From Pararhizobium capsulatum DSM 1112 (GTDB taxonomy: Bacteria > Pseudomonadota > Alphaproteobacteria > Rhizobiales > Rhizobiaceae): a stretch of 64,000 nucleotides of DNA. The translations under genes were made by a program, and so were the position numbers. Below, piece after piece: positions 1-64,000 of this stretch (position 1 is the first letter of the stretch; the number at the start of each line of letters is the position of its first letter). The stretch is from positions 2,734,001 to 2,798,000 of the forward strand of contig NZ_JAUSVF010000001.1 in the NCBI RefSeq assembly GCF_030814475.1. The letters are read 5' to 3'. A model generated the notes under the pieces. That model saw only the letters and a list, made by a program, of their open reading frames with translations, made no database searches and was not told the origin of the DNA.

Positions 1-587
1 GAGAAGAAGCGGTTCAGCGTCGGATTATCGACGGCAAAGCCACCGAGCAGGAACTGCTGGATCCACTCGCCGACCCACGGGAAAGCCGAGAAGAAGCCGG
101 TGATGACGGTCGCGCCCCAGAAGGACATCTGCCCCCAGGGCAGAACATAGCCCATGAAGCCGGTTGCCATCATCAGGAGGTAGATGACAACGCCGAGAAT
201 CCAGAGGATTTCGCGCGGCGCCTTGTAGGAGCCGTAGTAGAGGCCACGGCCGATATGCAGATAAACGGCGATGAAGAAGAATGACGCGCCGTTGGCATGC
301 ATGTAGCGCAAGAGCCAACCGTGGTTGACGTCGCGCATGATCTTTTCGACAGACGTGAAGGCAACGGTGGTTTCGGCCGCATAGTGCATGGCGAGAACCA
401 CACCGGTCAGGATCTGAATGATCAGCATGACCGACAGCATGGCGCCGAAGGTGTAGGCATAGTTCAGGTTGCGCGGAACCGGGTATGAAACAAAGCTGTC
501 ATGGATGAGCCGTGGCAGCGGCAGACGGGAATCGACCCACTTCTCGATTCCACTCGTCGGCATATAGGTTGAATGATCACCACTCAT
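1..587 (-). CDS. petB: Cytochrome b of the cytochrome bc1 complex (partial, 3' end outside window)
   Basis: Reading leftward from an ATG at 587, an open frame runs off the window edge, so about 195 N-terminal residues are visible. They read as cytochrome b: an amphipathic start followed by the transmembrane stretch [20 protein letters not shown], then VVLAMHY, the helix with the haem-ligand region [18 protein letters not shown], and the Qo-side segment [17 protein letters not shown]. The protein is the membrane core that oxidises ubiquinol and carries both b haems. It starts 14 bp after the Rieske gene stop, with GGGGAA about 6 nt before the ATG, so the two genes are one operon (fbcFBC order). 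Family assignment is firm; the C-terminus cannot be seen. Confidence 0.97.
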
Positions 588-601
588 AATCAGTATTCCC
601 C

Positions 602-1180
602 TCAACCGATCTTGATGACTGTGTCGGATGTGAACGCAAAAGTCGGAACGGCGAGGTTCATCGGCGCAGGTCCCTTACGAACACGGCCGGCCGTATCGTA
701 GTGGGACCCATGACAGGGACAGAACCATCCGCCGAAATCGCCGGCCTGGCCGAGCGGAACGCAGCCGAGATGGGTGCAGGAGCCAATCATGACGATCCAG
801 TTTTCCTTGTCCTTGCCGGCGGAACGATCAACGTCCGTCGCCTGGGCATCGGCAGGAAGGTTGGCGTTACGCGCAACCGGATCCTTCAGGTCGGCAAGCG
901 CTACAGCCTTGGCTTCTTCGACTTCCTTGTCGGTCCGGTTACGGATGAACACCGGCTTGCCGCGCCACTTGGCTGTCAGAGACATGCCGGGCTGCAGGCT
1001 CGATACGTCGACCTCGATCGAGGCGAGCGCCAGCGTCGAGGCATCCGGCCGCATCTGGTCGATAAAGGGCCAGGCGACCGCAGCCGCGCCGACGACACCT
1101 GCCATACCCGTGGTCAGGTACAGGAAGTCGCGGCGAGTGGGCTCGCCCAGGGTTTCGGTTGTTGTGTCGTGTTCGCTCAC
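602..1180 (-). CDS. petA: Ubiquinol-cytochrome c reductase Rieske iron-sulfur subunit
   Basis: A 192-aa Rieske protein. The N-terminus has the twin-arginine pattern [11 protein letters not shown] followed by one hydrophobic anchor (about residues 22-40), as expected for a Tat-dependent subunit. The [2Fe-2S] ligands are in the CTHLGC and CPCHGSHYD boxes near residues 134-160. Length is normal for an alphaproteobacterial bc1 complex. The start is a GTG at 1180 with AGAGGA upstream; an ATG just before it runs straight into a stop, so GTG is the only reasonable start. Cytochrome b follows after 14 bp in the same operon. The protein moves electrons from ubiquinol to cytochrome c1 at the periplasmic face. 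Confidence 0.97.
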
Positions 1181-1638
1181 GGCTAAACCATCCTCTCACG
1201 CAATGTATGCGGAAACCGCACTGTCCCCAGCGTTGATCCGCTCCCTCAAGTGCAGTTGAGCGAAAGAACAGCGCCAAATCAATAAGTCGAGGCGCGATTT
1301 GGGTAAAACTTTCATCTTTCCCTCCCCATGCCCCTCAACCGGGCAAAATCCGCAACCTTGAAAAAAGCGCAGATTCCCCGGCAATCCGGCGCGTTCTAAG
1401 CTTGATCGCAAGTTATGTCCAGCCTCCGGCCGGAGAGGTGAGCCACAATGTCGCGGGAAAACAGAAGCCAATGTTTACAAACTGCTTTTCCGCGTGAAAT
1501 GCGCAACACCATAGGCGTTTTCGGCTGTTCTGCTGCGCTCTCGGAAAGCAGGCAAGAGAATCACGCTCCGTGCGGAAACTTCATCGCCGAACGCATACGT
1601 CCGAGGCGGATTGTGCCGGCCACGCGAGCAGAACGCCG
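1181..1638. other. Gene-free stretch upstream of petA
   Basis: This 458-bp interval lies between the start of petA and the stop of the first ABC exporter, both on the minus strand. It must contain the promoter of the bc1 operon. I see no credible coding sequence: the short frames crossing it have no ribosome-binding site or family resemblance. I did not find a clear TTGAT-N4-ATCAA FnrL/FixK site, so control of the operon cannot be stated from sequence. Confidence 0.6.
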
Positions 1639-3507
1639 CTACTCCGCGGCGGCATCCTGGGCGAGAAAACCGCCGGACTGGCGCGCCCAGAGATCCGCAT
1701 AGAGCCCGCCGCGTGAAATCAGCTGGTGATGTGTCCCATCCTCGATGATCCTGCCGTCTTCCATGACGATGAGGCGGTCAAGCGCCGCGATCGTTGAAAG
1801 GCGGTGGGCAATCGCAAGCACCGTCTTTCCCTGCATCAAGCGGTCGAGATTGGACTGGATCGCGGCCTCCACCTCCGAATCGAGTGCGGATGTCGCTTCG
1901 TCGAGTATGAGGATCGGCGCATCCTTCAGCATGACCCGGGCAATCGCGATGCGCTGCCTCTGCCCACCCGAAAGCTTCACGCCCCGCTCACCCACGTGGG
2001 CATCGAAACCCTTGCGCCCATGCAGATCTTCGAGCCGGTTGATGAAGTCGAGCGCCTCGGCCCTCTTGGCGGCATCCGTCAGTTGCCGCTCGCCGGCATC
2101 CGGGCGACCGAAAAGGATATTGTCGCGGATAGAGCGATGAAGCAGAGACGTATCCTGGCTGACAACGCCAATCTGCGCACGCAGTGATTCCTGTGTGACA
2201 TCAGCGATATCCTGCCCATCGATCAGGATACGGCCACCCTGGATATCATAGAAGCGCAGGAGCAGATTGATCAGCGTCGTCTTGCCCGCACCAGAGCGCC
2301 CGACAAGGCCCACCTTTTCGCCCGGCCGGATGGTGAGCGTCAGATTGTCGATGACAGACTGCCCGCGTCCATAATGGAACGAGACGTTTTCGAAGGCGAT
2401 GCCCGGGTGTTTGACGGTCAACTGCGATGCCCCTTCGCGGTCGACCAGTGCGATCGGCTTGGAGATCGTCTCGGCGGCATTCTGCACCGTACCGATATTG
2501 CGCATGATGCCATTGAACTGGACCATCATGCGGCTGAGCAGGAAATTGAGGCGCAAGACGAGGGCCAGCGTGAAGGCAACCGCGCCGGCACTGACAGAAC
2601 CCAAGAGCCAGAGGTGCACACAAAGCGCTACCATGCTGACGATCATGACGCCCGACAGCAGCGCCATGGAGGCGCGAACGCCGGTAATGAAGCGCGTGAA
2701 GCGCAGCAGGCTGTCCTGATAGATTTCGAAACCGCGTCGCATGTAGCGATCATTCTCGTCGTCGCGACCGAAAAGTTTCAGCGTCTGGATGTTGCTGTAG
2801 GCATCGACGATGCGACCATTCAGCATCGAGGCCGCCTCTGCCGTCTCACGCGAATGCCTGCGAATGCGCGGCACGAAGAAGCGGGCGAGCACCGAAAAGG
2901 CGATGAGCCACATGAGCACGACGACCGCCAGCGAGAAATCGAGCTGGCCAACCAGCACAAGTGTCGTCACCGCATAGATGCCGACGAACCAGACGCTTTC
3001 CATGAGCGAGGTCACGACATCGCCCGCTGCCTGCCCGCCCGACCAGACCTTGGTCACGAGTCGTCCGGAAAAATCGTTCTGGAAGAAGGAGACGGATTGG
3101 CGCGCCACATGCACATAGGACTGCCAGCGAACCAGATTGTAGAAGCCCGGCGTGATGATTTGCTGGTCCACCAGCGCCATCAGCAAAGCCACAACGAAGC
3201 GAACAACGCCGATCAGCACCAGCATGCCGAAGAGTTCCGCGCCATGGCGCTCGAGCAATCCGTTCCAACCATCGGAAGGCTGGATCGTGCCGAGGATATC
3301 GACGATACGCCCGACGAACCAAAACAGCGCCGCCTCGATCGCCGCCGACAGGCCGCCGAGTATCAGCATGGCAATGAAAGGCGCCTTTGCCTGGCTGATA
3401 TAAAACCAGATGAAGGGAACAAGTTTTTCAGGCGGCTGCAGTTTCTCCTTGGGCTCGAAGGGCCGAATCCAGTTTTCGAAATAGGCAAAGAGCGAACGCA
3501 GGAGCAT
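1639..3507 (-). CDS. ABC exporter, fused permease and ATPase (first of two adjacent copies)
   Basis: A half-transporter of the MsbA/multidrug exporter type. The N-terminal part holds about six membrane helices; the C-terminal ATPase has Walker A GRSGAGKTTL, Q-loop region VVSQDTSLLHRSIRDN, signature LSGGQRQR, Walker B ILILDEATSALD and the switch histidine in AIAHRLST. I place the start at the ATG at 3507, giving MLLRSLFAYFENW and 622 aa, exactly the length of the paralogue at 4147-6015, whose N-terminus has the same FE-x-x-x-x-P layout. The frame stays open to an ATG at 3579, which would add 24 unlikely residues. It probably works as a homodimer or with its neighbour. The substrate cannot be read from sequence. 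Confidence 0.93.
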   Translation of the reverse strand: MLLRSLFAYFENWIRPFEPKEKLQPPEKLVPFIWFYISQAKAPFIAMLILGGLSAAIEAALFWFVGRIVDILGTIQPSDGWNGLLERHGAELFGMLVLIGVVRFVVALLMALVDQQIITPGFYNLVRWQSYVHVARQSVSFFQNDFSGRLVTKVWSGGQAAGDVVTSLMESVWFVGIYAVTTLVLVGQLDFSLAVVVLMWLIAFSVLARFFVPRIRRHSRETAEAASMLNGRIVDAYSNIQTLKLFGRDDENDRYMRRGFEIYQDSLLRFTRFITGVRASMALLSGVMIVSMVALCVHLWLLGSVSAGAVAFTLALVLRLNFLLSRMMVQFNGIMRNIGTVQNAAETISKPIALVDREGASQLTVKHPGIAFENVSFHYGRGQSVIDNLTLTIRPGEKVGLVGRSGAGKTTLINLLLRFYDIQGGRILIDGQDIADVTQESLRAQIGVVSQDTSLLHRSIRDNILFGRPDAGERQLTDAAKRAEALDFINRLEDLHGRKGFDAHVGERGVKLSGGQRQRIAIARVMLKDAPILILDEATSALDSEVEAAIQSNLDRLMQGKTVLAIAHRLSTIAALDRLIVMEDGRIIEDGTHHQLISRGGLYADLWARQSGGFLAQDAAAE

Positions 3508-3610
3508 GGAACCGATATAGGCTGTTTCGAGAATGTGGCAAATTAAGTTTCTGTCATTCTCGCGGTGAAGGTCCGTCACCGTCAGCCAACTGACAACCCC
3601 TGCCGCACCT

Positions 3611-3706
3611 CTTGCGTCATCCTCGGGTCAGACCCGAGGATCTTCCAGCCTCTCAAAAAATGGAAAGGCTGATGGATGCTCGGCACAAGACCGAGCATGA
3701 CAGAGG
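3611..3706. repeat. RIME-like palindromic intergenic repeat
   Basis: Two hairpins nested in one larger imperfect palindrome. The left arm has CCTCGGGTCAGACCCGAGG (3621-3639); the right arm has ATGCTCGG...CCGAGCAT (3676-3698). The outer flanks (CCTCTTGCGTCAT and ATGACAGAGG) are also complementary with a few mismatches. The layout and the GTCAT-CTCGG wording match the mosaic elements common between rhizobial genes. It sits between the 122-aa gene and the first ABC exporter, where it could form RNA structure in a common transcript. Confidence 0.7.
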
Positions 3707-3748
3707 AGAGATTTTCGAATTTCATCCACAGCGTGAGACGGTACCCCG

Positions 3749-4117
3749 TCACCCTACCTGCTGGTAAAGGCAGAAATCGATCTCGTAGCCGAGCGATGCC
3801 GCAAGCGCCATGGTCGAAGGCTTGAGGCGCAGGTTGAAATCATCGACCGCATCAAGATCGACGTAAGCCGCGATACGGATGCTGTGGCAATGCCCGAAGC
3901 CGCGCAAGGTGGAGAGTTGCGCAGCATAAGCCTCGACATGACGCGCAGCGAAACCTGCGGCGTCCATGCATTCGCCAAGCTGCGGCGGCTCTGCAAGGAA
4001 GCCGCCATTCTTGCCCCAGCAGCATTTCCAGTCAGGATTGATCGCGGCAAAGGCGTCGGAGGCGGCGCTGCGGTCGCCTCCGACCAGGACATCGAACTCG
4101 AAGCGGATCGCGTGCAT
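3749..4117 (-). CDS. Hypothetical protein, 122 aa
   Basis: I do not recognise a family. The protein has no signal peptide or membrane helix. It begins MHAIRFEFDVLVGGD, has mixed alpha/beta-like composition, and contains five cysteines, including a CCWGKNGG motif and GHCHS. The frame has normal rhizobial codon use, unlike the two overlapping frames on this stretch, which are Pro/Arg/Ser-rich shadows. It lies 29 bp after the stop of the second ABC exporter on the same strand, so it is probably co-transcribed with it. The fold, and whether it belongs functionally to the exporters, are unknown. Confidence 0.65.
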   Translation of the reverse strand: MHAIRFEFDVLVGGDRSAASDAFAAINPDWKCCWGKNGGFLAEPPQLGECMDAAGFAARHVEAYAAQLSTLRGFGHCHSIRIAAYVDLDAVDDFNLRLKPSTMALAASLGYEIDFCLYQQVG

Positions 4118-4146
4118 GGCTTCGTCTCCGGCCGGGAAGAGGCGAC

Positions 4147-6015
4147 CTATTCGGCCGCCGCTTCCTTCTCATCCAGCTCATCCTCGTCGTCATCGGCGAG
4201 AAAGCCGCCGGACTGGCGCGACCAGAGGTCGGCATAGAGTCCCTTGTGCGATACGAGCTCGGCATGGCTTCCCGTCTCCACGATCCGACCCGAATCGAGG
4301 ATCACGAGCCGGTCCATCTCCGTCAGCGTCGACAGGCGGTGGGCAATGGCAATTACGGTCTTGCCGGCCATCAGGTCGAAGAGGTTTTCCTGGATCGCTG
4401 TCTCGACTTCCGAATCGAGCGCCGAGGTCGCCTCGTCGAGAATCAGGATCGGCGCGTCCTTCAGGAAGACGCGGGCAATCGCGATCCGTTGCCGCTGGCC
4501 GCCGGAAAGCTTTACGCCCCGCTCGCCAACCTGCGCGTCGAGCGCCCTGCGCCCCTGATTGTCCTCCAACGACTGGATGAACTCCCAGGCATTGGCACGC
4601 TTGGCCGCCGCGATGATGTCCTCATCCGTCGCGTCCGGCCGACCATAGGCGATGTTGTCGCGGATCGAACGATGCAGCAGCGACGTATCCTGTGTCACGA
4701 CGCCGATCTGGCTGCGCAGGCTGTCCTGGGTAACGCCGGAAATCTCCTGTCCGTCAATCAGGATGCGCCCGGACTCCAGATCGTAGAAGCGCAACAGCAG
4801 GTTCATCAGCGTCGTCTTGCCGGCACCCGAGCGCCCGACAAGGCCGATCTTCTCACCCGGTTCGATCTCGAGCGTCAGGTTGTCGATGACGCCCTTGTTC
4901 TTGCCGTAGTGGAAGCCGATCTGATCGAACTTGATCTCACCCTTCTTCGCCGCCAGCCTGTCGGCATTCGGTTCGTCGGTGATGTCATGAGCCTTGGTCA
5001 TCATGCCCATGCCGTCATAGACGGTGCCGATATTCTCAAACAGCGCCGAGACTTCCCACATCACCCACTGCGACATGCCGTTGATTCGCATGGCGAGCGA
5101 CACCGCAATGGCGATCGAGCCGATCGAGATCGCACTCGTCAGCCAGAGATGGATGCCGAGGCTCGCGATCGAAAACAGCGCGATGCAGTTGTTGGTGTAG
5201 ACCAGCACATGAAACAGCGTGACCTTGCGCATCTGGCGATGCACCGTCTGCAGGAACGCATCCATGCTGTCCCTGGCGTAAGCCTCCTCGCGGCCGGCGT
5301 GGGAGAACAGCTTCACCGTGGCGATATTGGTGTAGCTATCGACCACCCTGCCCGTCATCATCGAGCGCGCATCCGCCTGATCCTTGGCAATCTTGCGCAG
5401 GCGCGGAACGAAATAGGCGACGATGCAGATATAGAGCGCCAGCCAAATGACGAGCGGCGCGAGCAACCGCCAGTCGGCAGCCGCCACCACGACCAGCATC
5501 GAGATGAAATAGCTGACGACGTAAACAAAAACGTCAAGAATCTTCATCACCGTTTCGCGAACGGCAAGCGAGGTCTGCATCACCTTGGTGGCGACGCGGC
5601 CGGCAAACTCGTTGGCAAAGAAGGTCATGCCCTGACGCAGCAGGTAGCGGTGCATCAGCCAGCGCGCGATCATCGGATAGTTGCCGAGCAGCACCTGGTG
5701 CATGACCATGGAGCCGAGGGCCACCGCGGAAGGAAGGCCAACCAGCACGATTGCCCCCATCCAGACCAGCCGCGTGCCTTCCGTCTGCAGGAAGGTCGCA
5801 CGATCGGCCGTTGCCAGCCAGTCGACCAGACTGCCGAGGAATTGGAACAGCGCAACCTCGCCGACGGCGATCAGTGCCGAGCAGATCGACATGACGGCGA
5901 GCCACGGCGCTGCCGGCTTGGTATAGTGCCAGCAGAAGGCAAACAGGCCTTCCGGTGGCGCTACCGGCTCCGGTGCCGGATAGGGATTGAGGCGGGATTC
6001 AAACCAGCCGAGCAT
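4147..6015 (-). CDS. ABC exporter, fused permease and ATPase (second of two adjacent copies)
   Basis: A 622-aa half-transporter paralogous to the protein at 1639-3507. It starts MLGWFESRLNPYPAPEP, has a membrane domain of about six helices, and an ATPase domain with GRSGAGKTTL (Walker A), VVTQDTSLLHRSIRDN, LSGGQRQR and ILILDEATSALD. The final segment LYADLWSRQSGGFLADDD is nearly shared with the other copy (LYADLWARQSGGFLAQD), so the pair likely arose by tandem duplication. It also ends in an acidic tail DDDEDELDEKE that the first copy lacks. A 12-bp palindrome lies 36 bp upstream. The pair could form a heterodimer; the substrate is unknown. Confidence 0.93.
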   Translation of the reverse strand: MLGWFESRLNPYPAPEPVAPPEGLFAFCWHYTKPAAPWLAVMSICSALIAVGEVALFQFLGSLVDWLATADRATFLQTEGTRLVWMGAIVLVGLPSAVALGSMVMHQVLLGNYPMIARWLMHRYLLRQGMTFFANEFAGRVATKVMQTSLAVRETVMKILDVFVYVVSYFISMLVVVAAADWRLLAPLVIWLALYICIVAYFVPRLRKIAKDQADARSMMTGRVVDSYTNIATVKLFSHAGREEAYARDSMDAFLQTVHRQMRKVTLFHVLVYTNNCIALFSIASLGIHLWLTSAISIGSIAIAVSLAMRINGMSQWVMWEVSALFENIGTVYDGMGMMTKAHDITDEPNADRLAAKKGEIKFDQIGFHYGKNKGVIDNLTLEIEPGEKIGLVGRSGAGKTTLMNLLLRFYDLESGRILIDGQEISGVTQDSLRSQIGVVTQDTSLLHRSIRDNIAYGRPDATDEDIIAAAKRANAWEFIQSLEDNQGRRALDAQVGERGVKLSGGQRQRIAIARVFLKDAPILILDEATSALDSEVETAIQENLFDLMAGKTVIAIAHRLSTLTEMDRLVILDSGRIVETGSHAELVSHKGLYADLWSRQSGGFLADDDEDELDEKEAAAE

Positions 6016-6484
6016 GACGAAGCTCCTCTAACGCACGATCCTTTCCTAAAGGTTGTGCACAACTTGAATGCTGGAGCAACGACGTCGGGCCTTTGCGGCG
6101 CGCGGCGCTCCGATGGCGAAGGCGGGAAAACCCGCATTCGAAAGCAACATGTCCGGAGGAAGGGCGAGCAAACGTATCAACGCAGCAGCCGGTTCATCCG
6201 GAGCGGCGGTTTCTACGCACGAAACTAACGTAAGGTAAGGCGCGAAACCGATTAGTCCGAAAGGACGGATGCCCAGAGGCGGGCGATCACTGGCAAATTC
6301 ATTCCGGCCTCCTGTGGTTCGCGTTGACGATGTCCCTTGTTAGCGATTTTTCCCGGATTTCACCAGATCGTCTCTGCCGGAATTTTATGCAAGCCTCACC
6401 CGCAGCTTCCGCCTGTTGCCAAATCGGCACAGATTGATTAGGCGCGTCGATGAGTGCCTTGAAATTTGGTGATGAGAGCCCGAA
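6016..6484. other. Divergent intergenic region between an ABC exporter and trmL
   Basis: A 469-bp interval separating the minus-strand exporter from plus-strand trmL. It contains the perfect palindrome at 6051-6062 and must carry promoters in both directions. A 29-codon frame near 6150-6240 has an ATG but no family resemblance, and I do not call it. A long minus-strand frame entering from trmL is a shadow. Confidence 0.55.
6051..6062. promoter_or_regulatory. Perfect 12-bp palindrome upstream of the ABC exporter
   Basis: GTTGTGCACAAC reads the same on both strands and lies 36 bp upstream of the exporter start at 6015. It has no loop, so it is more likely a protein-binding site than a hairpin. 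The binding protein is unknown, and a chance occurrence is possible. Confidence 0.4.
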
Positions 6485-6949
6485 ATGTCCACTGACAGCC
6501 TCCGTATCGCGCTTTACCAGCCGGATATTCCCGGAAACACCGGAACGATCCTGCGTCTTGCCGCCTGCCTCGGGCTCGGCGTCGATATCATCGAACCGGC
6601 CGGATTCGACCTGTCCGATCGCAACATGAAGCGCGCCGGCATGGATTATATCGCGTCGGTCACGCTGACGCGGCACGTCAACTGGGAGCAGTTCGAGAGC
6701 TGGCGGAAATCGGAAGGCAGGCGCCTTATCCTCGCCAGCACCAAGGCGGCGGTGACCTATACCACCCTGGCCTTCCAGCCCGGCGATATCCTGCTTTTCG
6801 GCCGCGAAAGCGCAGGCGTACCCGATCCTGTCCACGACGCGGCTGATCACCGCGTCATCATCCCGATGGTCGGGGGCCAGAGGTCGCTCAATGTCGCGAT
6901 GTCTGTGGCAATGATCACCGGAGAAGCCTTGCGTCAGCTCCGCCCGTGA
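6485..6949 (+). CDS. trmL: tRNA (cytidine/uridine-34-2'-O)-methyltransferase
   Basis: A 154-aa SPOUT-class methyltransferase of the normal TrmL length. Motif 1 is PDIPGNTGTILRLAACLG near the N-terminus; the trefoil-knot cofactor site is LLFGRESAGVPD and IIPMVGGQRSLNVAMSVAM toward the C-terminus. TrmL methylates the wobble ribose of certain leucine tRNAs in the cytoplasm. It is a single gene here: the next gene is on the opposite strand. Confidence 0.94.
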   Translation: MSTDSLRIALYQPDIPGNTGTILRLAACLGLGVDIIEPAGFDLSDRNMKRAGMDYIASVTLTRHVNWEQFESWRKSEGRRLILASTKAAVTYTTLAFQPGDILLFGRESAGVPDPVHDAADHRVIIPMVGGQRSLNVAMSVAMITGEALRQLRP

Positions 6950-7004
6950 CGGTTCATCGCAGGGCGCGACGGGGTCGATCAAAGGATTGCAACCGGAGAC
7001 CGGC

Positions 7005-7265
7005 TCAGTCTGCAGTCGGCAGACGCCGCATCGTGAACTCGATCTCGTTACCCTCGAGCGCCCGCCAGCTTTCCACTTCCGTCCAGTAGGCGGCCTTGGG
7101 CCAGGTATCGAACCATTCCCGCGCCTTGATGCGAGCCTGCTCGCGGTCCAGTCGGAAAGTTTCGCGCACGAAATAGCCGCCTTCCTTGCGGCCGGCGTCC
7201 TGGCGATGACGGGCAATCTGCCGTCGCAGGCCGTCAAGCGGAGGTGCTGCAGGTCGTCTTGCCAT
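7005..7265 (-). CDS. Small conserved hypothetical protein, 86 aa
   Basis: A soluble, highly basic 86-aa protein starting MARRPAAPPLDGLRRQIARHR, with a later segment FDTWPKAAYWTEVESWRALEG. No signal peptide or membrane helix. I recall similar short proteins in rhizobial genomes but know no function. It lies between trmL and hemF on the opposite strand, so it is a single-gene unit. Called on codon use and a compact protein-like sequence. Confidence 0.7.
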   Translation of the reverse strand: MARRPAAPPLDGLRRQIARHRQDAGRKEGGYFVRETFRLDREQARIKAREWFDTWPKAAYWTEVESWRALEGNEIEFTMRRLPTAD

Positions 7266-7456
7266 ACGCCCATCTTTCGCTATGTGAGCACCTCTGAAAG
7301 ATAATCACGCCCTAAAGCTTTTGCGAGTCGGTAATTTCAGCGATCCCAAGCCGTTTACGGGGCTGCGGCGTTGCCTGGATCCGCAAAAGATCAGAGTGTG
7401 CAAAAAACGCGAATCGGCACTTTCCAGCGGGTTCGACACGCCAAAGGATAAAAGTC

Positions 7457-8368
7457 ATGGAAAGACCGGATCTGCCAAAAGGCCTCCCCGCCGATATCGA
7501 AGACAAGAAGCTGCGCGCCAAGGCGTGGTTCGAAACCCTGCGCGATACGATCTGCGCCGGCTTCGAGGCGATCGAGGCTGAGCTGACCGGCCCGTTTTCG
7601 GATCGCGCTCCCGGCCGGTTTACGGCCAAGGACTGGCAACGCGAGGGCGGCGAAGGCGGCGGCGGACGCATGTCGATGATGGAAGGCCGCGTCTTCGAAA
7701 AGGTCGGCGTGCATACATCGACCGTCCACGGCGAGTTCTCGCCGGAGTTCCGCCAGCAGATTCCGGGTGCTGCCGAAGACCCGACCTTCTGGGCCTCGGG
7801 CATTTCGCTGATCGCCCATCCGGTCAATCCCAATGTGCCGGCGGTGCATATGAACACCCGCATGGTCGTCACCACCAGCAACTGGTTCGGCGGCGGCGCC
7901 GACCTGACACCGGTTCTCGACCGCCGCCGCGTCCAGACCGACCCTGATACCATGCTCTTCCATCGTGGTATGGAGATCACCTGCCGCCGCCATGCCGTGG
8001 CAGACTATTCGCACTACAAGGACTGGTGCGACGAGTATTTCTTCCTGAAGCACCGCAACGAAGCACGCGGCGTCGGCGGCATCTTCTTCGACTGGCTGCA
8101 TTCGGAGGAGGAAAAAGGCGGCTGGGACGCAGATTTCGCCTTCGTCCAGGATGTCGGGAAAGCCTTCAACCTGATCTATCCGAAGCTGGTGCGCACGAAT
8201 TTCAACACGCCCTGGACAGAAGCTGACCGCGAGGAGCAGTTGGTCCGCCGCGGCCGTTATGTCGAGTTCAACCTGCTCTATGACCGCGGCACGATCTTCG
8301 GCCTGAAGACCGGCGGCAATGTCGAGTCGATCCTGTCGTCTCTGCCCCCGCTCGTGCGCTGGCCATAG
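7457..8368 (+). CDS. hemF: Oxygen-dependent coproporphyrinogen III oxidase
   Basis: A 303-aa HemF, the usual length. The family signatures are [22 protein letters not shown] near the middle, the conserved HRGMEITC and [10 protein letters not shown] segments, and the C-terminal [20 protein letters not shown]. The enzyme uses O2 to decarboxylate coproporphyrinogen III to protoporphyrinogen IX in the cytosol, a haem-synthesis step. The ATG has AAAGGA 7-8 nt upstream. A strong terminator follows at 8395-8424, so this is a monocistronic gene. No FNR-type box was found in front of it. Confidence 0.97.
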
Positions 8369-8394
8369 TAAGCTGCATTTTCAAAAACAGACAA

Positions 8395-8424
8395 AAACCC
8401 GGCCGCCACACAGCCGGGTTTTTT
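8395..8424 (+). terminator. Rho-independent terminator of hemF
   Basis: AACCCGGC and GCCGGGTT form a stem around a 9-nt loop, followed by TTTTTT. It lies 27 bp after the hemF stop. The A-run on the left side could also let it act on the minus strand for the convergent small gene at 8444. Confidence 0.85.
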
Positions 8425-8443
8425 ATGGGAATGAAACTGCCGC

Positions 8444-8704
8444 CTATTCGCAGACCGTGATCTTCCTGATCTTCAGGTTGCCCCACCTGTCGTATTTCTT
8501 CACCTTCCTGGTGAAGCAGGGCGGTTCGTAATAGGAGGGTCCATCATAGTAGCCAGCGTCGTAGAAGCCGATGCTGAAGTTGCCGCCGTCGTGATGGTGG
8601 CCGTAGCCCCCGATGCCAATGCTGAGGCCACCGGCTTGCGAAGGGGCCGTGAACGAGACGGCGGCAATGGCGACGGCAGCAGCAGAAATAATGAACTTGC
8701 GCAT
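8444..8704 (-). CDS. Small secreted Gly/His/Tyr-rich protein, 86 aa
   Basis: The N-terminus MRKFIISAAAVAIAAVSFTAPSQA is a clear Sec signal peptide, with cleavage expected after SQA. The roughly 62-residue mature part has a GIGGYGHHHDGG stretch, tyrosine pairs (GYYDGP, SYYEPP), and a basic end RKVKKYDRWGNLKIRK with two cysteines. GGGAGAGAT precedes the ATG. Such short periplasmic proteins are frequent in Rhizobiaceae and have no assigned role. It is transcribed toward the hemF terminator. Confidence 0.75.
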   Translation of the reverse strand: MRKFIISAAAVAIAAVSFTAPSQAGGLSIGIGGYGHHHDGGNFSIGFYDAGYYDGPSYYEPPCFTRKVKKYDRWGNLKIRKITVCE

Positions 8705-8884
8705 TGTGATCTCTCCCTGTTGATTTCCGATGGGCTCCCCTCATCCCGTGATTTGAAGATCTCACATGCCCCGTATATTCGCTGTTTCGAATGGAACATG
8801 GCCGAACAAAAGCCCCCGCCGCGCGTTTTGAAGTACCAAGCGGAACGGAACACCGCACTGCTTGCCGAGCAAGGAGGAAGGGTC

Positions 8885-9175
8885 ATGGTTTTCAAGGAAC
8901 GGACATTCTACGGCAGGGAACCGGAGGACCTTTTTCCGGGCGAGCACGCGGACCTGGAGACGCGTGTCGCAAACTGCCTGACCACCGTTACGGGCCTGGA
9001 CGCGAGCGACGTAACCGTCGTCGCCAAGGGCAATACGATTATGCTCTCCGGTATCGTTCAGACGCCAGAAGAAATCGATAGGGCAGCGGAAGCTGCCGAA
9101 AGCGTTCCCGGCGTGGCCGAAGTGATCAACCGGATTTCGTCGCTGGAGTTCAGATTGCCTTCAGCGTCCAGCTGA
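8885..9175 (+). CDS. BON-domain protein, 96 aa
   Basis: The frame is open from 8591, but the best start is the ATG at 8885 with AAGGAGGAAGGG just upstream, giving MVFKERTFYGREPED and 96 aa. The rest is one BON domain: RVANCLTTVTGLDASDVTVVAKGNTIMLSGIVQTPEEIDRA..A..VPGVAEVINRI. BON domains bind phospholipid surfaces, usually in the periplasm, but this copy has no signal peptide, so it may be cytoplasmic. Its last 26 bp overlap the end of the convergent lipoprotein gene of the Mla-type operon. Confidence 0.85.
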   Translation: MVFKERTFYGREPEDLFPGEHADLETRVANCLTTVTGLDASDVTVVAKGNTIMLSGIVQTPEEIDRAAEAAESVPGVAEVINRISSLEFRLPSASS

Positions 9176-9764
9176 CGATATCGGCGGAAACCTGCTCGAA
9201 CGCTGCATCCAGTGCCGCGATGAAGGCGGGGTTGCTCGTGCCGCGAGCCGGAGCCGTCGCGCGGAATACCTTCTGGGCGACAACGGTGCCCGTGCGGTCG
9301 TTGAGGATCTTGGCAAAAATCTCGACGACCCCGGTGTCGGCACCTTCCGTCGAAATCTCGAACGAGCGGATGTCGGTGATCACCTGATAGTCGATCGCAA
9401 GTCCCTCGCCCGGCTTGCCGACCCCGCCGACTTTTCCGGTATTTTCGAAGGTTTGAACAAGCTTGGCCTGAACCATTTTCGGCAGGCGGTCGCTCCATTG
9501 CGACTTGGCGAGATACTGTATTTCGGCGCCGGAAAGGCGAATAACCACCTGGTCGCTGTCGAGCGCTTTCAGGGCTGTTGGCTCGGGGATCAGGATTTGC
9601 CGGCTGGTTGCAGCCGGTCCCTCGACCAGCGGCGAAGCTGTAAGTCCATAGGTATCGTTGTTGGCCTTACCGGCGCAGCCGGCGAGCAAGGCTGCAATTG
9701 CAATGGCGACGGCAATGCCCGTCGATCCCGCCTTGCGGCCACTCCCCTCACGCGACAATGCCAT
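9150..9764 (-). CDS. ABC-type transport auxiliary lipoprotein (PqiC/LptE-like partner of the MCE system)
   Basis: A 204-aa lipoprotein: a basic N-terminus, a hydrophobic stretch AVAIAIAALLAGC with lipobox LAGC, then the ABC_trans_aux fold (YGLTASP..., LIPEPTALKALDSDQVVIR, DRLPKMVQAKLVQTFENTG). Members of this family sit in the outer membrane and dock MCE tunnels that move phospholipid between membranes. It is the last gene of the MlaE-F-D operon but is separated from mlaD by 211 bp. GAAGGAT precedes the ATG. Its 3' end overlaps the convergent BON gene by 26 bp. Confidence 0.9.
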   Translation of the reverse strand: MALSREGSGRKAGSTGIAVAIAIAALLAGCAGKANNDTYGLTASPLVEGPAATSRQILIPEPTALKALDSDQVVIRLSGAEIQYLAKSQWSDRLPKMVQAKLVQTFENTGKVGGVGKPGEGLAIDYQVITDIRSFEISTEGADTGVVEIFAKILNDRTGTVVAQKVFRATAPARGTSNPAFIAALDAAFEQVSADIVSWTLKAI

Positions 9765-9975
9765 TCAGAAAATATCCTTCGCCAATCTCACGCAACTTAG
9801 TAGCTCGCTTGCGCAAGACAAGCGCAAAAAGCATCCCGCCTAAAGCCCGCGTGCAGTTTGACACCAAGGCATGCAGCCCTGCCACGCTTTTGGGAATACA
9901 TGATTCGAAAGCCGCAGCAACGCGCAAAGCTGAGGAGCCTCGCACGCGGCGCAGAACGCATGTGGCGCAGGCGCT

Positions 9976-11346
9976 TTAGTGGCGGGTGCGGCCGTTATAC
10001 TGCTTGACCGTTTCGCCGCCGAACAGAAGACGCTGGGGATCCTTGTCGAAGGTCGAGATCGTCGTGTCGAGCGTCTGAACCGTCCTGCGCGTCTCGCTGA
10101 CCAATGCCTCGATGTCTCTCAGGCCCCCACCGGAAAAGCGCTTGAGGTTCTCTCCGATCGGACCGATCTGGGCGTTGAGATTGTCAGCGACCTTGCGGAA
10201 CGATTCGAGCGTCGCGCGCGCGTCAGCCGAGAGCGAGGGCGCATCCGCATCGCCGAGGAACCCGTCGAGCTTGACGAGAATACCATCGACGCGACTGGAT
10301 GCAGCATTCAGCTTGTTGGCCATCTGCGTTACGTCGGTGATCGTCTGGTCGATATCCTTCTGGCGGTTCGTGATCGTACCGGCAAAAGCCGAGATCGATG
10401 CAGCGGTCTTGCGAACATCGGCACTGGCGGCCGAAACGTCATTGATGACATTCCCGACCTTTTGCGTGTCGATCGCCGCAACAATATTGTCGACGCGGGC
10501 AAGGGTCGCATTGGCATTGTCACCGAAGCGCTTGTAGGTATCGACAGTCGTGCGCACCGAAGCCAGTGTTTCGGACACCGTGCCGGACGCCGCCGCCAGA
10601 TCATCCGACATCTTGGAAACATTGCTGACTATATGGTCGATCTTCTTGGGATCAACGGATTTGACGATGGTTTCCGCTGAAGCCAGCGTCGAATCAAGTC
10701 GTTTCGACGCCGCCGTAAGAGATGTCGACAGCGAACTTACACTCTTCAAGAACTCGCCTATTCCATCGGAGTTCTCAGCAAGCGCTTGCGAGAAACGGTC
10801 CGCATTGGCGATTGTGCTGGTCAGCGGTCCGCGAACATCCTTCACGAAACCTTCGATCTCGCCGATGGCATTGTTGGCGCGGTCCAGAATCTTGTCGGCG
10901 GTCGCCAGCAGGCTGGTTACGCTCGATTGGTCGGCCACAAGATGGGCGCTGCTGCCCTTGTCCAGGGCCGTCTTGAGGATGTTTTCGTCGCCCTTGTTGC
11001 CACCGCTGAGCTCGATATAGGCCGCACCCGTCAAGCCCTGAATCTCAAGCGTCGCCTTGGTCGATTTCAGAACCGGCGCCTCGACCGAAACCTGCGTGAC
11101 AGCAACGGAATAGCGGGGATCGTTGGAATTGATCGCAAGATTGCGCACGGAACCGACGGGAATGCCGTTGAAGCGCACCGGCGAGCCGACGCTCAGGCCG
11201 TTGGCGGAGCCTGGAATGCTGATGACCAGTTCCACCATCTCGCCGCTGCGCCCATATTGCGACATCCAGTAGACGAAGCCGAAGGCGGCAAAGATGACCA
11301 TGACGGTGAAGAACCCGACGATGGTATAATTGGCTTTGGTTTCCAT
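9976..11346 (-). CDS. mlaD: MlaD/MCE-domain lipid-transport protein
   Basis: A 456-aa protein anchored by one N-terminal helix (YTIVGFFTVMVIFAAFGFVYW). An MCE domain follows (GLSVGSPVRFNGIPVGSV..., ATLEIQGLTGAAYIELSGG). The remaining 300 residues are a long alpha-helical region rich in Ala/Ser/Thr/Asp (for example SSLSTSLTAASKRLDSTLASAE), longer than E. coli MlaD (about 180 aa) and more like rhizobial and PqiB/YrbD-type proteins with an extended periplasmic helix bundle. It ties the MlaE-MlaF pump to the periplasmic space. It starts 79 bp after the ATPase gene in the same operon. Confidence 0.92.
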   Translation of the reverse strand: METKANYTIVGFFTVMVIFAAFGFVYWMSQYGRSGEMVELVISIPGSANGLSVGSPVRFNGIPVGSVRNLAINSNDPRYSVAVTQVSVEAPVLKSTKATLEIQGLTGAAYIELSGGNKGDENILKTALDKGSSAHLVADQSSVTSLLATADKILDRANNAIGEIEGFVKDVRGPLTSTIANADRFSQALAENSDGIGEFLKSVSSLSTSLTAASKRLDSTLASAETIVKSVDPKKIDHIVSNVSKMSDDLAAASGTVSETLASVRTTVDTYKRFGDNANATLARVDNIVAAIDTQKVGNVINDVSAASADVRKTAASISAFAGTITNRQKDIDQTITDVTQMANKLNAASSRVDGILVKLDGFLGDADAPSLSADARATLESFRKVADNLNAQIGPIGENLKRFSGGGLRDIEALVSETRRTVQTLDTTISTFDKDPQRLLFGGETVKQYNGRTRH

Positions 11347-11425
11347 TCCCGACGCTTACCCCGTGGTCCTCTGGACCCTGCTTCAATCCGATTCGGCGCC
11401 GCTTGCGCCGCCGCGCCCAGGCTCT

Positions 11426-12274
11426 CTAGTCCTGCTCGCGAACAATGGAACGTGCCCGCTTGCCGCGGAAATAGGATGTTACCCATTCGTCGTCGCAGGC
11501 GAGCATGTCGTCTATCGTACCCTCGACGAGCACCTTCTTCTTTCCCAGTACCGCGATACGATCGCAGACGGAGAAAAGGCTGTCGAGGTCGTGAGTCACC
11601 ATATACACGGTCAGCCCGAGGGTGTCGCGCAGTTTGGCGATCAGATTATCGAACTCGGCAGCCCCGATCGGGTCAAGCCCCGAGGTCGGTTCGTCGAGAA
11701 AAACCAGATCCGGATCGAGCGCAAGCGCGCGCGCAAGCGCCGCCCGCTTGATCATGCCGCCGGAAAGCTCCGACGGATATTTGTCGGCGGCTTCGGGTGC
11801 GAGACCGACCATATCGATCTTCAGCCGCGCCAGCTCGTCCATCATCTCCTGGGGCAGGTTCAGATATTCCCGCATCGGCACCTGGATGTTTTCCCGCACC
11901 GTCAGCGCCGAAAACAGCGCGCCATGCTGGAAGAGCACGCCAAGGCGGGTATCAAGGACGATGCGTTCCTCGTCGCTCACCTCGTCATATTCCGAGCCGA
12001 GGATGGTGATTTTCCCGGACTGCTTGGGCAGCAACCGAAGCACGGTACGCATCAGCACGGACTTGCCGGCCCCGGACGCGCCAACGAAACCGAGAATTTC
12101 CCCTCGATAGATGTCGAGATTGAGCTTGTCGAGAACGACATGCGATCCGAAGGCAACCGTCAGATCCTTGACGGACAGGATGACCTCATGCTCGTCGGTC
12201 GCAGGTAGCTCGTTCACGCGGTCCTCGGTTTTTTCAGCCTGCTGGGCCTGCATCTCTTGGCGTTCCTCATCCAT
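11426..12274 (-). CDS. mlaF: MlaF-type ABC transporter ATP-binding protein
   Basis: A 282-aa soluble ATPase. Residues 1-30 are a hydrophilic extension; then come Walker A GASGAGKSVL, the Q-loop GVLFQHGALFSALTV, signature LSGGMIKRAALAR, Walker B LVFLDEPTSGLD and the switch MVTHDLDS. LSGGMIKR rather than LSGGQ-QR is typical of the Mla/Ttg2A group. It powers the permease encoded just before it: the two reading frames overlap in a TGATG, implying translational coupling. Confidence 0.94.
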   Translation of the reverse strand: MDEERQEMQAQQAEKTEDRVNELPATDEHEVILSVKDLTVAFGSHVVLDKLNLDIYRGEILGFVGASGAGKSVLMRTVLRLLPKQSGKITILGSEYDEVSDEERIVLDTRLGVLFQHGALFSALTVRENIQVPMREYLNLPQEMMDELARLKIDMVGLAPEAADKYPSELSGGMIKRAALARALALDPDLVFLDEPTSGLDPIGAAEFDNLIAKLRDTLGLTVYMVTHDLDSLFSVCDRIAVLGKKKVLVEGTIDDMLACDDEWVTSYFRGKRARSIVREQD

Positions 12275-13458
12275 CAGAAGTCGATCGCCGCGTAGAACAT
12301 CGCAAACAGGCCATCGACCAGGATCACGACGAAGATCGCCTTTACAACGGATTGCGTCACATGCGCACCGAGCGACTCGGCGCTGCCTCCGACCTTCAGT
12401 CCCTCGACGGCGGCAACCACTCCAATGATCAGCGCCATGAACGGCGCCTTGATCATGCCGGCGAGAACAGAGGAGAAATCGACCGCCTCCTGAAGACGCG
12501 CCAGGAAGGTCGCAAAGGTAATGCCGGAATAGCTCCAGGTGACGACAGCCGCACCCGACAGGGCGGCAAAATTGGCAATGATCGTCAAAAGCGGCAGAGC
12601 GATTGTCAACGCAACGAGCCGCGGGAAAACCAGCACCCCGATCGGGCTCAACCCCATGACCTTCAGCGCGTCGATCTCCTCGCGCATCTTCATGGAGCCG
12701 ATCTCGGCCGTGATCGCGCTGCCCGACCGGCCTGCGATCATGATTGCCGTCAGCAACACGCCGATTTCGCGCAGCTGCAGGATACCGACGAGATCGACGA
12801 CGAAAAGCTCGGCGCCAAAATAGCGTAGCTGGAACGCGCCCTGCTGGGCAATGATCGCCCCGATCAGAAACGACATCAGCGTGATGATCGGCACGGCCTG
12901 GACGCCCATCCGGTCGATCTGACTGACGATCGCTGCCGGCGAAAGGCCGCTGTGGCGGCCAAGCTTCATCTGCGCGCCGCGCACTGCCGAGCCCAGGATG
13001 AAGAGTGCCGCAATCACATCATTCCACGCTGCAGCCATGACCTTGCCGACCGGCGCAAAAACGCGCTCGGCAAGCGAGGGAGCAGGCGCCTGCTCTTCCC
13101 TTGGGTCCGGCAGGCTTTTCGGCATGGCCTCAACGAGCTCGATATAGCGCGTCTGGTTGCTGGAAAGCTTGACCTCGCCTTCCTCGCCGCCGAGCTTCTC
13201 CACGAAGCGGCGGATCAGCCAGGCGCCTGCGGTGTCCATGGCCGTCACGCCATCGAGATTGATCTCGCTGGCGCCCTGCTCTTTGGCTGCAAGCTTTTCA
13301 AGCTGTTGGGCTGCCTCGGGAGCGAAGACATTGCGCCATTCGCCACTGAAGCGGTACACTCGTGGCCCGCCATTCGCCGCCTCATCCAGCGTCACCTCGG
13401 CATCTGTGGTCCGTTTGGATTGCGTCACGTCTGTTTGGTCTTCCGCCGCTGGCTGCAT
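12274..13458 (-). CDS. mlaE: MlaE-family permease with N-terminal STAS domain
   Basis: A 394-aa fusion. Residues about 30-130 look like a STAS domain ([22 protein letters not shown]), equivalent to the separate MlaB protein of E. coli. The rest is the MlaE permease: [65 protein letters not shown], then C-terminal helices. A fused STAS-MlaE is the usual form in alphaproteobacteria. First gene of the operon, divergent from the epimerase gene with 117 bp between. The system probably moves phospholipid and keeps outer-membrane asymmetry; direction and lipid are not shown by sequence. Confidence 0.94.
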   Translation of the reverse strand: [394 protein letters not shown]

Positions 13459-13575
13459 TTGATAAAACGTTGACGACTCATAGCCGCTTAGGGTCGATCT
13501 GTCACCGATTGATGCTGCTCCGCAAGGCCCGCATCGGGACAGGTCGCCACGGCTGACACCGGCAGGACACAGAAC

Positions 13576-14559
13576 ATGGCGCGTACTGTTTCAACCAACA
13601 TCGAACATTTTCCCATTGCCGGCACCTTCACGATCTCCCGTGGCAGCAAGACGACGGCATCCGTGGTCACCTGCCGCATCACCGAAGATGGCGCAACCGG
13701 CATCGGCGAATGCGTACCCTATGGTCGCTACGGCGAAACGCTGGAGAGCGTGCTTTCCCAGATAGAAGCGATTACCCCCGAACTGAAGTCCGGCATCCGC
13801 CGCGATGCACTGAACGATCGCATGCCGGCGGGTGCGGCCCGTAACGCCGTCGATTGCGCGCTCTGGGATCTGCAGTCGAAACTGAGCGGCGTCAGCGTCG
13901 CAAGCAGGCTCGGCATCAAGACCCCCAAGCCTCTGACAACGGCCTACACCCTCTCCCTCGGCGAGCCCGCGTCCATGGCCGCTCAGGCAGCCATCTGGTC
14001 CCATCGCGCACTCCTGAAGGTGAAGGTCGGCACGCCCGACGACCGCGAACGGATCCGCGCCGTGAGAGCCGCTGCCCCCGCCAGCGACATCATTCTCGAT
14101 GCCAATGAAGGCTGGGCTCCGGAAACGCTTGCCATGCATTTCGAGGTCTGCGCCGAAGCCGGCATTGCCCTGATCGAACAACCGCTTCCCGCCGGAAACG
14201 ACAGCTTTCTCGCCTCGATCGCCCACCCCGTCCCGGTCTGCGCCGACGAAAGCGTTCACAAGACTTCGGATCTTGCCTCTCTGGTCGATCGCTATGACGC
14301 GGTCAATATCAAGCTCGACAAGACGGGTGGACTGACCGAAGGTTTGCGCATGCGCGATGCGGCAAAGGCGCTCGATCTCAAAATCATGATCGGTTGTATG
14401 GTCGGAAGCTCGCTCGGCATGGCGCCGGCCGTACTCCTGGCGCAGGGGGCCGATTTCGTCGATCTCGACGGCCCGCTGCTGCTGGCGAAAGATCGCCATC
14501 ACGGCCTTCACTACGAGGCATCGCTCGTCTATCCGCCGACGGCCGGCCTCTGGGGCTGA
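13576..14559 (+). CDS. Enolase-superfamily epimerase/racemase (DgcA-like; dipeptide epimerase family)
   Basis: A 327-aa enolase-superfamily enzyme of the muconate-lactonizing subgroup. The catalytic lysines are in LKVKVG (148 and 150) and NIKLDKTGG (246/248). The metal ligands are D175 (ILDANEGW), E201 (EQPLP) and D224 (ADES). This set matches L-Ala-D/L-Glu epimerases and the N-acetyl-D-glutamate racemase DgcA, as such rhizobial proteins are often named; the two cannot be told apart here and the usual DgcN partner is not next to it. AGGACAC precedes the ATG. The last 31 bp overlap the end of the convergent MFS gene. Confidence 0.85.
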   Translation: MARTVSTNIEHFPIAGTFTISRGSKTTASVVTCRITEDGATGIGECVPYGRYGETLESVLSQIEAITPELKSGIRRDALNDRMPAGAARNAVDCALWDLQSKLSGVSVASRLGIKTPKPLTTAYTLSLGEPASMAAQAAIWSHRALLKVKVGTPDDRERIRAVRAAAPASDIILDANEGWAPETLAMHFEVCAEAGIALIEQPLPAGNDSFLASIAHPVPVCADESVHKTSDLASLVDRYDAVNIKLDKTGGLTEGLRMRDAAKALDLKIMIGCMVGSSLGMAPAVLLAQGADFVDLDGPLLLAKDRHHGLHYEASLVYPPTAGLWG

Positions 14560-15731
14560 ATGAACCAGGACGTCAGCGCAAAACAGCAGCCGACAAAGGC
14601 GACGACGGACATGGCGTAGAAGCCATCGACACCATACCAGGCATAGAGGTAGCCGGATGCAAAGGTGAAGATCGCCGTGAAGATGCCGGTATAGAAGAAG
14701 TAGATGCCCTGTGCCGACGCTTCCTGCTCCTCCGGAACGCGTTCCACCAGCCTGTTTTGCATGCCGGTGTGCATGATCGCGTAGGTGAAGGCGTGAAAGC
14801 ACTGCAGCAGGAAATAGCCGCCGAAGCCCAGGTCCATCGGAAAGATCAGCCAGCGAACGACCGCAAGGCCGCAGCCTGAAAAGATCATCGTCCAGATGCT
14901 GACGCGCCGGATGATCGGCTTTGCGCAAGCAAACATCAGCACCTCGGCAGCAACGCCAGCACTCCATAGAAGCCCGATCTGCGTGCCGGTAAAGCCGATA
15001 TGCTGCCAGTAGATCGCCGAGAAAGCGAAGAGCATCGCGTGGCTGCCGTTGACCAACGTCACGCCAATCAGCAGCAACTGCAAGTCCAGCTTGCGCAACG
15101 TCTTGGGCGTCGGCTCCGTCAGGGTCGTCAGTGTCGAGGGACGTCTGGGACGTCCCACGCGGGGCGCGATGAAGGTCATGCCGATCATCAGCACAAAGCC
15201 GACCGCCATCGCCGGCAATACCATGCCGCCACCGAAGAGACCGATCATCTCACCGCCGAGCATGGTCGCACCGATGAAGGCGACCGATCCCCAGACGCGC
15301 ATGCGGGCATAATCGAAGCCCCAGCGACGAACACCCGTGAGCGCAATTGCCTCGACGATCGGGACATAGGGCGAATAGACCGCGCCCTGCAGCGCATAGA
15401 TGACCAGCACGTACCAGAAGGCGTGCGAGACGAAGAGGGCCAGTGCCGTCAGCAGGGAGAAGACCGCCGACCAGACCAGCACCTTGGACCGTTCGCCGAT
15501 CCTGTCGGCAAGCAGCCCCGCAAGTGGTGCGGTGATGACGCGCACGAACATCGGCACCGCCAAGATGATCCCGATTTCGAAATCGCTGAGCGAGAGGGTG
15601 CTGAGCCAGACCGGAAAGAACGGCAGGGCGAAACCGTTGACGATCAAAGGCGCGCAGAAGAGCAAGGCGATGCGCGGCACGAAATAGGCGGGCGCATCCT
15701 CGCGGTAAGGAAGCTCTGGAGAAGGAATCAT
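14529..15731 (-). CDS. MFS transporter (HcaT/nucleoside-symporter-like)
   Basis: A 12-helix secondary transporter of 400 aa. The N-terminal half has FVPRIALLFCAPLIVNGFALPFFPVWL and the loop GLLADRIGERSKVLVW, which is the MFS motif A equivalent between helices 2 and 3. Helices resume in IGVTLVNGSHAMLFAFSAIYWQ and ALQGAVYSPY. The layout resembles the MFS_1-like group that includes 3-phenylpropionate permease. I chose the ATG at 15731 (MIPSPELPYREDAPAYF), because the upstream GTG at 15785 adds an atypical 18-residue extension. The substrate is unknown; proximity to the epimerase gene is convergent, not an operon. Confidence 0.85.
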   Translation of the reverse strand: MIPSPELPYREDAPAYFVPRIALLFCAPLIVNGFALPFFPVWLSTLSLSDFEIGIILAVPMFVRVITAPLAGLLADRIGERSKVLVWSAVFSLLTALALFVSHAFWYVLVIYALQGAVYSPYVPIVEAIALTGVRRWGFDYARMRVWGSVAFIGATMLGGEMIGLFGGGMVLPAMAVGFVLMIGMTFIAPRVGRPRRPSTLTTLTEPTPKTLRKLDLQLLLIGVTLVNGSHAMLFAFSAIYWQHIGFTGTQIGLLWSAGVAAEVLMFACAKPIIRRVSIWTMIFSGCGLAVVRWLIFPMDLGFGGYFLLQCFHAFTYAIMHTGMQNRLVERVPEEQEASAQGIYFFYTGIFTAIFTFASGYLYAWYGVDGFYAMSVVAFVGCCFALTSWFIQPQRPAVGG

Positions 15732-15843
15732 GGAGAACCTGACGTTAAGGCCAAGCCTTATCACAGCCCATGCAAGCCTCGCCACAAGGGCATGCTATAC
15801 CCTGCGAGAATCCGCTACACTGCGACCGATGTGCAACGTCGGA

Positions 15844-16674
15844 TCAGGCGGCCTCGCGTTCGCGCAGCACGTCTGTTATCGACGCAAGCGCAAGTTTGGC
15901 CTGCGGGGCCGGCAACCCGACCATCTGGCGCCAGGTGATCAGCTCCATCGTGCCGTCTTCATGCTCGGCAATCGCCGTGCAGCTTTCGACCCAATCGCCG
16001 GTGTTGATGTAGCGGATGTCATCCATCTGATCGATAACGGCATGGTGGATATGACCGCAGATGACACCATCGACACCCGTGCGGCGCGCCTCTTCAGCCA
16101 CGACCTTCTGGAATTCGCCGATGAAGTTGACGGCGTGCTTCACCTGAAGCTTGGCCCAGGCCGAGAACGACCAGTAAGGCAGGCCCAGCCTGCGGCGCAC
16201 GGCCGAAAGCACGACATTGATGGCGATCGCCGTATCGTAGGCCCAGTCACCGAGATAGGCGAGCACGCGGGCATTGCGCACGACCACATCGAATTCGTCG
16301 CCATGCAGCACCAGATACTTGCGACCGTCACCGGCTTCGTGGATGTGGCGATTGGCGACTTCGATGCCGCCGAAGTGGATACCGGGGAAATCGCGGGCGA
16401 ATTCGTCATGGTTGCCGGGGATGTAGATGATGCGGGTTCCCTTTCGGGCCTTCCGTAACAGCTTCTGGACAACATCGTTGCAGGGTTGCGGCCAGTACCA
16501 GCTGCGCTTCAGCCGCCAGCCATCGACGATGTCACCAACGAGGATAATGGTATCGGCGTCATGAACTCTCAGAAAATCGAGGAGGAAATCGGTCTTGGCC
16601 GCCTTGGAACCCAAGTGAACATCCGAAATGAACAGCGTCCGGTAGCGGCAGGTGGCGATATCGGTGTCGGTCAT
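15844..16674 (-). CDS. LpxH-like metallophosphoesterase (UDP-2,3-diacylglucosamine pyrophosphatase family)
   Basis: A 276-aa calcineurin-type phosphoesterase with all metal-ligand boxes: FISDVHLGS, LVGDIVDGW, YIPGNHDEF, LHGDEFD and GHIHHAVI. The order and the GNHD-to-HGDEFD spacing match COG2908 (LpxH-like). LpxH cleaves UDP-2,3-diacylglucosamine in lipid A synthesis; many rhizobia use LpxI for this step, so this protein may do a related reaction instead. No membrane helix. It is transcribed away from the malic enzyme gene as a single unit. Confidence 0.85.
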   Translation of the reverse strand: MTDTDIATCRYRTLFISDVHLGSKAAKTDFLLDFLRVHDADTIILVGDIVDGWRLKRSWYWPQPCNDVVQKLLRKARKGTRIIYIPGNHDEFARDFPGIHFGGIEVANRHIHEAGDGRKYLVLHGDEFDVVVRNARVLAYLGDWAYDTAIAINVVLSAVRRRLGLPYWSFSAWAKLQVKHAVNFIGEFQKVVAEEARRTGVDGVICGHIHHAVIDQMDDIRYINTGDWVESCTAIAEHEDGTMELITWRQMVGLPAPQAKLALASITDVLREREAA

Positions 16675-16875
16675 GGCTGTCTCGCGTTTTACCTTCCTGT
16701 CTTATGACACGTCAAAACCAGACTCGTGTTTCAGGAGAATGACAACGCCTGTGGTCAGCGAAAATCCACGGCTGGGGTTCGACACCATGAGAAGGTGAAA
16801 ATCGGCCACAAAAAACTGTACGTCGCAGAATTTTCATGAAAAAAGGGCCGCGTCCAACTGATGGGGATTGCAAGA

Positions 16876-19188
16876 ATGACGATGGGTGAAAAGGGCAAGG
16901 GCCCGCAGGTTCCAACGAGTGGCGATCTGGATGAGCAGGCTCTGTTCTTCCACCGCTATCCGCGCCCGGGCAAGCTCGAGATCCAGCCCATCAAGCCGCT
17001 CGGCAACCAGCGCGACCTGGCGCTTGCCTATTCACCGGGTGTCGCCGCGCCCTGTCTCGCGATCCGCGACAATCCGGAAACGGCCGCGGACTACACCGCG
17101 CGCGCCAATCTCGTCGCCGTCGTTTCCAACGGTTCGGCCGTGCTCGGCCTCGGCAATATCGGCCCGCTTGCCTCCAAGCCGGTCATGGAAGGCAAGGCCG
17201 TCCTCTTCAAGAAATTCGCCGGCATCGACGTGTTCGACATCGAGATCGACGCGCCGGGCATCGAGCGCATGGTTGATGTCATCTCCGCGCTTGAGCCGAC
17301 CTTCGGCGGCATCAATCTCGAGGATATCAAGGCCCCGGAATGTTTCGAGGTCGAGCGCCAACTGCGCGACAAAATGCAGATTCCGGTCTTCCACGACGAC
17401 CAGCACGGCACGGCGATCATCGTCGCAGCCGCAATCCTCAATGGCCTTGAACTGGCCGGCAAGGATATCGCCGCAGCCAAGATTGTGACTTCCGGCGCGG
17501 GTGCCGCAGCGCTCGCCTGTCTCAACCTGCTCGTCACCCTCGGTGCCAGACGCGAAAACATCTGGGTCCACGACCTCGAAGGCCTCGTCTATGTCGGCCG
17601 CGAAGTGCTGATGGACGAATGGAAATCCGTCTATGCGCAGCCGAGTGATAAACGCGTGCTTGCCGACAGCATCGCCGGCGCCGACGTCTTCCTCGGCCTC
17701 TCCGCCGCAGGCGTTCTGAAACCCGAACTTCTCGTTCAGATGGCTGAAAAGCCATTGATCATGGCACTTGCCAATCCGAACCCCGAAATCATGCCGGAAG
17801 TTGCCCGCGCCGCCCGCCCCGATGCGATGATTTGCACCGGGCGCTCGGACTTCCCCAACCAGGTCAACAACGTCCTCTGCTTCCCCTACATCTTCCGTGG
17901 CGCGCTCGATTGCGGCGCCCGGACGATCAACGAGGAAATGAAGATGGCCGCCGTGCGCGCCATTGCCGCGCTTGCCCGCGAGGAACCTTCCGACGTTGCT
18001 GCCCGCGCCTATACCGGCGAGACCCCGATCTTCGGGCCGGATTATCTGATCCCCTCGCCGTTTGACCAGCGGTTGATCCTGCGGATCGCACCAGCCGTGG
18101 CCAAGGCTGCCGCCGAGAGCGGTGTCGCTGTTCGCCCCATCACCGATTTCGACGCCTATCTCGACCAGCTCAACCGCTTCGTCTTCCGTTCCGGCTTCAT
18201 CATGAAGCCGATCTTTGCCGCTGCAAAAAACTCCCCCAAGAACCGCGTGATCTTTGCTGAAGGTGAAGACGAGCGCGTCCTGCGCGCCGCCCAGGTGCTG
18301 CTCGAGGAAGGCACTGCTCGCCCGATCCTGATCGGCCGCCCGCAGATCATCGAGACCCGTCTGAAGCGCTACGGCCTGCGTATCCGTCCCGATACCGATT
18401 TCGAAGTGGTCAATCCCGAAGGCGACCCCCGCTTCCGTGACTATGTCGATGATTATTTCTCGCTCGTCGGCAGGCTCGGCGTCATCCCCGAAGCCGCCCG
18501 CACGATCGTTCGCACCAACCAGACCGTCATCGGCGCACTGGCCCTTCGCCGTGGCGAAGCCGATGCGCTGATCTGCGGTGTTGAAGGCCGCTACAGCCGC
18601 CACCTGCGCGACGTGTCGCAGATTATCGGCAAGCGCGAAGGCGTGCTCGACTTCTCGGCCCTCAGCCTGCTGATCTCGCAGCGTGGCGCGACCTTCATGA
18701 CCGACACCTACGTGACCTTCAATCCGACTGCGGAAGAAATCGCGGAGAAGACGGTGCTGGCTGCCCAGGAAATCCGTCGCTTCGGCATCACACCCCGCGC
18801 AGCCCTCGTTTCCCACTCCAATTTCGGATCGCGTGATTCCGAAAGTGCCTTCAAGATGCGCCGCGCGATCGAACTCGTGCGGGAGCTGGCTCCCGATCTG
18901 GAGGCCGATGGTGAAATGCACGGAGATTCGGCCATCTCCGAATTCCTGCGCCGCCGCGTCATGCCGAACAGTACGCTGTCAGGCGAAGCCAACCTGCTCG
19001 TTTTCCCCAATCTCGATGCCGCCAACATCACGCTGGGCGTCGTCAAGACCATGAGCGAGGGCCTTCATGTCGGTCCGATTCTGCTCGGAACAGCATTGCC
19101 TGCCCACATCCTGTCGCCATCGGTGACATCGCGTGGCGTCGTCAATATGGCAGCTCTGGCGGTGGTGGAAGCTTCCCACCCCGCCTGA
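16876..19188 (+). CDS. tme: NADP-dependent malic enzyme with C-terminal phosphotransacetylase-like domain
   Basis: A roughly 770-aa fused malic enzyme as in other rhizobia. The N-terminal malic domain contains the Tyr of [12 protein letters not shown], then [15 protein letters not shown], the metal site [10 protein letters not shown], and nucleotide binding at [15 protein letters not shown]. From about residue 440 the sequence is phosphotransacetylase-like ([20 protein letters not shown] ... [14 protein letters not shown]), a domain thought to regulate rather than catalyse. The enzyme converts malate to pyruvate and CO2. ATGs at 16861, 16876 and 16882 are all in frame; I prefer 16876 because GGGGATT lies ahead of it. 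The NADP preference is taken from resemblance to the S. meliloti Tme type, not from a diagnostic residue. Confidence 0.93.
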
Positions 19189-19190
19189 AT

Positions 19191-19226
19191 CTGTGCCAAA
19201 ACGAGAGACACCTGTGCCAAAATGAG
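19191..19226. repeat. Two 15-bp direct repeats upstream of luxR
   Basis: CTGTGCCAAAACGAG (from 19191) and CTGTGCCAAAATGAG (from 19212) differ at one base and are exactly 21 bp apart, about two helical turns. They lie between the malic enzyme stop and a very AT-rich segment (19230-19275) ahead of luxR. Same-face repeats at this spacing suggest an operator. The binding protein is not known. Confidence 0.55.
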
Positions 19227-19344
19227 CATTTGTTACAACTTTAAATTAGTTATTTAGAAAAATTTATTTTAACTGCCGATTGAACTAGACAAGACCAAAA
19301 ATGGTTTGCATGCTGAAACCCATGAAATAAAAAGGGTGTTCAGC

Positions 19345-20094
19345 ATGACCGACCAACGGGCATACTTTGACTTGCTGGACGTTATGGAAAGCGAGCAACG
19401 TGTTGGCTATAAAAGATTTTTCTCCCTTATGCGGAAATCTTTCGACATTGCCAACATGCTCTATCTTGATGCAGACCTGACACCATCAGGCATGAAAATT
19501 CATCGCCTGCACTGCACGGCGCCCGAGCAAATCATCAACGACTGGTTGAGTAGAGACTTCTCCCACATCGCACCCGTACTCAATGCCCTTACCAACTCGG
19601 TCCGGCCCGTTGACTGGTTGACAGCTCGAAAACTCAACCCACAGGTTGAACCACATCTTTCAGCGGTGGAACGACGCGGCGTGAATATCGTCGGCGTTAC
19701 TCTGCCGCTCGTCACGCCCATGCGCCGGCTTGCATTTCTGGCTATCCAATCGGCCATGCCAGCGGCAGACTGGCCGCTCTATTGCCGTAGTCACCTGCGT
19801 GACTTCCAGCATCTGGCCAATCTCTTCCATGCGGGCGAAATCGAGAACGACGCCCATCACAGCCCGATCATTGAACTCTCCGGCGACCTGCCCGCGGCCC
19901 TGACAAACCGCGAAACCGAAGTCCTGGGCTGGGCCGCAGCCGGCAAGAGCTACTGGGAGATCGCCAGGATCCTCGGCATCAGCGAGCGCACGGTCCGCTT
20001 CTTCATGACCAACGCCCGCCGGAAGCTCAATGTCGTCTCCAATGCACAGGCGGTCGCCCAGGCCGTTCGCCAGGATCTCATCCCGACCTTCTGA
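19345..20094 (+). CDS. LuxR-family quorum-sensing regulator
   Basis: A 249-aa regulator. Residues about 20-165 are an autoinducer-binding domain; residues 185-245 are the LuxR helix-turn-helix with LTNRETEVLGWAAAGKSYWEIARILGIS and VRFFMTNARRKLNV. The start is the ATG at 19345 (MTDQRAYFD) with AAAAGGG upstream; a TTG at 19306 also keeps the frame. The gene sits directly before an AHL synthase, so it is the likely cognate receptor. In the ligand pocket, the stretch DWLSRDFSHIAPVL has Ala where most LuxR proteins have the DPV aspartate that contacts the AHL amide; this needs an alignment. It is separated from the synthase by a terminator. Confidence 0.93.
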   Translation: MTDQRAYFDLLDVMESEQRVGYKRFFSLMRKSFDIANMLYLDADLTPSGMKIHRLHCTAPEQIINDWLSRDFSHIAPVLNALTNSVRPVDWLTARKLNPQVEPHLSAVERRGVNIVGVTLPLVTPMRRLAFLAIQSAMPAADWPLYCRSHLRDFQHLANLFHAGEIENDAHHSPIIELSGDLPAALTNRETEVLGWAAAGKSYWEIARILGISERTVRFFMTNARRKLNVVSNAQAVAQAVRQDLIPTF

Positions 20095-20126
20095 AACGCT
20101 CCCTTTCTCATCTCGTCGCCCGACCA

Positions 20127-20156
20127 ATAGAGCCCCGGCAACCGGGGCTCTATTTT
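20127..20156 (+). terminator. Terminator between luxR and the AHL synthase gene
   Basis: ATAGAGCCCCGG and CCGGGGCTCTAT form a perfect 12-bp stem around a CAA triloop, followed by TTTT. It lies 33 bp after the luxR stop. The synthase gene therefore needs its own promoter, consistent with the lux-box-like dyad just beyond. Confidence 0.9.
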
Positions 20157-20177
20157 GCATGCTTACGTGCATCTGAA

Positions 20178-20197
20178 ACCTGTCGCTACCGACAGTT
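20178..20197 (+). promoter_or_regulatory. lux-box-like operator of the AHL synthase gene
   Basis: ACCTGTCGCTACCGACAGTT is a 20-bp dyad with CTGTCG and CGACAG arms around a 4-bp centre. The CTGT/ACAG halves and total length fit the lux-box pattern bound by LuxR-type proteins. It lies 57 bp before the synthase ATG, a position suited to activation. Binding by the adjacent LuxR is inferred. Confidence 0.75.
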
Positions 20198-20253
20198 TTA
20201 GCCATCGCCGAAAGCTGACAGCCTGTGCTCCATCCTCAGCAAGGAGCAAGACA

Positions 20254-20895
20254 ATGATCAGGATTTTCAACAGCCGCACTGCAAAGACCAGCCCCCGCGA
20301 AATCGATGCCATGTTCAGGCTCCGCAAGCGGGTCTTCCATGATTTCCTGAAATGGGACGTATCGGTCCGGGACGAATGGGAGATCGACAACTACGATGCG
20401 GCAAACCCGCTTTATGTGCTCTCCTACTCGGAAACCGGCCGTCTGCGCGGCTCCCTGCGGCTTCTGCCGACGCTCGGCCCCAACATGCTGGACGATACGT
20501 TTCCGGTCCTGCTGGACGGAAGTCCGGAAATCCGCAGCGCCTCCGTCTGGGAGTCGAGCCGTTTCTGCATCGATCCCGAGATCTCCCAGGATCGTGCTTC
20601 CAATCAGGTTACGGTCGCCGCAGCCGAGTTGATGTGCGGTGTCGGCGAACTCAGCCTCGCCTCCGGGCTCAGCCATATCGTAACCGTAACGGATGTCTTT
20701 CTGGAGCGCATGTTCCGCCGCATGGGATGCCCCGGTGAGCGGATCGGCGCACCGCATCGCATTGGTTCCGTCTTTGCCGTTGCGGTCGCCTGGGAGGTCA
20801 CGGAAGATCTCCTCGAACGCATGAAGGCCGTCGCTACAATCGACGGAACCGTTCTGGAACAGGCCATGTCGCTCGAGACGGCCCGCGCTGCATAA
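20254..20895 (+). CDS. Acyl-homoserine-lactone synthase (LuxI family)
   Basis: A 213-aa AHL synthase starting MIRIFNSRTA, with AAGGAGCAAG upstream of the ATG at 20254; the open frame extends to 20155 but those residues cover the operator. All conserved catalytic positions are present: R24, F28, W34 (KWDV), D45 and D48 (EIDNYD), R69, F83, E100 and R103 (WESSRF). The enzyme joins SAM and an acyl-ACP to make an AHL signal; the acyl length cannot be predicted by eye. It forms a signalling pair with the luxR upstream and is probably controlled through the lux-box-like site. Confidence 0.96.
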   Translation: MIRIFNSRTAKTSPREIDAMFRLRKRVFHDFLKWDVSVRDEWEIDNYDAANPLYVLSYSETGRLRGSLRLLPTLGPNMLDDTFPVLLDGSPEIRSASVWESSRFCIDPEISQDRASNQVTVAAAELMCGVGELSLASGLSHIVTVTDVFLERMFRRMGCPGERIGAPHRIGSVFAVAVAWEVTEDLLERMKAVATIDGTVLEQAMSLETARAA

Positions 20896-21044
20896 ATCGG
20901 ACCTGCTGGTGGCGGCATTAACATTGTCGCCAGCAGCGCGTTGCGCGACCCGCGAATGCCGTTATTATGCGGGCTTGATCGTCGAGGTGCGGAGAAATCT
21001 CTCGGCACGCTCATACTCGCGACAGGTTCAGGCGAAAGACAAAC

Positions 21045-22112
21045 GTGCGGTTACGTTCGGTTCCGATAGCGGTATTTTCCGCCGTGCTCCTGCTTCTCGC
21101 AGCGCAGGCCGCCGAAGCCTCGGCCGTGTGCGAGAGGTTGAACGCCAAGCTGACCGACCTGCCGAAAGCAACCATCATCTCGAATGCGAACCTGCGCGAC
21201 TACGCCGCAGCGATCTCCCGACAGAATCTGGATCTGCGGCAGGCCCGCAGTGAACGACGCCGGGCCGGCTGCAACGCCGGAAGCGTAGTGGTCATCGGTG
21301 CGCCACAGGATGATACCTGCGAAGGGCTCGGCACCGCCATCACGCAGATGGAAGCAAACCTCGAAGACTTGAAAGCACGGCGGCAACAACTGGTTTCCGG
21401 CGGTGATGATACCCTGCGCCGTCGCCTGCTTGCCGCGCTCGACGTCAATCGCTGTGCCGAAGAACAGGATGAAATCCTGCAGGCGGCGGCTGCCGAGCCG
21501 GAATCCCACCGCAATATCCTCAAGGATCTGCCCCCTATCCGGGAAAGCATCCTGTCCGATCAGGCAGAGATGCCGAATTTCGCACTGCCGGGCGACGATT
21601 ATGGCGGCAGCCTCAGAACCATGTGCGTGCGCACCTGCGACGGCGCTTTCTTTCCGATTTCCTCGAACGCGACGCCTGCGGATTTCCAGCGTGATGCCGA
21701 AACCTGCCGCCGCCGCTGCCCAGGCGCGGAAACGGCGCTCTACTACCATGCGCTGACCACCGAAGAGAGCGAGCAGATGATCTCCGCCTCGACCGGCGAG
21801 CCCTATATCGACCTGCCGACAGCCTTCGCCTACAAGACCCGCGACCCTGCCGCAGCGAGCCAATGCGGCTGTGCACCGGCGAAAACGGCCAACCAGAGCA
21901 CGCCACAGCAGGGCTCGATCATTACCATCACCACGGGCGCCCCACAATCCGGGCTGCAGACGAAGTCCGCGACATCGATACCGGAGCGCCCTTATGATCC
22001 GCAGGACAAGAAGGTTCGCGTCATCGGCCCCAGCTTCCTGCCCACACAAGAATCCTCGATAGACCTGCATCATCCAGCGGGCCCGGCCTATCAGGAGCAG
22101 CAGCCAAACTGA
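21045..22112 (+). CDS. DUF2865 domain-containing secreted protein
   Basis: A 355-aa exported protein: signal peptide SVPIAVFSAVLLLLAAQAAEA, an N-terminal helical region (residues about 30-170), and the cysteine-rich DUF2865 core SLRTMCVRTCDGAFFPISSNATP, AETCRRRCPGAETALYYH and ASQCGCAP. The tail is a low-complexity Ser/Thr/Pro/Gln region. The start is a GTG at 21045, the only start that keeps the whole signal peptide; the upstream site AGGCGAAAG is weak. Common in Rhizobiales, function unknown; the conserved cysteines suggest disulfides in the periplasm. Confidence 0.85.
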   Translation: MRLRSVPIAVFSAVLLLLAAQAAEASAVCERLNAKLTDLPKATIISNANLRDYAAAISRQNLDLRQARSERRRAGCNAGSVVVIGAPQDDTCEGLGTAITQMEANLEDLKARRQQLVSGGDDTLRRRLLAALDVNRCAEEQDEILQAAAAEPESHRNILKDLPPIRESILSDQAEMPNFALPGDDYGGSLRTMCVRTCDGAFFPISSNATPADFQRDAETCRRRCPGAETALYYHALTTEESEQMISASTGEPYIDLPTAFAYKTRDPAAASQCGCAPAKTANQSTPQQGSIITITTGAPQSGLQTKSATSIPERPYDPQDKKVRVIGPSFLPTQESSIDLHHPAGPAYQEQQPN

Positions 22113-22294
22113 AAACGGATTCAAATCGGGAGATAATTTCCCTATCTGACTGTTTTAAAAGAGAATAATTGGCCGCCACCAAAATCCGCCCAACAAGACG
22201 GCCGATTGGGACAACCATCATAAAAAAAGCCTTTTCGTGCAATGTCTTGGCACGGAAGATTCATAAATGAGTTGAACGATTCACCGGCAGAGGT

Positions 22295-23818
22295 TCATGC
22301 CGCCACTTCAGTGACCGTTTTATCTCGAAGAACACAAACCGCGTCGCCATCTTCCGCGACATGCACGCGGTTTCGCCCACCATTCTTGGCCAGATAGAGC
22401 GCACGATCCGCGGCAGGGACAATCTCGCGGGGCGTCAAACCATGGTCCGGCGCGAAGGCGACGCCGATACTGCTTCCGACAAACAACAGCTGCCCCTCAA
22501 ACGCCACCGGGATCTGCGCTTCGATGACGAGAGACTGCGCCAGAGCCGTCGCCTCCTGTCTTGATACGGAGTGATCGAGGATGACGGCAAACTCGTCACC
22601 GCCGAGGCGCGCAATGCTGCCGCGCCCGGCAACCTTCGTCGCAAACCGCTCGGCCAGAACCTTGAGAAGCGCGTCACCGGCCGGATGTCCGAAATTGTCA
22701 TTCACCGCCTTGAACTTGTCGAGGTCGATGCAAAGCAACGTAAAGGGACGTTCGCGAACGCCCAGCACGGCGGCCGCCAGCGCCTGCTCGAAGCCGGCCC
22801 GGTTGAGAAGCCCTGTCAGCCGGTCGTGCCTCGCCTGATGGCGGTTCTCCGCTTCGCTCGTCTCGAGCGCCGAAACGACGGAACCGAAACGCAGGGCAAT
22901 GAAGGTCATGACCAGGGTTGCGAACAGTCCGATGACGATAACGCTCGGAAGCGTTTCGGAGCGAACGAAGCTGCCGGGTCGGCGCGGTGTCCACGCCGCG
23001 ACCATGCAGGACGGTTCGGTACAATTTCCAAGCGCCACATGGATCGCTCCGTAGGCGAGATCGCGCACGGAGGAAAACTCCAGATGCGAGATGCCGAGTC
23101 TCGCCTCCATGTCGTTCATCATGCGCGCCGTAAACGGCTTGACCGTGACCATGAAGATAGGATCATGGCGTGAAGCCGGGATGCGCAGCGAATTCGGGAC
23201 GACTGCCTGCACGACAACGATGCTCAGCGCCCCATCGACAACACGGATGTCGCTGGCGTGGATTTCGGGAATGGACGCGCGCAACGCATCCGTATCGCGT
23301 TCCGGCCGGCTGAGACGCCAGCCGTTTCCATCAGCATGAACATTATCATTGTAGAGACCGTCGGCGCGTTCCAGGAGGTCAGTTGTCCATTTCAGCGTAC
23401 GGGCGCCCTCGCCGTTGCCCACTTTGGCACCATTCTCGACGGAGAGGATCGGATTACCTGCCCTGTCGGTGAAGATCATCCAGCGGAAACCGAAATCGGC
23501 CCACAGCCATTCGGTCATCTCCTCGGCGACAAAAGCGTCATCGACCGTCCCGTCTTCGAGCTGGGCGAATGTCTTGTCCCAGAAGGACAGCTCGGCCTGG
23601 TACTGGACAACGGCATCGATCTGGTGCTGAAGCTCGCCGTCGACCAGCTTGCGTTCGGCGGTCAGGCCGAAGCGATCAGCTTCCGTCACGGATCGATCAA
23701 GCACGATCGCAAGGCTGGTCACGATCAGAAGCGCAAGCCCGGCACAGGCAGCATGGATCACGAGAGCCGTGCGTCCTGCCTTGGGCCTGTTCTTTGCTGC
23801 ACCGTCCGAAAGCCCCAT
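22295..23818 (-). CDS. Membrane diguanylate cyclase with CHASE4-like sensor and GGDEF domain
   Basis: A 507-aa signalling protein. I start at the ATG at 23818 (MGLSDGAAKN) because AGGAGGGAT sits just upstream; the frame continues to 23935 without such a site. One helix (ALVIHAACAGLALLIVTSLAIVL), a periplasmic region of about 240 residues of CHASE4 type (WDKTFAQLEDG, WADFGFRWMIFTDRAGNPILS), a second helix (VIVIGLFATLVMTFIALRFG), then a GGDEF domain with DKFKAVNDNFGHPAGD and intact GGDEF. No RxxD inhibitory site lies five residues before GGDEF. It should make cyclic di-GMP in response to an external cue. Confidence 0.92.
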   Translation of the reverse strand: MGLSDGAAKNRPKAGRTALVIHAACAGLALLIVTSLAIVLDRSVTEADRFGLTAERKLVDGELQHQIDAVVQYQAELSFWDKTFAQLEDGTVDDAFVAEEMTEWLWADFGFRWMIFTDRAGNPILSVENGAKVGNGEGARTLKWTTDLLERADGLYNDNVHADGNGWRLSRPERDTDALRASIPEIHASDIRVVDGALSIVVVQAVVPNSLRIPASRHDPIFMVTVKPFTARMMNDMEARLGISHLEFSSVRDLAYGAIHVALGNCTEPSCMVAAWTPRRPGSFVRSETLPSVIVIGLFATLVMTFIALRFGSVVSALETSEAENRHQARHDRLTGLLNRAGFEQALAAAVLGVRERPFTLLCIDLDKFKAVNDNFGHPAGDALLKVLAERFATKVAGRGSIARLGGDEFAVILDHSVSRQEATALAQSLVIEAQIPVAFEGQLLFVGSSIGVAFAPDHGLTPREIVPAADRALYLAKNGGRNRVHVAEDGDAVCVLRDKTVTEVAA

Positions 23819-24013
23819 GCGACGATCCCTCCTGCGATTCCCGTTTGGGAAAGGCCACAGCACGGCTCGCCGTGCATCGTTGGTCGCCGCCCGCATTCTC
23901 ATGTCGGGATTCAGCGATCCGACATATATTAGCAATCAAAGCAGAAGTTTCGTTTAAGCAAGCTGGTTGGAAATTGGTTAAAGCCGCCAATTTAAGATTG
24001 CGCACATCACCGT

Positions 24014-24838
24014 TCACACGGGCGCGTAGCGCACGCAAGCGAAGGATTTTGCGTCCGGCGCCCAGTTGGGTACATTGATCGTGCCCTGGCCGCCGAACAG
24101 CGGAAACAGCACGCGCGCATTCGAGCCGTCCATGTCCATCAACCGCAACCGGACATTCAGGTCGCGCGGATGATCGAACACATCCCCCTCGTAGGAGATC
24201 ACCAGCAGGTTTCGTCCATCCGGCGAAGGATGCGGAAACCAGTCGCCGTATTCGCTATCGGTGATACGCTCGACGGCACTGGCGTCAGGGCGAACGCGCC
24301 AGATCTGCATGCGCCCAGTGCGGCTGGAGTTGAAATAGATCCATTCACCGTCGGGGCTGTAGTCCGGCCCGTCATTGCGGCCCTCGCCGAAGGTCAGCCG
24401 CGTCTCCTCGCCGCCACCGACGCCGATCGTGTAGATATCGAAGACGTCATTGCGGATACCGCAATAGGCAAGCCTCTTCCCGTCCGGCGACCAGCCATGC
24501 CAGTAGGACGGTATGTTCGCCGTTACCTGCCGAGGTGTGCCACCGCCGATCGGCAGCGTATAAATCGTCGAGGCCCCATATTCTGTCTTGTCACTGATGA
24601 CGATCGTTGCACCATCGGGAGAAACCCCGTGATCATTGTTGCAGGTCCGCGCCAACCCGGTGTCGATCTCCACCGGCTCGCCGCCATCCAGCGGCAGGCG
24701 ATAGAGCAGCCCATCGGCATTGAGGATCAGCGACTGCCCGCCAGCCGTGAAGTTCGGCGCCTCGAAGAGCCTCTCGGTCTGCCAGACGACGCGGCTCTCA
24801 TTGGTTTCCAGTGAATAGATTTCGACAGAACTGCGCAT
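24014..24838 (-). CDS. TolB-like beta-propeller protein (cytoplasmic)
   Basis: A 274-aa protein made of repeated WD40-like/PD40 blades: FTAGGQSLILNADG, VSPDGATIVISD, WSPDGKRLAYCG, YSPDGEWIYFNS, PSPDGRNLLVIS. The blades and DGGEPVEI/GGGTPRQVT strands match the TolB/dipeptidyl-peptidase propeller group. There is no signal peptide and no peptidase domain, so it is a free-standing propeller, probably cytoplasmic. AAGGGGAT precedes the ATG. It begins 13 bp after the NYN-domain gene stop, so the two are one operon. Function unknown. Confidence 0.85.
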   Translation of the reverse strand: MRSSVEIYSLETNESRVVWQTERLFEAPNFTAGGQSLILNADGLLYRLPLDGGEPVEIDTGLARTCNNDHGVSPDGATIVISDKTEYGASTIYTLPIGGGTPRQVTANIPSYWHGWSPDGKRLAYCGIRNDVFDIYTIGVGGGEETRLTFGEGRNDGPDYSPDGEWIYFNSSRTGRMQIWRVRPDASAVERITDSEYGDWFPHPSPDGRNLLVISYEGDVFDHPRDLNVRLRLMDMDGSNARVLFPLFGGQGTINVPNWAPDAKSFACVRYAPV

Positions 24839-24851
24839 ATTTATCCCCTTG

Positions 24852-25622
24852 TCAGGCTCGCGCCAATCGCTCCCGCAACACTACCACGCCTGTTTCCTCA
24901 GAAGGGCGCAATCGCATCTGGGCGCCATTGCTCGCATGATTCCGCGTCTCGACGAAAGACAGGGATGCAAGCAGTTTGGTGAGTTGGGCAGAACCGTATG
25001 CTTTGGGCGAAAAGCCGGGGTTCAAGCGGCGCAAAGCGGTGCCCAGCAGCGAAAGCCCCACCCATCCGTCATCAGCCGGGTTGGACGCACCGACGGCGAC
25101 GGCAACAATAGAGCGCAAAGCAGCTATCTGCGGGTTGGATTTTTCATTGTCACGCATGATCGCGCCTTTTCCCTCGACTCCGCTCTTCCGGTTTTTTGAG
25201 GAGAGCGGCACGAACTTGTCGAAGGCCCCGCGATAGCTGGAATCAGCCTTGTTTTCGCCAATACCGATGACTTTCTTTCCTCGTGCCCGGATGCGCATGG
25301 CAAGCGTGGTGAAGTCGCTGTCGGATGTGGCAAGGCAAAAGACGTCAATGTCCTCGAGGTAAAGCAACTCGCTCGCATCTATTGCCAGGAGAAGATCGGC
25401 AGCATTCTTTCCATTAACAGGATTGGGTGTCTGTCTGAGGTCCAGGGCAAGACTGGGAGCTGCTGCGATCCAGGGTTTCAGGCTGCCGTTCGAAAAATCT
25501 CCATAGACCCGCCTTTCCACAACTTTGCCAAGCATCTCCGCATGGCGAAATATCTCCGCCGCCATCTGACCGGAGATATTTTCCGCATCAACAAGAACCG
25601 CGACCTTTGCCTGCGCTTGCAT
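24852..25622 (-). CDS. NYN-domain (LabA/DUF88-type) predicted RNase with C-terminal OST-HTH-like region
   Basis: A 256-aa protein. I start at the ATG at 25622 (MQAQAKVAVLVDAENIS) with GGAGGATGAT directly before it. Residues about 7-150 are a NYN/PIN-like nuclease domain with the acidic signature VDAENIS, GKNAADLLLAIDA, LATSDSDFTTLAMRIRARGKKVIGIG. The C-terminal part (NPADDGWVGLSLLGTALRRLNPGFSPKAYGSAQLTKLL) resembles an OST-HTH/LOTUS domain, which binds RNA. The family is expected to cleave or handle RNA, but substrates are unknown. It is in one operon with the TolB-like propeller gene and lies 102 bp after nadE. Confidence 0.85.
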   Translation of the reverse strand: MQAQAKVAVLVDAENISGQMAAEIFRHAEMLGKVVERRVYGDFSNGSLKPWIAAAPSLALDLRQTPNPVNGKNAADLLLAIDASELLYLEDIDVFCLATSDSDFTTLAMRIRARGKKVIGIGENKADSSYRGAFDKFVPLSSKNRKSGVEGKGAIMRDNEKSNPQIAALRSIVAVAVGASNPADDGWVGLSLLGTALRRLNPGFSPKAYGSAQLTKLLASLSFVETRNHASNGAQMRLRPSEETGVVVLRERLARA

Positions 25623-25706
25623 ATCATCCTCCATGGCACCGGTATTTGCCGTGAGGTTATGGAGGGTATGGGACACACGCAATGAGTGAAAGAAAATTCC
25701 CGTTTC

Positions 25707-25720
25707 TACGGTTAACCGTA
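25707..25720. promoter_or_regulatory. Perfect 14-bp palindrome upstream of the NYN-propeller operon
   Basis: TACGGTTAACCGTA is fully self-complementary with no loop, in the gap between the nadE stop (25725) and the NYN gene start (25622). No-loop palindromes suit dimeric repressors better than terminators. It could also be incidental to the nadE 3' end. Confidence 0.45.
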
Positions 25721-25724
25721 TCTC

Positions 25725-27404
25725 CTACCGATCCCGGAAGCGGTTGGTGATCGGGTAGCGCCGGTCGCGACCGAAATTCTTCTTGGTGATCTTCACGCCC
25801 GGTGCCGATTGCCGGCGCTTGTATTCGGCAATGTAGAGCAGATGCTCGATCCGGTGCACTGTCGCCTCGTCATGGCCGCGTGCCACGATCTCGGCCGTGC
25901 CCATTTCCTTTTCGACAAGGCACTCCAGAATGTCATCGAGCACCGGATAAGGCGGCAGCGAATCCTGGTCGGTCTGGTTCGGTCGCAACTCGGCAGACGG
26001 CGCCTTGTCGATAATATTCCTCGGGATCACCTCACCGGACGGTCCGAGCGCGCCGGTCGGAACCGTCGTGTTGCGCCAGCGCGACAGGCCGTAGACCTGC
26101 ATCTTGTAGAGATCCTTGATCGGGTTGAAGCCGCCGTTCATGTCGCCATAAAGCGTCGCATAACCCACCGACATCTCCGACTTGTTGCCCGTCGTCACGA
26201 CCATTGAGCCAAATTTGTTCGAGATCGCCATGAGGATCGTACCGCGCGTACGGCTCTGAAGGTTTTCCTCAGTGATACCGGCTTCCGTTCCCTCGAAAAG
26301 CTCCGAAAGCGCACTGGTGAAACCCTCGACGGGCTCCTCAATCGGCACGATGTCATAACGGCAGCCGAGCGCCTTGGCGCATTCCTCGGCATCCTTGAAG
26401 GATTCCGACGAGGTGTAGCGATAGGGCAGCATCAGCGTGCGTACCCTCTCCTCGCCCAGGGCATCGACGGCAAGGGCGGCGCAGATCGCCGAGTCGATGC
26501 CTCCAGAAAGGCCAAGCACGACGTTTTTGAAGCCGTTCTTGTTCACGTAGTCGCGGAAACCCAGCACGCAGGCCCGGTAATCGGCCTCGTCACGTTCCGG
26601 AATCTTGGAAAATGGACCGCCGTCACAGCGCCAGGTTCCATCCTTACGATGCCAGTCAACGACGGCAACCGTCTCTTCGAACTGGCTCATCTGGAAGGCG
26701 AGCGTTTTGTCCGCATTGAAGCCGAAGCTCGCGCCGTCGAACACCAGTTCATCCTGTCCACCCAGCTGGTTGGCAAAAACCAGCGGCAGACCGGATTCGA
26801 TCACCTGGCGCAACACCACCTGATGGCGCACATCAACCTTGCCGCGATAATAGGGCGAGCCGTTCGGCACGAGCAGGATTTCCGCTCCGCTTTCAGCCAA
26901 GGTCTCGCAGACGCCGAGATCGTTCCAGATTTCCTCGCAGATCGGAATACCCAGCCGCACGCCGCGGAAATTCACCGGGCCGGGCATGCTGCCTTCGCTA
27001 AAGACGCGCTTTTCGTCGAATTCGCCGTAATTCGGCAGGTCGATCTTGTCACGCAGGACGAGGATTTTTCCGTCGTCGAGCACGGCGACCGAATTGTGAC
27101 GCCCGGCCTCCCCCTGGCGCGGAAAACCGACGACAACGCCAGGACCACCGTCAGCCGTATCGGCGGCAAGCGCCTCGACCGCCGCCTGGCAGGCTTTCAG
27201 GAATGCCGGCTTCAGGACGAGATCTTCGGGCGGATAGCCCGAGATGAACAATTCGGTCAGAAGCAGCAGATCCGCTCCCTGGCGGGCCGCATCCGCCCGG
27301 GCCTCACGCGCTTTTGCAAGGTTGCCTGCCACATCGCCAACCGTCGGATTGAGCTGTGCAACAGCGATACGAAGCGTCGAGGAAATGGTCTTTTGCGCTG
27401 TCAT
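25725..27404 (-). CDS. nadE: Glutamine-dependent NAD+ synthetase
   Basis: A 559-aa two-domain NadE. The N-terminal nitrilase-type glutaminase has Glu in LLLTELFISGYPPED, Lys in VLRDKIDLPNYGEF and Cys in GIPICEEIWND. The C-terminal synthetase has the P-loop VVLGLSGGIDSA and TTGNKSEMSVGYATLYGD. It amidates deamido-NAD+ to NAD+ using ATP and glutamine in the cytosol. I start at the ATG at 27404 (MTAQKTISSTLRIAVAQLNP), preceded by AAGGCAGG; the frame extends nine residues further without support. Likely the first gene of a transcript continuing into the NYN gene. Confidence 0.96.
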   Translation of the reverse strand: MTAQKTISSTLRIAVAQLNPTVGDVAGNLAKAREARADAARQGADLLLLTELFISGYPPEDLVLKPAFLKACQAAVEALAADTADGGPGVVVGFPRQGEAGRHNSVAVLDDGKILVLRDKIDLPNYGEFDEKRVFSEGSMPGPVNFRGVRLGIPICEEIWNDLGVCETLAESGAEILLVPNGSPYYRGKVDVRHQVVLRQVIESGLPLVFANQLGGQDELVFDGASFGFNADKTLAFQMSQFEETVAVVDWHRKDGTWRCDGGPFSKIPERDEADYRACVLGFRDYVNKNGFKNVVLGLSGGIDSAICAALAVDALGEERVRTLMLPYRYTSSESFKDAEECAKALGCRYDIVPIEEPVEGFTSALSELFEGTEAGITEENLQSRTRGTILMAISNKFGSMVVTTGNKSEMSVGYATLYGDMNGGFNPIKDLYKMQVYGLSRWRNTTVPTGALGPSGEVIPRNIIDKAPSAELRPNQTDQDSLPPYPVLDDILECLVEKEMGTAEIVARGHDEATVHRIEHLLYIAEYKRRQSAPGVKITKKNFGRDRRYPITNRFRDR

Positions 27405-27737
27405 GGACGGGCCTGCCTTGGTTCTGCACATGGATCGCGGTTGAAAACCGCATCCGTTGTTTAGAGCGGTTCACGCGCAAACGGAAGCATTCTGTTGCAC
27501 CTGGCTCAGCCCGTCAGGCACTTCCCGGCAGGTGCGCATGACGACCAGACGCTGCGAAAGCGACCGATTTTCCGCTGGGTGGGCAGGTGAAAAATTTGGC
27601 CAACGACCGCAGTCGGTTGCGGGCACAACTCCCGTGCCGGGTATAGTTTCCTGGGGCCTAGGCAAATTATTCATGTTGCATTCAAGATGACGACTGTATG
27701 ACAGTTTCAAGAAAGTTTTGTAATATTGGAGTAGGCC
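27405..27737. other. Divergent intergenic region between nadE and the phosphoglycerol transferase gene
   Basis: 333 bp without a convincing gene. It begins with TTTAGAGCGGTTCACGCGCAAACGGAAGC-type text (27461-27490) that resembles a dispersed rhizobial intergenic sequence. A 79-codon minus-strand frame here has no ribosome-binding site or recognisable fold. Promoters for both flanking genes must lie here; none is clear enough to mark. Confidence 0.5.
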
Positions 27738-29699
27738 TTGGCCAGTTTCGAAACTGTAGTCGGTACCGTAGCCGCGCCGGGTACGGCAGGATTGGCACCG
27801 TCCTTTGGGACCGGCAAAGCAAAGGCATGGCGGGCGGCGATCCGCGCAAATGCCCGTCGCGTCGCGCTATCTGTCCCGCTTTCCCTCCTCTTGACGTTTT
27901 TGCTCGTCTTTGCGGTCGAATGCATCTCCCGCAACTCCGTCCGCGAAACCGTGCTGTATTTTCTGGATCCGATGCGTCCGGCCTGGACGACAGTCGGCAT
28001 CTTTCTGCTTGTAGCTCTGACAATCGATGCCCTTTTCGCGCGCCAGCATTTCGCCATCCTGTTTCTGGCGCCGCTTGCGCTCATCCCGGCGCTGATCAGC
28101 CACCAGAAGCAGGTCTTTCTTTCAGACCCGCTCTATCCGACGGATTTCCTGTTCGGCCGCCAGATCATGGAGCTGATGCCGGTTCTCGTGCGGGATAGGC
28201 CCTGGACGGCCGTTGGCATCGTTATCGGCGCCATCCTCTCGGTCGTGGCGCTCGCCTGGCTCGTGCGCTACGCTTGGCGCCGCTTCCCCAAGCTGTCGCG
28301 CAAGCCACGGCTCGTGCGACTGGCGATCAGCCTGCCACTGCTCGCCGGCTTCTACAACATCATGGACTACAACGATTTTTCGTGGCTGCGCGACCGCCTT
28401 CGCGTCATCCCGATCATGTGGGACCAGACGGAAAACTATCGCCACAACGGCTTCGCCATGGCCTTTGCCATCAACTTGCCGATGGCAAATGTGACGGCGC
28501 CTGCGGGCTATATGCTGAACGCCATCGAGCAGATCCCGGTCAAGCCGGTCCCGGCCGGCACGAGCCATCGCGGCAAGCCGGATGTCATCGTGCTGATGAG
28601 CGAGTCCCTTTGGGATCCAACCCGCCTGCCGAACCTGAAGCTCTCCGCCGATCCGATGCCGACGATCCGTGAAATGCAGTCGGGCAACATCTTCTCGCCG
28701 GAATTCGGCGGCATGACCGCCAATGTCGAGTTCGAAGCCCTGACCGGCTTCTCGAACGCCTTCTTGCCCTATGGCAGCATTCCGTATCAGCAGTATATCC
28801 GCAACCCGATCCCTTCGCTTGCGACCTTCTTCCGGGGCGAAGGTTATGTGGCGCGCGCCGTCCATCCGTTCCAGAAATGGTTCTGGAACCGTAGCGCCGT
28901 CTACAAGGCCTTCGGTTTTGAAGACTTCCGCTCGGAAGAAAACCTGCCCCCGATGCAGAAGCGAGGCATCTTCGCCTCGGACGAGTCGCTGACCAAGGAA
29001 ATCATCCGCCAGGCCGATCAGCTGCGCGATCCCTTCTTCTTCTTCACGGTAACGCTCCAGGGCCACGGCCCCTACGAGGCAAACCGCTATGCGAAGAACA
29101 CGATCAAGGTCGAAGGCAACCTGCCGGAAGCGGATCGTCAGGTGCTCGAAACCTACGCCCAGGGCGTCAAGGAAGCGGACGTCAGCCTGAAGATGCTGAT
29201 GGATTGGGCAAAAGAACGCGATCGCGAAACCATCATCGTGATCTTCGGCGATCACCTGCCACCGCTCAACACGGTCTACACCAATACCGGCTTCATGCCC
29301 GGCGTCACGGCCTCGCGCAAGGGTCCGCTCGACCAGATGAAGATCCAGCACGAAACCCCGCTTGTCGTCTGGTCGAACAAGACCGGTCCGGTGAAGGATA
29401 TCGGCACGATCAGCCCCGCTTTCCTGTCCTACAAGATCCTGCAGCAGGGCGGCTTCGAGCATCCCTACTACACCGGCTTCCTCGGCAACGTGTTCGATCG
29501 CTACCATATCGTCGACCGCTACATGCTGGTCGGTGCCGATGGCAAGGACAAGGCCAACTGGTCGCGCGAGAAGACTGTCGATCCAACCGTACGCGACTAT
29601 CGTTTCCTTGAACACGACATGATGTTCGGCAAGCGCTACGGGACCGATCGCTTCTTCCAGTCACACGCCGAGCTCTTCCCCGCACAGCCTGCCATGTAG
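27738..29699 (+). CDS. LtaS/MdoB-family phosphoglycerol transferase (possible CgmB-type)
   Basis: A 653-aa membrane sulfatase-fold enzyme. About five helices occupy residues 40-215, then a periplasmic catalytic domain: metal ligand in VIVLMSESLWDPT, nucleophile Thr at about residue 327 in GGMTANVEFEALTG, PFFFFTVTLQGHGPYEANRY, and IVIFGDHLPPL. The fold transfers phosphoglycerol from phosphatidylglycerol to an acceptor. In rhizobia the known acceptor is periplasmic cyclic beta-glucan (CgmB), so that role is plausible but not proven. No ATG fits the N-terminus; the start is TTG at 27738 with GGAGTAGG just upstream, so translation may be deliberately weak. Confidence 0.88.
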   Translation: MASFETVVGTVAAPGTAGLAPSFGTGKAKAWRAAIRANARRVALSVPLSLLLTFLLVFAVECISRNSVRETVLYFLDPMRPAWTTVGIFLLVALTIDALFARQHFAILFLAPLALIPALISHQKQVFLSDPLYPTDFLFGRQIMELMPVLVRDRPWTAVGIVIGAILSVVALAWLVRYAWRRFPKLSRKPRLVRLAISLPLLAGFYNIMDYNDFSWLRDRLRVIPIMWDQTENYRHNGFAMAFAINLPMANVTAPAGYMLNAIEQIPVKPVPAGTSHRGKPDVIVLMSESLWDPTRLPNLKLSADPMPTIREMQSGNIFSPEFGGMTANVEFEALTGFSNAFLPYGSIPYQQYIRNPIPSLATFFRGEGYVARAVHPFQKWFWNRSAVYKAFGFEDFRSEENLPPMQKRGIFASDESLTKEIIRQADQLRDPFFFFTVTLQGHGPYEANRYAKNTIKVEGNLPEADRQVLETYAQGVKEADVSLKMLMDWAKERDRETIIVIFGDHLPPLNTVYTNTGFMPGVTASRKGPLDQMKIQHETPLVVWSNKTGPVKDIGTISPAFLSYKILQQGGFEHPYYTGFLGNVFDRYHIVDRYMLVGADGKDKANWSREKTVDPTVRDYRFLEHDMMFGKRYGTDRFFQSHAELFPAQPAM

Positions 29700-29803
29700 G
29701 GTCAGGCCGGATTAAGATCACTCGAACGCACGAGGCATAACTGCGAAGCTGCCAACCGCCTGTTTCTATTGTAGACAGGTGGTAGCAGTAGCGGAGCAGT
29801 CCC

Positions 29804-30349
29804 ATGTCCAATTTTGACGACGTCACCCACACTCTGTTTGGCAAAACCAAGGACGAACTTGGCGACGTCGAGCGTTTTGTCCTTCGCCACGCCAAGGAGC
29901 GACGCACGCTTGCCCGCAACGTCAATTCGGAATTCGATTCGACGCAAAGCCCCGGCGATCGCATGTCTGACAGGATCGCCCGTATCGGCGGCTCCTGGGG
30001 TTTCATCACCGGCTTCATGGCCTTTCTGGTGTTCTGGGCGGTCCTCAACACGATCATCCTCTCAAGAGAGGCCTTCGACCCCTATCCTTTCATTTTTCTC
30101 AATCTCGTCCTGTCTATGATTGCCGCGATCCAGGCGCCAATCATCATGATGTCGCAGAACCGGCAATCCGCGAAGGATCGGCTGAGCGCCAGCAAGGACT
30201 ACGAGGTCAATCTCAAATCCGAAGTCGAGCTGATCGCCCTCCATCATAAGATCGACACGGTGCTGTTGCGGGAGATCGCCGAGCTTCGTGGCGATGTCGC
30301 GCGCCTTCACGAGCAACTTGTGCGCGCTCGTGGAAATCCCGAAAACTGA
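29804..30349 (+). CDS. DUF1003 membrane protein
   Basis: A 181-aa protein with a charged N-terminal segment, two membrane helices (WGFITGFMAFLVFWAVLNTIIL and FIFLNLVLSMIAAIQAPIIMM) and a cytoplasmic coiled tail EVELIALHHKIDTVLLREIAELRGDVARLHEQL. The linker DPYPFIFLNLVLS and the MMSQNRQ turn are the DUF1003 signatures. GCGGAGCAG precedes the ATG, and an imperfect dyad CCGCCTGT...ACAGGTGG lies at about 29756-29782. Function unknown; the family is often linked to metal or envelope stress in annotation. Confidence 0.88.
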   Translation: MSNFDDVTHTLFGKTKDELGDVERFVLRHAKERRTLARNVNSEFDSTQSPGDRMSDRIARIGGSWGFITGFMAFLVFWAVLNTIILSREAFDPYPFIFLNLVLSMIAAIQAPIIMMSQNRQSAKDRLSASKDYEVNLKSEVELIALHHKIDTVLLREIAELRGDVARLHEQLVRARGNPEN

Positions 30350-30586
30350 TCGGTTACCACGACTTCCACCGAACCGTTAGAAATCCGAAGGTCATGCGGC
30401 CGGTTCTGGTGCAATGACGCGCGCCCGAAATTTCATGCCATGAAGTTTTTTTTCGAACAGATCGAGAGGCTGACACGTTATAGACTTGCCGCATAACGGC
30501 AGGCCGGGCAATTTTCGGAAAGCGATTCCGGCACTGAAGCGAACCTAATGCGTCGGCCCGCCGAAATACAATGGACTTCCAGGATC

Positions 30587-31543
30587 ATGATCGTCGCACC
30601 ATCGCCTGCTCAGCAAAAACAAGCCCGCCCGCTGAGGATTACTCCGGAAACACTGATGGCCCATCCGGCCTATTTTCCCGTCCTCCAGCAATGCGCCCGG
30701 CATCTGGTCGGGCTCTACGATCATTTTCCACGCGTGGCCCGCCTTGTGTCGTCGCAGCAGAAATGGCTGCTGAGCCAGGCGGCCTATGCCCTCCACCTTG
30801 AGCGCGACCCCAAGGATCCGCTGAGCGGCATCACCGCCTCGCGCCTTCTCGACATCATGGTCAAGTTCGGCGCTGCCAGCCGAAACACGGCGACTGCCTT
30901 CCTCGCGGAAATGCTGGCCTACAAGCTGATCCGCGACGTTCCCGGCAACACCAACCGACGCTCGCGCCCCCTGGAGCCCACCGAGGTTAGTGTCGATGCC
31001 ATGGAAAAATGGTTCCGGGGCCAGATGCACAGCCTCGACCTGCTCGATGAGGGTACACGCGTTGCACAGCTGGATGCAGATCCGACCATCTTCAACCGCG
31101 CCCAACCGATTGCCGCGAAACGACTGATCGAAGACATGGTCTGGCGTGACCCCGCGCCTTGCATCGCCTCATTTGTATGGACGGAGAATGGCGGTCTGCT
31201 GCTGGATGATTTCATGTCTCGGATCACGACGACGGGCACACGCGAACATCCCTACCGCGCAGACGCTCTCAATTTCTCCGAGCTTTCCATTCACTACGGT
31301 CTTTCACGAACCCATATCCGTCGCCTCTTTGCCCGCGCCGAAGCAAATGGCTGGATCGGTCGCGAGGAAAGAACCGGCCGCAAGCGCCAGATCTGGGTCT
31401 CAGAGGCCTTTGTCGAGACCTATATGGCGTGGCAGGCCATCAAGCTCTGCGCCCTCGACCAGGCCTTCTTGATTGCCATAGACCAGACGTCCCGGCAACG
31501 CCCTGCGAAGCGCCTGTTTCAGCTGGTCGAACCCGCAAACTGA
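30587..31543 (+). CDS. Winged-helix/HTH protein, unassigned, 318 aa
   Basis: A soluble protein of 318 aa. The C-terminal third has a helix-turn-helix pattern: LNFSELSIHYGLSRTHIRRLFARAEANGWIGREERTGRKRQIWVS, followed by helices. An earlier segment (ITASRLLDIMVKFGAASRNTATAFLAEMLAYKLIR) looks like a second HTH/winged-helix unit, so the protein may carry two. No sensor domain is obvious. I start at the ATG at 30587 with AGGA upstream; the frame extends to an ATG at 30548. The last 25 bp overlap the convergent GFA gene. Probably a transcription regulator; its targets are not shown. Confidence 0.75.
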   Translation: MIVAPSPAQQKQARPLRITPETLMAHPAYFPVLQQCARHLVGLYDHFPRVARLVSSQQKWLLSQAAYALHLERDPKDPLSGITASRLLDIMVKFGAASRNTATAFLAEMLAYKLIRDVPGNTNRRSRPLEPTEVSVDAMEKWFRGQMHSLDLLDEGTRVAQLDADPTIFNRAQPIAAKRLIEDMVWRDPAPCIASFVWTENGGLLLDDFMSRITTTGTREHPYRADALNFSELSIHYGLSRTHIRRLFARAEANGWIGREERTGRKRQIWVSEAFVETYMAWQAIKLCALDQAFLIAIDQTSRQRPAKRLFQLVEPAN

Positions 31544-31917
31544 GGCGCATCGTCGGATATCTCGTAGAAATCCGCCTTGTCCGCACAAAAGATGTGAACG
31601 CCAATCGTCAGGCCGGATGGCTGATCGAAACTGCCGGCCATGATCGATATATCGTCGCGACCGTCCGCTTTCCAGAAGAGGGCCGATCCGCAAACGCGGC
31701 AAAACCCCCGGCCCGCCCCATCGCTGGCGCGGTACAACGTCACATTGTCGGCGCCCTCTACATCAAGTCTGTCATCGCTGACATTCGTCGCGGCATAGTG
31801 AAGCCCTGTCTGCCGCCGGCATTGCGAGCAATGACAGGCGACAACCTCACGCAAAACACCACGGGTCTCGAAACGAACCGCGCCGCACCGACAGCCTCCC
31901 GTGTGAACCATATCCAT
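31519..31917 (-). CDS. GFA (CENP-V/formaldehyde-activating enzyme-like) zinc protein
   Basis: A 132-aa Mss4-like fold protein. Zinc ligands are visible in GGCRCGAVRF (N-terminus), ACHCSQCRRQTG and FCRVCGSALFW. This is the GFA family, named after a glutathione-formaldehyde enzyme, though most members have no proven activity. The 3' end overlaps the HTH gene by 25 bp tail to tail. The DAHP synthase terminator lies directly upstream, so it is an independent unit. Confidence 0.88.
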   Translation of the reverse strand: MDMVHTGGCRCGAVRFETRGVLREVVACHCSQCRRQTGLHYAATNVSDDRLDVEGADNVTLYRASDGAGRGFCRVCGSALFWKADGRDDISIMAGSFDQPSGLTIGVHIFCADKADFYEISDDAPQFAGSTS

Positions 31918-31930
31918 AAATCCCCCTCAA

Positions 31931-31968
31931 AAACAAAAAAACCGGGCCAACATCAAATGTCAGCCCGG
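31931..31968 (-). terminator. Terminator of the DAHP synthase gene
   Basis: CCGGGC (31942-31947) pairs with GCCCGG (31963-31968) with further pairing inside. On the minus strand it is followed by a T-rich run (A-run at 31931-31941 on the plus strand). It lies 45 bp beyond the DAHP synthase stop. Confidence 0.75.
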
Positions 31969-32013
31969 CCCTGTCAATTTCATTGGCTTCAATCGTTCAA
32001 TCAGCGTCGCTGA

Positions 32014-33387
32014 TCAGCCGTTGACCACCATCCGCTTTTCGTCGCGGCCGCCCTTCATGCGCTCGGCCAGCAGGAACGCGAGTTCCAGGGCCTGATCGGC
32101 ATTGAGGCGCGGATCGCAATGGGTGTGATAACGATCGGCAAGGTCGGCGCCGGAAAGTGCCCGTGCGCCACCGGTGCATTCGGTCACGTCATTTCCCGTC
32201 ATCTCGATATGGATGCCGCCCGGATGCGTACCTTCCGCGCGGTGGATCTGGAAGAAGCTTTCGACTTCCAACAAAATCCGCTCGAATGGACGGGTCTTGT
32301 AGCTGTTGAGCGTGATCGTGTTGCCATGCATCGGATCGCAGGACCAGACGACCTTCTTGCCCTCTTTTTGCACGGCACGGATCAGACGCGGCAGATGCTC
32401 GGCAACCTTGTCGTGACCGAAGCGGCAGATCAACGTCAGACGGCCGGCCTCGTTTGCCGGGTTCAGGATATCGATCAGCTCGATCAGACCGTCAGCCGTC
32501 ATCGACGGTCCACACTTCAGGCCGATCGGGTTCTTGATGCCCCGGCAATATTCGACATGGGCGTGATCAGGCTGACGTGTACGATCGCCGATCCAGATCA
32601 TATGGCCGGACGTGGCATACCAGTCTCCGGACGTCGAATCGACGCGGGTCAGCGCCTGCTCGTAACCGAGCAACAGTGCCTCGTGGCTGGTGAAGAAATC
32701 GGTTTCGCGCAGGCTCGGATTGCTCTCCGGCGTGATGCCGATCGCCTTCATGAAATCCATGGTTTCGGAAATCCGGTCGGCAAGCTTGCGGTAGCGCTCG
32801 GCCTGCGGACTATCCTTGACGAAACCAAGCATCCACTGGTGCACGTTGTCGAGGTTGGCATAGCCACCCTGGGCAAAGGCGCGCAACAGGTTCAGCGTCG
32901 CGGCAGACTGGCGGTACGCCATGATCTGGCGTTCCGGATCCGGAATACGGGCCTTCTCGTTAAATTCGATGCCGTTGATGATATCGCCGCGGTAGCTTGG
33001 CAGCTCGACCTCACCCTGACGCTCGACATTCGACGAACGCGGCTTGGCGAACTGGCCGGCAATACGGCCGATCTTGACGACCGGCTGCTGGGCGCCAAAC
33101 GTCAGTGCCACGGCCATCTGCAGGAAAGCGCGGAAGAAGTCGCGGATATTATCGGCACCGTGCTCGGCAAAGCTCTCGGCACAGTCGCCGCCCTGCAACA
33201 GGAAGCCGCGGCCTTCGGAAACATTGGCAAGTGCGGTCTTCAGGCGACGGGCTTCACCGGCAAAAACCAGCGGCGGATAGGTCGCGAGCTGCGCCTCGGT
33301 CGCGGCAAGAGCCGCCAAATCCGGATAGTCCGGTACCTGCTGAATAGGCTTCTGCCGCCAGCTGCTCGGGTTCCAATTCTGCGCCAT
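32014..33387 (-). CDS. Class II 3-deoxy-7-phosphoheptulonate (DAHP) synthase
   Basis: A 457-aa plant-type (class II) DAHP synthase. Signatures are [62 protein letters not shown] and [17 protein letters not shown]. It condenses PEP and erythrose-4-phosphate as the first step of the shikimate pathway. I start at the ATG at 33387 ([10 protein letters not shown]) with AGGTGAG upstream; the frame runs on 17 more codons without support. Its own terminator lies downstream, and gor begins a separate unit 148 bp upstream. Confidence 0.96.
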
Positions 33388-33535
33388 GATACTCACCTGT
33401 TCGTCAACCGGTCTTTGTCGCCGGTATAGGTATCCCAAAGTCCGCGGCTTATAGACCTTGCGGGGCTGCTTGTACAGTCATACGAACTGTTCACAATCGC
33501 CGATATCCGGCCCCTTGAACCGCCAGACCTTGCCC

Positions 33536-34924
33536 CTACAGCCGTTCGCCGTTCTTGATCCGGTAGCTCGGCGTATACATCGTCACCAGCTCTTCCGCGG
33601 CAGTCGGATGCACGGCCATGGTGCGATCGAAGACATCCTTCGTCACGCCGGCCTTCAACGAAATGCCCAGAAGCTGGGCCATCTCGCCGGCATCATGGCC
33701 GAGGATGTGTGCGCCTATAACCTTGCGATCGGCAGCATTGACGATCAGCTTCATGATCATCCTTTCCGTCCGCCCGGAAAGCGTCGCCTTCATCGGCCGG
33801 AACTCGGCGCGATAAACCTCGAGCTCTTCGAATTTACGCCCGGCCTCTTCCTCCGTCAAACCGACAGTACCGATCTCCGGCTGCGAGAAGACGGCCGTCG
33901 CGATCAGGTCGTGATCCGGCGATGTCGGGTTGTTGCGATACTCCGTCTCGATAAAGCACATCGCCTCGTGGATCGCGACCGGGGTCAGCTGCACCCGGTT
34001 CGTCACGTCACCGAGTGCATATACGCCCGGTGCGCTTGTCCGCGAGAATGCATCGACGACGATGGCGCCCTGCGCATCGACGGTCACGCCGGCCTTTTCC
34101 AGCCCGAGCCCCGTGGTGTTTGGAACGCGCCCCAGCGCCAGCATCACCTGATCGACCGTCAGCACGCCGTGGTTCTTGGTCTCGGCAACACGCCGGCCGT
34201 CGCCATCAACAGTGATCGATTGCAGTATGTCCTCGCACAAGATCTTGATGCCCTTGGCCTCCATCTCCTTGTGAAGCCCACGGCGCAGATCGTGATCGAA
34301 GCGGGAGAGGATTTCCTGGCCGCGGTAGATCAGCGTGGTGTCGACACCGAGACCGTGGAAGATATTGGCGAATTCCACGGCAATATAACCACCGCCGGCG
34401 ATCAGGATAGATTTCGGCAGCTCCGGCAGATCGAAGGCCTCGTTGGAGGAGATGCAAAACTCGTAGCCCGGAAGGGCCGCATGCGGCGTCGGATGGCCGC
34501 CAACGGCAATCACGATGCGCTCGGCGGTAACCGTCCTGTCCTCGCTGACGAGGCGGATGCTGTTTGGTCCGACAAGTTCCGCACGGCTGTTGAAAATCTC
34601 CGCGCCGGCATTATCGAGGCCCTTGCGATAGAGCCCTTCAAGCCGGGTGATTTCCTTTTCCTTGGCCGCCGTCAGCGCCTTCCAGTCGAAGCTGCGTTCG
34701 CCGACCGTCCAGCCGAACCCCTCGGCGTCTTCGAAGGCTTCGGAGAATTGCGACGCATAGACATAAAGCTTCTTCGGCACGCAGCCACGAATGACGCAGG
34801 TCCCGCCGTAGCGGAATTCTTCCGCTATACCAACCTTCTTGCCGAGCGATGCGGCCACGCGACCGCTGCGCACGCCTCCCGAACCGCCACCGATGACGAA
34901 GAGGTCGTAATCATAAGAAGCCAT
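33536..34924 (-). CDS. gor: Glutathione-disulfide reductase
   Basis: A 462-aa flavin disulfide reductase: FAD site YDYDLFVIGGGSGGVRSG, redox-active cysteines in GGTCVIRGCVPKKL, NADPH site ILIAGGGYIAVEFANIFHGLG, and the dimer-interface active site VHPTAAEELVTM. It reduces GSSG with NADPH in the cytosol. The start is the ATG at 34924; a TTG two codons earlier is in frame but less likely. Upstream lie DUF2059 and rpiA on the same strand, but a terminator separates them from gor. Confidence 0.95.
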   Translation of the reverse strand: MASYDYDLFVIGGGSGGVRSGRVAASLGKKVGIAEEFRYGGTCVIRGCVPKKLYVYASQFSEAFEDAEGFGWTVGERSFDWKALTAAKEKEITRLEGLYRKGLDNAGAEIFNSRAELVGPNSIRLVSEDRTVTAERIVIAVGGHPTPHAALPGYEFCISSNEAFDLPELPKSILIAGGGYIAVEFANIFHGLGVDTTLIYRGQEILSRFDHDLRRGLHKEMEAKGIKILCEDILQSITVDGDGRRVAETKNHGVLTVDQVMLALGRVPNTTGLGLEKAGVTVDAQGAIVVDAFSRTSAPGVYALGDVTNRVQLTPVAIHEAMCFIETEYRNNPTSPDHDLIATAVFSQPEIGTVGLTEEEAGRKFEELEVYRAEFRPMKATLSGRTERMIMKLIVNAADRKVIGAHILGHDAGEMAQLLGISLKAGVTKDVFDRTMAVHPTAAEELVTMYTPSYRIKNGERL

Positions 34925-35146
34925 GCTCAAAAACTCCCGAACGGGTCAGGCGCAGAACGTGCTGACGCACGAGGCCAGGATGGATGGCGTTCGGTGGGAA
35001 ATGGCAGGCACGACCGCTCCATTCCGACAGATTGCCGCGCACCTGATATAGGGGCGTAGTTCCACCCTGCAAAGGCCATGGGCGCGATGTGCGACATCTC
35101 ATCCACACCGCAACTGAAGTAGCCCGGGACCTTTTACATAAGTCCA

Positions 35147-35183
35147 AAAGAAAAGGGCCGCGCGAAAGACGATCGCGCGGCCC
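35147..35183 (-). terminator. Terminator downstream of the DUF2059 gene
   Basis: GGGCCGCGCG (35155-35164) and CGCGCGGCCC (35174-35183) form a perfect 10-bp stem with a 9-nt loop. On the minus strand it is followed by a T-rich tract. It lies 26 bp after the DUF2059 stop and before gor. Confidence 0.85.
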
Positions 35184-35209
35184 CAAAATATGGTTTTCTG
35201 CCGAAATGC

Positions 35210-35755
35210 TTACTGCGCGGGTTGCTCGGTCGGGGGCGTTGCCGGGCTCTTCGGCACCAGGGTCGCGTCCAGTTCCTTCGAGGTCGCGGCGTTCAGGTCA
35301 CGGGAGATGCCCGCAGCCCAGATATCGGCTGCCTTCAGCATTTCGCGCGATGCGATCGGACCATTGTTCAGGAGCTTCTTGCCGGCTTCCGAACTGTAGA
35401 AGGCGGCGATGGCGTTCAGTTCATCGATCGTGAAGGTCTTGGCATAGATCGCGGCAGCTTCGTGCTCGAGATCGGCGCGGCGGGCGGCCAGTTCCAGTGC
35501 CTTGTCATCGACGGTCTTGTTGATCAGATCTTCGTAGTTCGGCGAGGCCTGGATTAGCGACGTCTTCACGCGTGCTGCAAGGTTCGGCAGGATGTTGTCG
35601 AAATTGTTGGTAGCGCCAATCGCTGAAATCGCAGCGCGGGCAGCCTTGATCTGCTCGGCGCTGACATCCTGCGCTTTCAGGACAGGCACCATGACGGCAG
35701 AAAAAATGACGGCGGTGGCAGCCAGTGTACGGCCAAGGCCTGCGAAATTGATCAT
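35210..35755 (-). CDS. DUF2059 domain-containing secreted protein
   Basis: A 181-aa protein with signal peptide TLAATAVIFSAVMVPVLKAQ, then a helical DUF2059 domain ending in FTIDELNAIAAFYSSEAGKKLLNNGPIASREM, the family's hallmark. I start at the ATG at 35755 with AGGAGCG about 8 nt upstream; 50 further codons remain open but have no ribosome-binding site and would destroy the signal peptide. Periplasmic, function unknown. It follows rpiA by 177 bp on the same strand. Confidence 0.9.
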   Translation of the reverse strand: MINFAGLGRTLAATAVIFSAVMVPVLKAQDVSAEQIKAARAAISAIGATNNFDNILPNLAARVKTSLIQASPNYEDLINKTVDDKALELAARRADLEHEAAAIYAKTFTIDELNAIAAFYSSEAGKKLLNNGPIASREMLKAADIWAAGISRDLNAATSKELDATLVPKSPATPPTEQPAQ

Positions 35756-35932
35756 GTCTGTAACGCTCCTGTCAGTTAAGACGATGGCCGCATGCCTTGC
35801 GCATCCGCGGCCTCCGAAATTTCGTTTCCTGGCCTCGCATCCCGCCGAATTCATCGATCGAGCCGCAACGCCTTGATTCCAGTCTTCGACCCCGCAAGGG
35901 TCCATGCAATTTCATCCGTCGAAAGCTCTGGC

Positions 35933-36625
35933 TTAAGCCCCCAGCTTTCGCGCTCCATCCGGCCCGGCGATGATGGCAAGCGACGCGATGCCGATGAACA
36001 ACCCGTGTTCGACTACACCTGCGATCGCGTTCAAATCACGCGCCAGCGCATCTGCATCAGGAATACGGCCAAAAGATGCGTCGAGAATAAGATGGCCGCC
36101 GTCCGTCCTGAACGGGCCGTCGCCAGAGGCGCGCACGGAAATATCGCCGGTCAATCCATGGCGTGCCGCAAGCTTGTCCACGGCGATCCGCGTCGCCACC
36201 AGCCCGAAGGAATTGACCTCTATCGGCAGCTTGAACGCCCCGAGCATATCGACGACCTTGGTCTCGTCGGCAATCACGATCATGCGAGACGAAGCCGTGG
36301 CGACGATCTTTTCACGCAGCAGCGCTCCGCCGCCGCCCTTGATCAGCCGAAGCTGCGGATCAACCTCATCGGCGCCGTCGATGGTCAGATCGAGTTCCGG
36401 CAGTTCGTCCAGCGACTTCAAGGGAACACCGAGTTCGACACAAAGACGCGCCGTGCGCTCGGATGTCGGAACGCCCTGGATGCGAAATCCGCCCGCAACC
36501 TTTTCAGCCAGAAGCCTGACAAACTCCTCGGCCGTCGAGCCCGTGCCGATACCGAGACGCATGCCGTCTTCGACATATTCGAGTGCTGCCTCGGCAGCCT
36601 TGATCTTCATTTGGCGGGCGTCCAT
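35933..36625 (-). CDS. rpiA: Ribose-5-phosphate isomerase A
   Basis: A 230-aa RpiA. Signatures are [43 protein letters not shown] (with the catalytic acid-base Asp/Glu/Lys cluster) and the C-terminal [10 protein letters not shown]. It interconverts ribose-5-phosphate and ribulose-5-phosphate. The start is the ATG at 36625 ([12 protein letters not shown]), 12 codons inside the open frame, with GGGAGC upstream. It diverges from gph across 200 bp. Confidence 0.95.
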
Positions 36626-36851
36626 GCGCCGCGTGCTCCCTGCTAGCAAGAGGAGCGCCACGATCCAGGATCGCGCGCCCCTTTAAAGTCCGATCAGACG
36701 TTTACACGGGGCCAGCGGCAAACAAAAGCCCAAAAGAGCCCGCAGATCAAATCCTGGTCATTAGCCGTCTCGTGAAGTCGCGATTGATTTTCTTCATCGC
36801 ATCCCCTACCCCAATTGCATATATCCTGTGCCCGTTCCGAAAGGTCATTTC

Positions 36852-37529
36852 TTGTCCGCGTCCGTAGTTGTCTTCGATCTTGACGGAACTCTTGTCGATA
36901 CCGCCCCCGATCTCGTTGCCAGTCTCAACCATGCCGTCACCCAGGCCGGTCTTCAACCTGTCACCTACCAGGATTTGACGCATCTCGTCGGCCATGGCGC
37001 ACGCGCCATGATCGAACGCACCTTTGCCTTGCGCGGTGCGACCTTGAGCCCGGCCGATCTGGACTGGCAGATGAAGGAATTCATCGATTTCTACCAGGGT
37101 TCGATGCCCGGCGAATCCATGCCTTATCCCGGTCTTCTGGATGCCATGGATCGCCTGTCAGGTGCCGGCTATACGCTCGCCGTTTGCACCAACAAGCTGG
37201 AAGGTCTGGCAAAAAGCCTGCTCGACAGCCTGTCGCTCAGTGCGCGCTTTGCGGCCATCACAGGTGGCGATACCTTTCACGTGCGCAAGCCGGATGCCGA
37301 ACACCTGCTGTCAACCATCCGTCTTGCTGGCGGCACGCCGGAAAAAGCGGTGATGATCGGCGACAGCCTCAATGACATCCTCGTCGCGCGCAACGCAGCT
37401 GTTCGATCCATCGGCGTGCCCTTCGGCTATTCGGACGTTTCGATCGAAAGCCTCAGCCCCGATCTGATCATCGCCCATTTCGATGAGCTGACGCCGCAAC
37501 TGGTTGAAGACCTGATTTCCCGGCAATGA
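36852..37529 (+). CDS. gph: Phosphoglycolate phosphatase (HAD family)
   Basis: A 225-aa HAD phosphatase: motif I VVVFDLDGTLVDTAPDL with the nucleophile Asp, motif II VCTNK, motif III lysine in HVRKPDAEH, motif IV MIGDSLNDILVA. It removes phosphate from 2-phosphoglycolate. No ATG fits. I prefer the TTG at 36852, giving MSASVVVFDLDG, because AAAGG lies about 8 nt upstream and the length before motif I matches other members; the other option is GTG at 36828, eight residues earlier, without a good site. The stop codon lies inside the terminator stem. Confidence 0.92.
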   Translation: MSASVVVFDLDGTLVDTAPDLVASLNHAVTQAGLQPVTYQDLTHLVGHGARAMIERTFALRGATLSPADLDWQMKEFIDFYQGSMPGESMPYPGLLDAMDRLSGAGYTLAVCTNKLEGLAKSLLDSLSLSARFAAITGGDTFHVRKPDAEHLLSTIRLAGGTPEKAVMIGDSLNDILVARNAAVRSIGVPFGYSDVSIESLSPDLIIAHFDELTPQLVEDLISRQ

Positions 37530-37558
37530 AAAAGGCGGCTCGAAGCCGCCTTTTTCAT
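37526..37558. terminator. Bidirectional terminator between gph and the L,D-transpeptidase gene
   Basis: ATGAAAAAGGCGGCT and AGCCGCCTTTTTCAT form a perfect 15-bp stem with a CGA triloop. The A-run and T-run on the arms let it end transcription from both convergent genes. The gph stop codon TGA (37527-37529) is within the left arm. Confidence 0.93.
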
Positions 37559-37581
37559 ATGTCTGACCGGATCTTGCGCTA

Positions 37582-39447
37582 TCAGCCCTGTGTCTGTCTC
37601 GCCGTACGCGTCGCCTCGAAGGCGCGGCCCATATACATGTCCCGCTCGTAGACGTCGTCGAAATACTGGACCTTGCCGTCCTTGTCGGGCCAGGCCGTGA
37701 AATAAGCGACATAGACCGGAATGCGCTGCGGCACCTGAACGCCCTTGTTCTTTCCGCCGGCGATCTGCTTTGCAATGTCATCGACCGTCGTGCCGAGTAC
37801 GGCTGCAGCCATGCGACGCGGATCCGCCAGACGCACGCAACCGTGGCTCAGCGCACGCTGGTCACGGGCAAAGAAGCTCTTCGACGGCGTGTCGTGCATG
37901 TAGATGGCATGACTGTTCGGGAACAGGATCTTCAGCTCACCAAGCGCATTGTCGCTGCTCGGTGGCTGGCGCACGGCAACCGAATTTGTCGAACCGTACC
38001 AGTTGACGTCATAGGACGACACCGGCCGGCCGCCGACCTCCACCTGATAGCCAAGCCGATCGAGGTAACCCGGATCGGAGCGAAGCTTCGGCAGCATCTC
38101 GTTGATGATGATCGACTGCGGCACGCCCCAGTAGGGATTGAACTCCACGGTCTGGATTTCGTCCTCGAAGAAATAGGTCTGGTTCGACTTCGAGCCGACC
38201 ACGACGCGCATCGAGAACTGTTCCTTGTTCTGGTCGTGATAGGAGACCGTGAACGCCGGCTGGTTGATGAAGACGTAGCGGCTGCCGAGATCGGCGGGCA
38301 GCCAGCGGGCCTGCTCCATGGCGATCACGACCTTGTTGATCCGGTCGGCGGTCGTGTCGCCCCCGGTCAGAAGCCGGATCGAAGCCTTGCCGACGATACC
38401 GTCCGGCTTCAGGTTGTTTTCCTTCTGGAAACCTTCGACGAGCGCAACCAGTTCAGGCGTATATTCGGGTGCGCCCTGATAGGTCGCCAGAACGGCCGCG
38501 TGTTCGGCCTTCAGGGCATCCGACCCCTTCTGGCGGATACCTTCGATGATGTTGGCGAGTTCCGGATCGGTGTTACCGGGTTTCAGGAGCGTGCCCGGCG
38601 CGATCTCGACGCGCGGAACGTTGTCGTTCTTCGCATTGAGGACAGCAAGCTCCTTCTGCAGCGCCTGAAACTCCGGACCGGACGGCGTCAGCGATTTCAG
38701 GAAAGCGCCGACATCGTGGCTGGCCGCCAGCACGTTGAGCTTGCCTGCAAGATTGACCGTCTTGCGCTTGAAATCGTGGTAGCCGGAAATCTTGTTCGGA
38801 TCGACACGACCGCGCACCGTGTCGAGCATGTAGGTGAGCGTTGCGGATGTCAGCTTGATCTCGAAATCGACAAGCGCCTTCTCGCGCGCGTTCACGTCAG
38901 CCGCGTCGAAGGTCTCCGAAGGAAGCTCGACTGCATAGTCGTGAGGATTAAGTCCAACGGAGCCGGCATCCGCCAGCACGGCGATGGCCGCCTTGGCCGC
39001 GTCGTTTGCGCCCTTGTCCTTGATCCAGATAAAGTTGTCGTGGTTGGCATAATAAGCCTCGACCACCTTTGCCACGTCGCCCGGCGCATAGGCCGTCACG
39101 TCCGGCAGGAACTGGCGGGCCTGCGAAAGCGGCGCCATCGCCGAAGAGGCGACGTTCACCACAGAGCCGGTGACGACGGGATCCGTAAGCTTGGCCGTAT
39201 CGATTCGGCGCAGAGGCTCGGCCTTGTAGGTGTAATAGCGCGGCGAGGTAACCTTCGGAGCAGGGCTCGATGCCTGCTTCTCGGAAGGCTGCTGCACGCC
39301 CCGCGGCGGCTGCACCTCTTCAACCACGGGCCTCTTCTTGCGGAACCAATCCATCAGGGTCAGCGCGTTGGCGTGAGGCACTCCGAGGGAGGTAAAGGCA
39401 CATCCGGTCAAAAGAGTTACGATCGCTGCGGTTTTCATTAATTTCAT
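37582..39447 (-). CDS. YcbB-type L,D-transpeptidase
   Basis: A 621-aa exported peptidoglycan enzyme. Signal region MKTAAIVTLLTGCAFTSLG has a lipobox-like LTGC, so it may be a lipoprotein. A Pro-rich linker follows, then a helical scaffold domain, a peptidoglycan-binding segment (YTPELVALVEGFQKENNLKPDGIVGKASIRLL) and the YkuD catalytic domain with HDTPSKSFFARDQRALSHGCVRL, in which the Cys is the nucleophile. It makes 3-3 cross-links between meso-diaminopimelate residues. I start at the ATG at 39447 with AGAGGCG upstream; the frame is open 54 codons more. Monocistronic, ending at a strong terminator. Confidence 0.92.
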   Translation of the reverse strand: MKLMKTAAIVTLLTGCAFTSLGVPHANALTLMDWFRKKRPVVEEVQPPRGVQQPSEKQASSPAPKVTSPRYYTYKAEPLRRIDTAKLTDPVVTGSVVNVASSAMAPLSQARQFLPDVTAYAPGDVAKVVEAYYANHDNFIWIKDKGANDAAKAAIAVLADAGSVGLNPHDYAVELPSETFDAADVNAREKALVDFEIKLTSATLTYMLDTVRGRVDPNKISGYHDFKRKTVNLAGKLNVLAASHDVGAFLKSLTPSGPEFQALQKELAVLNAKNDNVPRVEIAPGTLLKPGNTDPELANIIEGIRQKGSDALKAEHAAVLATYQGAPEYTPELVALVEGFQKENNLKPDGIVGKASIRLLTGGDTTADRINKVVIAMEQARWLPADLGSRYVFINQPAFTVSYHDQNKEQFSMRVVVGSKSNQTYFFEDEIQTVEFNPYWGVPQSIIINEMLPKLRSDPGYLDRLGYQVEVGGRPVSSYDVNWYGSTNSVAVRQPPSSDNALGELKILFPNSHAIYMHDTPSKSFFARDQRALSHGCVRLADPRRMAAAVLGTTVDDIAKQIAGGKNKGVQVPQRIPVYVAYFTAWPDKDGKVQYFDDVYERDMYMGRAFEATRTARQTQG

Positions 39448-39952
39448 AGATATAAACGCCTCTGTATCGCTTTGCCGCTTGGGTCGGCTCAGGCACGAAT
39501 GCCGCGCGGCGATCGTGCTTATCTGCTTATAAGAAAGGATGGTGAATGAAAAGGAAACGCCGCCTCCATTCCCCCTGCAGAAAGCCTCACTTTTGCGTGA
39601 AATTTTCAAGCATGATGTAGACGAACAAGCACGGCCAAAAATTTGAATTGGCGAGATAATTTTCCTGCAACCACCTCGATTTCCCGTGCCGGTCCGGTTT
39701 GCGCATCTGCCGAGCCGACAAAATCAGTGACCCGATGTGACGCAAACGCCACGGAGAAAGCAGCCGGCGGCCGGGGCGAGGCCGGTGATTCCCCGCGAGC
39801 AGGAATTTAAACGATTGTAGGATTGCGGCAGCCGTCGGAACCTCTTTACAACCCCTATCACCTGGGCCAGAGAGATGCCCATCACCAAGGCCAGCGCGGC
39901 CGCCGGCTGATCAGCTATTCTGCCCGGCCGCATGAGGAAAGCAGGGATAACG
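39448..39952. other. Divergent intergenic region between the L,D-transpeptidase and fumC
   Basis: 505 bp, the longest non-coding gap here. It must hold both promoters. An 81-codon minus-strand frame (39724-39969) overlaps the fumC start and shows no ribosome-binding site or fold; I do not call it. The AT-rich part near 39600-39665 is the best place for promoter elements, but no clear hexamers or dyads stand out. Confidence 0.5.
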
Positions 39953-41344
39953 ATGACATCGACGCGCACCGAAACAGATACCTTCGGCCCGATTGAAGTA
40001 GCAAGCGACCGCTATTGGGGTGCCCAGGCGCAACGCTCGCTCGGCAACTTCAAGATCGGCTGGGAAAAGCAGCCGCTGGCCATCGTGCGTGCGCTCGGTA
40101 TCGTCAAGCAGGCCGCCGCCCGCGCCAATGTCGCGCTCGGCCGCCTTGACCCGAAGATCGGCGACAGCATTGTTTCGGCGGCACAGGAAGTCATCGACGG
40201 CAAGCTCAACGACCATTTCCCGCTCGTCGTCTGGCAGACCGGTTCCGGCACCCAGTCGAACATGAACGCCAATGAAGTGATCTCCAACCGCGCGATCGAA
40301 CTCATGGGCGGCGTCATGGGCTCCAAGAAGCCGGTGCATCCGAATGATCATGTCAATATGAGCCAGTCGTCGAACGACACCTATCCGACGGCCATGCACA
40401 TCGCCTGCGCCGAACGGGTTGTCCACGACCTCCTGCCGGCATTGAAGCACCTGCACGCAGCGCTCGAAGCCAAGGTCAAGGCCTTCGATCACATCATCAA
40501 GATCGGCCGCACGCACACGCAGGACGCGACGCCGCTGACGCTTGGCCAGGAATTTTCCGGCTATGCCGCGCAGGTCGCCTCCTCCATCAAGCGCATCGAG
40601 ATGACCCTGCCGGGCCTTTGCGAACTCGCCCAGGGCGGCACGGCGGTCGGCACGGGCCTCAACGCCCCGATCGGCTTTGCCGAGAAGGTCGCCGACGAGA
40701 TCGCCGCGATCACCGGCATCGCGTTCAAGACCGCCCCGAACAAGTTCGAAGCGCTGGCCGCTCACGATTCCATGGTCTTTTCGCACGGCGCGATCAATTC
40801 TGCCGCCGCCGCCCTCTTCAAGATCGCAAACGACATCCGTTTCCTCGGCTCCGGCCCGCGCTCGGGCCTCGGCGAACTGTCGCTGCCGGAAAACGAGCCG
40901 GGCTCGTCGATCATGCCGGGCAAGGTCAACCCGACGCAGTGCGAAGCGCTGACCCAGGTCTGCGTCCAGGTCTTCGGCAACAATGCATCGCTCACCTTCG
41001 CCGGCAGCCAGGGCCATTTCGAGCTCAACGTCTATAACCCGCTGATGGCCTATAACTTCCTGCAGTCCGTCCAGCTCCTGGCGGATGCGAGCGTCTCCTT
41101 CACCGACAATTGCGTCGTCGGCATCGAGGCCCGTGAAGACAACATCAAGGCAGCGCTCGATCGTTCGCTGATGCTGGTCACAGCACTTGCGCCGAAGATC
41201 GGTTACGACAACGCCGCCAAGATCGCCAAGACGGCCCACAAGAACGGCACGACCTTGCGTGAAGAAGCAGTCGGCGGCGGTTACGTCACCGACGCGGAAT
41301 TCGACGAAGTCGTCCGTCCGGAAACAATGATCAGCCCCGCTTGA
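39953..41344 (+). CDS. fumC: Class II fumarate hydratase
   Basis: A 463-aa Fum[49 protein letters not shown] and the signature [17 protein letters not shown]. It hydrates fumarate to malate without an iron-sulfur cluster. I start at the ATG at 39953 ([16 protein letters not shown]) with AGGGAT upstream rather than seven codons earlier. A terminator follows at 41379, so it is a single-gene unit. Confidence 0.97.
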
Positions 41345-41378
41345 TCATCGGGCGGTGCGAAATCTATTGACGGCCACC

Positions 41379-41401
41379 GGGGCGCGAAAGCGCCCCTTTT
41401 C
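41379..41401 (+). terminator. Terminator of fumC
   Basis: GGGGCGC and GCGCCCC pair around a GAAA tetraloop, followed by TTTTCTTT. It lies 35 bp beyond the fumC stop. Confidence 0.9.
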
Positions 41402-41516
41402 TTTATGAGAAACATCTAAAACTTTAGCGACCCAGGTGCGTAAACGTTAAGGCTTCTAAAATCTTTTATCCCTAGAAATAACGACGGAGAACAACAAGCA
41501 CTGAAGGAGTTGCCCG

Positions 41517-42581
41517 ATGCAATCGGCAACCGCGGGCAAAATCCAGATGCCAGATATCGCAGCGCAGGTCACCTATGCGATGCGCATCATGGGCGTCTCA
41601 CCCATTCCACGCAATTACGAGCTCTATTATGAAGCCTATATCGGCTCCAATCCAAAGCTCACCAAGGAGCTTGCTGCACTCGGCAGCCGTGCTACCCAGG
41701 AAGAACTGGACGAGATCGGTGGCCGCTATTTCAGCCACCTGCATCCTGCCGGCATCGACCGCGTGCACAATCAGATGGCACGGGACCTGACAGACCTTCT
41801 CTCCCTGCTCAAGGAAGAGCAGTTTGCGCTCGAAAACTACAACCGCGTGCTCGACGAGACCTATCGCAATATTTCGAACAAGAGCAACACCAGCGCAGAC
41901 CTGCTGCGCCAGGCGGTCGGCATCCTGTCGGAAGCGACCGTCGATACCATGAGCCAGGGCAAGGAGCGCGCTGAAAACGTCTCCATGAAATCCTTCGAGA
42001 TGGAAGTCATCCGTCAGGAGCTGGACGAGTACAAGCGCATCGCAAACACCGATTCGCTGACGCGCCTTGCCAACCGTCGTGCCTTCGATGAGCGCCTCGC
42101 GGCGATCTACAATTCCGAGGCACACGGCTTCACCGGCCTCCTCATCGCCGATATCGATCATTTCAAGAAGATCAACGACAGCTTCGGCCATCCGGTCGGC
42201 GACAAGATCCTCGCAACCGTCGGCACGGTCATCCGCGCCAATCTGCGTCGTGACGCCTTCGTTGCCCGCACGGGTGGCGAGGAGTTCGCGATCATCCTGC
42301 CCGACAGCAGCCCCGAAGAGAGCCTGCAGGTCGCAGAACGCATCCGTACGTCGCTCTCGACAACGCCCTTCAAGAACTCGAAGTCTGGCGCCAATTACGG
42401 CCCGATCACGCTGTCGATCGGCGTTTGCCAGGCGTCTGCTGCCGAAGATCCGGTCGATCTCTACAACAAGGCCGATGTCGCCCTCTATTGCGCCAAGAAT
42501 GCCGGCCGCAATCGCAGCGTCATGTTCGAGGACGGTATGAAGAAGGATGCCGGCAAGAGCTGGCTGATCTACCGCAAATAA
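41517..42581 (+). CDS. Cytosolic diguanylate cyclase (GGEEF)
   Basis: A 354-aa soluble protein. The N-terminal half is helical (IPRNYELYYEAYIGSNPKLTKELAAL; LLRQAVGILSEATV) without a recognisable sensor fold. The C-terminal GGDEF domain has NTDSLTRLANRRAFD, DIDHFKKINDSFGHPVGDK and ARTGGEEFAIILP. The expected RxxD inhibitory site five residues before GGEEF is not there. It should make cyclic di-GMP. GAAGGAG is well placed before the ATG. The N-terminal architecture is common in Rhizobiaceae. Confidence 0.93.
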   Translation: MQSATAGKIQMPDIAAQVTYAMRIMGVSPIPRNYELYYEAYIGSNPKLTKELAALGSRATQEELDEIGGRYFSHLHPAGIDRVHNQMARDLTDLLSLLKEEQFALENYNRVLDETYRNISNKSNTSADLLRQAVGILSEATVDTMSQGKERAENVSMKSFEMEVIRQELDEYKRIANTDSLTRLANRRAFDERLAAIYNSEAHGFTGLLIADIDHFKKINDSFGHPVGDKILATVGTVIRANLRRDAFVARTGGEEFAIILPDSSPEESLQVAERIRTSLSTTPFKNSKSGANYGPITLSIGVCQASAAEDPVDLYNKADVALYCAKNAGRNRSVMFEDGMKKDAGKSWLIYRK

Positions 42582-42670
42582 ACCGCAGCACGAAGTCTGC
42601 AGTTTCAACGATCAAAAACGGGGCTGCTCCTTCTGGGATCAGGCCCGTTGCCTTTTCAGGCCCGGACCGG

Positions 42671-43279
42671 CTACCACATCGTCTTTGCAGCGCGCTCCGG
42701 CCATTCGCGATCATAGGTATCGCTGTCGAAATCTGCCTTGGCAGCCTTCAGCAGGTCGCCGGGTGTCGGCAGCACTTTGGGGTCAGTGAACCGCTCCGGA
42801 TTCCACAGCTGCGAGCGGATCAATGCACGAGCGCACTGGAAGTAGACCTCCCCGATCGTCACGATTATCACGCTGCGGGGGTTCTTGCCGTCGACGTGAA
42901 AAGCCTGAAGCAAGGCTGGATCGACGCTGATAACGGCCGTCCCGTTGATCCGCATCGTCGTGTTGGAGCCGGGAACGAGAAACAGCAGCGCAACGCGCGG
43001 ATCGCGAACGATATTGGCAAGCGAATCGACCCGGTTGTTGCCGCGCCAGTCAGGCAGCAGCACCGTACGGTCATCGGCGATGCGAACAACCCGCTCGTCG
43101 TCGCCACGGGGTGAGCAGTCCAACCCTTCGGGCCCAACGGTAGCCAGGGCAGCAAAGGGCGAAGCTTCGATCATCTTTGCGTATTCGCGCGTCAGCGTCT
43201 TGGTCACCTTCACGAGGGATGCTTCGCTGGTGCCGCCATAAAGCGCATTCAGCTCCTCGACGCTGCGAATGATGGTCAC
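42671..43279 (-). CDS. Pyridoxamine-5'-phosphate-oxidase-fold protein (MSMEG_1061 type)
   Basis: A 202-aa flavin-binding split-barrel protein: SPFAALATVGPEGLDCSPRGD, DRTVLLPDWRGNNRVDSLANIVRDPRVALLFLVPG and RINGTAVIS. These match PPOX-family oxidoreductases that bind FMN or F420. The substrate is unknown. Start GTG at 43279 with GGGAGCTGAAGG directly upstream. It is convergent with the diguanylate cyclase; an imperfect hairpin (42617-42649) between them may terminate both. Confidence 0.88.
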   Translation of the reverse strand: MTIIRSVEELNALYGGTSEASLVKVTKTLTREYAKMIEASPFAALATVGPEGLDCSPRGDDERVVRIADDRTVLLPDWRGNNRVDSLANIVRDPRVALLFLVPGSNTTMRINGTAVISVDPALLQAFHVDGKNPRSVIIVTIGEVYFQCARALIRSQLWNPERFTDPKVLPTPGDLLKAAKADFDSDTYDREWPERAAKTMW

Positions 43280-43376
43280 CCTTCAGCTCCCTGATTATTC
43301 GTCATGTATTCCGTTGTTTGACGGCCCAAGATGACAGGCTGATGACGTCGCATGATCGCCTCAAGGGGTTGTGCGA

Positions 43377-43751
43377 TCAACGGGGTCGCTCGGCTTTGTC
43401 CCGGGTCATGCCCTTTTCCGCAAGCGCTGCCTCATAGACCGCAAAGAGCTCATCGCCCTTTTCGCCAAGTTCGCGCAGATAATTCCATGTGAAGATGCCG
43501 GTGTCGTGCATGTCGTCGAAACCGATCCGGACAGCGTAGTTGCCAGTCGCCGTCATCGTGAGAATGGCAACGTTGCGCTTTCCGGGAACGGTAACACCCT
43601 GCCCCGGCCCATGCCCCTGCACCTCGGCTGAAGGCGACAGGACACGCAACATTTCTGCGGAAAGCTCGAAGGAAGCACCGTCATTGAAGGTCACCGTCAG
43701 CCGGTGCCTGTCCTTGGAAACCCGCAACTCCGTCGGCCATACATCGCTCAT
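43377..43751 (-). CDS. DUF971 domain-containing protein
   Basis: A 124-aa protein of the family related to the N-terminal domain of gamma-butyrobetaine hydroxylase: WPTELRVSKDRHRLTVTFNDG, FELSAEMLRVLSPSAEVQGHG, VAILTMTATGNYAVRIGFDDMHDTGIFTWNYLRELGE. Its function is unsettled, with links to iron-sulfur biology in related proteins. I start at the ATG at 43751 (MSDVWPTEL) with GGAAGGGG upstream, 29 codons inside the open frame. Divergent from moaA. Confidence 0.9.
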   Translation of the reverse strand: MSDVWPTELRVSKDRHRLTVTFNDGASFELSAEMLRVLSPSAEVQGHGPGQGVTVPGKRNVAILTMTATGNYAVRIGFDDMHDTGIFTWNYLRELGEKGDELFAVYEAALAEKGMTRDKAERPR

Positions 43752-44038
43752 CCGGCGCCCCTTCCGCATCCCGCATAGACCGGCTGATTCCGGCCCGGCA
43801 AGACGCCAGTACCCCAATTCTGCGGATTTGGACAGCATGGAGCCTTTAGCTTCATGACGCGTAACACTCTTTCAGGTTTCCTGATATTGTGACTTGTCAG
43901 TCGATCTCCTATGTCGGTTGCTGGCCGTCCGGCTTGCGCCCACACAGGATACTGATTTTATGAAAGTGATGCGATTTCCGATCCGACGCCTTGACGCGGC
44001 CGTTCTGTGAACGACATTGTCGTCCAGGGAGTAAATTG

Positions 44039-45088
44039 GTGAACACGGTAACATTCGACAGGCACGGCGCCGCGCCCCTCAAGGATCTCAGCGCCCCGAT
44101 GATTGATCCCTTCGGGCGGGCGGTTACCTATCTGCGTGTTTCCGTTACCGATCGCTGCGACTTCCGCTGCACCTATTGCATGGCGGAAAACATGAACTTC
44201 CTTCCCAAGAAGGACCTGCTGACGCTTGAGGAACTGGATCGCCTCTGTCGCGCCTTCATCGCCAAGGGCGTGCGCAGGCTGCGCCTGACCGGCGGCGAGC
44301 CTCTGGTGCGCAAGAATGTGATGTTCCTGGTGCGCTCGCTGGGGCAGAAGGTGCATTCCGGCGAACTTGACGAATTGACGTTGACGACAAACGGTTCGCA
44401 GCTGTCGCGTTTTGCCGCCGAACTCGCCGATTGCGGCGTTCGCCGGATCAACGTTTCCCTCGATACACTCGACCCGGACAAATTCCGCCGCATCACCCGC
44501 TGGGGCGAATTGTCGAAGGTACTCGAAGGCATTGATGCTGCTCAGGCCGCCGGCATCCACGTCAAGATCAATGCGGTTGCGCTCAACGGCATCAACGACG
44601 GCGAAATTCCGGACATGCTCCGCTGGGCCCATGGCCGCGCCATGGACCTGACCCTGATCGAGACCATGCCGATGGGCGAAATCGACGAGGACCGCACGGA
44701 CCACTATATGCCGCTCTCGCAGATGCGCGCCCGTCTCGCGGAAGAGTTCACGCTCCGTGACAACGCCTATCGCACCGGCGGCCCCGCCCGCTACCTGACG
44801 GTTGAGGAAACCGGCGGCCGCCTTGGCCTCATCACGCCGATGACCCATAATTTCTGCGAAAGCTGCAACCGCGTACGCCTCACCTGCACCGGCACGCTCT
44901 ACATGTGTCTTGGCCAGAACGACGCCGCCGATCTTCGAACCGCGCTGCGCGCCTCGGAAGACGACGCCTATCTTTCCCGTGTCATCGACGAAGCCATCAC
45001 CCGCAAGCCCAAGGGCCACGACTTCATCATCGACCGCACCCACAACCGCCCCGCCGTCGCCCGCCACATGAGCGTCACCGGCGGCTGA
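44039..45088 (+). CDS. moaA: GTP 3',8-cyclase (molybdenum cofactor step 1)
   Basis: A 349-aa radical-SAM enzyme: first cluster [12 protein letters not shown] site [10 protein letters not shown], second cluster [18 protein letters not shown], and the C-terminal double glycine (VTGG) needed for activity. It turns GTP into 3',8-cyclo-GTP. The start is a GTG at 44039 ([10 protein letters not shown]) with AGGGAG 8 nt upstream. The rest of the moa set is absent; mobA-mobB, which finish the cofactor, lie 4.4 kb downstream. Confidence 0.96.
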
Positions 45089-45147
45089 CGCTCCGGAACA
45101 AAGTGCAAGGCTGAACGTTCGCATCCATCACCAACGGAGGCGGAACG

Positions 45148-45510
45148 ATGACGGACGCCGTCGAGACATTGGTTCGCAGCAGCTTCGATTGTTACATGAC
45201 GATGGACCGAAGCCGGATGGAAGCCCTTCTCGCTCCCGATTTCACCTTCACCAGCCCCTATGACGACCATATTGATCGCGCGACCTATTTCGAACGATGC
45301 TGGCCGGCGGCTGGCAGCTTCGAATCCCTCGATATCCGCCATCTCGCCATGTTGGGCGACCGCTGCTTCGTGCTTTATGACGGCAAGTCCCACCGCGGAA
45401 AACTCTTTCGCAACACCGAACTTTTCACGATCGCCAATAGACGCATCCGCTCTGTCGAGGTCTTCTTCGGCCTGCCACCGGGCGGCCCGGTCCAGAAGGC
45501 GTCTGACTGA
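45148..45510 (+). CDS. NTF2/SnoaL-like protein, 120 aa
   Basis: A small cone-fold protein: VRSSFDCYMTMDRSRMEALLAPDFTFTSPYDDHIDRATYFERCWP, then beta strands FVLYDGKSHRGKLFRNTELFTI and IRSVEVFFG. This is the NTF2/SnoaL layout with a central pocket; the ligand is unknown. CGGAGGCG precedes the ATG. It follows moaA by 59 bp on the same strand and could be co-transcribed, but has no known molybdenum role. Confidence 0.85.
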   Translation: MTDAVETLVRSSFDCYMTMDRSRMEALLAPDFTFTSPYDDHIDRATYFERCWPAAGSFESLDIRHLAMLGDRCFVLYDGKSHRGKLFRNTELFTIANRRIRSVEVFFGLPPGGPVQKASD

Positions 45511-45523
45511 TCTTTCGGTATGC

Positions 45524-45552
45524 AAAAGGCCTGCGTCGCTGCGCGGCCTTTT
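45524..45552. terminator. Bidirectional terminator between the NTF2-like gene and the chemoreceptor gene
   Basis: AAAAGGCC and GGCCTTTT, with GCG/CGC pairing inside, form the stem; A-run and T-run arms serve both strands. It lies 13 bp after the NTF2-like gene and 27 bp after the convergent chemoreceptor gene. Confidence 0.88.
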
Positions 45553-45579
45553 CGCTTTGCAAACGATCGAAGCAGCTAT

Positions 45580-48117
45580 TTAAGCAGCATAGCTCCGGCC
45601 ATAGCCCACCGGCTGAACCCGCGTTCCCGTCTTGAACCGTTCGATCTTCTCGTTGAGCGTATCGACCTGCTGGCGCAGGCCGTGGATTTCGGCCGTGTTT
45701 TCCTCGACCATCGCAGCATTCTGCTGGGTCAGCAGTTCGACTTCATGAACCGCCTGGTTGACTTCGTTGAGCCCGCGATACTGGTCTGCAGCAGCGGCCT
45801 CGATGTTGCTCACCAGCTGGTGGATCGTCGAGATATGGTCGTTGATGACGGTCAGCGCATTGCCGGTCTCCTGAACCAGCTCGACGCCGCCTCGCACCTG
45901 CCGGGCACTGTCGGAAATCAGGCCCTTGATCTCGCGGGCAGCACCGGCGCAGCGCTGCGCCAGTTCGCGAACTTCCTGCGCAACCACGGCAAAGCCGCGC
46001 CCCGCCTCACCGGCACGGGCCGCCTCGACGCCGGCGTTCAGTGCCAGCAGGTTGGTCTGGAAGGCGATTTCGTCGATCACGCCGATGATCGTGCTGATCT
46101 TTTCGGATGAGCGATTGATCGCCGCCATCGCCTCGATCGCCTTGCTGACGACCTCGCCCGAGTGACGCGCATAACTATGGGTTTCGTCAACAGATACCGT
46201 CGTCTTGCGCGCGCTTTCGGCGGTCGAGCGAACGATCTCGGTAAGCTGGCGCAGCGCCCGTGAGCTTTCCTCAAGGGCGGCGGCCTGCTGCTCGGTACGA
46301 CGGGCGAGATCGTCGGCGGAGGCCGAAAGATTGCCCGTACCACCGGTAATTTCGCCAGTGACGATACGAACATCCGTCAGCGTCGCACGCAGCGCTTCCA
46401 CGGCGTTGTTGTACGTACGAGCCATCATCACGTAGTCCGCGCCCAGATCCTCCGCCATGCCGGCTTCAAGATTGCCGTCGGCAAGCTGGCCAAGCACGTC
46501 GGAGAGTGCGTTCAAAGCCTCGATCTGTTCGGCTTCGATCCGTGCACGTTCGCGGCTGCGCTTGGCCTCCTCTTCGGCTGAAAGCACGCGTGCTGCCTCG
46601 GCTTCTTGCTCAAGGCGAACGTTCTCGACAGCATTGTCTCGGAAGACGGCGACCGAGCGCACCATGTCGCCGATTTCGTCGCCGCGGTTGCGGCCCTCAA
46701 TGGCAACTTCGAGATCGCCATTGGCAAGGCGGGTCATGACTTCGGTCACGCGCTTCAGCGGACCGCGCAGGGTTTCGACCAACATCAAACCGCCGATGAT
46801 CGCGAGCAACGTACCGGCCACCATGGCGATGATCGAGACATTGGCCGAACGCTGGCTGTCCTTCTTGCCCGCTTCCTGTGCATTGCTGACGAAGCTTTCG
46901 AGCGTCTGGCTGGCGATAGCAACGAGATCGAAGGCTTCGGTCTTGCCGCCCTGCCAGCGCTCGCCGACGTCGATCAGCTGGGCAGAACCCGTGCCGATAT
47001 TGGCGAGCGAAGGCGCAAGCTTGTCGGAGAGATCACGCAGTGCAGCGTTCTTGGCGCCAAGCTGGGAAAGTTTTCTTGCGGTTGCCTTCACCGCGGCGAT
47101 ATCGTCGGTTACGTGTCGACGGCTTTTGGCATCCAGCGCGCGGTGCAATTCGCTGATATGAAAGCGGGTCATGTCTAGACCCTTGAAGGTGTCGTTCATC
47201 AGCGAAATCAGCGTCTTCAGCGTGGTCACTTCGGCGTCCATGCCGACGAATCGCTTGGCAGCAGTGTCTGAGTTGACGGCGGCCTGCTTGGCAAAATCCG
47301 CTTCGAACTTGCTGAGCTTGCTGAGGGCAGGAATGAACTCGAGCTTCTTGGCTTCGTTGTCTTCGGCGCTTTTAAGCACGTCGCTGATCTTCTGCACTTC
47401 GGTCTTCAGCGCCTTGATCTGCTCCTGCACCTTCGGTGAAGCGATATGTTCGGCTTCCTCGATCTGCTTGAGAAGATGCGGCAGGAACGTGATGGCGGCA
47501 CTGACCTTGGCATCGGCGGTCGCGCCGAGCGTCACAGGCAGACGGAATTTCTTGGTGCGTTCGGCAAGCCCCTGATAGGCGGCGGCATCGAACAGAAGTG
47601 CCTTGGCAAAGGCTTCCTTGTCATCCGATTCCTTGCGGATGATATCGACCTGACGATACGCGGCAGTTCCCTGCGCGGTCATGTCGGCCATTGCCGCCTC
47701 AAGAGAGGCCGTGACAACGTCGCGTTCGGTCTTGATCGCCCAGAGCTTTTCGGCCCGTGCAAGCATGGCCGGGCCAAGCGCCACCACCGGCTCGATCTTT
47801 GCCTTGTCAGCGCTTTCGACGAGCAGGCCGTTCAGCCGCTCGATACCAGCTTCCTGATCGGCGATCCGCGCCTTCAACTCATTGAGACTTTCACTCGTCG
47901 TCCGATCGGCAAACGTCTGCAAACCACTGCGCAACGCCTGGAAATCAGAGAGATTGTTGATGGTCTCGCGCGTGACCGTCATGTGGCCGTTCAGCGTGCT
48001 GGCCGTGAAATAGCCGACGAGACCTATACCCGCGATCAGGGCGACGAGGGGCACGACAAACAGCAGGACCTTTGTAACGATGCGCAGACGCTGCAGCGAA
48101 CGATCGATCAGGGACAT
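45580..48117 (-). CDS. Methyl-accepting chemotaxis protein
   Basis: An 845-aa chemoreceptor. Helix 1 at about 16-38, a very long periplasmic helical sensor (about 39-424), helix 2 at about 425-447 ([24 protein letters not shown]), a HAMP domain to about 500, a second HAMP-like linker to about 585, and the signalling hairpin with [39 protein letters not shown] at about 682-720. No C-terminal NWETF-type CheR tether. I start at the ATG at 48117 ([10 protein letters not shown]) with GGAG 8 nt upstream; the frame is open 34 codons further. The sensor's ligand is unknown. It signals to CheA. Confidence 0.95.
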
Positions 48118-48561
48118 TCCAAACTCCATCTTTGGCAAACCGGACATTCCCGCCGGCCGCGTCAAGGACGGGCCTTGCGACCGATGCACGGGCGGGTGCG
48201 CGGTCTTTCTCGTGAGCAACGTCGGGGAAGTCGACTAACCCTACGTCAACCAGAATCGCATCATGCGACACCAAAGCGGAGTACCGCGACGATAGGTGTT
48301 GATACTTAATATTGTCTCAATAAAACCGGGACCTTAACCGCGAAAGTACAGGGCTTTCAAAGCAATGGTTCTTGGTTCTGTAGTCAAATCAGCAGCCTAA
48401 ACTTTCACCTGTCTGCCTCGAAATGAAACAGGGTAGAATTCGCGGTTGCACAAAACGGATGCCGGTGCTTTACAGATATGCAACGTCGCCGCGTGCAAGC
48501 ATCGGCCATGTAGTCCACAAGCAGCTCAGCGGATGCCGGCAGTGCCGGCCAGGAATTGGAA
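48118..48561. other. Divergent intergenic region between the chemoreceptor and DMT transporter genes
   Basis: 444 bp without a supported gene. The first 100 bp is an open extension of the receptor frame; the part near 48290-48350 is AT-richer and is the best candidate for the receptor promoter. A long minus-strand frame entering from the right is the shadow of the DMT and mobA genes. Confidence 0.5.
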
Positions 48562-49455
48562 ATGCAATCTTCGGCGAATTTGCGCGGCGCAATTTTCATG
48601 TGCCTCGCCATGGCTGGCTTTACCGTCAACGATGCCCTGGTGAAATCGGTTACCGGCGTCATGAATGCGGGCCAGATCATGCTCGTGCGGGGCGCGATGA
48701 CCTCCGTTCTGGTCCTCTTGCTGGCGCGCCATTTCGGCGCCTTCCGTTCCCTTCGCCTTCTGCTCAGCCCGATCATTGCGCTTCGCATCGTCGCGGAGGT
48801 GATTGCGTCCATCACCTATATTTCGGCGCTCGGCGAAATGCCGCTCGCCAATGCCTCGTCGATCCTGCAGGCGCTGCCCCTGGCCGTCACCTTGGGCGCC
48901 GCTCTTTTCCTGTCGGAGCCTGTCGGCTGGCGGCGCTGGCTCGCCATTCTCGCGGGCTTCGTCGGCGTCCTCATCATTCTGCGCCCAGGTCCTGAAGGTT
49001 TTACATCCGCAGCAGTCGCCGTCATCGCCTCGGTGGTCGCAGCTGCCACCCGTGACCTCTCCACTCGCCGCATCGCCGCCGACATCCCATCGCTCTTCAT
49101 CTCCGCGACAACCGCGGTCATCATCACGCTCACCGGTGCAGTGCTTGTCCTGCCGCTTGGTGGCTGGCAGCCGATGACCGGGACCTCGGTGCTTCACCTT
49201 GCCGCCGCAAGCCTGCTGCTGCTCGTCGGATACCAGTGCATCGTGCTTGCCATGCGCCATGGCGAAATCGCCATCATCGCCCCGTTCCGCTATACCAGCC
49301 TGATCTGGTCGATCGGTATCGGCGTCCTGTTCTTTTCCGAATCCCCTGACATCTGGACGATGATCGGCGTCGGTATCATCATCGCCTCCGGCCTTTACGC
49401 CTTTGCCCGCGAAAACAGCCGCAGGCTTGCTGCGCGGCGCCTTTCGGGCGAATAA
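48562..49455 (+). CDS. EamA/DMT-family transporter
   Basis: A 297-aa protein with ten predicted helices in two EamA halves: FMCLAMAGFTVNDALVKSVTG opens the first, and VAVIASVVAAATRDLSTRRI the second; APFRYTSLIWSIGIGVLFFSE and TMIGVGIIIASGLYAFARE close it. The family exports metabolites such as amino acids; the substrate is unknown. I start at the ATG at 48562 with AGGAATTGG ahead, six bases inside the TTG-initiated frame. mobA follows after 25 bp, so all three genes to mobB may form one transcript. Confidence 0.9.
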   Translation: MQSSANLRGAIFMCLAMAGFTVNDALVKSVTGVMNAGQIMLVRGAMTSVLVLLLARHFGAFRSLRLLLSPIIALRIVAEVIASITYISALGEMPLANASSILQALPLAVTLGAALFLSEPVGWRRWLAILAGFVGVLIILRPGPEGFTSAAVAVIASVVAAATRDLSTRRIAADIPSLFISATTAVIITLTGAVLVLPLGGWQPMTGTSVLHLAAASLLLLVGYQCIVLAMRHGEIAIIAPFRYTSLIWSIGIGVLFFSESPDIWTMIGVGIIIASGLYAFARENSRRLAARRLSGE

Positions 49456-49480
49456 GCACGGGATCGCCGTAAGGATACCA

Positions 49481-50122
49481 ATGCAGGAAGAAACCAGCCT
49501 CATCAAACCACCAGGCTTCATTCTCGCAGGCGGCCTCTCCTCCCGTATGGGAAGCCCCAAGGCGCTGGCCATCCTCGGCGGCGAAACGCTGCTCGCCCGC
49601 GCCGCCAACCGTCTGGCGCCACAGGTGAGCGCTCTGCACCTGAACTGGAACGGCCCGATCCCGGCGGAAGGCCTTTGCGGGTTCTCTCCAGTCCCCGACG
49701 AGATCGGCGGCCATGCCGGCCCGCTCGCCGGCATCCTCACGGCGATGAGGCACATAGCGCGCATCGATCCGGCCACGTCCCACGTCGTCACCGTTCCGAT
49801 CGACGCGCCGTTCTTCCCGCTGGACCTCGTGGCAAGGCTAAAGGCGGCTATACGCTCAGAGGAGGACATTGCCATCGCCTTTTCGGAAGGTAACATGCAT
49901 CCTGTCTTCGGGCTCTGGCCCGTCGTGATCGCGGATGACCTTGAGAATTTCCTTGGTAACGACGACAAGCGGCGCGTACGGGCTTTCATTGCTCGACACC
50001 CCATGATCGCCGTAAACTTCGATCCGCCAGAAGAGACCGATAGCCCGCTCAGGCCGTTCCTCAATCTGAATACGCCGGAGGAACTGGCATGGGCAGGGCA
50101 GATGCTGCCAAACCAGGGATAG
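49481..50122 (+). CDS. mobA: Molybdenum cofactor guanylyltransferase
   Basis: A 213-aa MobA. The nucleotidyltransferase signature is GFILAGGLSSRMGSPKAL at residues 12-29, followed by GGHAGPLAGILTAM and VVTVPIDAPFFPLDLV (the metal-binding Asp region). It attaches GMP to molybdopterin to form the MGD cofactor of many molybdoenzymes. The start is the ATG at 49481 with AAGGATA upstream; a longer frame overlaps the DMT gene and is rejected. mobB follows after 7 bp. Confidence 0.94.
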   Translation: MQEETSLIKPPGFILAGGLSSRMGSPKALAILGGETLLARAANRLAPQVSALHLNWNGPIPAEGLCGFSPVPDEIGGHAGPLAGILTAMRHIARIDPATSHVVTVPIDAPFFPLDLVARLKAAIRSEEDIAIAFSEGNMHPVFGLWPVVIADDLENFLGNDDKRRVRAFIARHPMIAVNFDPPEETDSPLRPFLNLNTPEELAWAGQMLPNQG

Positions 50123-50129
50123 CGCCACG

Positions 50130-50645
50130 ATGACGACACCAAAGATTTTCGGAATCGCCGGCTGGAAGAATTCCGGCAAGACCGGCCTTGCCGTCCGCCT
50201 CGTTACGGAACTCACCCGCCGTGGTTACCGCGTTTCGACCATCAAGCACGCCCATCACGATTTCGATATCGACAAGGTCGGCGCCGACAGCTACCGCCAC
50301 CGTCAGGCCGGCGCCCATGAGGTAACTATCGTCTCCGGCACCCGCTATGCCATCATGCACGAACTGCGCGGCGCGCCCGAGCCGAGCTTTGCAGAAATCC
50401 TCGCCCGCCTCGCTCCTTGCGATCTCGTCTTGATCGAGGGCTACAAACGCGAGCCGATCCCCAAGATCGAAGCCCGCCGCCTGGAAGCCGCCAACCGCGA
50501 ACCGCTGGCTCCCACCGACCCCCATATCCTCGCCATCGCTGCCGATCATAAGATCAGCGACACCAATCTCGAGATCTTCGATCTCGACGACACAGTGACC
50601 ATCGCCGATTTCGTGGAGCGCGTGACCGGGCTTAAGTCGGCATAA
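50130..50645 (+). CDS. mobB: Molybdopterin-guanine dinucleotide biosynthesis protein B
   Basis: A 171-aa GTPase-like protein with P-loop GIAGWKNSGKTGLAVRL, STIKHAHHDFDIDKVGADSYRHRQAGA and LVLIEGYKREPIPKIE, the MobB signatures. MobB assists MobA in guanylating molybdopterin. It starts 7 bp after mobA, so they are translationally close partners. The IS element is inserted 117 bp after its stop. Confidence 0.94.
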   Translation: MTTPKIFGIAGWKNSGKTGLAVRLVTELTRRGYRVSTIKHAHHDFDIDKVGADSYRHRQAGAHEVTIVSGTRYAIMHELRGAPEPSFAEILARLAPCDLVLIEGYKREPIPKIEARRLEAANREPLAPTDPHILAIAADHKISDTNLEIFDLDDTVTIADFVERVTGLKSA

Positions 50646-50758
50646 CCTGCCGAAGCGGTAAAAGGACGCGCAAACTCTTGGTCTATAGAGGAGACGCCCG
50701 CCGTCGCGATGAAATCCAACCAGCAACGCAATCAAATGCATCCCGTGGACTCTCACCC

Positions 50759-50783
50759 TTAACAGGATGCGGAAAAAGGCGCT
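50759..50783. repeat. Left end of the IS element: TTAA target duplication and left inverted repeat
   Basis: TTAA at 50759-50762 is followed by the left terminal repeat CAGGATGCGGAAAAAGGCGCT (50763-50782 plus one base). The right end carries the matching repeat in reverse with two mismatches and a one-base gap. Confidence 0.85.
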
Positions 50784-52103
50784 TGCTGCGAGCGGACTGC
50801 CGTGATTCCATGCCCGAGTGATTGGCCGGCAGGAGCAGGACATGCGGGGCAGTGATATCCAGACGGCGGGTCTGTTTTCTTATGTGAGCTGCGAAGCACG
50901 CGTTCCGACAAGCCATCCGCTGCGGGCAATCCGCGCGATTGTCGACGAGGCACTGGAAGTTCTGTCGCCTGATTTCGAGGCGATGTATTCAGCGATCGGC
51001 CGCCCGTCGATCCCGCCGGAGAAGCTTCTGCGCGCCCTGTTGTTGCAGGCTTTCTACACGATCCGCTCGGAGCGCCAGCTCATGGAGCAGATGGACTACA
51101 ATCTGTTGTTCCGATAGTTCGTCGGCTTGTCGATGGACGCGCCGATCTGGGACGTCACCGTGTTCACCAAGAACCGTGAGCGGCTCCTGGCTGGCGACAT
51201 CGCCGCCAAGTTCCTGGCCGCATTGCTGAGCCAGCCGCGAGTTAAGGCTCTCTTGTCAGACGAGCACTTCTCGGTGGACGGCACCTTGATCGAAGCCTGG
51301 GCCAGCATGAAGAGCTTCAAGCCCAAGGACGAGACTGATGGTGACGGTGATGACAACAACGGCTCCGGCGCTGACGCGAACAAGCCCGCAAAGGCTACGG
51401 CACGCAACCCTGAGCGGGATTTCCACGGCGAGAAGCGCAGCAACGCAACTCACGCGTCGACCACCGACCCGGATGCCAGGCTTTACAAGAAGGCCCGTGG
51501 GCAGGCGGCCAAGCTTTGCCACATGGGCCACGTCACCCTGGAAAACCGCAACGGGCTGGTTGTCGACGCCACGCTGACCCATGCGACAGGAACCGCAGAG
51601 CGCGAGGCTGCACTGGATATGGTGGGCCGCATGGATGGTCGTCATCGCATCACATTGGCTGCAGACAAAGCCTACGATACGGCAGACTTCGTTGCCGCCT
51701 TGCGGGATATCAAGGTGACGCCACACGTTGCTCAGAACACGGCGAACCGACGCTCAACCATCGATGGTCGTACCACCCATCACCCCGGCTACGCTGTCAG
51801 TCAGCGCATCCGAAAACGCATCGAAGAGGTATTCGGCTGGGCCAAGACCAGCGGCGGAATGCGCAAGACCCGCCATCGCGGAAAGGATCGCGTCGGTTGG
51901 ATGTTCACCCTGACAGCGACGGCTTATAATCTGGTGAGGCTGCCAAAGCTGCTGACGACGGCATAATCGCGCCCGCAATCCGCCGAGACAGGGCGGATGA
52001 CGACAAAAGGACCGAAAAGGCCGCTGAAAAAGCCTCATCCCCGCTCGTCTTCGAACCGTCTAGCGAGGATCGGTAGAAAAATTAGCGCTATTTCCGCAAC
52101 CTG
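50763..52103 (+). mobile_element. IS5-family insertion sequence, 1341 bp, transposase interrupted
   Basis: The ends are defined by imperfect inverted repeats: CAGGATGCGGAAA... at the left and, on the opposite strand, CAGGTTGCGGAAATAGCGCT at the right. They are flanked by TTAA on both sides (50759-50762 and 52104-52107), which fits the YTAR duplication of IS5-group elements. Restoring the target gives CCTTAAGG, itself a palindrome. The single transposase gene (50842-51966) has one in-frame TAG. The ends look intact, so another copy could still move it in trans. It is inserted between mobB and the GNAT gene. Confidence 0.88.
50842..51966 (+). pseudogene. IS5-family transposase interrupted by a TAG codon
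   Basis: The two visible open frames (to 51117 and from 51127) are in the same phase and together form one 375-codon transposase with a single TAG at 51115-51117. The first part starts MRGSDIQTAGLFSYVS (AGGAGCAGGAC upstream) and has the N-terminal domain RPSIPPEKLLRALLLQAFYT. The second has the catalytic acids: D in FSVDGTLIEAW, D in LAADKAYDTADF, E in KRIEEVFGWAKT. The junction reads NLLFR-stop-FVGLSMD, where the family has NLLFRWFVGL, so TGG (Trp) has become TAG. Without suppression the product lacks all catalytic residues. An internal start at 51133 could give a domain without the N-terminus. Confidence 0.9.
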
Positions 52104-52107
52104 TTAA
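52084..52107. repeat. Right end of the IS element: right inverted repeat and TTAA
   Basis: AGCGCTATTTCCGCAACCTG (52084-52103) is the inverted partner of the left end, followed by TTAA at 52104-52107. The CC before the left TTAA and GG after the right one are the original target flanks. Confidence 0.85.
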
Positions 52108-52152
52108 GGCCGGTTAGGCTCCGCGAGATCGTATCCAGCGATGGTGGGAAAA

Positions 52153-52659
52153 ATGGAACTCCTTGTTCGTCGCCTGAGCAGCCAGGACGTAGAGGTCTTT
52201 AAGGACCTCCGGCGAGAAGGTTTGATATTGGAGCCCGCAAATTTCGAATCTTCAGCGGAGGAAGAGGCCACTATTGATGACGAGGAATGGAGCGCCCGAT
52301 TGTCACGCGGGGGTACTTTTGGTGTGTTCGATGCCGACGAGCTTGTTGGCATCGCCGGTTTCCGTGCCGAATCTGGTGCCAAGACTGCTCACCGCGGACA
52401 CCTTTCCAGTGTCTACGTGCGGCCGAAGGCTCGCGGCAGCGGTGCCGCAGGGCTGCTGATGAAATCGGTGATCGAGGCAGCAAAGCGCGATGTCGCCTTC
52501 CTCTACCTGGTTGTCACTCAGAGCAATGCACGGGCAATTCGCTTCTACGAGAAGCATGGCTTCGCCGCATATGGTCGTGATCCCGGCGGCTTGCTTGTCG
52601 ATGGAACGTTGTACGAAGACTGCCTGATGGTTTTGCAACTGCGCAACCCGATTTGCTGA
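52153..52659 (+). CDS. GNAT-family N-acetyltransferase
   Basis: A 168-aa acetyltransferase: N-terminal LLVRRLSSQDVEVFKDLRREGL, then LVGIAGFRAESGAKTAHRGHLSSVYVRPKARGSGAAGLLMKSVIE, where RPKARGSGAAG is the acetyl-CoA loop, and the C-terminal LVVTQSNARAIRFYEKHGFAAYG. The substrate is unknown. I start at the ATG at 52153 with GGTGGGA upstream; another ATG four codons earlier is possible. The IS right end is only 49 bp before the start, so the native promoter has been displaced or is extremely short. Confidence 0.9.
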   Translation: MELLVRRLSSQDVEVFKDLRREGLILEPANFESSAEEEATIDDEEWSARLSRGGTFGVFDADELVGIAGFRAESGAKTAHRGHLSSVYVRPKARGSGAAGLLMKSVIEAAKRDVAFLYLVVTQSNARAIRFYEKHGFAAYGRDPGGLLVDGTLYEDCLMVLQLRNPIC

Positions 52660-52671
52660 CGCAACAATCTC

Positions 52672-53403
52672 TCAATTCACCGTGCCGTCACTGCCGTCCT
52701 CGGTCGCATCATCGAGCTTGGCGAAGCTGTATCCCTTCGCCTTTAGTGCGAGAATGCCCCGCGCCACGCCCTGCCCTGCAGCATGGGTCGGCTGGTTGAT
52801 ATGGGCGATGATCACGTCGCCGTCGCGCGCTGATCGAAACCGCTTCTCTGCCCCGGCTGCGCCCAGCAGCGAACCATCGTCGCCATTGACGGAATAGCCG
52901 GCGATCCGAAAGCCGAGCATGCGGATTTCGGCGATGGAACTCAGCGTATATTTCGCCGTCGCGCCGCGGTACCAGTGCGGCTCCAGGCCGCGCTCGCGCA
53001 TGGCCGCGGCCCCGCCCTCGACTTCGGCCGCAACAGCCTTCGGGCTGCCGCCAGCAGCGATACCATAGATCAACGCCGGCCGGTCCACCGGCGGAACATG
53101 CATGGCGCCGTGGTTCTCGATTTCGAACAGGTCCGGATGCGCCTTCATAACCGCCAGCGCCGCATCGTTTCGCCTCAGCCAGCGCGCCGTAACGAAGATC
53201 GTTGCCGGAATGGCATTGTCGACCAGCGTCTGCAGGATGCGCATGTCCGTCTGGCCGCTACAGGCATCGAAGGTGAGCGCAACCCGCGGCGCATGCCCTT
53301 TGCCTGAAGGCTGGATCTTCAGCGCAGGCTCCGACAGGCGGCTCGGTGCCGCAGCGGCGGGAAAAGCAGCCGCGAGGGCAACAAGCAGGACAAGCTGTTT
53401 CAT
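52672..53403 (-). CDS. Polysaccharide deacetylase-family secreted protein (NodB homology)
   Basis: A 243-aa exported protein: signal peptide MKQLVLLVALAAAFPAAAA, then the NodB fold. The metal/catalytic boxes are altered or characteristic: RVALTFDACSG replaces the common TFDDGP, IENHGAMH supplies the histidines, HWYRGATAKY the arginine, and DVIIAHINQPTHAAGQGVARGI the last histidine box. The single acidic box residue suggests a specialised or weak deacetylase, as in other rhizobial FDAC-type members. Its acetylated substrate is unknown. Convergent with the GNAT gene, 12 bp apart. Confidence 0.87.
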   Translation of the reverse strand: MKQLVLLVALAAAFPAAAAPSRLSEPALKIQPSGKGHAPRVALTFDACSGQTDMRILQTLVDNAIPATIFVTARWLRRNDAALAVMKAHPDLFEIENHGAMHVPPVDRPALIYGIAAGGSPKAVAAEVEGGAAAMRERGLEPHWYRGATAKYTLSSIAEIRMLGFRIAGYSVNGDDGSLLGAAGAEKRFRSARDGDVIIAHINQPTHAAGQGVARGILALKAKGYSFAKLDDATEDGSDGTVN

Positions 53404-53442
53404 AGCGGCGACACGGGCTCAGCGATGGAAGAAAAACAAAAA

Positions 53443-53466
53443 CAGCCCGGCGAAAAAGCCGGGCTG
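53443..53466 (-). terminator. Terminator of the OmpA-family gene
   Basis: CAGCCCGGC (53443-53451) and GCCGGGCTG (53458-53466) pair around GAAAAA. On the minus strand a T-rich run follows (A-run at 53429-53442 on the plus strand). It lies 35 bp beyond the OmpA-family gene stop. Confidence 0.85.
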
Positions 53467-53501
53467 CATCTGCCTATACCGTTCGGCCGTTTACGACCAG
53501 A

Positions 53502-55634
53502 TCAATTCTGTGCAACCGGCCTGACAAGCGGGGTTACGCGACGAATTGTCACCCGGCGGTTCTGCTGCTCGGCACCGTCGGTGCGGATTTTCAGATACCG
53601 TTCGCCATACCCCTGGGTCACGAGGTTCTCCGGCGGAATGTCGTAAACCTCAGACAGCAGCGAGGCGACCGATTCGGCCCGCTCGTCCGAAAGCACGAGG
53701 TTGGAATCGTCCGAGCCGACCGCATCCGTATGCCCTTCGATGAAGAAGGTTTCGCCCGGATCCTTGTCGATGACTTCGAGCATGGCGTCGGCCACCTTGC
53801 GCAGGGTCTTGGCCTGCGACAACGGCACTTCGGCACTGCCCGTGGCAAAGGTGATCGTATCGAGATCAATACGGCGCACCTTGTCGCGGATACGGGCCGA
53901 GTTCTTCACCTCGTCGATCGTGTAGGTCCGCTCCACCTGTTCCACCGGCGGCTCGGCCAGGAAGTCGTAATAGTCACGATCCGGCTGGCTCGACGTGTCG
54001 ATGATGTAGTCGCGAACCGGCACGCGCAGACGCATCGGCGGCAGATCGTCGCCCACGTCCACCATCGGCGGGCGCGGGCCTTCGTCGGCTTCCGGCGCGT
54101 AGATCATCAGGTACTCGCGCCCGTCCTGATCGATACGCGAACGCTGAACGATATCACCATAGCGGTTGTAGATCGTCACGACACGAACACCATCGCCACG
54201 CTCGATGACCTCGCGGGTGCGACCGCGCGGCAGCTCCTCGTAGTAGGTATCACGGGCATCACGGCGCAGGCGCGGGCGGTCATCGCTGCGCACGATCACC
54301 TGGTCACCGAAGTCGATGACCGTCCGGTTGTTGCGGCCTTCCTCGATACGCGGACGTTCGCGGTTGTTGCCCGTAAAGGCATCGATCAGGTCGGGCAGAC
54401 CGAATTCCGGTACAGTGTCGATCCGGCGCCCCTTCTCGTTGATCGCTTCGCCAAGCTCCTCACGGGTCGGCCTGCGATCACGACGCTTGGACTGCGCTTC
54501 GGCGTCCGACTTCGGAACCTCGACCTTGTCCTCTTCCACACGGGTCTGTTCGCGCTGCTTTCTGCGGTGCTCACGGGCATCGTTGCCGCCCCGGTTATCG
54601 GCGTCCTTGTCGCTGTCGAGAACGGCTGCACCATTATCCGTCGGAAGCACGACCGTCTCGCTGGTCTTGGAGGGATCTTCGGCGATCTTTTCCTTTTCAG
54701 CTTCCGTGCGGGTGTCCTTCACCTCCGGCCGTGGCTTGCGCCGATCGCCGGGCTTGCGGCCCTCTGCATTCTCACCGTCGATCGCAGGGCGCAATTCGCC
54801 GTCGGTCGCGGGCTTTGCCTGGTCGCCCGTGGCCGGCTGCTCCTGATTCTGCTCGGCATCCTGAAGCTTGCGGCGCTCCTCGCGGGCACGCTTGCGTTCC
54901 TCGGCAGCCTTGGTCGCGTCGTCGATAGCGGGCTTGGCTTCGTCGGCCGGGGCCTGCTCCGTCGGCTTGGCGGTCGGAGCCTCCTGCTGCTGCTCTTCGG
55001 CTTTTTGACGCTTGAGCTTTTCCTCGCGCGCCTTTTTGCGCCGCTCCTGCGTGGCCTTGTCCGCACCATCGTTCTGCGCCGGCTCGGCCTGTGCGGGTTT
55101 TTCCTCGGCCGCAGGCTGCTGTTCCTGCTGCTCGGCATCGCGCTGCTTGCGACGCTTGTTTTCCTGCGGCTTTGCAGGCTGCTCTTCGGTGGGTTGGGCT
55201 TCCTTTGGCTGTTCGGCTGCCGGTTGTTCCGCGTCCTGTCGTTTCTTGTGCTTCTTTTCGCTCGGCGCCGGCTGCTCTTCGGCCGGCTGAGCTTCCTGCT
55301 GCTGTTCTGGCTGCGCTTCCGGCTGCGGCTCGGCATCGCGCTGCTTGCGACGGCGCGGCTTTTCCTGCGGTTCTTCGGCAGGCTGCTGCTCAGGCGCCGC
55401 CTGCTGCTGCTCCGGCTGGGCCTCCTGCGGCTGTTCTTCAACCTGCTCGCGCTTCTTGTGCTTCTTGCGCAAGAGCTCTTCAGGCGCCTGTTCGCCGTCC
55501 GGCGCCTGGATGCTTTCTTCCTGTGCGATTTCGAAAGGCTTTTTCAGGCTTTCGGCAAGCGCCGGTTCAAAAACAAGGGAGACAGACAGAACGGGAAAGG
55601 CCACCGTTGCAAAAAGTCTGGATCGCTTGATCAT
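53502..55634 (-). CDS. OmpA-family protein with long E/Q/K/P-rich low-complexity region
   Basis: A 710-aa envelope protein. I start at the ATG at 55634 (MIKRSRLFATVAFPVLSVSLVFEPALA) with AGGAGGAAACACG upstream; the frame stays open to 56480, but that extension has no ribosome-binding site and crosses the promoter region of the importer. After the signal peptide, about residues 50-400 are low-complexity, with repeats such as QPAEEQPAPSEKKHKKRQ, NKRRKQRDAEQ and KAREEKLKRQKAEEQQ. Then comes a structured part (REELGEAINEKG, IDFGDQVIVRSDDRPRL) and a C-terminal OmpA peptidoglycan-binding domain (FFIEGHTDAVGSDDSNLVLSDERA; NLVTQGYGERYL). It probably tethers the outer membrane to the wall. Confidence 0.9.
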   Translation of the reverse strand: MIKRSRLFATVAFPVLSVSLVFEPALAESLKKPFEIAQEESIQAPDGEQAPEELLRKKHKKREQVEEQPQEAQPEQQQAAPEQQPAEEPQEKPRRRKQRDAEPQPEAQPEQQQEAQPAEEQPAPSEKKHKKRQDAEQPAAEQPKEAQPTEEQPAKPQENKRRKQRDAEQQEQQPAAEEKPAQAEPAQNDGADKATQERRKKAREEKLKRQKAEEQQQEAPTAKPTEQAPADEAKPAIDDATKAAEERKRAREERRKLQDAEQNQEQPATGDQAKPATDGELRPAIDGENAEGRKPGDRRKPRPEVKDTRTEAEKEKIAEDPSKTSETVVLPTDNGAAVLDSDKDADNRGGNDAREHRRKQREQTRVEEDKVEVPKSDAEAQSKRRDRRPTREELGEAINEKGRRIDTVPEFGLPDLIDAFTGNNRERPRIEEGRNNRTVIDFGDQVIVRSDDRPRLRRDARDTYYEELPRGRTREVIERGDGVRVVTIYNRYGDIVQRSRIDQDGREYLMIYAPEADEGPRPPMVDVGDDLPPMRLRVPVRDYIIDTSSQPDRDYYDFLAEPPVEQVERTYTIDEVKNSARIRDKVRRIDLDTITFATGSAEVPLSQAKTLRKVADAMLEVIDKDPGETFFIEGHTDAVGSDDSNLVLSDERAESVASLLSEVYDIPPENLVTQGYGERYLKIRTDGAEQQNRRVTIRRVTPLVRPVAQN

Positions 55635-56018
55635 CGTGTTTCCTCCTGTGCGGCCGGCATCGATGGCAGAGGTCTGCCGATCCGACTCGTATTTCTGACG
55701 TCTTACTGCGGACGCCCGGTGGCTGATCCATGGCGCCAATCCCAGGCACTCGCATCGAACCGTCATCCGTTCTAGGGAAAACCGGATTAACTCGCGATGA
55801 ATGCGCCGTTCATCGAGCCGTGAGATAGGCGCACCAACGCTTTCGGCCAGCACGCGCACGCCGTCTTTTAACGAAAATCGCTGGAATACCCCTGTTTTTC
55901 TGTTGATTTTTGTCTTTGAAGCGTAGGAATATCCAATGAGACCGGCCCAAGAGAGGCCGGGCTTATCGACATCCGAACAAGAGAAATAATCGGATGCTCG
56001 CCAACAGAGAGGATCAAA
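55635..56018. other. Divergent intergenic region between the OmpA-family gene and the amino-acid importer
   Basis: 384 bp without a supported gene. It includes the hairpin CCGGCCC-AAGAGA-GGCCGGG (about 55943-55963), not followed by T's, roughly 60 bp before the importer start; it may lie in the 5' leader of the importer mRNA. The stretch at 55865-55930 is AT-rich and suits a promoter for either direction. Confidence 0.5.
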
Positions 56019-56801
56019 ATGCGTATCTCCAAACGTTTCGCTGGCGCCGTTTCGGCAGCCGTTTTCGCGCTGATGGCCACCTCGGCCATGGCCGACGGCG
56101 AAAAGATCGTCATTGGTACGGAAGGCGCCTATCCGCCCTTCAACAACCTGGAAGCCGATGGAACGCTCACCGGTTTCGACATCGACATCGCCAAGGCGCT
56201 CTGCGAGCAGATGAAGGCTGATTGCACCTTCGTGACCCAGGATTGGGACGGCATCATCCCGGCTCTCATTTCCAAGAAGTTCGACGCGATCATCGCCTCC
56301 ATGTCGATCACGCCGGAGCGCAAGGAAAAGGTCGACTTCACCAACAAGTACTACAACACCGGCCCGGCCATCGTGGTGCCGAAGGACTCGACGATCACCG
56401 AAGCCACCGAAGACGCGCTCGCCGGCAAGACGCTCGGCGCACAGGGGTCGACGACCCACGCCAACTATGCAGAGGCGCATATGTCGAAGTCCGAGCTGAA
56501 GCTCTACCCGACCTCGGAAGAGTATAAGCTCGACATCGCCAACGGCCGCATCGACGGCGTGATCGACGATATCGTCGTCCTCTCGGAATGGCTGAAGACC
56601 GAAGACGGCGCCTGCTGCAAGCTGCTCGGCGCGCTGCCGATCGATCCGGTGATCAACGGCGAAGGCGCCGGCATTGCCGTTCGCAAGGGCGACGACGCGC
56701 TGCGCGAAAAGTTCAATGCGGCCATCGACGCCATCCGCGCCAACGGCAAGTACAAGGAAATCAACGACAAGTACTTCGGCTTCGACGTTTACGGCGGCTG
56801 A
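56019..56801 (+). CDS. Polar/basic amino-acid ABC transporter substrate-binding protein
   Basis: A 260-aa periplasmic binding protein: signal peptide ending ATSAMADG, then the HisJ/ArtJ/NocT-type family signature GTEGAYPPFNNLEADGTLTGFDIDIAKALCEQM, the hinge TQDWDGIIPALISKKFDAIIASMSITPERKE and the C-terminal IRANGKYKEINDKYFGFDV. The family binds Lys/Arg/Orn/His or opines; the exact ligand is unclear. AGAGAGGAT is upstream of the ATG. A terminator follows before the permease genes, giving a strongly expressed binding protein and weaker permease mRNA. Confidence 0.93.
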   Translation: MRISKRFAGAVSAAVFALMATSAMADGEKIVIGTEGAYPPFNNLEADGTLTGFDIDIAKALCEQMKADCTFVTQDWDGIIPALISKKFDAIIASMSITPERKEKVDFTNKYYNTGPAIVVPKDSTITEATEDALAGKTLGAQGSTTHANYAEAHMSKSELKLYPTSEEYKLDIANGRIDGVIDDIVVLSEWLKTEDGACCKLLGALPIDPVINGEGAGIAVRKGDDALREKFNAAIDAIRANGKYKEINDKYFGFDVYGG

Positions 56802-56858
56802 TTATACGCACAGCCACGGCGAACCTTCGACAAAGCCGTGCAAGGCGCAGAAAATGCA

Positions 56859-56890
56859 ACGGCGGGAGGCTTGTCCTCCCGCCGTTTTTG
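56859..56890 (+). terminator. Terminator/attenuator after the substrate-binding gene
   Basis: ACGGCGGGAGG and CCTCCCGCCGT form a perfect 11-bp stem around CTTGT, followed by TTTTGTTT. It lies between the binding-protein gene and the permease genes, so some read-through or a separate promoter is needed for the permeases. Confidence 0.9.
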
Positions 56891-56933
56891 TTTGACAACA
56901 GCTAGATAAGAAGAAGCTCAAAGACTTCTCAAG

Positions 56934-57012
56934 CATGCGCGCAAAAGTGTGAAGCGGTTTTGCGAAAACAGCATGCGAAAAACAAAAAACCAAAGCGCGC
57001 ACGCGCTTAGGG
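56934..57012. repeat. Rhizobial-type intergenic repeat before the permease gene
   Basis: The segment holds AGCATGCG twice (56934 and about 56971), GAAGCGGTTTTGCGAAAAC, and an AAGCGCGCACGCGCTT palindrome at its end. The wording resembles a dispersed sequence I recall from other rhizobial intergenic regions. No other full copy is in this window. Confidence 0.45.
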
Positions 57013-57036
57013 GGCTTCGAAGGGGAATAATCTGGT

Positions 57037-57840
57037 ATGAGCGGAATTTTTACCGCCATTTTTTCAGCCGTATCCTGGCTCGGATCGCTGATAAATCCGC
57101 TGTGTGGTCCAATCGGTATATTCCGCCTGTTTGGTTCGGATAGTCTTCTCGCCTGCAGCGATGTTGGCTGGGGCGACGAGATCGCCTATGGCTTTGGAAT
57201 AACCGCGTCGCTTGCAATATGCACGCTGCCGGTCGGCCTGTTCTTCGGTTTCTTCATCGCGCTTGCGAAGCAATCCGGGGAGAAGTCGCTGCGGCTGGCG
57301 GCCAATATCTACACCACCATCTTCCGGGGTCTTCCGGAGCTCCTGACACTGTTCATCGTCTATTACGGCCTGCAGATCCTCGTGCAACGGTTGCTTGCCT
57401 CGGTCGGCTATGAAGGACCGGTGGAGATCAATGCCTTCTTCGCAGGAATGATCGCGCTCGGCGTCGTCTTTTCAGCCTATTGCTCGGAAGTGCTGATGTC
57501 GGCCTTCAAGGCGATCCCCCACGGCCAATATGAAGCCGGCGACGCGCTTGGCTTTCACCGCGGCAAGACGATGCGCCTCATCGTCCTGCCGCAACTTATC
57601 CGCATTGCGCTGCCGGGCCTTGGCAATCTGTGGATGGCCCTGCTCAAGGATACAGCACTCGTCTCCGTTATCGGCCTGCCGGATATCCTGCGCCAGACGG
57701 GGGTCGCGGCCCGTGTCAGCAAGCAGGCCTTTGAATTCTTCGGTGTCGCCTGCCTGCTGTTCCTCATTCTGGCCATGGCGTCGTCCTTCGTCTTTTCGGC
57801 GCTGGAACGCTGGGCCAAGCGGTCGGAGGTTGCCCGATGA
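57037..57840 (+). CDS. Polar amino-acid ABC transporter permease (HisQ/ArtQ type)
   Basis: A 267-aa membrane protein with about five helices. The EAA loop contacting the ATPase is in HGQYEAGDALGFHRGKTMRLIVLPQLIRIALPGLGN. Before it are FRGLPELLTLFIVYYGLQIL and FSAYCSEVLMSAFKAIP, typical of the His/Glu/Gln/Arg importer permeases. AAGGGGAAT precedes the ATG. It overlaps the second permease by four bases (ATGA), so the two are translated together. Function depends on an ATPase that is not encoded next to it. Confidence 0.93.
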   Translation: MSGIFTAIFSAVSWLGSLINPLCGPIGIFRLFGSDSLLACSDVGWGDEIAYGFGITASLAICTLPVGLFFGFFIALAKQSGEKSLRLAANIYTTIFRGLPELLTLFIVYYGLQILVQRLLASVGYEGPVEINAFFAGMIALGVVFSAYCSEVLMSAFKAIPHGQYEAGDALGFHRGKTMRLIVLPQLIRIALPGLGNLWMALLKDTALVSVIGLPDILRQTGVAARVSKQAFEFFGVACLLFLILAMASSFVFSALERWAKRSEVAR

Positions 57841-58667
57841 GCGTGATCGAAACCATGATCCCCCCGCAGCCCGCCCCGCCGGAGGCCATGAAGGCCTATA
57901 CCGTCCAACGCTTCTTCGGGCGTGCACTCCTCGGCGTCTGGCTTGCCGCCTCGGTCGGCGTTTTCATGATCGTCGTTGATGGCTGGGACCCGGCAAAATT
58001 CACGAAATACGGACCGAGCTTCGTCTCCGGTCTCGGCGTCACCCTTCTTCTCGTGTTCTGCTCCGTGTCGCTCGGTGCACTGATCTCGCTGCCGCTCGCG
58101 TTTGCGCGCATGTCGAAGAACAGGGTTCTGTCGTGGTTCGCCTACGGCTACGTTTACTTTTTCCGTGGCACGCCACTGATCACTCAGCTGTTCCTCGTCT
58201 ATTACGGGCTTGGCAGCTTCCGCCCGGAGCTTCAGTCGATCGGCATGTGGTGGTTCTTCCGCGAGGCGTGGAACTGCGCTCTGCTCACTTTCACGCTCAA
58301 CACCGCAGCCTATCAGGCAGAGATCCTGCGGGGCGCAATCGAAAGCGTACCGCGCGGCCAGCGTGAGGGTGCCGCAGCGCTCGGATTGCCCGGCAGCATT
58401 GCCTTCTTTAAGGTCATTCTGCCGCAGGCGATGATCGTGGCGCTTCGCCCCTATGGCAACGAGATCATCCTGATGATCAAGGGCTCGGCGATCGTCGCCA
58501 TCGTCACGGTCTTCGACCTGATGGGTGAAACCCGGCGCGCCTTTTCCCGGACGTTCGACTACCAGATGTATATCTGGGCAGCGATCCTCTACCTCATCAT
58601 GGTCGAGCTTCTGCGAAACCTCTGGGCATGGCTGGAAGCGCGCCTGACACGGCATTTGAAGCGATGA
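57837..58667 (+). CDS. Polar amino-acid ABC transporter permease (HisM/ArtM type)
   Basis: A 276-aa partner permease: an N-terminal cytoplasmic segment, then helices with VYFFRGTPLITQLFLVYYGLGSF and the EAA loop VPRGQREGAAALGLPGSIAFFKVILPQAMIVALRPYGNE. It pairs with the preceding permease, whose frame it overlaps by ATGA, to form the membrane channel of the importer. An inverted repeat follows at 58675-58718, ending the operon without an ATPase gene. Confidence 0.93.
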   Translation: MSVIETMIPPQPAPPEAMKAYTVQRFFGRALLGVWLAASVGVFMIVVDGWDPAKFTKYGPSFVSGLGVTLLLVFCSVSLGALISLPLAFARMSKNRVLSWFAYGYVYFFRGTPLITQLFLVYYGLGSFRPELQSIGMWWFFREAWNCALLTFTLNTAAYQAEILRGAIESVPRGQREGAAALGLPGSIAFFKVILPQAMIVALRPYGNEIILMIKGSAIVAIVTVFDLMGETRRAFSRTFDYQMYIWAAILYLIMVELLRNLWAWLEARLTRHLKR

Positions 58668-58674
58668 AGCCACA

Positions 58675-58718
58675 CAAAGACTTGGCAGCACTCCACAGTG
58701 ATGACTGCCAAGTCTTTG
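58675..58718 (+). terminator. Perfect 14-bp inverted repeat at the end of the importer operon
   Basis: CAAAGACTTGGCAG and CTGCCAAGTCTTTG form a perfect stem around a 16-nt loop, starting 8 bp after the second permease stop. No immediate T-run follows; a T6 run occurs 20 bp later (58730-58735). It probably ends or stabilises the importer mRNA. Confidence 0.7.
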
Positions 58719-58820
58719 GGATAAAAGAATTTTTTCATCCCACTCCATAACATTAGCAATAGATTAACCGCTTCAGTCGTTCTCTTATAGGGACCATCAC
58801 TCCGCAGGATGAGAGGTCAC

Positions 58821-59087
58821 ATGGCAAACGACTTGGAAATGCAGATGAAGGGATACGGCCTCACCACGGCCGAAATCCTCTACCGCATGCCGGATCATCA
58901 GAAACTGCTGCAGAGCTTCGTCTGGCAGCACTATGACCTGGCCCCGGACTTTCCGGAGATGAAAAGCTTCCTGAAATTCTGGCGCGAAACCCTGGACGGT
59001 CCGCTGCACTCGGTGCGCTTCGTTCACCGCCAGCTGATTTCAGCGTCGGACTGGCGCGCACTTCAGGGCGAGTTCATCATCAACTGA
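58821..59087 (+). CDS. usg: Usg-family protein
   Basis: An 88-aa protein: MANDLEMQMKGYGLTTAEILYRMPDHQKLLQSFVWQHYDLAPDFPEM... with the family's strongly conserved WRETLDGPLHSVRFVH. Usg was first described near tryptophan genes and annotated as a possible phosphoribosylanthranilate isomerase subunit, but its role is unproven. Here it is far from any trp gene. I start at the ATG at 58821 with GAGAGG upstream; the frame also holds an earlier start four codons before. A single-gene unit after the importer operon. Confidence 0.92.
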   Translation: MANDLEMQMKGYGLTTAEILYRMPDHQKLLQSFVWQHYDLAPDFPEMKSFLKFWRETLDGPLHSVRFVHRQLISASDWRALQGEFIIN

Positions 59088-59112
59088 CAGACCGCGCGCC
59101 CCCGCATGGCGA

Positions 59113-59838
59113 TCAGACATGCACCTCGCCATGGGCAAGCTCGCCCTCTCCCGGCTCGCGATGAAACGCGCCATAGGTGAGAACGGCGTAGAAGCAGAAG
59201 ACCAGCCCAAGGACCGGCCATCCCGGGATGGGTCCGAGGCTGGCATTGGCGGCGACGTCGCTTAAGCCCTCGATGAAGCGGGTCGGGCTTCCATCCGGTT
59301 GCAGCGTCGGCGAGGTAATCTTCAATCCCCAGGCCAGGGCGAGGATGATGTACATCCAGTAGTAATTGCGCCGCAGACGCCGACAGATCGCTTCGCGGTA
59401 GCTCATGAGAAACGCCGGCCGGCGCAGGCTGGCAGCAATCGGGGCCGCCCAGTTGATGGAACCGGTGCCTTGCGGCGACAATATCTGCGCGAAATACCCC
59501 CGCTCCAGCTGCCGCACCCGGGCGCGATAGACGTCGAAGAACCGGTAGCGTCGCGCTTCGATATAGAGAAGCAGCGAAACGAGAAGCATCGCGAACAAGA
59601 GCACGCCATGATGGGACGAGGGTGTCGAGAGCGAGACCGAAAGAAGCGCGGCAACCACGGTGATCGCCCAGTTCGAGGTCCGGTCGATCCGGTCGCGCCA
59701 GCCTGCCATGCGCGCCATCTCGCCGCGATAGTAGTGCACGACCGCCGTCAGCGTCTCGGAGGAATTCGCCGGCAGGGACGGACTTTTCGGCTCCGCACCA
59801 TCCTTGATCAGCCCAAGCGGGCTCAGCTCCATGGCCAT
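59113..59838 (-). CDS. DUF2270 membrane protein
   Basis: A 241-aa protein starting MAMELSPLGLIKDGAEPKS with GGAGGAGATGCC directly upstream of the ATG at 59838. The domain core is ETLTAVVHYYRGEMARMAGWRDRIDRTSNWAITVVAALLSVSLS, then a helix pair (HGVLLFAMLLVSLLLYIEARRYRFFDVYRARVRQLE), a third helix near YYWMYIILALAWGLKI and a last one near LGLVFCFYAVLTYG. This is the DUF2270 layout; function unknown. Divergent from the methyltransferase gene. Confidence 0.88.
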   Translation of the reverse strand: MAMELSPLGLIKDGAEPKSPSLPANSSETLTAVVHYYRGEMARMAGWRDRIDRTSNWAITVVAALLSVSLSTPSSHHGVLLFAMLLVSLLLYIEARRYRFFDVYRARVRQLERGYFAQILSPQGTGSINWAAPIAASLRRPAFLMSYREAICRRLRRNYYWMYIILALAWGLKITSPTLQPDGSPTRFIEGLSDVAANASLGPIPGWPVLGLVFCFYAVLTYGAFHREPGEGELAHGEVHV

Positions 59839-59975
59839 GGCATCTCCTCCCGATACTATTGTTTTCCGCATCATGCGCTCGTTTGGGGCATCAATAAACG
59901 CCTTTCTGCGGTGGTTTTCGCCGCAAATCCGGCTTTTGGATTGCCAAATGCGACCGGGAGCCGTAAACACCGGCC

Positions 59976-60800
59976 ATGCAGAAGATTGACGAAGAAGCCC
60001 TCGCCGAAGCCTACAACCGCGCGCTCGCCCTGGAGAAATCCGGCGACGTCGAAGCGGCAGTCAAGGCTTACGCGGAAGTCCTGGCCATCGACCCCGAGGA
60101 CCATGGCGGCGCTGCCGTGCGCATCGCCTCGATGGGACGTGGCGAAACGCCCGACAAGGCCCCGGACGCCTACGTTGCGACCCTGTTCGATCAGCATGCC
60201 GAAGTGTTCGAGGATGTGCTCGTCGAACAGCTGCAATATCATGTGCCGATGATGGTGCGCCAAAGGCTGCAGGCCATGAGCCTCGGCCCCTTCGAAAAGG
60301 CGCTCGACCTCGGCTGCGGCACAGGCCTCACCGGCGGCGTCCTGCGCGACATGGCTGACGATATCACCGGCGTCGATCTCTCCGAAAACATGGTCGAGAT
60401 CGCCCATGACAAGGATGTCTACGACACGCTCTATGTCGCCGAAGTCGTCGATTACCTCGAAGACAATGAAGACGGCCCCTTCGACCTGATCACCGCCACC
60501 GACGTTCTGCCCTATCTCGGCGGCCTTGAAGGCCTGTTCTTCGGCATTGCCGAAAACCTCAATGCCGGCGGTCTCGTCATCTTCTCGAGCGAAACCTTGC
60601 CCGAAGAAGCGCTCGCAGGCCGCAATTTCATGGTCGGTCCGCATCAGCGTTTTGCCCATTCCCGTGCCTACGTCGAAAAACGGCTTGGCGAAATCGGTTT
60701 CAATATCCTCGAAGTTGCCGATATCACCGTGCGTCTCGAAGAAGGCGAACCGATCGGCGGCCACCTTGTGATCGCGCGCTTCCTCGGCGAAAAGGCCTGA
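59976..60800 (+). CDS. TPR-containing class I SAM methyltransferase
   Basis: A 274-aa protein. Residues 5-45 look like one or two TPR helices (AYNRALALEKSGDVEAAVKAYAEVLAIDPED). The rest is a Rossmann methyltransferase with FEKALDLGCGTGLTGGVLRDMADDITGVDLSENMVEIA as motifs I and II and DLITATDVLPYLG. The family is often annotated as predicted TPR-type methyltransferase; its substrate is unknown. GGGAGCC lies upstream of the ATG. An imperfect hairpin overlaps the stop codon. Confidence 0.87.
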   Translation: MQKIDEEALAEAYNRALALEKSGDVEAAVKAYAEVLAIDPEDHGGAAVRIASMGRGETPDKAPDAYVATLFDQHAEVFEDVLVEQLQYHVPMMVRQRLQAMSLGPFEKALDLGCGTGLTGGVLRDMADDITGVDLSENMVEIAHDKDVYDTLYVAEVVDYLEDNEDGPFDLITATDVLPYLGGLEGLFFGIAENLNAGGLVIFSSETLPEEALAGRNFMVGPHQRFAHSRAYVEKRLGEIGFNILEVADITVRLEEGEPIGGHLVIARFLGEKA

Positions 60801-60847
60801 TCGACCTTAGAGGGTCGATCTGCCCCCTGAGCGACGGCGTGCTCTTT

Positions 60848-60896
60848 CTTCTCCCCGGCGGGGAGAAGTTGGCCCAAAGGGCCGGATGAGGGGGCG
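60848..60896. repeat. REP-like double-hairpin repeat
   Basis: CTTCTCCCCGGCGGGGAGAAG (60848-60868) is a perfect 9-bp inverted repeat with a GGC loop, followed by GGCCC-AAA-GGGCC and GGATGAGGGGGCGG. This combination is a well-known dispersed repeat of Rhizobiales genomes. It lies between the methyltransferase and dehydrogenase genes. Confidence 0.75.
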
Positions 60897-61064
60897 GCTG
60901 GCTCGGAATATCAGGCGAATACCCCTGCTCCACTGCTTTCGAAGTTCCGCTGCGGCAAGACTTTCGCGCCGACCTGCCCCCGTCTTTTACCCTCGCATCT
61001 TCCTTGCTCTGCCCGCATCGGCTAAAGCGATAGCCAGCAAGCATGCAGTCTCGGGAGAATTGGA

Positions 61065-61934
61065 ATGGCGAAAGTTGCGTTTATTGGTCTTGGCGTGATG
61101 GGTTATCCCATGGCCGGTCACTTGAAAGTCAAGGGCGGCCATGATGTCACGGTCTATAACCGCACATCAGCCAAGGCGGAAAAATGGGTCGCTCAATTCG
61201 GTGGAAAATCTGCGCAAACGCCTGCCGCGGCTGCCGATGGTGCCGATTTCGTCTTCTGCTGCGTCGGCAATGACGACGACCTGCGCTCCGTCACGATAGC
61301 CAGGGATGGTGCCTTCGAGACTCTGAAGGCAGGCGCTGTCTTCATCGACAACACCACCGCTTCGGCCGAGGTAGCCCGTGAACTCGACACCGCCGCAACC
61401 GCCCGCGGTGCCCATTTCATCGACGCCCCGGTCTCCGGCGGCCAGGCCGGCGCAGAAAACGGTCTTTTGACGGTAATGTGCGGCGCTACCCCCGAAACCT
61501 TCGATCGAGCACGCCCGATCATCGATGCCTACGCCCGCATGGTCGGCCTGATGGGTCCCGCCGGTTCCGGCCAGCTCTCCAAGATGGTCAACCAGATCTG
61601 CATCGCCGGCCTCGTCCAGGGCCTTGCCGAAGGCATCCACTTCGCCAGGAAGGCAGGCCTTGACGTCGAAGGTCTCGTTGACGTCATCTCCAAGGGTGCC
61701 GCAGGCTCCTGGCAGATGGAAAACCGCCACAAGACCATGAACGCCGGAAAATACGATTTCGGCTTCGCCGTCGACTGGATGCGCAAGGATCTGGATATCG
61801 TGCTGACCGAGGCCCGCCGCAACGGCGCCAAGCTGCCGGTAACCGCACTGGTCGATCAGTTCTACGGCGACGTCCAGGCCCTCGGAGGAAACCGCTGGGA
61901 CACGTCCTCACTGCTGGCACGGTTGGAGAAATAA
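61065..61934 (+). CDS. 3-hydroxyisobutyrate dehydrogenase-family oxidoreductase
   Basis: A 289-aa beta-hydroxyacid dehydrogenase: NAD(P) site VAFIGLGVMGYPMAGHL, substrate loop FIDAPVSGGQAGAENGLLTVMCGA, catalytic lysine region GSGQLSKMVNQICIAGLVQGLAEGIHFA and C-terminal KDLDIVLTEARRNGAKLPV. The family includes 3-hydroxyisobutyrate, tartronate-semialdehyde and related dehydrogenases; motif reading does not separate them. VYNRT after the glycine motif favours NADP over NAD. GGGAGAATT precedes the ATG. Confidence 0.9.
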   Translation: MAKVAFIGLGVMGYPMAGHLKVKGGHDVTVYNRTSAKAEKWVAQFGGKSAQTPAAAADGADFVFCCVGNDDDLRSVTIARDGAFETLKAGAVFIDNTTASAEVARELDTAATARGAHFIDAPVSGGQAGAENGLLTVMCGATPETFDRARPIIDAYARMVGLMGPAGSGQLSKMVNQICIAGLVQGLAEGIHFARKAGLDVEGLVDVISKGAAGSWQMENRHKTMNAGKYDFGFAVDWMRKDLDIVLTEARRNGAKLPVTALVDQFYGDVQALGGNRWDTSSLLARLEK

Positions 61935-61951
61935 AGAGACAGGAAGCCTGT

Positions 61952-62560
61952 TTAACAGCTTCGGTTAATCCAGGCATCGCCGGGATCAATATCCAGCGCC
62001 GATGAGACACAAGCGTGAAATTGGTGGTCGAGCGGATGGGTGGGATCAAGCCCGGTAAAGACTATATCGCGATCGACCAGTTCGAGCTTCTTTGCCGGCT
62101 CTTCTCCACTGTTGTCGTAAGGCAATACGGCATCGCAAAGAGGGATTGCTCGTCCAAGATTGTGGAAACATCGGCTGTAACGGCGGCGAATGACATCTTC
62201 AGGGATGTCATGACCACCGAGTTGAACACGTTGACGAACGCGGAGAACATGCAGATCGATGGTAGCCAGTGCGATAAAGACGAGAAGGATACGGTATCCT
62301 CTCTCCTTTGCGCCCATAATTATCTTCAACGAGCTTTCACTGCTAAAGGTCTCACGATCGTGGAAAAGAGAAGTGATCCGACGCAAGACTTCCCTACCAG
62401 CCGGTAGCGAAACACGTTCAGGCTGATCGGGATCGATCTTGCGAGCGTTCAGATCAGCATTGATGAAAACACCAGGAAAGAGAAAGATATCCTGAAAGCT
62501 GGATTTCCCGCCGCCATTAGGCCCCGCCAGCACGACGAGTTCAGGCGTGTCGCTCGCCAT
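61952..62560 (-). CDS. Zeta-toxin-like kinase (predicted toxin)
   Basis: A 202-aa P-loop protein starting MASDTPELVVLAGPNGGGKSSF, with Walker A AGPNGGGKS near residues 12-20, INADLNARKIDPDQPE, FSSESSL (in place of the common FETTLS), AKERGYRILLVFIALAT, then RVRQRVQLGGHDIPEDVIRRRYSRCF and DAVLPYDNSG. This is the zeta/PezT-related group (COG4185) whose members phosphorylate cell-wall sugar nucleotides or other targets. The ATG at 62560 lies inside the upstream 73-aa gene (20-bp overlap), as in toxin-antitoxin operons. The frame also opens with TTG at 62575. Toxicity is inferred. Confidence 0.78.
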   Translation of the reverse strand: MASDTPELVVLAGPNGGGKSSFQDIFLFPGVFINADLNARKIDPDQPERVSLPAGREVLRRITSLFHDRETFSSESSLKIIMGAKERGYRILLVFIALATIDLHVLRVRQRVQLGGHDIPEDVIRRRYSRCFHNLGRAIPLCDAVLPYDNSGEEPAKKLELVDRDIVFTGLDPTHPLDHQFHACVSSALDIDPGDAWINRSC

Positions 62561-62762
62561 TCTTGCCGCCGTCAACTGGTGATTTCATATGGCGCAATTT
62601 CTGTCCATCCGGCCGAAGCTCAACCACACCCGCATTGCATCGAGCATCATTGATGTAAAACACCGACACATCTCCCTCCCGTGCGGCACGACGCGCCTCG
62701 GCTGAAATAATCAACAAGCTTTCGCGGTGGTGAAGTCTTTCGATGGCGTTCATGGTGGTCAT
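62541..62762 (-). CDS. Candidate antitoxin of the zeta-like toxin, 73 aa
   Basis: A short soluble protein: MTTMNAIERLHHRESLLIISAEARRAAREGDVSVFYINDARCNAGVVELRPDGQKLRHMKSPVDGGK. I do not recognise a family; there is no clear ribbon-helix-helix or HTH motif, and the first half looks helical. Its stop lies 20 bp inside the toxin-like gene, so the two are translationally coupled, and a palindromic region lies just upstream. The start could be the ATG at 62762 or 62753; neither has a good ribosome-binding site. The antitoxin role rests on position alone. Confidence 0.6.
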   Translation of the reverse strand: MTTMNAIERLHHRESLLIISAEARRAAREGDVSVFYINDARCNAGVVELRPDGQKLRHMKSPVDGGKNGERHA

Positions 62763-62773
62763 GTTCTTGGAGA

Positions 62774-62817
62774 CTTTCGCGGGACTACGAGCTTATATCT
62801 TCATATGCCCGCGAAAG
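62774..62817. promoter_or_regulatory. Inverted repeat in the promoter of the candidate toxin-antitoxin operon
   Basis: CTTTCGCGGG (62774-62783) and CCCGCGAAAG (62808-62817) are perfect 10-bp inverted arms, 24 bp apart. The segment between and after them repeats GAGCTTATAT/GAGCTCATAT and is AT-rich. It lies 12 bp upstream of the 73-aa gene, a position suited to autorepression. Confidence 0.6.
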
Positions 62818-62866
62818 GTCAAAGTTAAGAGCTCATATGAACCTGTACGGCGATCCGGCTATCGTC

Positions 62867-63355
62867 TCAATCCTCCGCAGACTTCGCCTGTTCGAGGATC
62901 ATGTAGTCCAGCGGCAGCTGTGTCGTGTACTTGATCTGCTCCATCGCAAAGGCGGAGGAGACGTCGCGGATTTCGATCTTGGCGATCAGCCGCTTGTAGA
63001 AGGCGTCATAGGCGGCGATATCCGGCACGACGACGCGCAACAGGTAATCGACGTCGCCGCTCATGCGGTAGAACTCGACCACTTCCGGAAATTCCCCGAT
63101 AACCTCGGAAAAGCGCTTCAGCCACTCGATCGAATGGGCGTTGGTGCGGATCGAAACGAAGACGGTGACCTTGGTGTTGATCTTGACCGGATCGAGCAGC
63201 GCGACGCGCCCGCGGATCACGCCTTCCTCTTCCATCTTCTGGATACGGCGCCAGCAGGGCGTAGTGGAAAGACCGACCTTCTTGGCAAGATCGGCTACGG
63301 CGAGTGTGGAATCCTCCTGCAGAAGACGCAGGATTTTGCGATCGAGACGATCCAT
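62867..63355 (-). CDS. Lrp/AsnC-family transcription regulator
   Basis: A 162-aa regulator: helix-turn-helix MDRLDRKILRLLQEDSTLAVADLAKKVGLSTTPCWRRIQKMEEEGVI, then the RAM ligand domain with VTVFVSIRTNAHSIEWLKRFSEV and MSGDVDYLLRVVVPDIAAYDAFYKRL. It binds an amino acid and forms dimers or octamers. AAGGGGGC precedes the ATG. Two dyads immediately upstream suggest autoregulation. Its regulon cannot be inferred; nearby genes run in the same direction but are not obviously metabolic targets. Confidence 0.94.
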   Translation of the reverse strand: MDRLDRKILRLLQEDSTLAVADLAKKVGLSTTPCWRRIQKMEEEGVIRGRVALLDPVKINTKVTVFVSIRTNAHSIEWLKRFSEVIGEFPEVVEFYRMSGDVDYLLRVVVPDIAAYDAFYKRLIAKIEIRDVSSAFAMEQIKYTTQLPLDYMILEQAKSAED

Positions 63356-63371
63356 CGGTGAAGCCCCCTTC

Positions 63372-63404
63372 GAATATTATTCCTTTCATAACGGGAATTT
63401 TCCC
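63372..63404. promoter_or_regulatory. Two dyads upstream of the Lrp-family gene
   Basis: GAATATTATTC (63372-63382) is palindromic around its centre, and GGGAA-TT-TTCCC (63393-63404) is a second dyad; they lie in the 67-bp gap in front of the gene, 17-49 bp upstream of the ATG. AT-centred dyads fit Lrp-type sites, and self-control is common in the family. Confidence 0.55.
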
Positions 63405-63422
63405 AAATGGAAGAATTTTTTT

Positions 63423-64000
63423 TCAAGCCGGCGATGATTTCACGCGCTTACGGAGTTCAGGCAGGAGATCCCTCTCGAACCAGGGATGCTTCTTCAACCA
63501 CGCCGTGTTGCGCCAGCTCGGATGCGGCATCGGCAGCACGACAGGGCCTTGATTGACGCCAAGGAATGCCCGCCAGTTCTCCACCGTCTCCGTCATGGAC
63601 TTGCGGCGACGATCGCCCAGATGCCACCTCTGGGCATATTGCCCGATTGCCAGGATCAGCTCGATCTGCGGCATCGCCTCCATGACGTGGCTCCGCCATG
63701 TCGGTGCACATTCGCGCCGCGGCGGCAGGTCGCTGCCGTGGGCGTCGTATCCGGGGAAACAAAAGCCCATCGGCACTATGGCAAACCGGTCTGGATCGTA
63801 GAACTCCTCGCGCGCCACATCCAGCCATTGCCGCAGACGATCGCCCGAAGCATCATTGAACGGCAGGCCGGTATTGTTGACGCGCAGCCCGGGCGCCTGC
63901 CCTGCAATCAGGACCCTTGCCTTGTCAGAGATCACCGCCACCGGCCTTGGCTCATGCGGCAGCTGGTTCTGCGGACCGCCCCACGGGGCGTCGCGACAGA
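63423..64000 (-). CDS. Uracil-DNA glycosylase family protein (partial, 5' end outside window)
   Basis: The frame is open to the right edge, so the start is missing. Upstream of the GTG at 63941 the frame still encodes CRDAPWGGPQNQLPHEPRPV, which belongs to the protein and shows that 63941 is not the start. The fold markers are VLIAGQAPGLRVNNTGLPFNDASGDRLRQWL, FAIVPMGFCFPGY, IELILAIGQYAQRWHLG and VVLPMPHPSWRNTAWLKKHPWFERDLLPELR. This is the UDG-superfamily group with a GQAPG motif and a HPS box, possibly removing uracil or related bases. No iron-sulfur ligand set is visible beyond one Cys in the part present. Confidence 0.88.
   Translation of the reverse strand, partial: CRDAPWGGPQNQLPHEPRPVAVISDKARVLIAGQAPGLRVNNTGLPFNDASGDRLRQWLDVAREEFYDPDRFAIVPMGFCFPGYDAHGSDLPPRRECAPTWRSHVMEAMPQIELILAIGQYAQRWHLGDRRRKSMTETVENWRAFLGVNQGPVVLPMPHPSWRNTAWLKKHPWFERDLLPELRKRVKSSPA

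What the first reader, a model, noticed from the sequence alone, without database searches (positions are those of the whole stretch)
61952..62817. Candidate zeta-type toxin-antitoxin module with an unrecognised 73-aa partner and palindromic operator
A zeta/PezT-like kinase overlaps by 20 bp a small upstream gene that does not look like any antitoxin family I know (no obvious RHH or HTH). A perfect 10-bp inverted repeat with 24-bp spacing sits 12 bp upstream. The kinase also departs from the usual motif (FSSESSL instead of FETTLS, and KSS instead of KST in the P-loop). The coupling plus operator argue for a real, perhaps undescribed, toxin-antitoxin type.
Basis: partly seen in the sequence, partly recalled or inferred. 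Interest (0 to 1): 0.72.

Follow-up and report, generated by a model that had tools for sequence, protein, structure and literature searches.

The report
Short-partner zeta kinase pair, toxin damaged
A rhizobial chromosome carries a small two-gene module of the toxin-antitoxin kind: a tiny antitoxin-like protein of an unnamed family, followed by a zeta-type kinase that has lost six residues at its substrate-binding motif and is therefore probably a dead toxin.

Summary
The two overlapping genes are real. The 73-aa gene (62541-62762, -) belongs to a small-protein family without a Pfam, NCBIfam or PADLOC match. A profile of that family, run over 394 genomes of the taxonomic family, gave 16 matches; all 12 with E <= 1.2e-12 lie just upstream of a short zeta-type kinase. 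Three corrections. (1) 'FSSESSL' is not a substituted motif: between P-loop and GGH the kinase is six residues shorter than the shortest of 118 measurable homologues, and the gap falls on the ETTL substrate motif. The toxin is probably inactive; 4 of the 11 other kinases in those 12 pairs contain stop codons. (2) 'KSS' in the P-loop occurs in 23 of 119 homologues. (3) The inverted repeat exists but was not seen upstream of 8 relatives. The pair sits in a lrp-garR slot that in 26 genomes of the genus holds this kind of pair (2), a ParDE pair (2), an AlkD-like gene (15) or no clear gene (7). Toxicity and neutralisation are untested.

The parts
62541..62762 (-). 73-aa antitoxin-like partner (70 aa in the database protein P0001); helix plus hairpin-like segment read from the alignment, no RHH/HTH match
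   Evidence: Best non-seed match (E 6e-6, 24.4 bits) of a 5-sequence profile of upstream partners among 5339 ORFs; HHalign probability 93.8%; no Pfam/NCBIfam/PADLOC match at E<=1
61952..62560 (-). short zeta-type kinase, 202 aa, probably inactive
   Evidence: 3145 homologues at E<=1e-3, 120 listed; the 119 non-self ones listed carry PF06414; own Pfam score 19.7 bits, below the 22.3 cut-off
62344..62345 (-). junction of a six-residue (18-bp) in-frame deletion relative to the homologues, at the ETTL substrate motif (between residues 72 and 73 in alignment A1)
   Evidence: Alignment A1; P-loop to GGH distance 102 versus 108-112 in 118 homologues
62774..62817 (.). perfect 10-bp inverted repeat, 24-bp spacer; possible operator, not seen upstream of 8 relatives
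62719..62727 (+). third 9-bp half copy of the repeat, inside the 73-aa gene
62867..63355 (-). Lrp/AsnC-type regulator, upstream flank of the slot
   Evidence: PF01037, PF13412; DNA match in 26 of 26 genus genomes
61065..61934 (+). beta-hydroxyacid dehydrogenase, called garR here for short; downstream flank of the slot, convergent
   Evidence: PF03446, PF14833; best NCBIfam model 2-hydroxy-3-oxopropionate reductase, below its cut-off; DNA match in 26 of 26 genus genomes

Best explanation
It is a type II toxin-antitoxin-like module: a short antitoxin (73 aa, probable helix plus hairpin-like segment, no recognised DNA-binding domain) encoded first and overlapping a short (~200 aa) zeta-type P-loop kinase. 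In intact relatives the kinase presumably phosphorylates a nucleotide-type metabolite and the small protein keeps it inactive by binding it (both inferred). In this genome the kinase has lost six residues spanning its substrate-binding motif, so the toxin is probably dead and the module is decaying, while the antitoxin frame is still open. The module sits in a chromosomal slot between lrp and garR whose content varies between sister species. Shown here: pair structure, partner family, linkage, slot, deletion. Inferred: toxicity, neutralisation, substrate, regulation, loss of activity.
For: Partner family. Linkage: of 16 partner-profile matches in 394 genomes, all 12 with E<=1.2e-12 lie just upstream of a kinase hit (8 of these 12 are neither seeds nor near-copies of seeds of the profile); of the 4 weaker ones, 3 lie beside a kinase or a kinase fragment and 1 (G043) does not. 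Across phyla, 16 of 18 non-seed profile hits (the window among them) are adjacent to a kinase, against 293 of 5339 ORFs overall (rows not independent). Coding signature: partner dN/dS 0.40 and 0.22 in two pairs of relatives, kinase 0.08 in the intact pair. Deletion. Mobility and decay: kinase matches in 577 plasmid records; in 7 of the 12 plasmid loci fetched (L119-L121, L123-L126) a 55-63 aa gene precedes the kinase; kinases with internal stops in 4 of the 12 pairs. Slot: (26 genomes). A characterised pair with a 197-aa zeta-like kinase and a small upstream antitoxin exists (PMC6362051, Rv0366c-Rv0367c).
Against: No toxicity or binding data. The open frame of 202 codons after the deletion, with P-loop, NAD and GGH motifs kept, could mean that the protein still has a function. 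The window's kinase scores below the Pfam cut-off. The 60 plasmid homologues listed are only 32-42% identical. Many kinases show no recognised short partner: by the profile, 21 of 125 loci have one adjacent at E<=0.05 (seeds included), and among the 30 kinase places about 16 do. The inverted repeat was not seen in relatives. No structure could be predicted (tool off).
Confidence: 0.72

Rival explanations
1. A functional toxin-antitoxin pair in which the shortened kinase works with a changed substrate pocket.
For: Frame remains open for 202 codons; P-loop, NAD aspartate and the RV..GGH/IRRRY segment are kept.
Against: None of 118 homologues measured is this short between P-loop and GGH; 116 of 119 match a loose ETTL pattern and the other 3 have near forms. 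In zeta/PezT the residues of the corresponding segment bind UNAG and nucleotide, and exchange of UNAG-binding residues gives nontoxic kinase-deficient variants (PMC3062530 passages, PMC6362051 section 6; the equivalence with ETTL is my inference). The window kinase has a long end branch in the tree (0.77 against median 0.28).
Confidence: 0.13
2. The antitoxin frame is kept by selection as an anti-addiction or immunity protein against incoming copies of the same kinase family, while its own toxin is lost.
For: Related pairs lie on rhizobial plasmids; in the 12 pairs no partner match has an internal stop, while the kinase is broken in 5.
Against: The partner is a third of the kinase's length, so fewer stops are expected by chance; the window's partner does not match the profile of the plasmid (M-type) partners directly, so cross-neutralisation is doubtful.
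Confidence: 0.1
3. Not toxin-antitoxin at all: a small regulatory subunit and a metabolic nucleotide kinase.
For: No toxicity shown for this subfamily in what I could read; kinase under strong purifying selection in one intact pair (dN/dS 0.08).
Against: Patchy presence (kinase in 9 of 101 genomes, own included; pair in the slot in 2 of 26 genus genomes), plasmid carriage, a ParDE pair at the same place in 2 of 26 genomes, stop codons in 4 of 12 paired kinases.
Confidence: 0.1

Closest known systems
Rv0366c-Rv0367c (non-canonical PezAT of M. tuberculosis; PMC6362051: abstract, section 6 and passages seen; PMC6504116: passages seen)
   Same: Kinase of 197 aa with zeta features, small antitoxin gene upstream, predicted one operon; by its abstract, overexpression of the kinase is bacteriostatic and rescued by the partner
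   Different: Its antitoxin is 129 aa with a predicted N-terminal ribbon-helix-helix (Pfam ParD_like, PF11903); the window's partner is 73 aa without such a match. ParD_like partners also occur beside other kinases found here (L005, L077; L007 and L106-L110 by eye)
epsilon/zeta and PezAT (PMC3062530, PMC4803016: passages seen)
   Same: P-loop kinase toxin and small antitoxin
   Different: No zeta or PezT entry among the best 60 of 160 PDB sequences matched by the kinase profile; no epsilon or PezA match for the partner; kinase shorter
EzeT of E. coli (PMC4803016 passages, PMC4826407 part 1 of 3 seen; original paper not seen)
   Same: Zeta-like UNAG kinase controlled by a short antitoxin segment (about the first 83 residues)
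   Different: Fused in one polypeptide; its sequence was not compared here
TASmania pairing ParD_like.Zeta_toxin (PMC6504116, passages seen)
   Same: Zeta-like toxin with non-epsilon antitoxin; its authors say it could represent a new family
   Different: Different antitoxin family; the passages seen do not mention the short partner

Membership tests
epsilon/zeta or PezAT | toxin matches Pfam Zeta_toxin above its cut-off | tested here: not met
   19.7 bits against 22.3; the 119 listed homologues carry precomputed PF06414, so the wider family is right but this member falls below the cut-off
epsilon/zeta or PezAT | epsilon antitoxin or HTH-PezA partner | tested here: not met
   No Pfam or NCBIfam match for the 73-aa protein at E<=1
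epsilon/zeta or PezAT | UNAG-binding GTxR segment | tested here: not met
   Homologues have ETTL there and the window has a deletion; equivalence of the segments inferred from PMC6362051 section 6
Rv0366c-Rv0367c type (zeta with ParD_like) | PF11903 RHH antitoxin upstream | tested here: not met
Rv0366c-Rv0367c type (zeta with ParD_like) | short kinase encoded directly after its antitoxin | tested here: met
   20-bp overlap
Short-partner zeta pair (defined here) | partner matches the profile of upstream partners | tested here: met
   Found with a profile that excludes it: E 6e-6, HHalign 93.8%
Short-partner zeta pair (defined here) | PF06414-type kinase directly downstream | tested here: met
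Short-partner zeta pair (defined here) | kinase with intact ETTL substrate motif | tested here: not met
Type II toxin-antitoxin system | toxin harmful alone and neutralised by the partner protein | not testable with these tools
   needs expression assay
Type II toxin-antitoxin system | antitoxin (complex) represses its own promoter | tested here: inconclusive
   Inverted repeat present but not seen upstream of 8 relatives; promoter scan found no sigma-70-type site in 62500-63000

The most novel reading that the evidence does not exclude
The 73-aa protein belongs to an unnamed superfamily of very short antitoxins (about 50-78 aa: one helix plus a 'GTPvyv..dGk.v.e.P'-like hairpin) that pairs with short zeta-type kinases across phyla in both gene orders: upstream mainly in Alphaproteobacteria, directly downstream in Nitrospira, Verrucomicrobia, Planctomycetota, candidate WOR-3 and a cyanobacterial plasmid (E<=0.05), and more weakly in Proteobacteria such as Methylomonas. 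It would be a missing cognate antitoxin of many kinases now annotated only as 'zeta toxin family' or 'AAA family ATPase' genes.
Probability: 0.5. Interest if true: 0.62.

Novelty: new variant of a known kind. Interest (0 to 1): 0.46.

Why it matters
Short zeta-type kinases are common (3145 homologues at E<=1e-3 from one query; matches in 577 plasmid records) and, where annotated, are called 'zeta toxin family protein' or 'AAA family ATPase', often beside a 'hypothetical protein'. A recognisable short antitoxin family would let part of them be seen as pairs, make their toxicity and substrate directly testable, and suggest that a zeta-type toxin can be controlled by about 50-75 residues without epsilon, PezA or RHH domains. 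The lrp-garR slot is a clean natural case of modules present, exchanged with ParDE, lost, or with a decaying toxin at one chromosomal site.

Tried and rejected
Considered and rejected: FSSESSL as a variant motif (the length shows a deletion; an alignment that keeps E-S-S-L as the motif and deletes the next six residues is possible but fits worse by eye); KSS as unusual (23 of 119); the repeat as a conserved operator, an intrinsic terminator (the one site found is elsewhere, 62567-62581) or a known RNA (no Rfam match up to E 1 in 61800-63000); the 130-aa frame on the + strand (62015-62407) as a gene (no Pfam match; a mechanical frame). Single-sequence searches do not see the partner family: the database search found only itself, 101 relatives only the own genome, tblastn of the L013 partner in plasmids nothing. 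A phage search gave 4 weak kinase hits. The PDB profile search gave P-loop similarities and no zeta entry in the best 60 of 160. Repeated independent insertion in the slot was not claimed: in the tree the 4 labelled slot kinases, and P0010 (same protein as G622's), fall in one 17-row group (support 86/77, not starred) mixed with metagenome rows of unknown context; starred branches force at least 2 changes of the label for the 4 rows, so one old residence and several entries both stay possible. Direct window-to-D-type and window-to-M-type profile comparison failed (0.29% and 0.08%); the link runs through the other upstream partners (U-D 90%, U-M 94%) and is the weaker part. Partners in Clostridia (F group) could not be linked (U-F 0.8%).

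Papers: searches (open-licence PMC papers only; listings with titles and starts of abstracts, e.g. 30 of 137 and 15 of 353) and the passages read showed me no description of this short partner family. PMC2701414 holds none of the terms zeta, COG4185, PezT, epsilon. PMC5923241: passages only. Subscription papers, including the EzeT original, were not seen.

Full report
Observation. The two frames, their 20-bp overlap and the inverted repeat are present as described. The kinase starts at ATG 62560 (202 aa) and the small protein at ATG 62762 (73 aa; the database protein P0001 has 70 aa). The kinase queries I ran used 61952-62557 and so lack the first Met. The perfect 10-bp repeat is unusual (7 of 2000 shuffles; 8 of 615 tiles of the window). 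It was not seen upstream of eight relatives, whose best perfect repeats are 5-8 bp. No Rfam family and no sigma-70-type promoter above threshold was found there.

The kinase. Pfam gives Zeta_toxin only below its cut-off (19.7 bits versus 22.3). The large protein database gives 3145 homologues at E<=1e-3; the 119 non-self ones listed carry PF06414, and the ten best are 45-52% identical. Aligned with 33 of them, the window protein has a six-residue gap over the conserved aromatic-ETTL segment. The distance from P-loop to the GGH motif is 108-112 residues in 118 of 119 homologues (one not measurable) and 102 in the window; 116 of 119 match a loose ETTL pattern, and the other 3 have near forms. 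In zeta and PezT the corresponding segment binds nucleotide and UNAG, and exchange of UNAG-binding residues gives nontoxic, kinase-deficient proteins (PMC3062530 passages; PMC6362051 section 6). The residue equivalence is my inference. The window kinase also has a long end branch (0.77, median 0.28). Loss of activity is likely, not shown.

The partner. The 73-aa protein has no match in Pfam, NCBIfam or PADLOC at E<=1 and no single-sequence homologue but itself in the 5.8-billion-protein search or in 101 related genomes. Reading the gene before the kinase in relatives gave small proteins of 67-78 aa with the same layout beside the nearer kinases (L002, L003, L004, L013, L094). A profile of these five, without the window, ranks the window protein first among non-seeds in 5339 ORFs (E 6e-6); HHalign gives 93.8%. 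An alignment including the window finds 8 proteins in the database at E<=0.01, itself included, none with a Pfam domain; named sources are Rhizobium sp. 32-5/1, Oryzibacter oryziterrae and Xaviernesmea oryzae. A larger profile (A3, 9 rows, of which P0122 and L013 are identical) was then run over 394 whole genomes of the family and gave 16 matches in 15 genomes. All 12 at E<=1.2e-12 lie just upstream of a kinase found by a separate search; 8 of the 12 are neither seeds nor near-copies of seeds. Of the four weaker matches, G564 (second copy), G635 and G054 lie beside a kinase or kinase fragment, and G043 does not. Codon comparison of relatives gives dN/dS 0.40 (dS 0.22) and 0.22 (dS 1.64) for the partner, 67 codons each, and 0.08 (dS 0.80) for the kinase in the intact pair; the kinase ratio of the second pair could not be computed because its dS is saturated.

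Wider family. With these, the genome loci and 12 plasmid loci, 125 sources (the window counted) hold a kinase. The five-sequence profile also reaches 55-63 aa proteins upstream of kinases on rhizobial and Roseibium plasmids (annotated 'hypothetical protein') and 50-69 aa proteins directly downstream of kinases in other phyla: candidate WOR-3 (L068), Synechocystis plasmid pSYSG (L128), Verrucomicrobia (L037, L085), Planctomycetota (L040) and Nitrospira (L074) at E<=0.05, others such as Methylomonas (L035) and Crenothrix (L025) only at E 0.3-1.5. Of 18 non-seed hits at E<=0.05, the window included, 16 are adjacent to a kinase, while 293 of 5339 ORFs are (several rows are near-copies, so the P of 6e-19 is too strong). 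Against a universal partner: with the seeds, only 21 of the 125 sources have such a hit beside the kinase, and about 16 of the 30 kinase places do. Of the 12 plasmid loci fetched (60 listed, 577 in all), 7 have the 55-63 aa gene, L122 has only an unannotated frame of similar look, and L127-L130 have other neighbours, L128 with a downstream partner. Profile comparison links the upstream partners to the downstream ones (90%) and to the plasmid ones (94%). The window protein alone does not link to either, and partners in Clostridia stay unlinked. Twenty partners and candidates were given to Pfam and NCBIfam: matches above cut-off only for L080 (RelB; RelB_DinJ) and, in Pfam, L077 and L005 (ParD_like); a few others had weak matches to unrelated families.

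Slot. In all 26 genomes of the genus searched, garR and lrp have a match and lie close together. The stretch between them holds an AlkD-like gene in 15 (PF08713 checked on one, the others judged by likeness), a ParE gene (PF05016 in both) with a small gene before it in 2 (that small gene has no Pfam match at E<=1e-3; taken as ParD by position), a zeta pair in 2 (window and G018), and no clear gene in 7 (41-328 bp). The same lrp-pair-garR order occurs in G713/L013 (one organism or near copies), G034 and G526 (one genus, Xaviernesmea by inference), and G622 and G564. Lrp is 88-97% identical to the window's in these (G622 and G564 measured on part only), while the kinases compared with the window's are 50% (L002/G034), 40% (L004/G018), 47% (L013) and 47-49% (P0010, the G622 protein) identical. 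Whether this is one old residence with fast divergence or several entries is open.

Decay. Of the 12 genomes with a pair at E<=1.2e-12, the kinase is broken in 5: stops in G034, G654, G526 and G585, and the deletion in the window. None of the 12 partner matches has an internal stop. The window's genome holds a second kinase of the plasmid type on contig 3 (L011), cut short and followed by what looks like transposase sequence (by eye), with the first half of its partner missing.

Conclusion. It works like, and most likely is, a type II toxin-antitoxin module with a short, unnamed antitoxin, in a copy whose toxin is probably dead. Filing it under epsilon/zeta, PezAT or the ParD_like-zeta type fails on tested features. 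Toxicity, neutralisation, substrate and autoregulation are untested.

Noticed in passing
L011 (own genome, contig 3: 250493-250753): Second zeta-type kinase in the same genome, cut short after the ETTL motif and followed by transposase-like sequence (by eye); only the C-terminal half of its partner remains.
   Followed up: partly
lrp-garR slot in G001 and G025 (L142, L148): Sister species carry a ParE toxin gene with a small gene before it at the same place and on the same strand as the zeta pair.
   Followed up: partly
lrp-garR slot in 15 of 26 genus genomes (e.g. L133): AlkD-like DNA alkylation repair gene on the opposite strand occupies the slot.
   Followed up: partly
L068 1363-1521, L128 1422-1601, L037 3510-3668, L074 3516-3674 and others: 50-66 aa proteins directly downstream of zeta-type kinases, without an antitoxin-family match where tested: a reverse-order partner family.
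   Followed up: partly
L077 2528-2938, L080 1272-1625: Antitoxins with an N-terminal ribbon-helix-helix match (ParD_like, RelB) whose C-terminal end resembles, by eye, the hairpin-like segment of the short partners.
   Followed up: no
L054, L056, L058, L059, L063, L065, L091: Kinases of Clostridia with a conserved 63-73 aa upstream protein containing an 'sDG' motif, not linked by profile to the window's partner.
   Followed up: no
L002 / L186, L189, L187, L194: Kinases of this family with in-frame stop codons next to open partner frames.
   Followed up: partly
L020 140-397: 85-aa protein with a similar hairpin-like motif that is not next to the kinase; its own neighbour was not examined.
   Followed up: no
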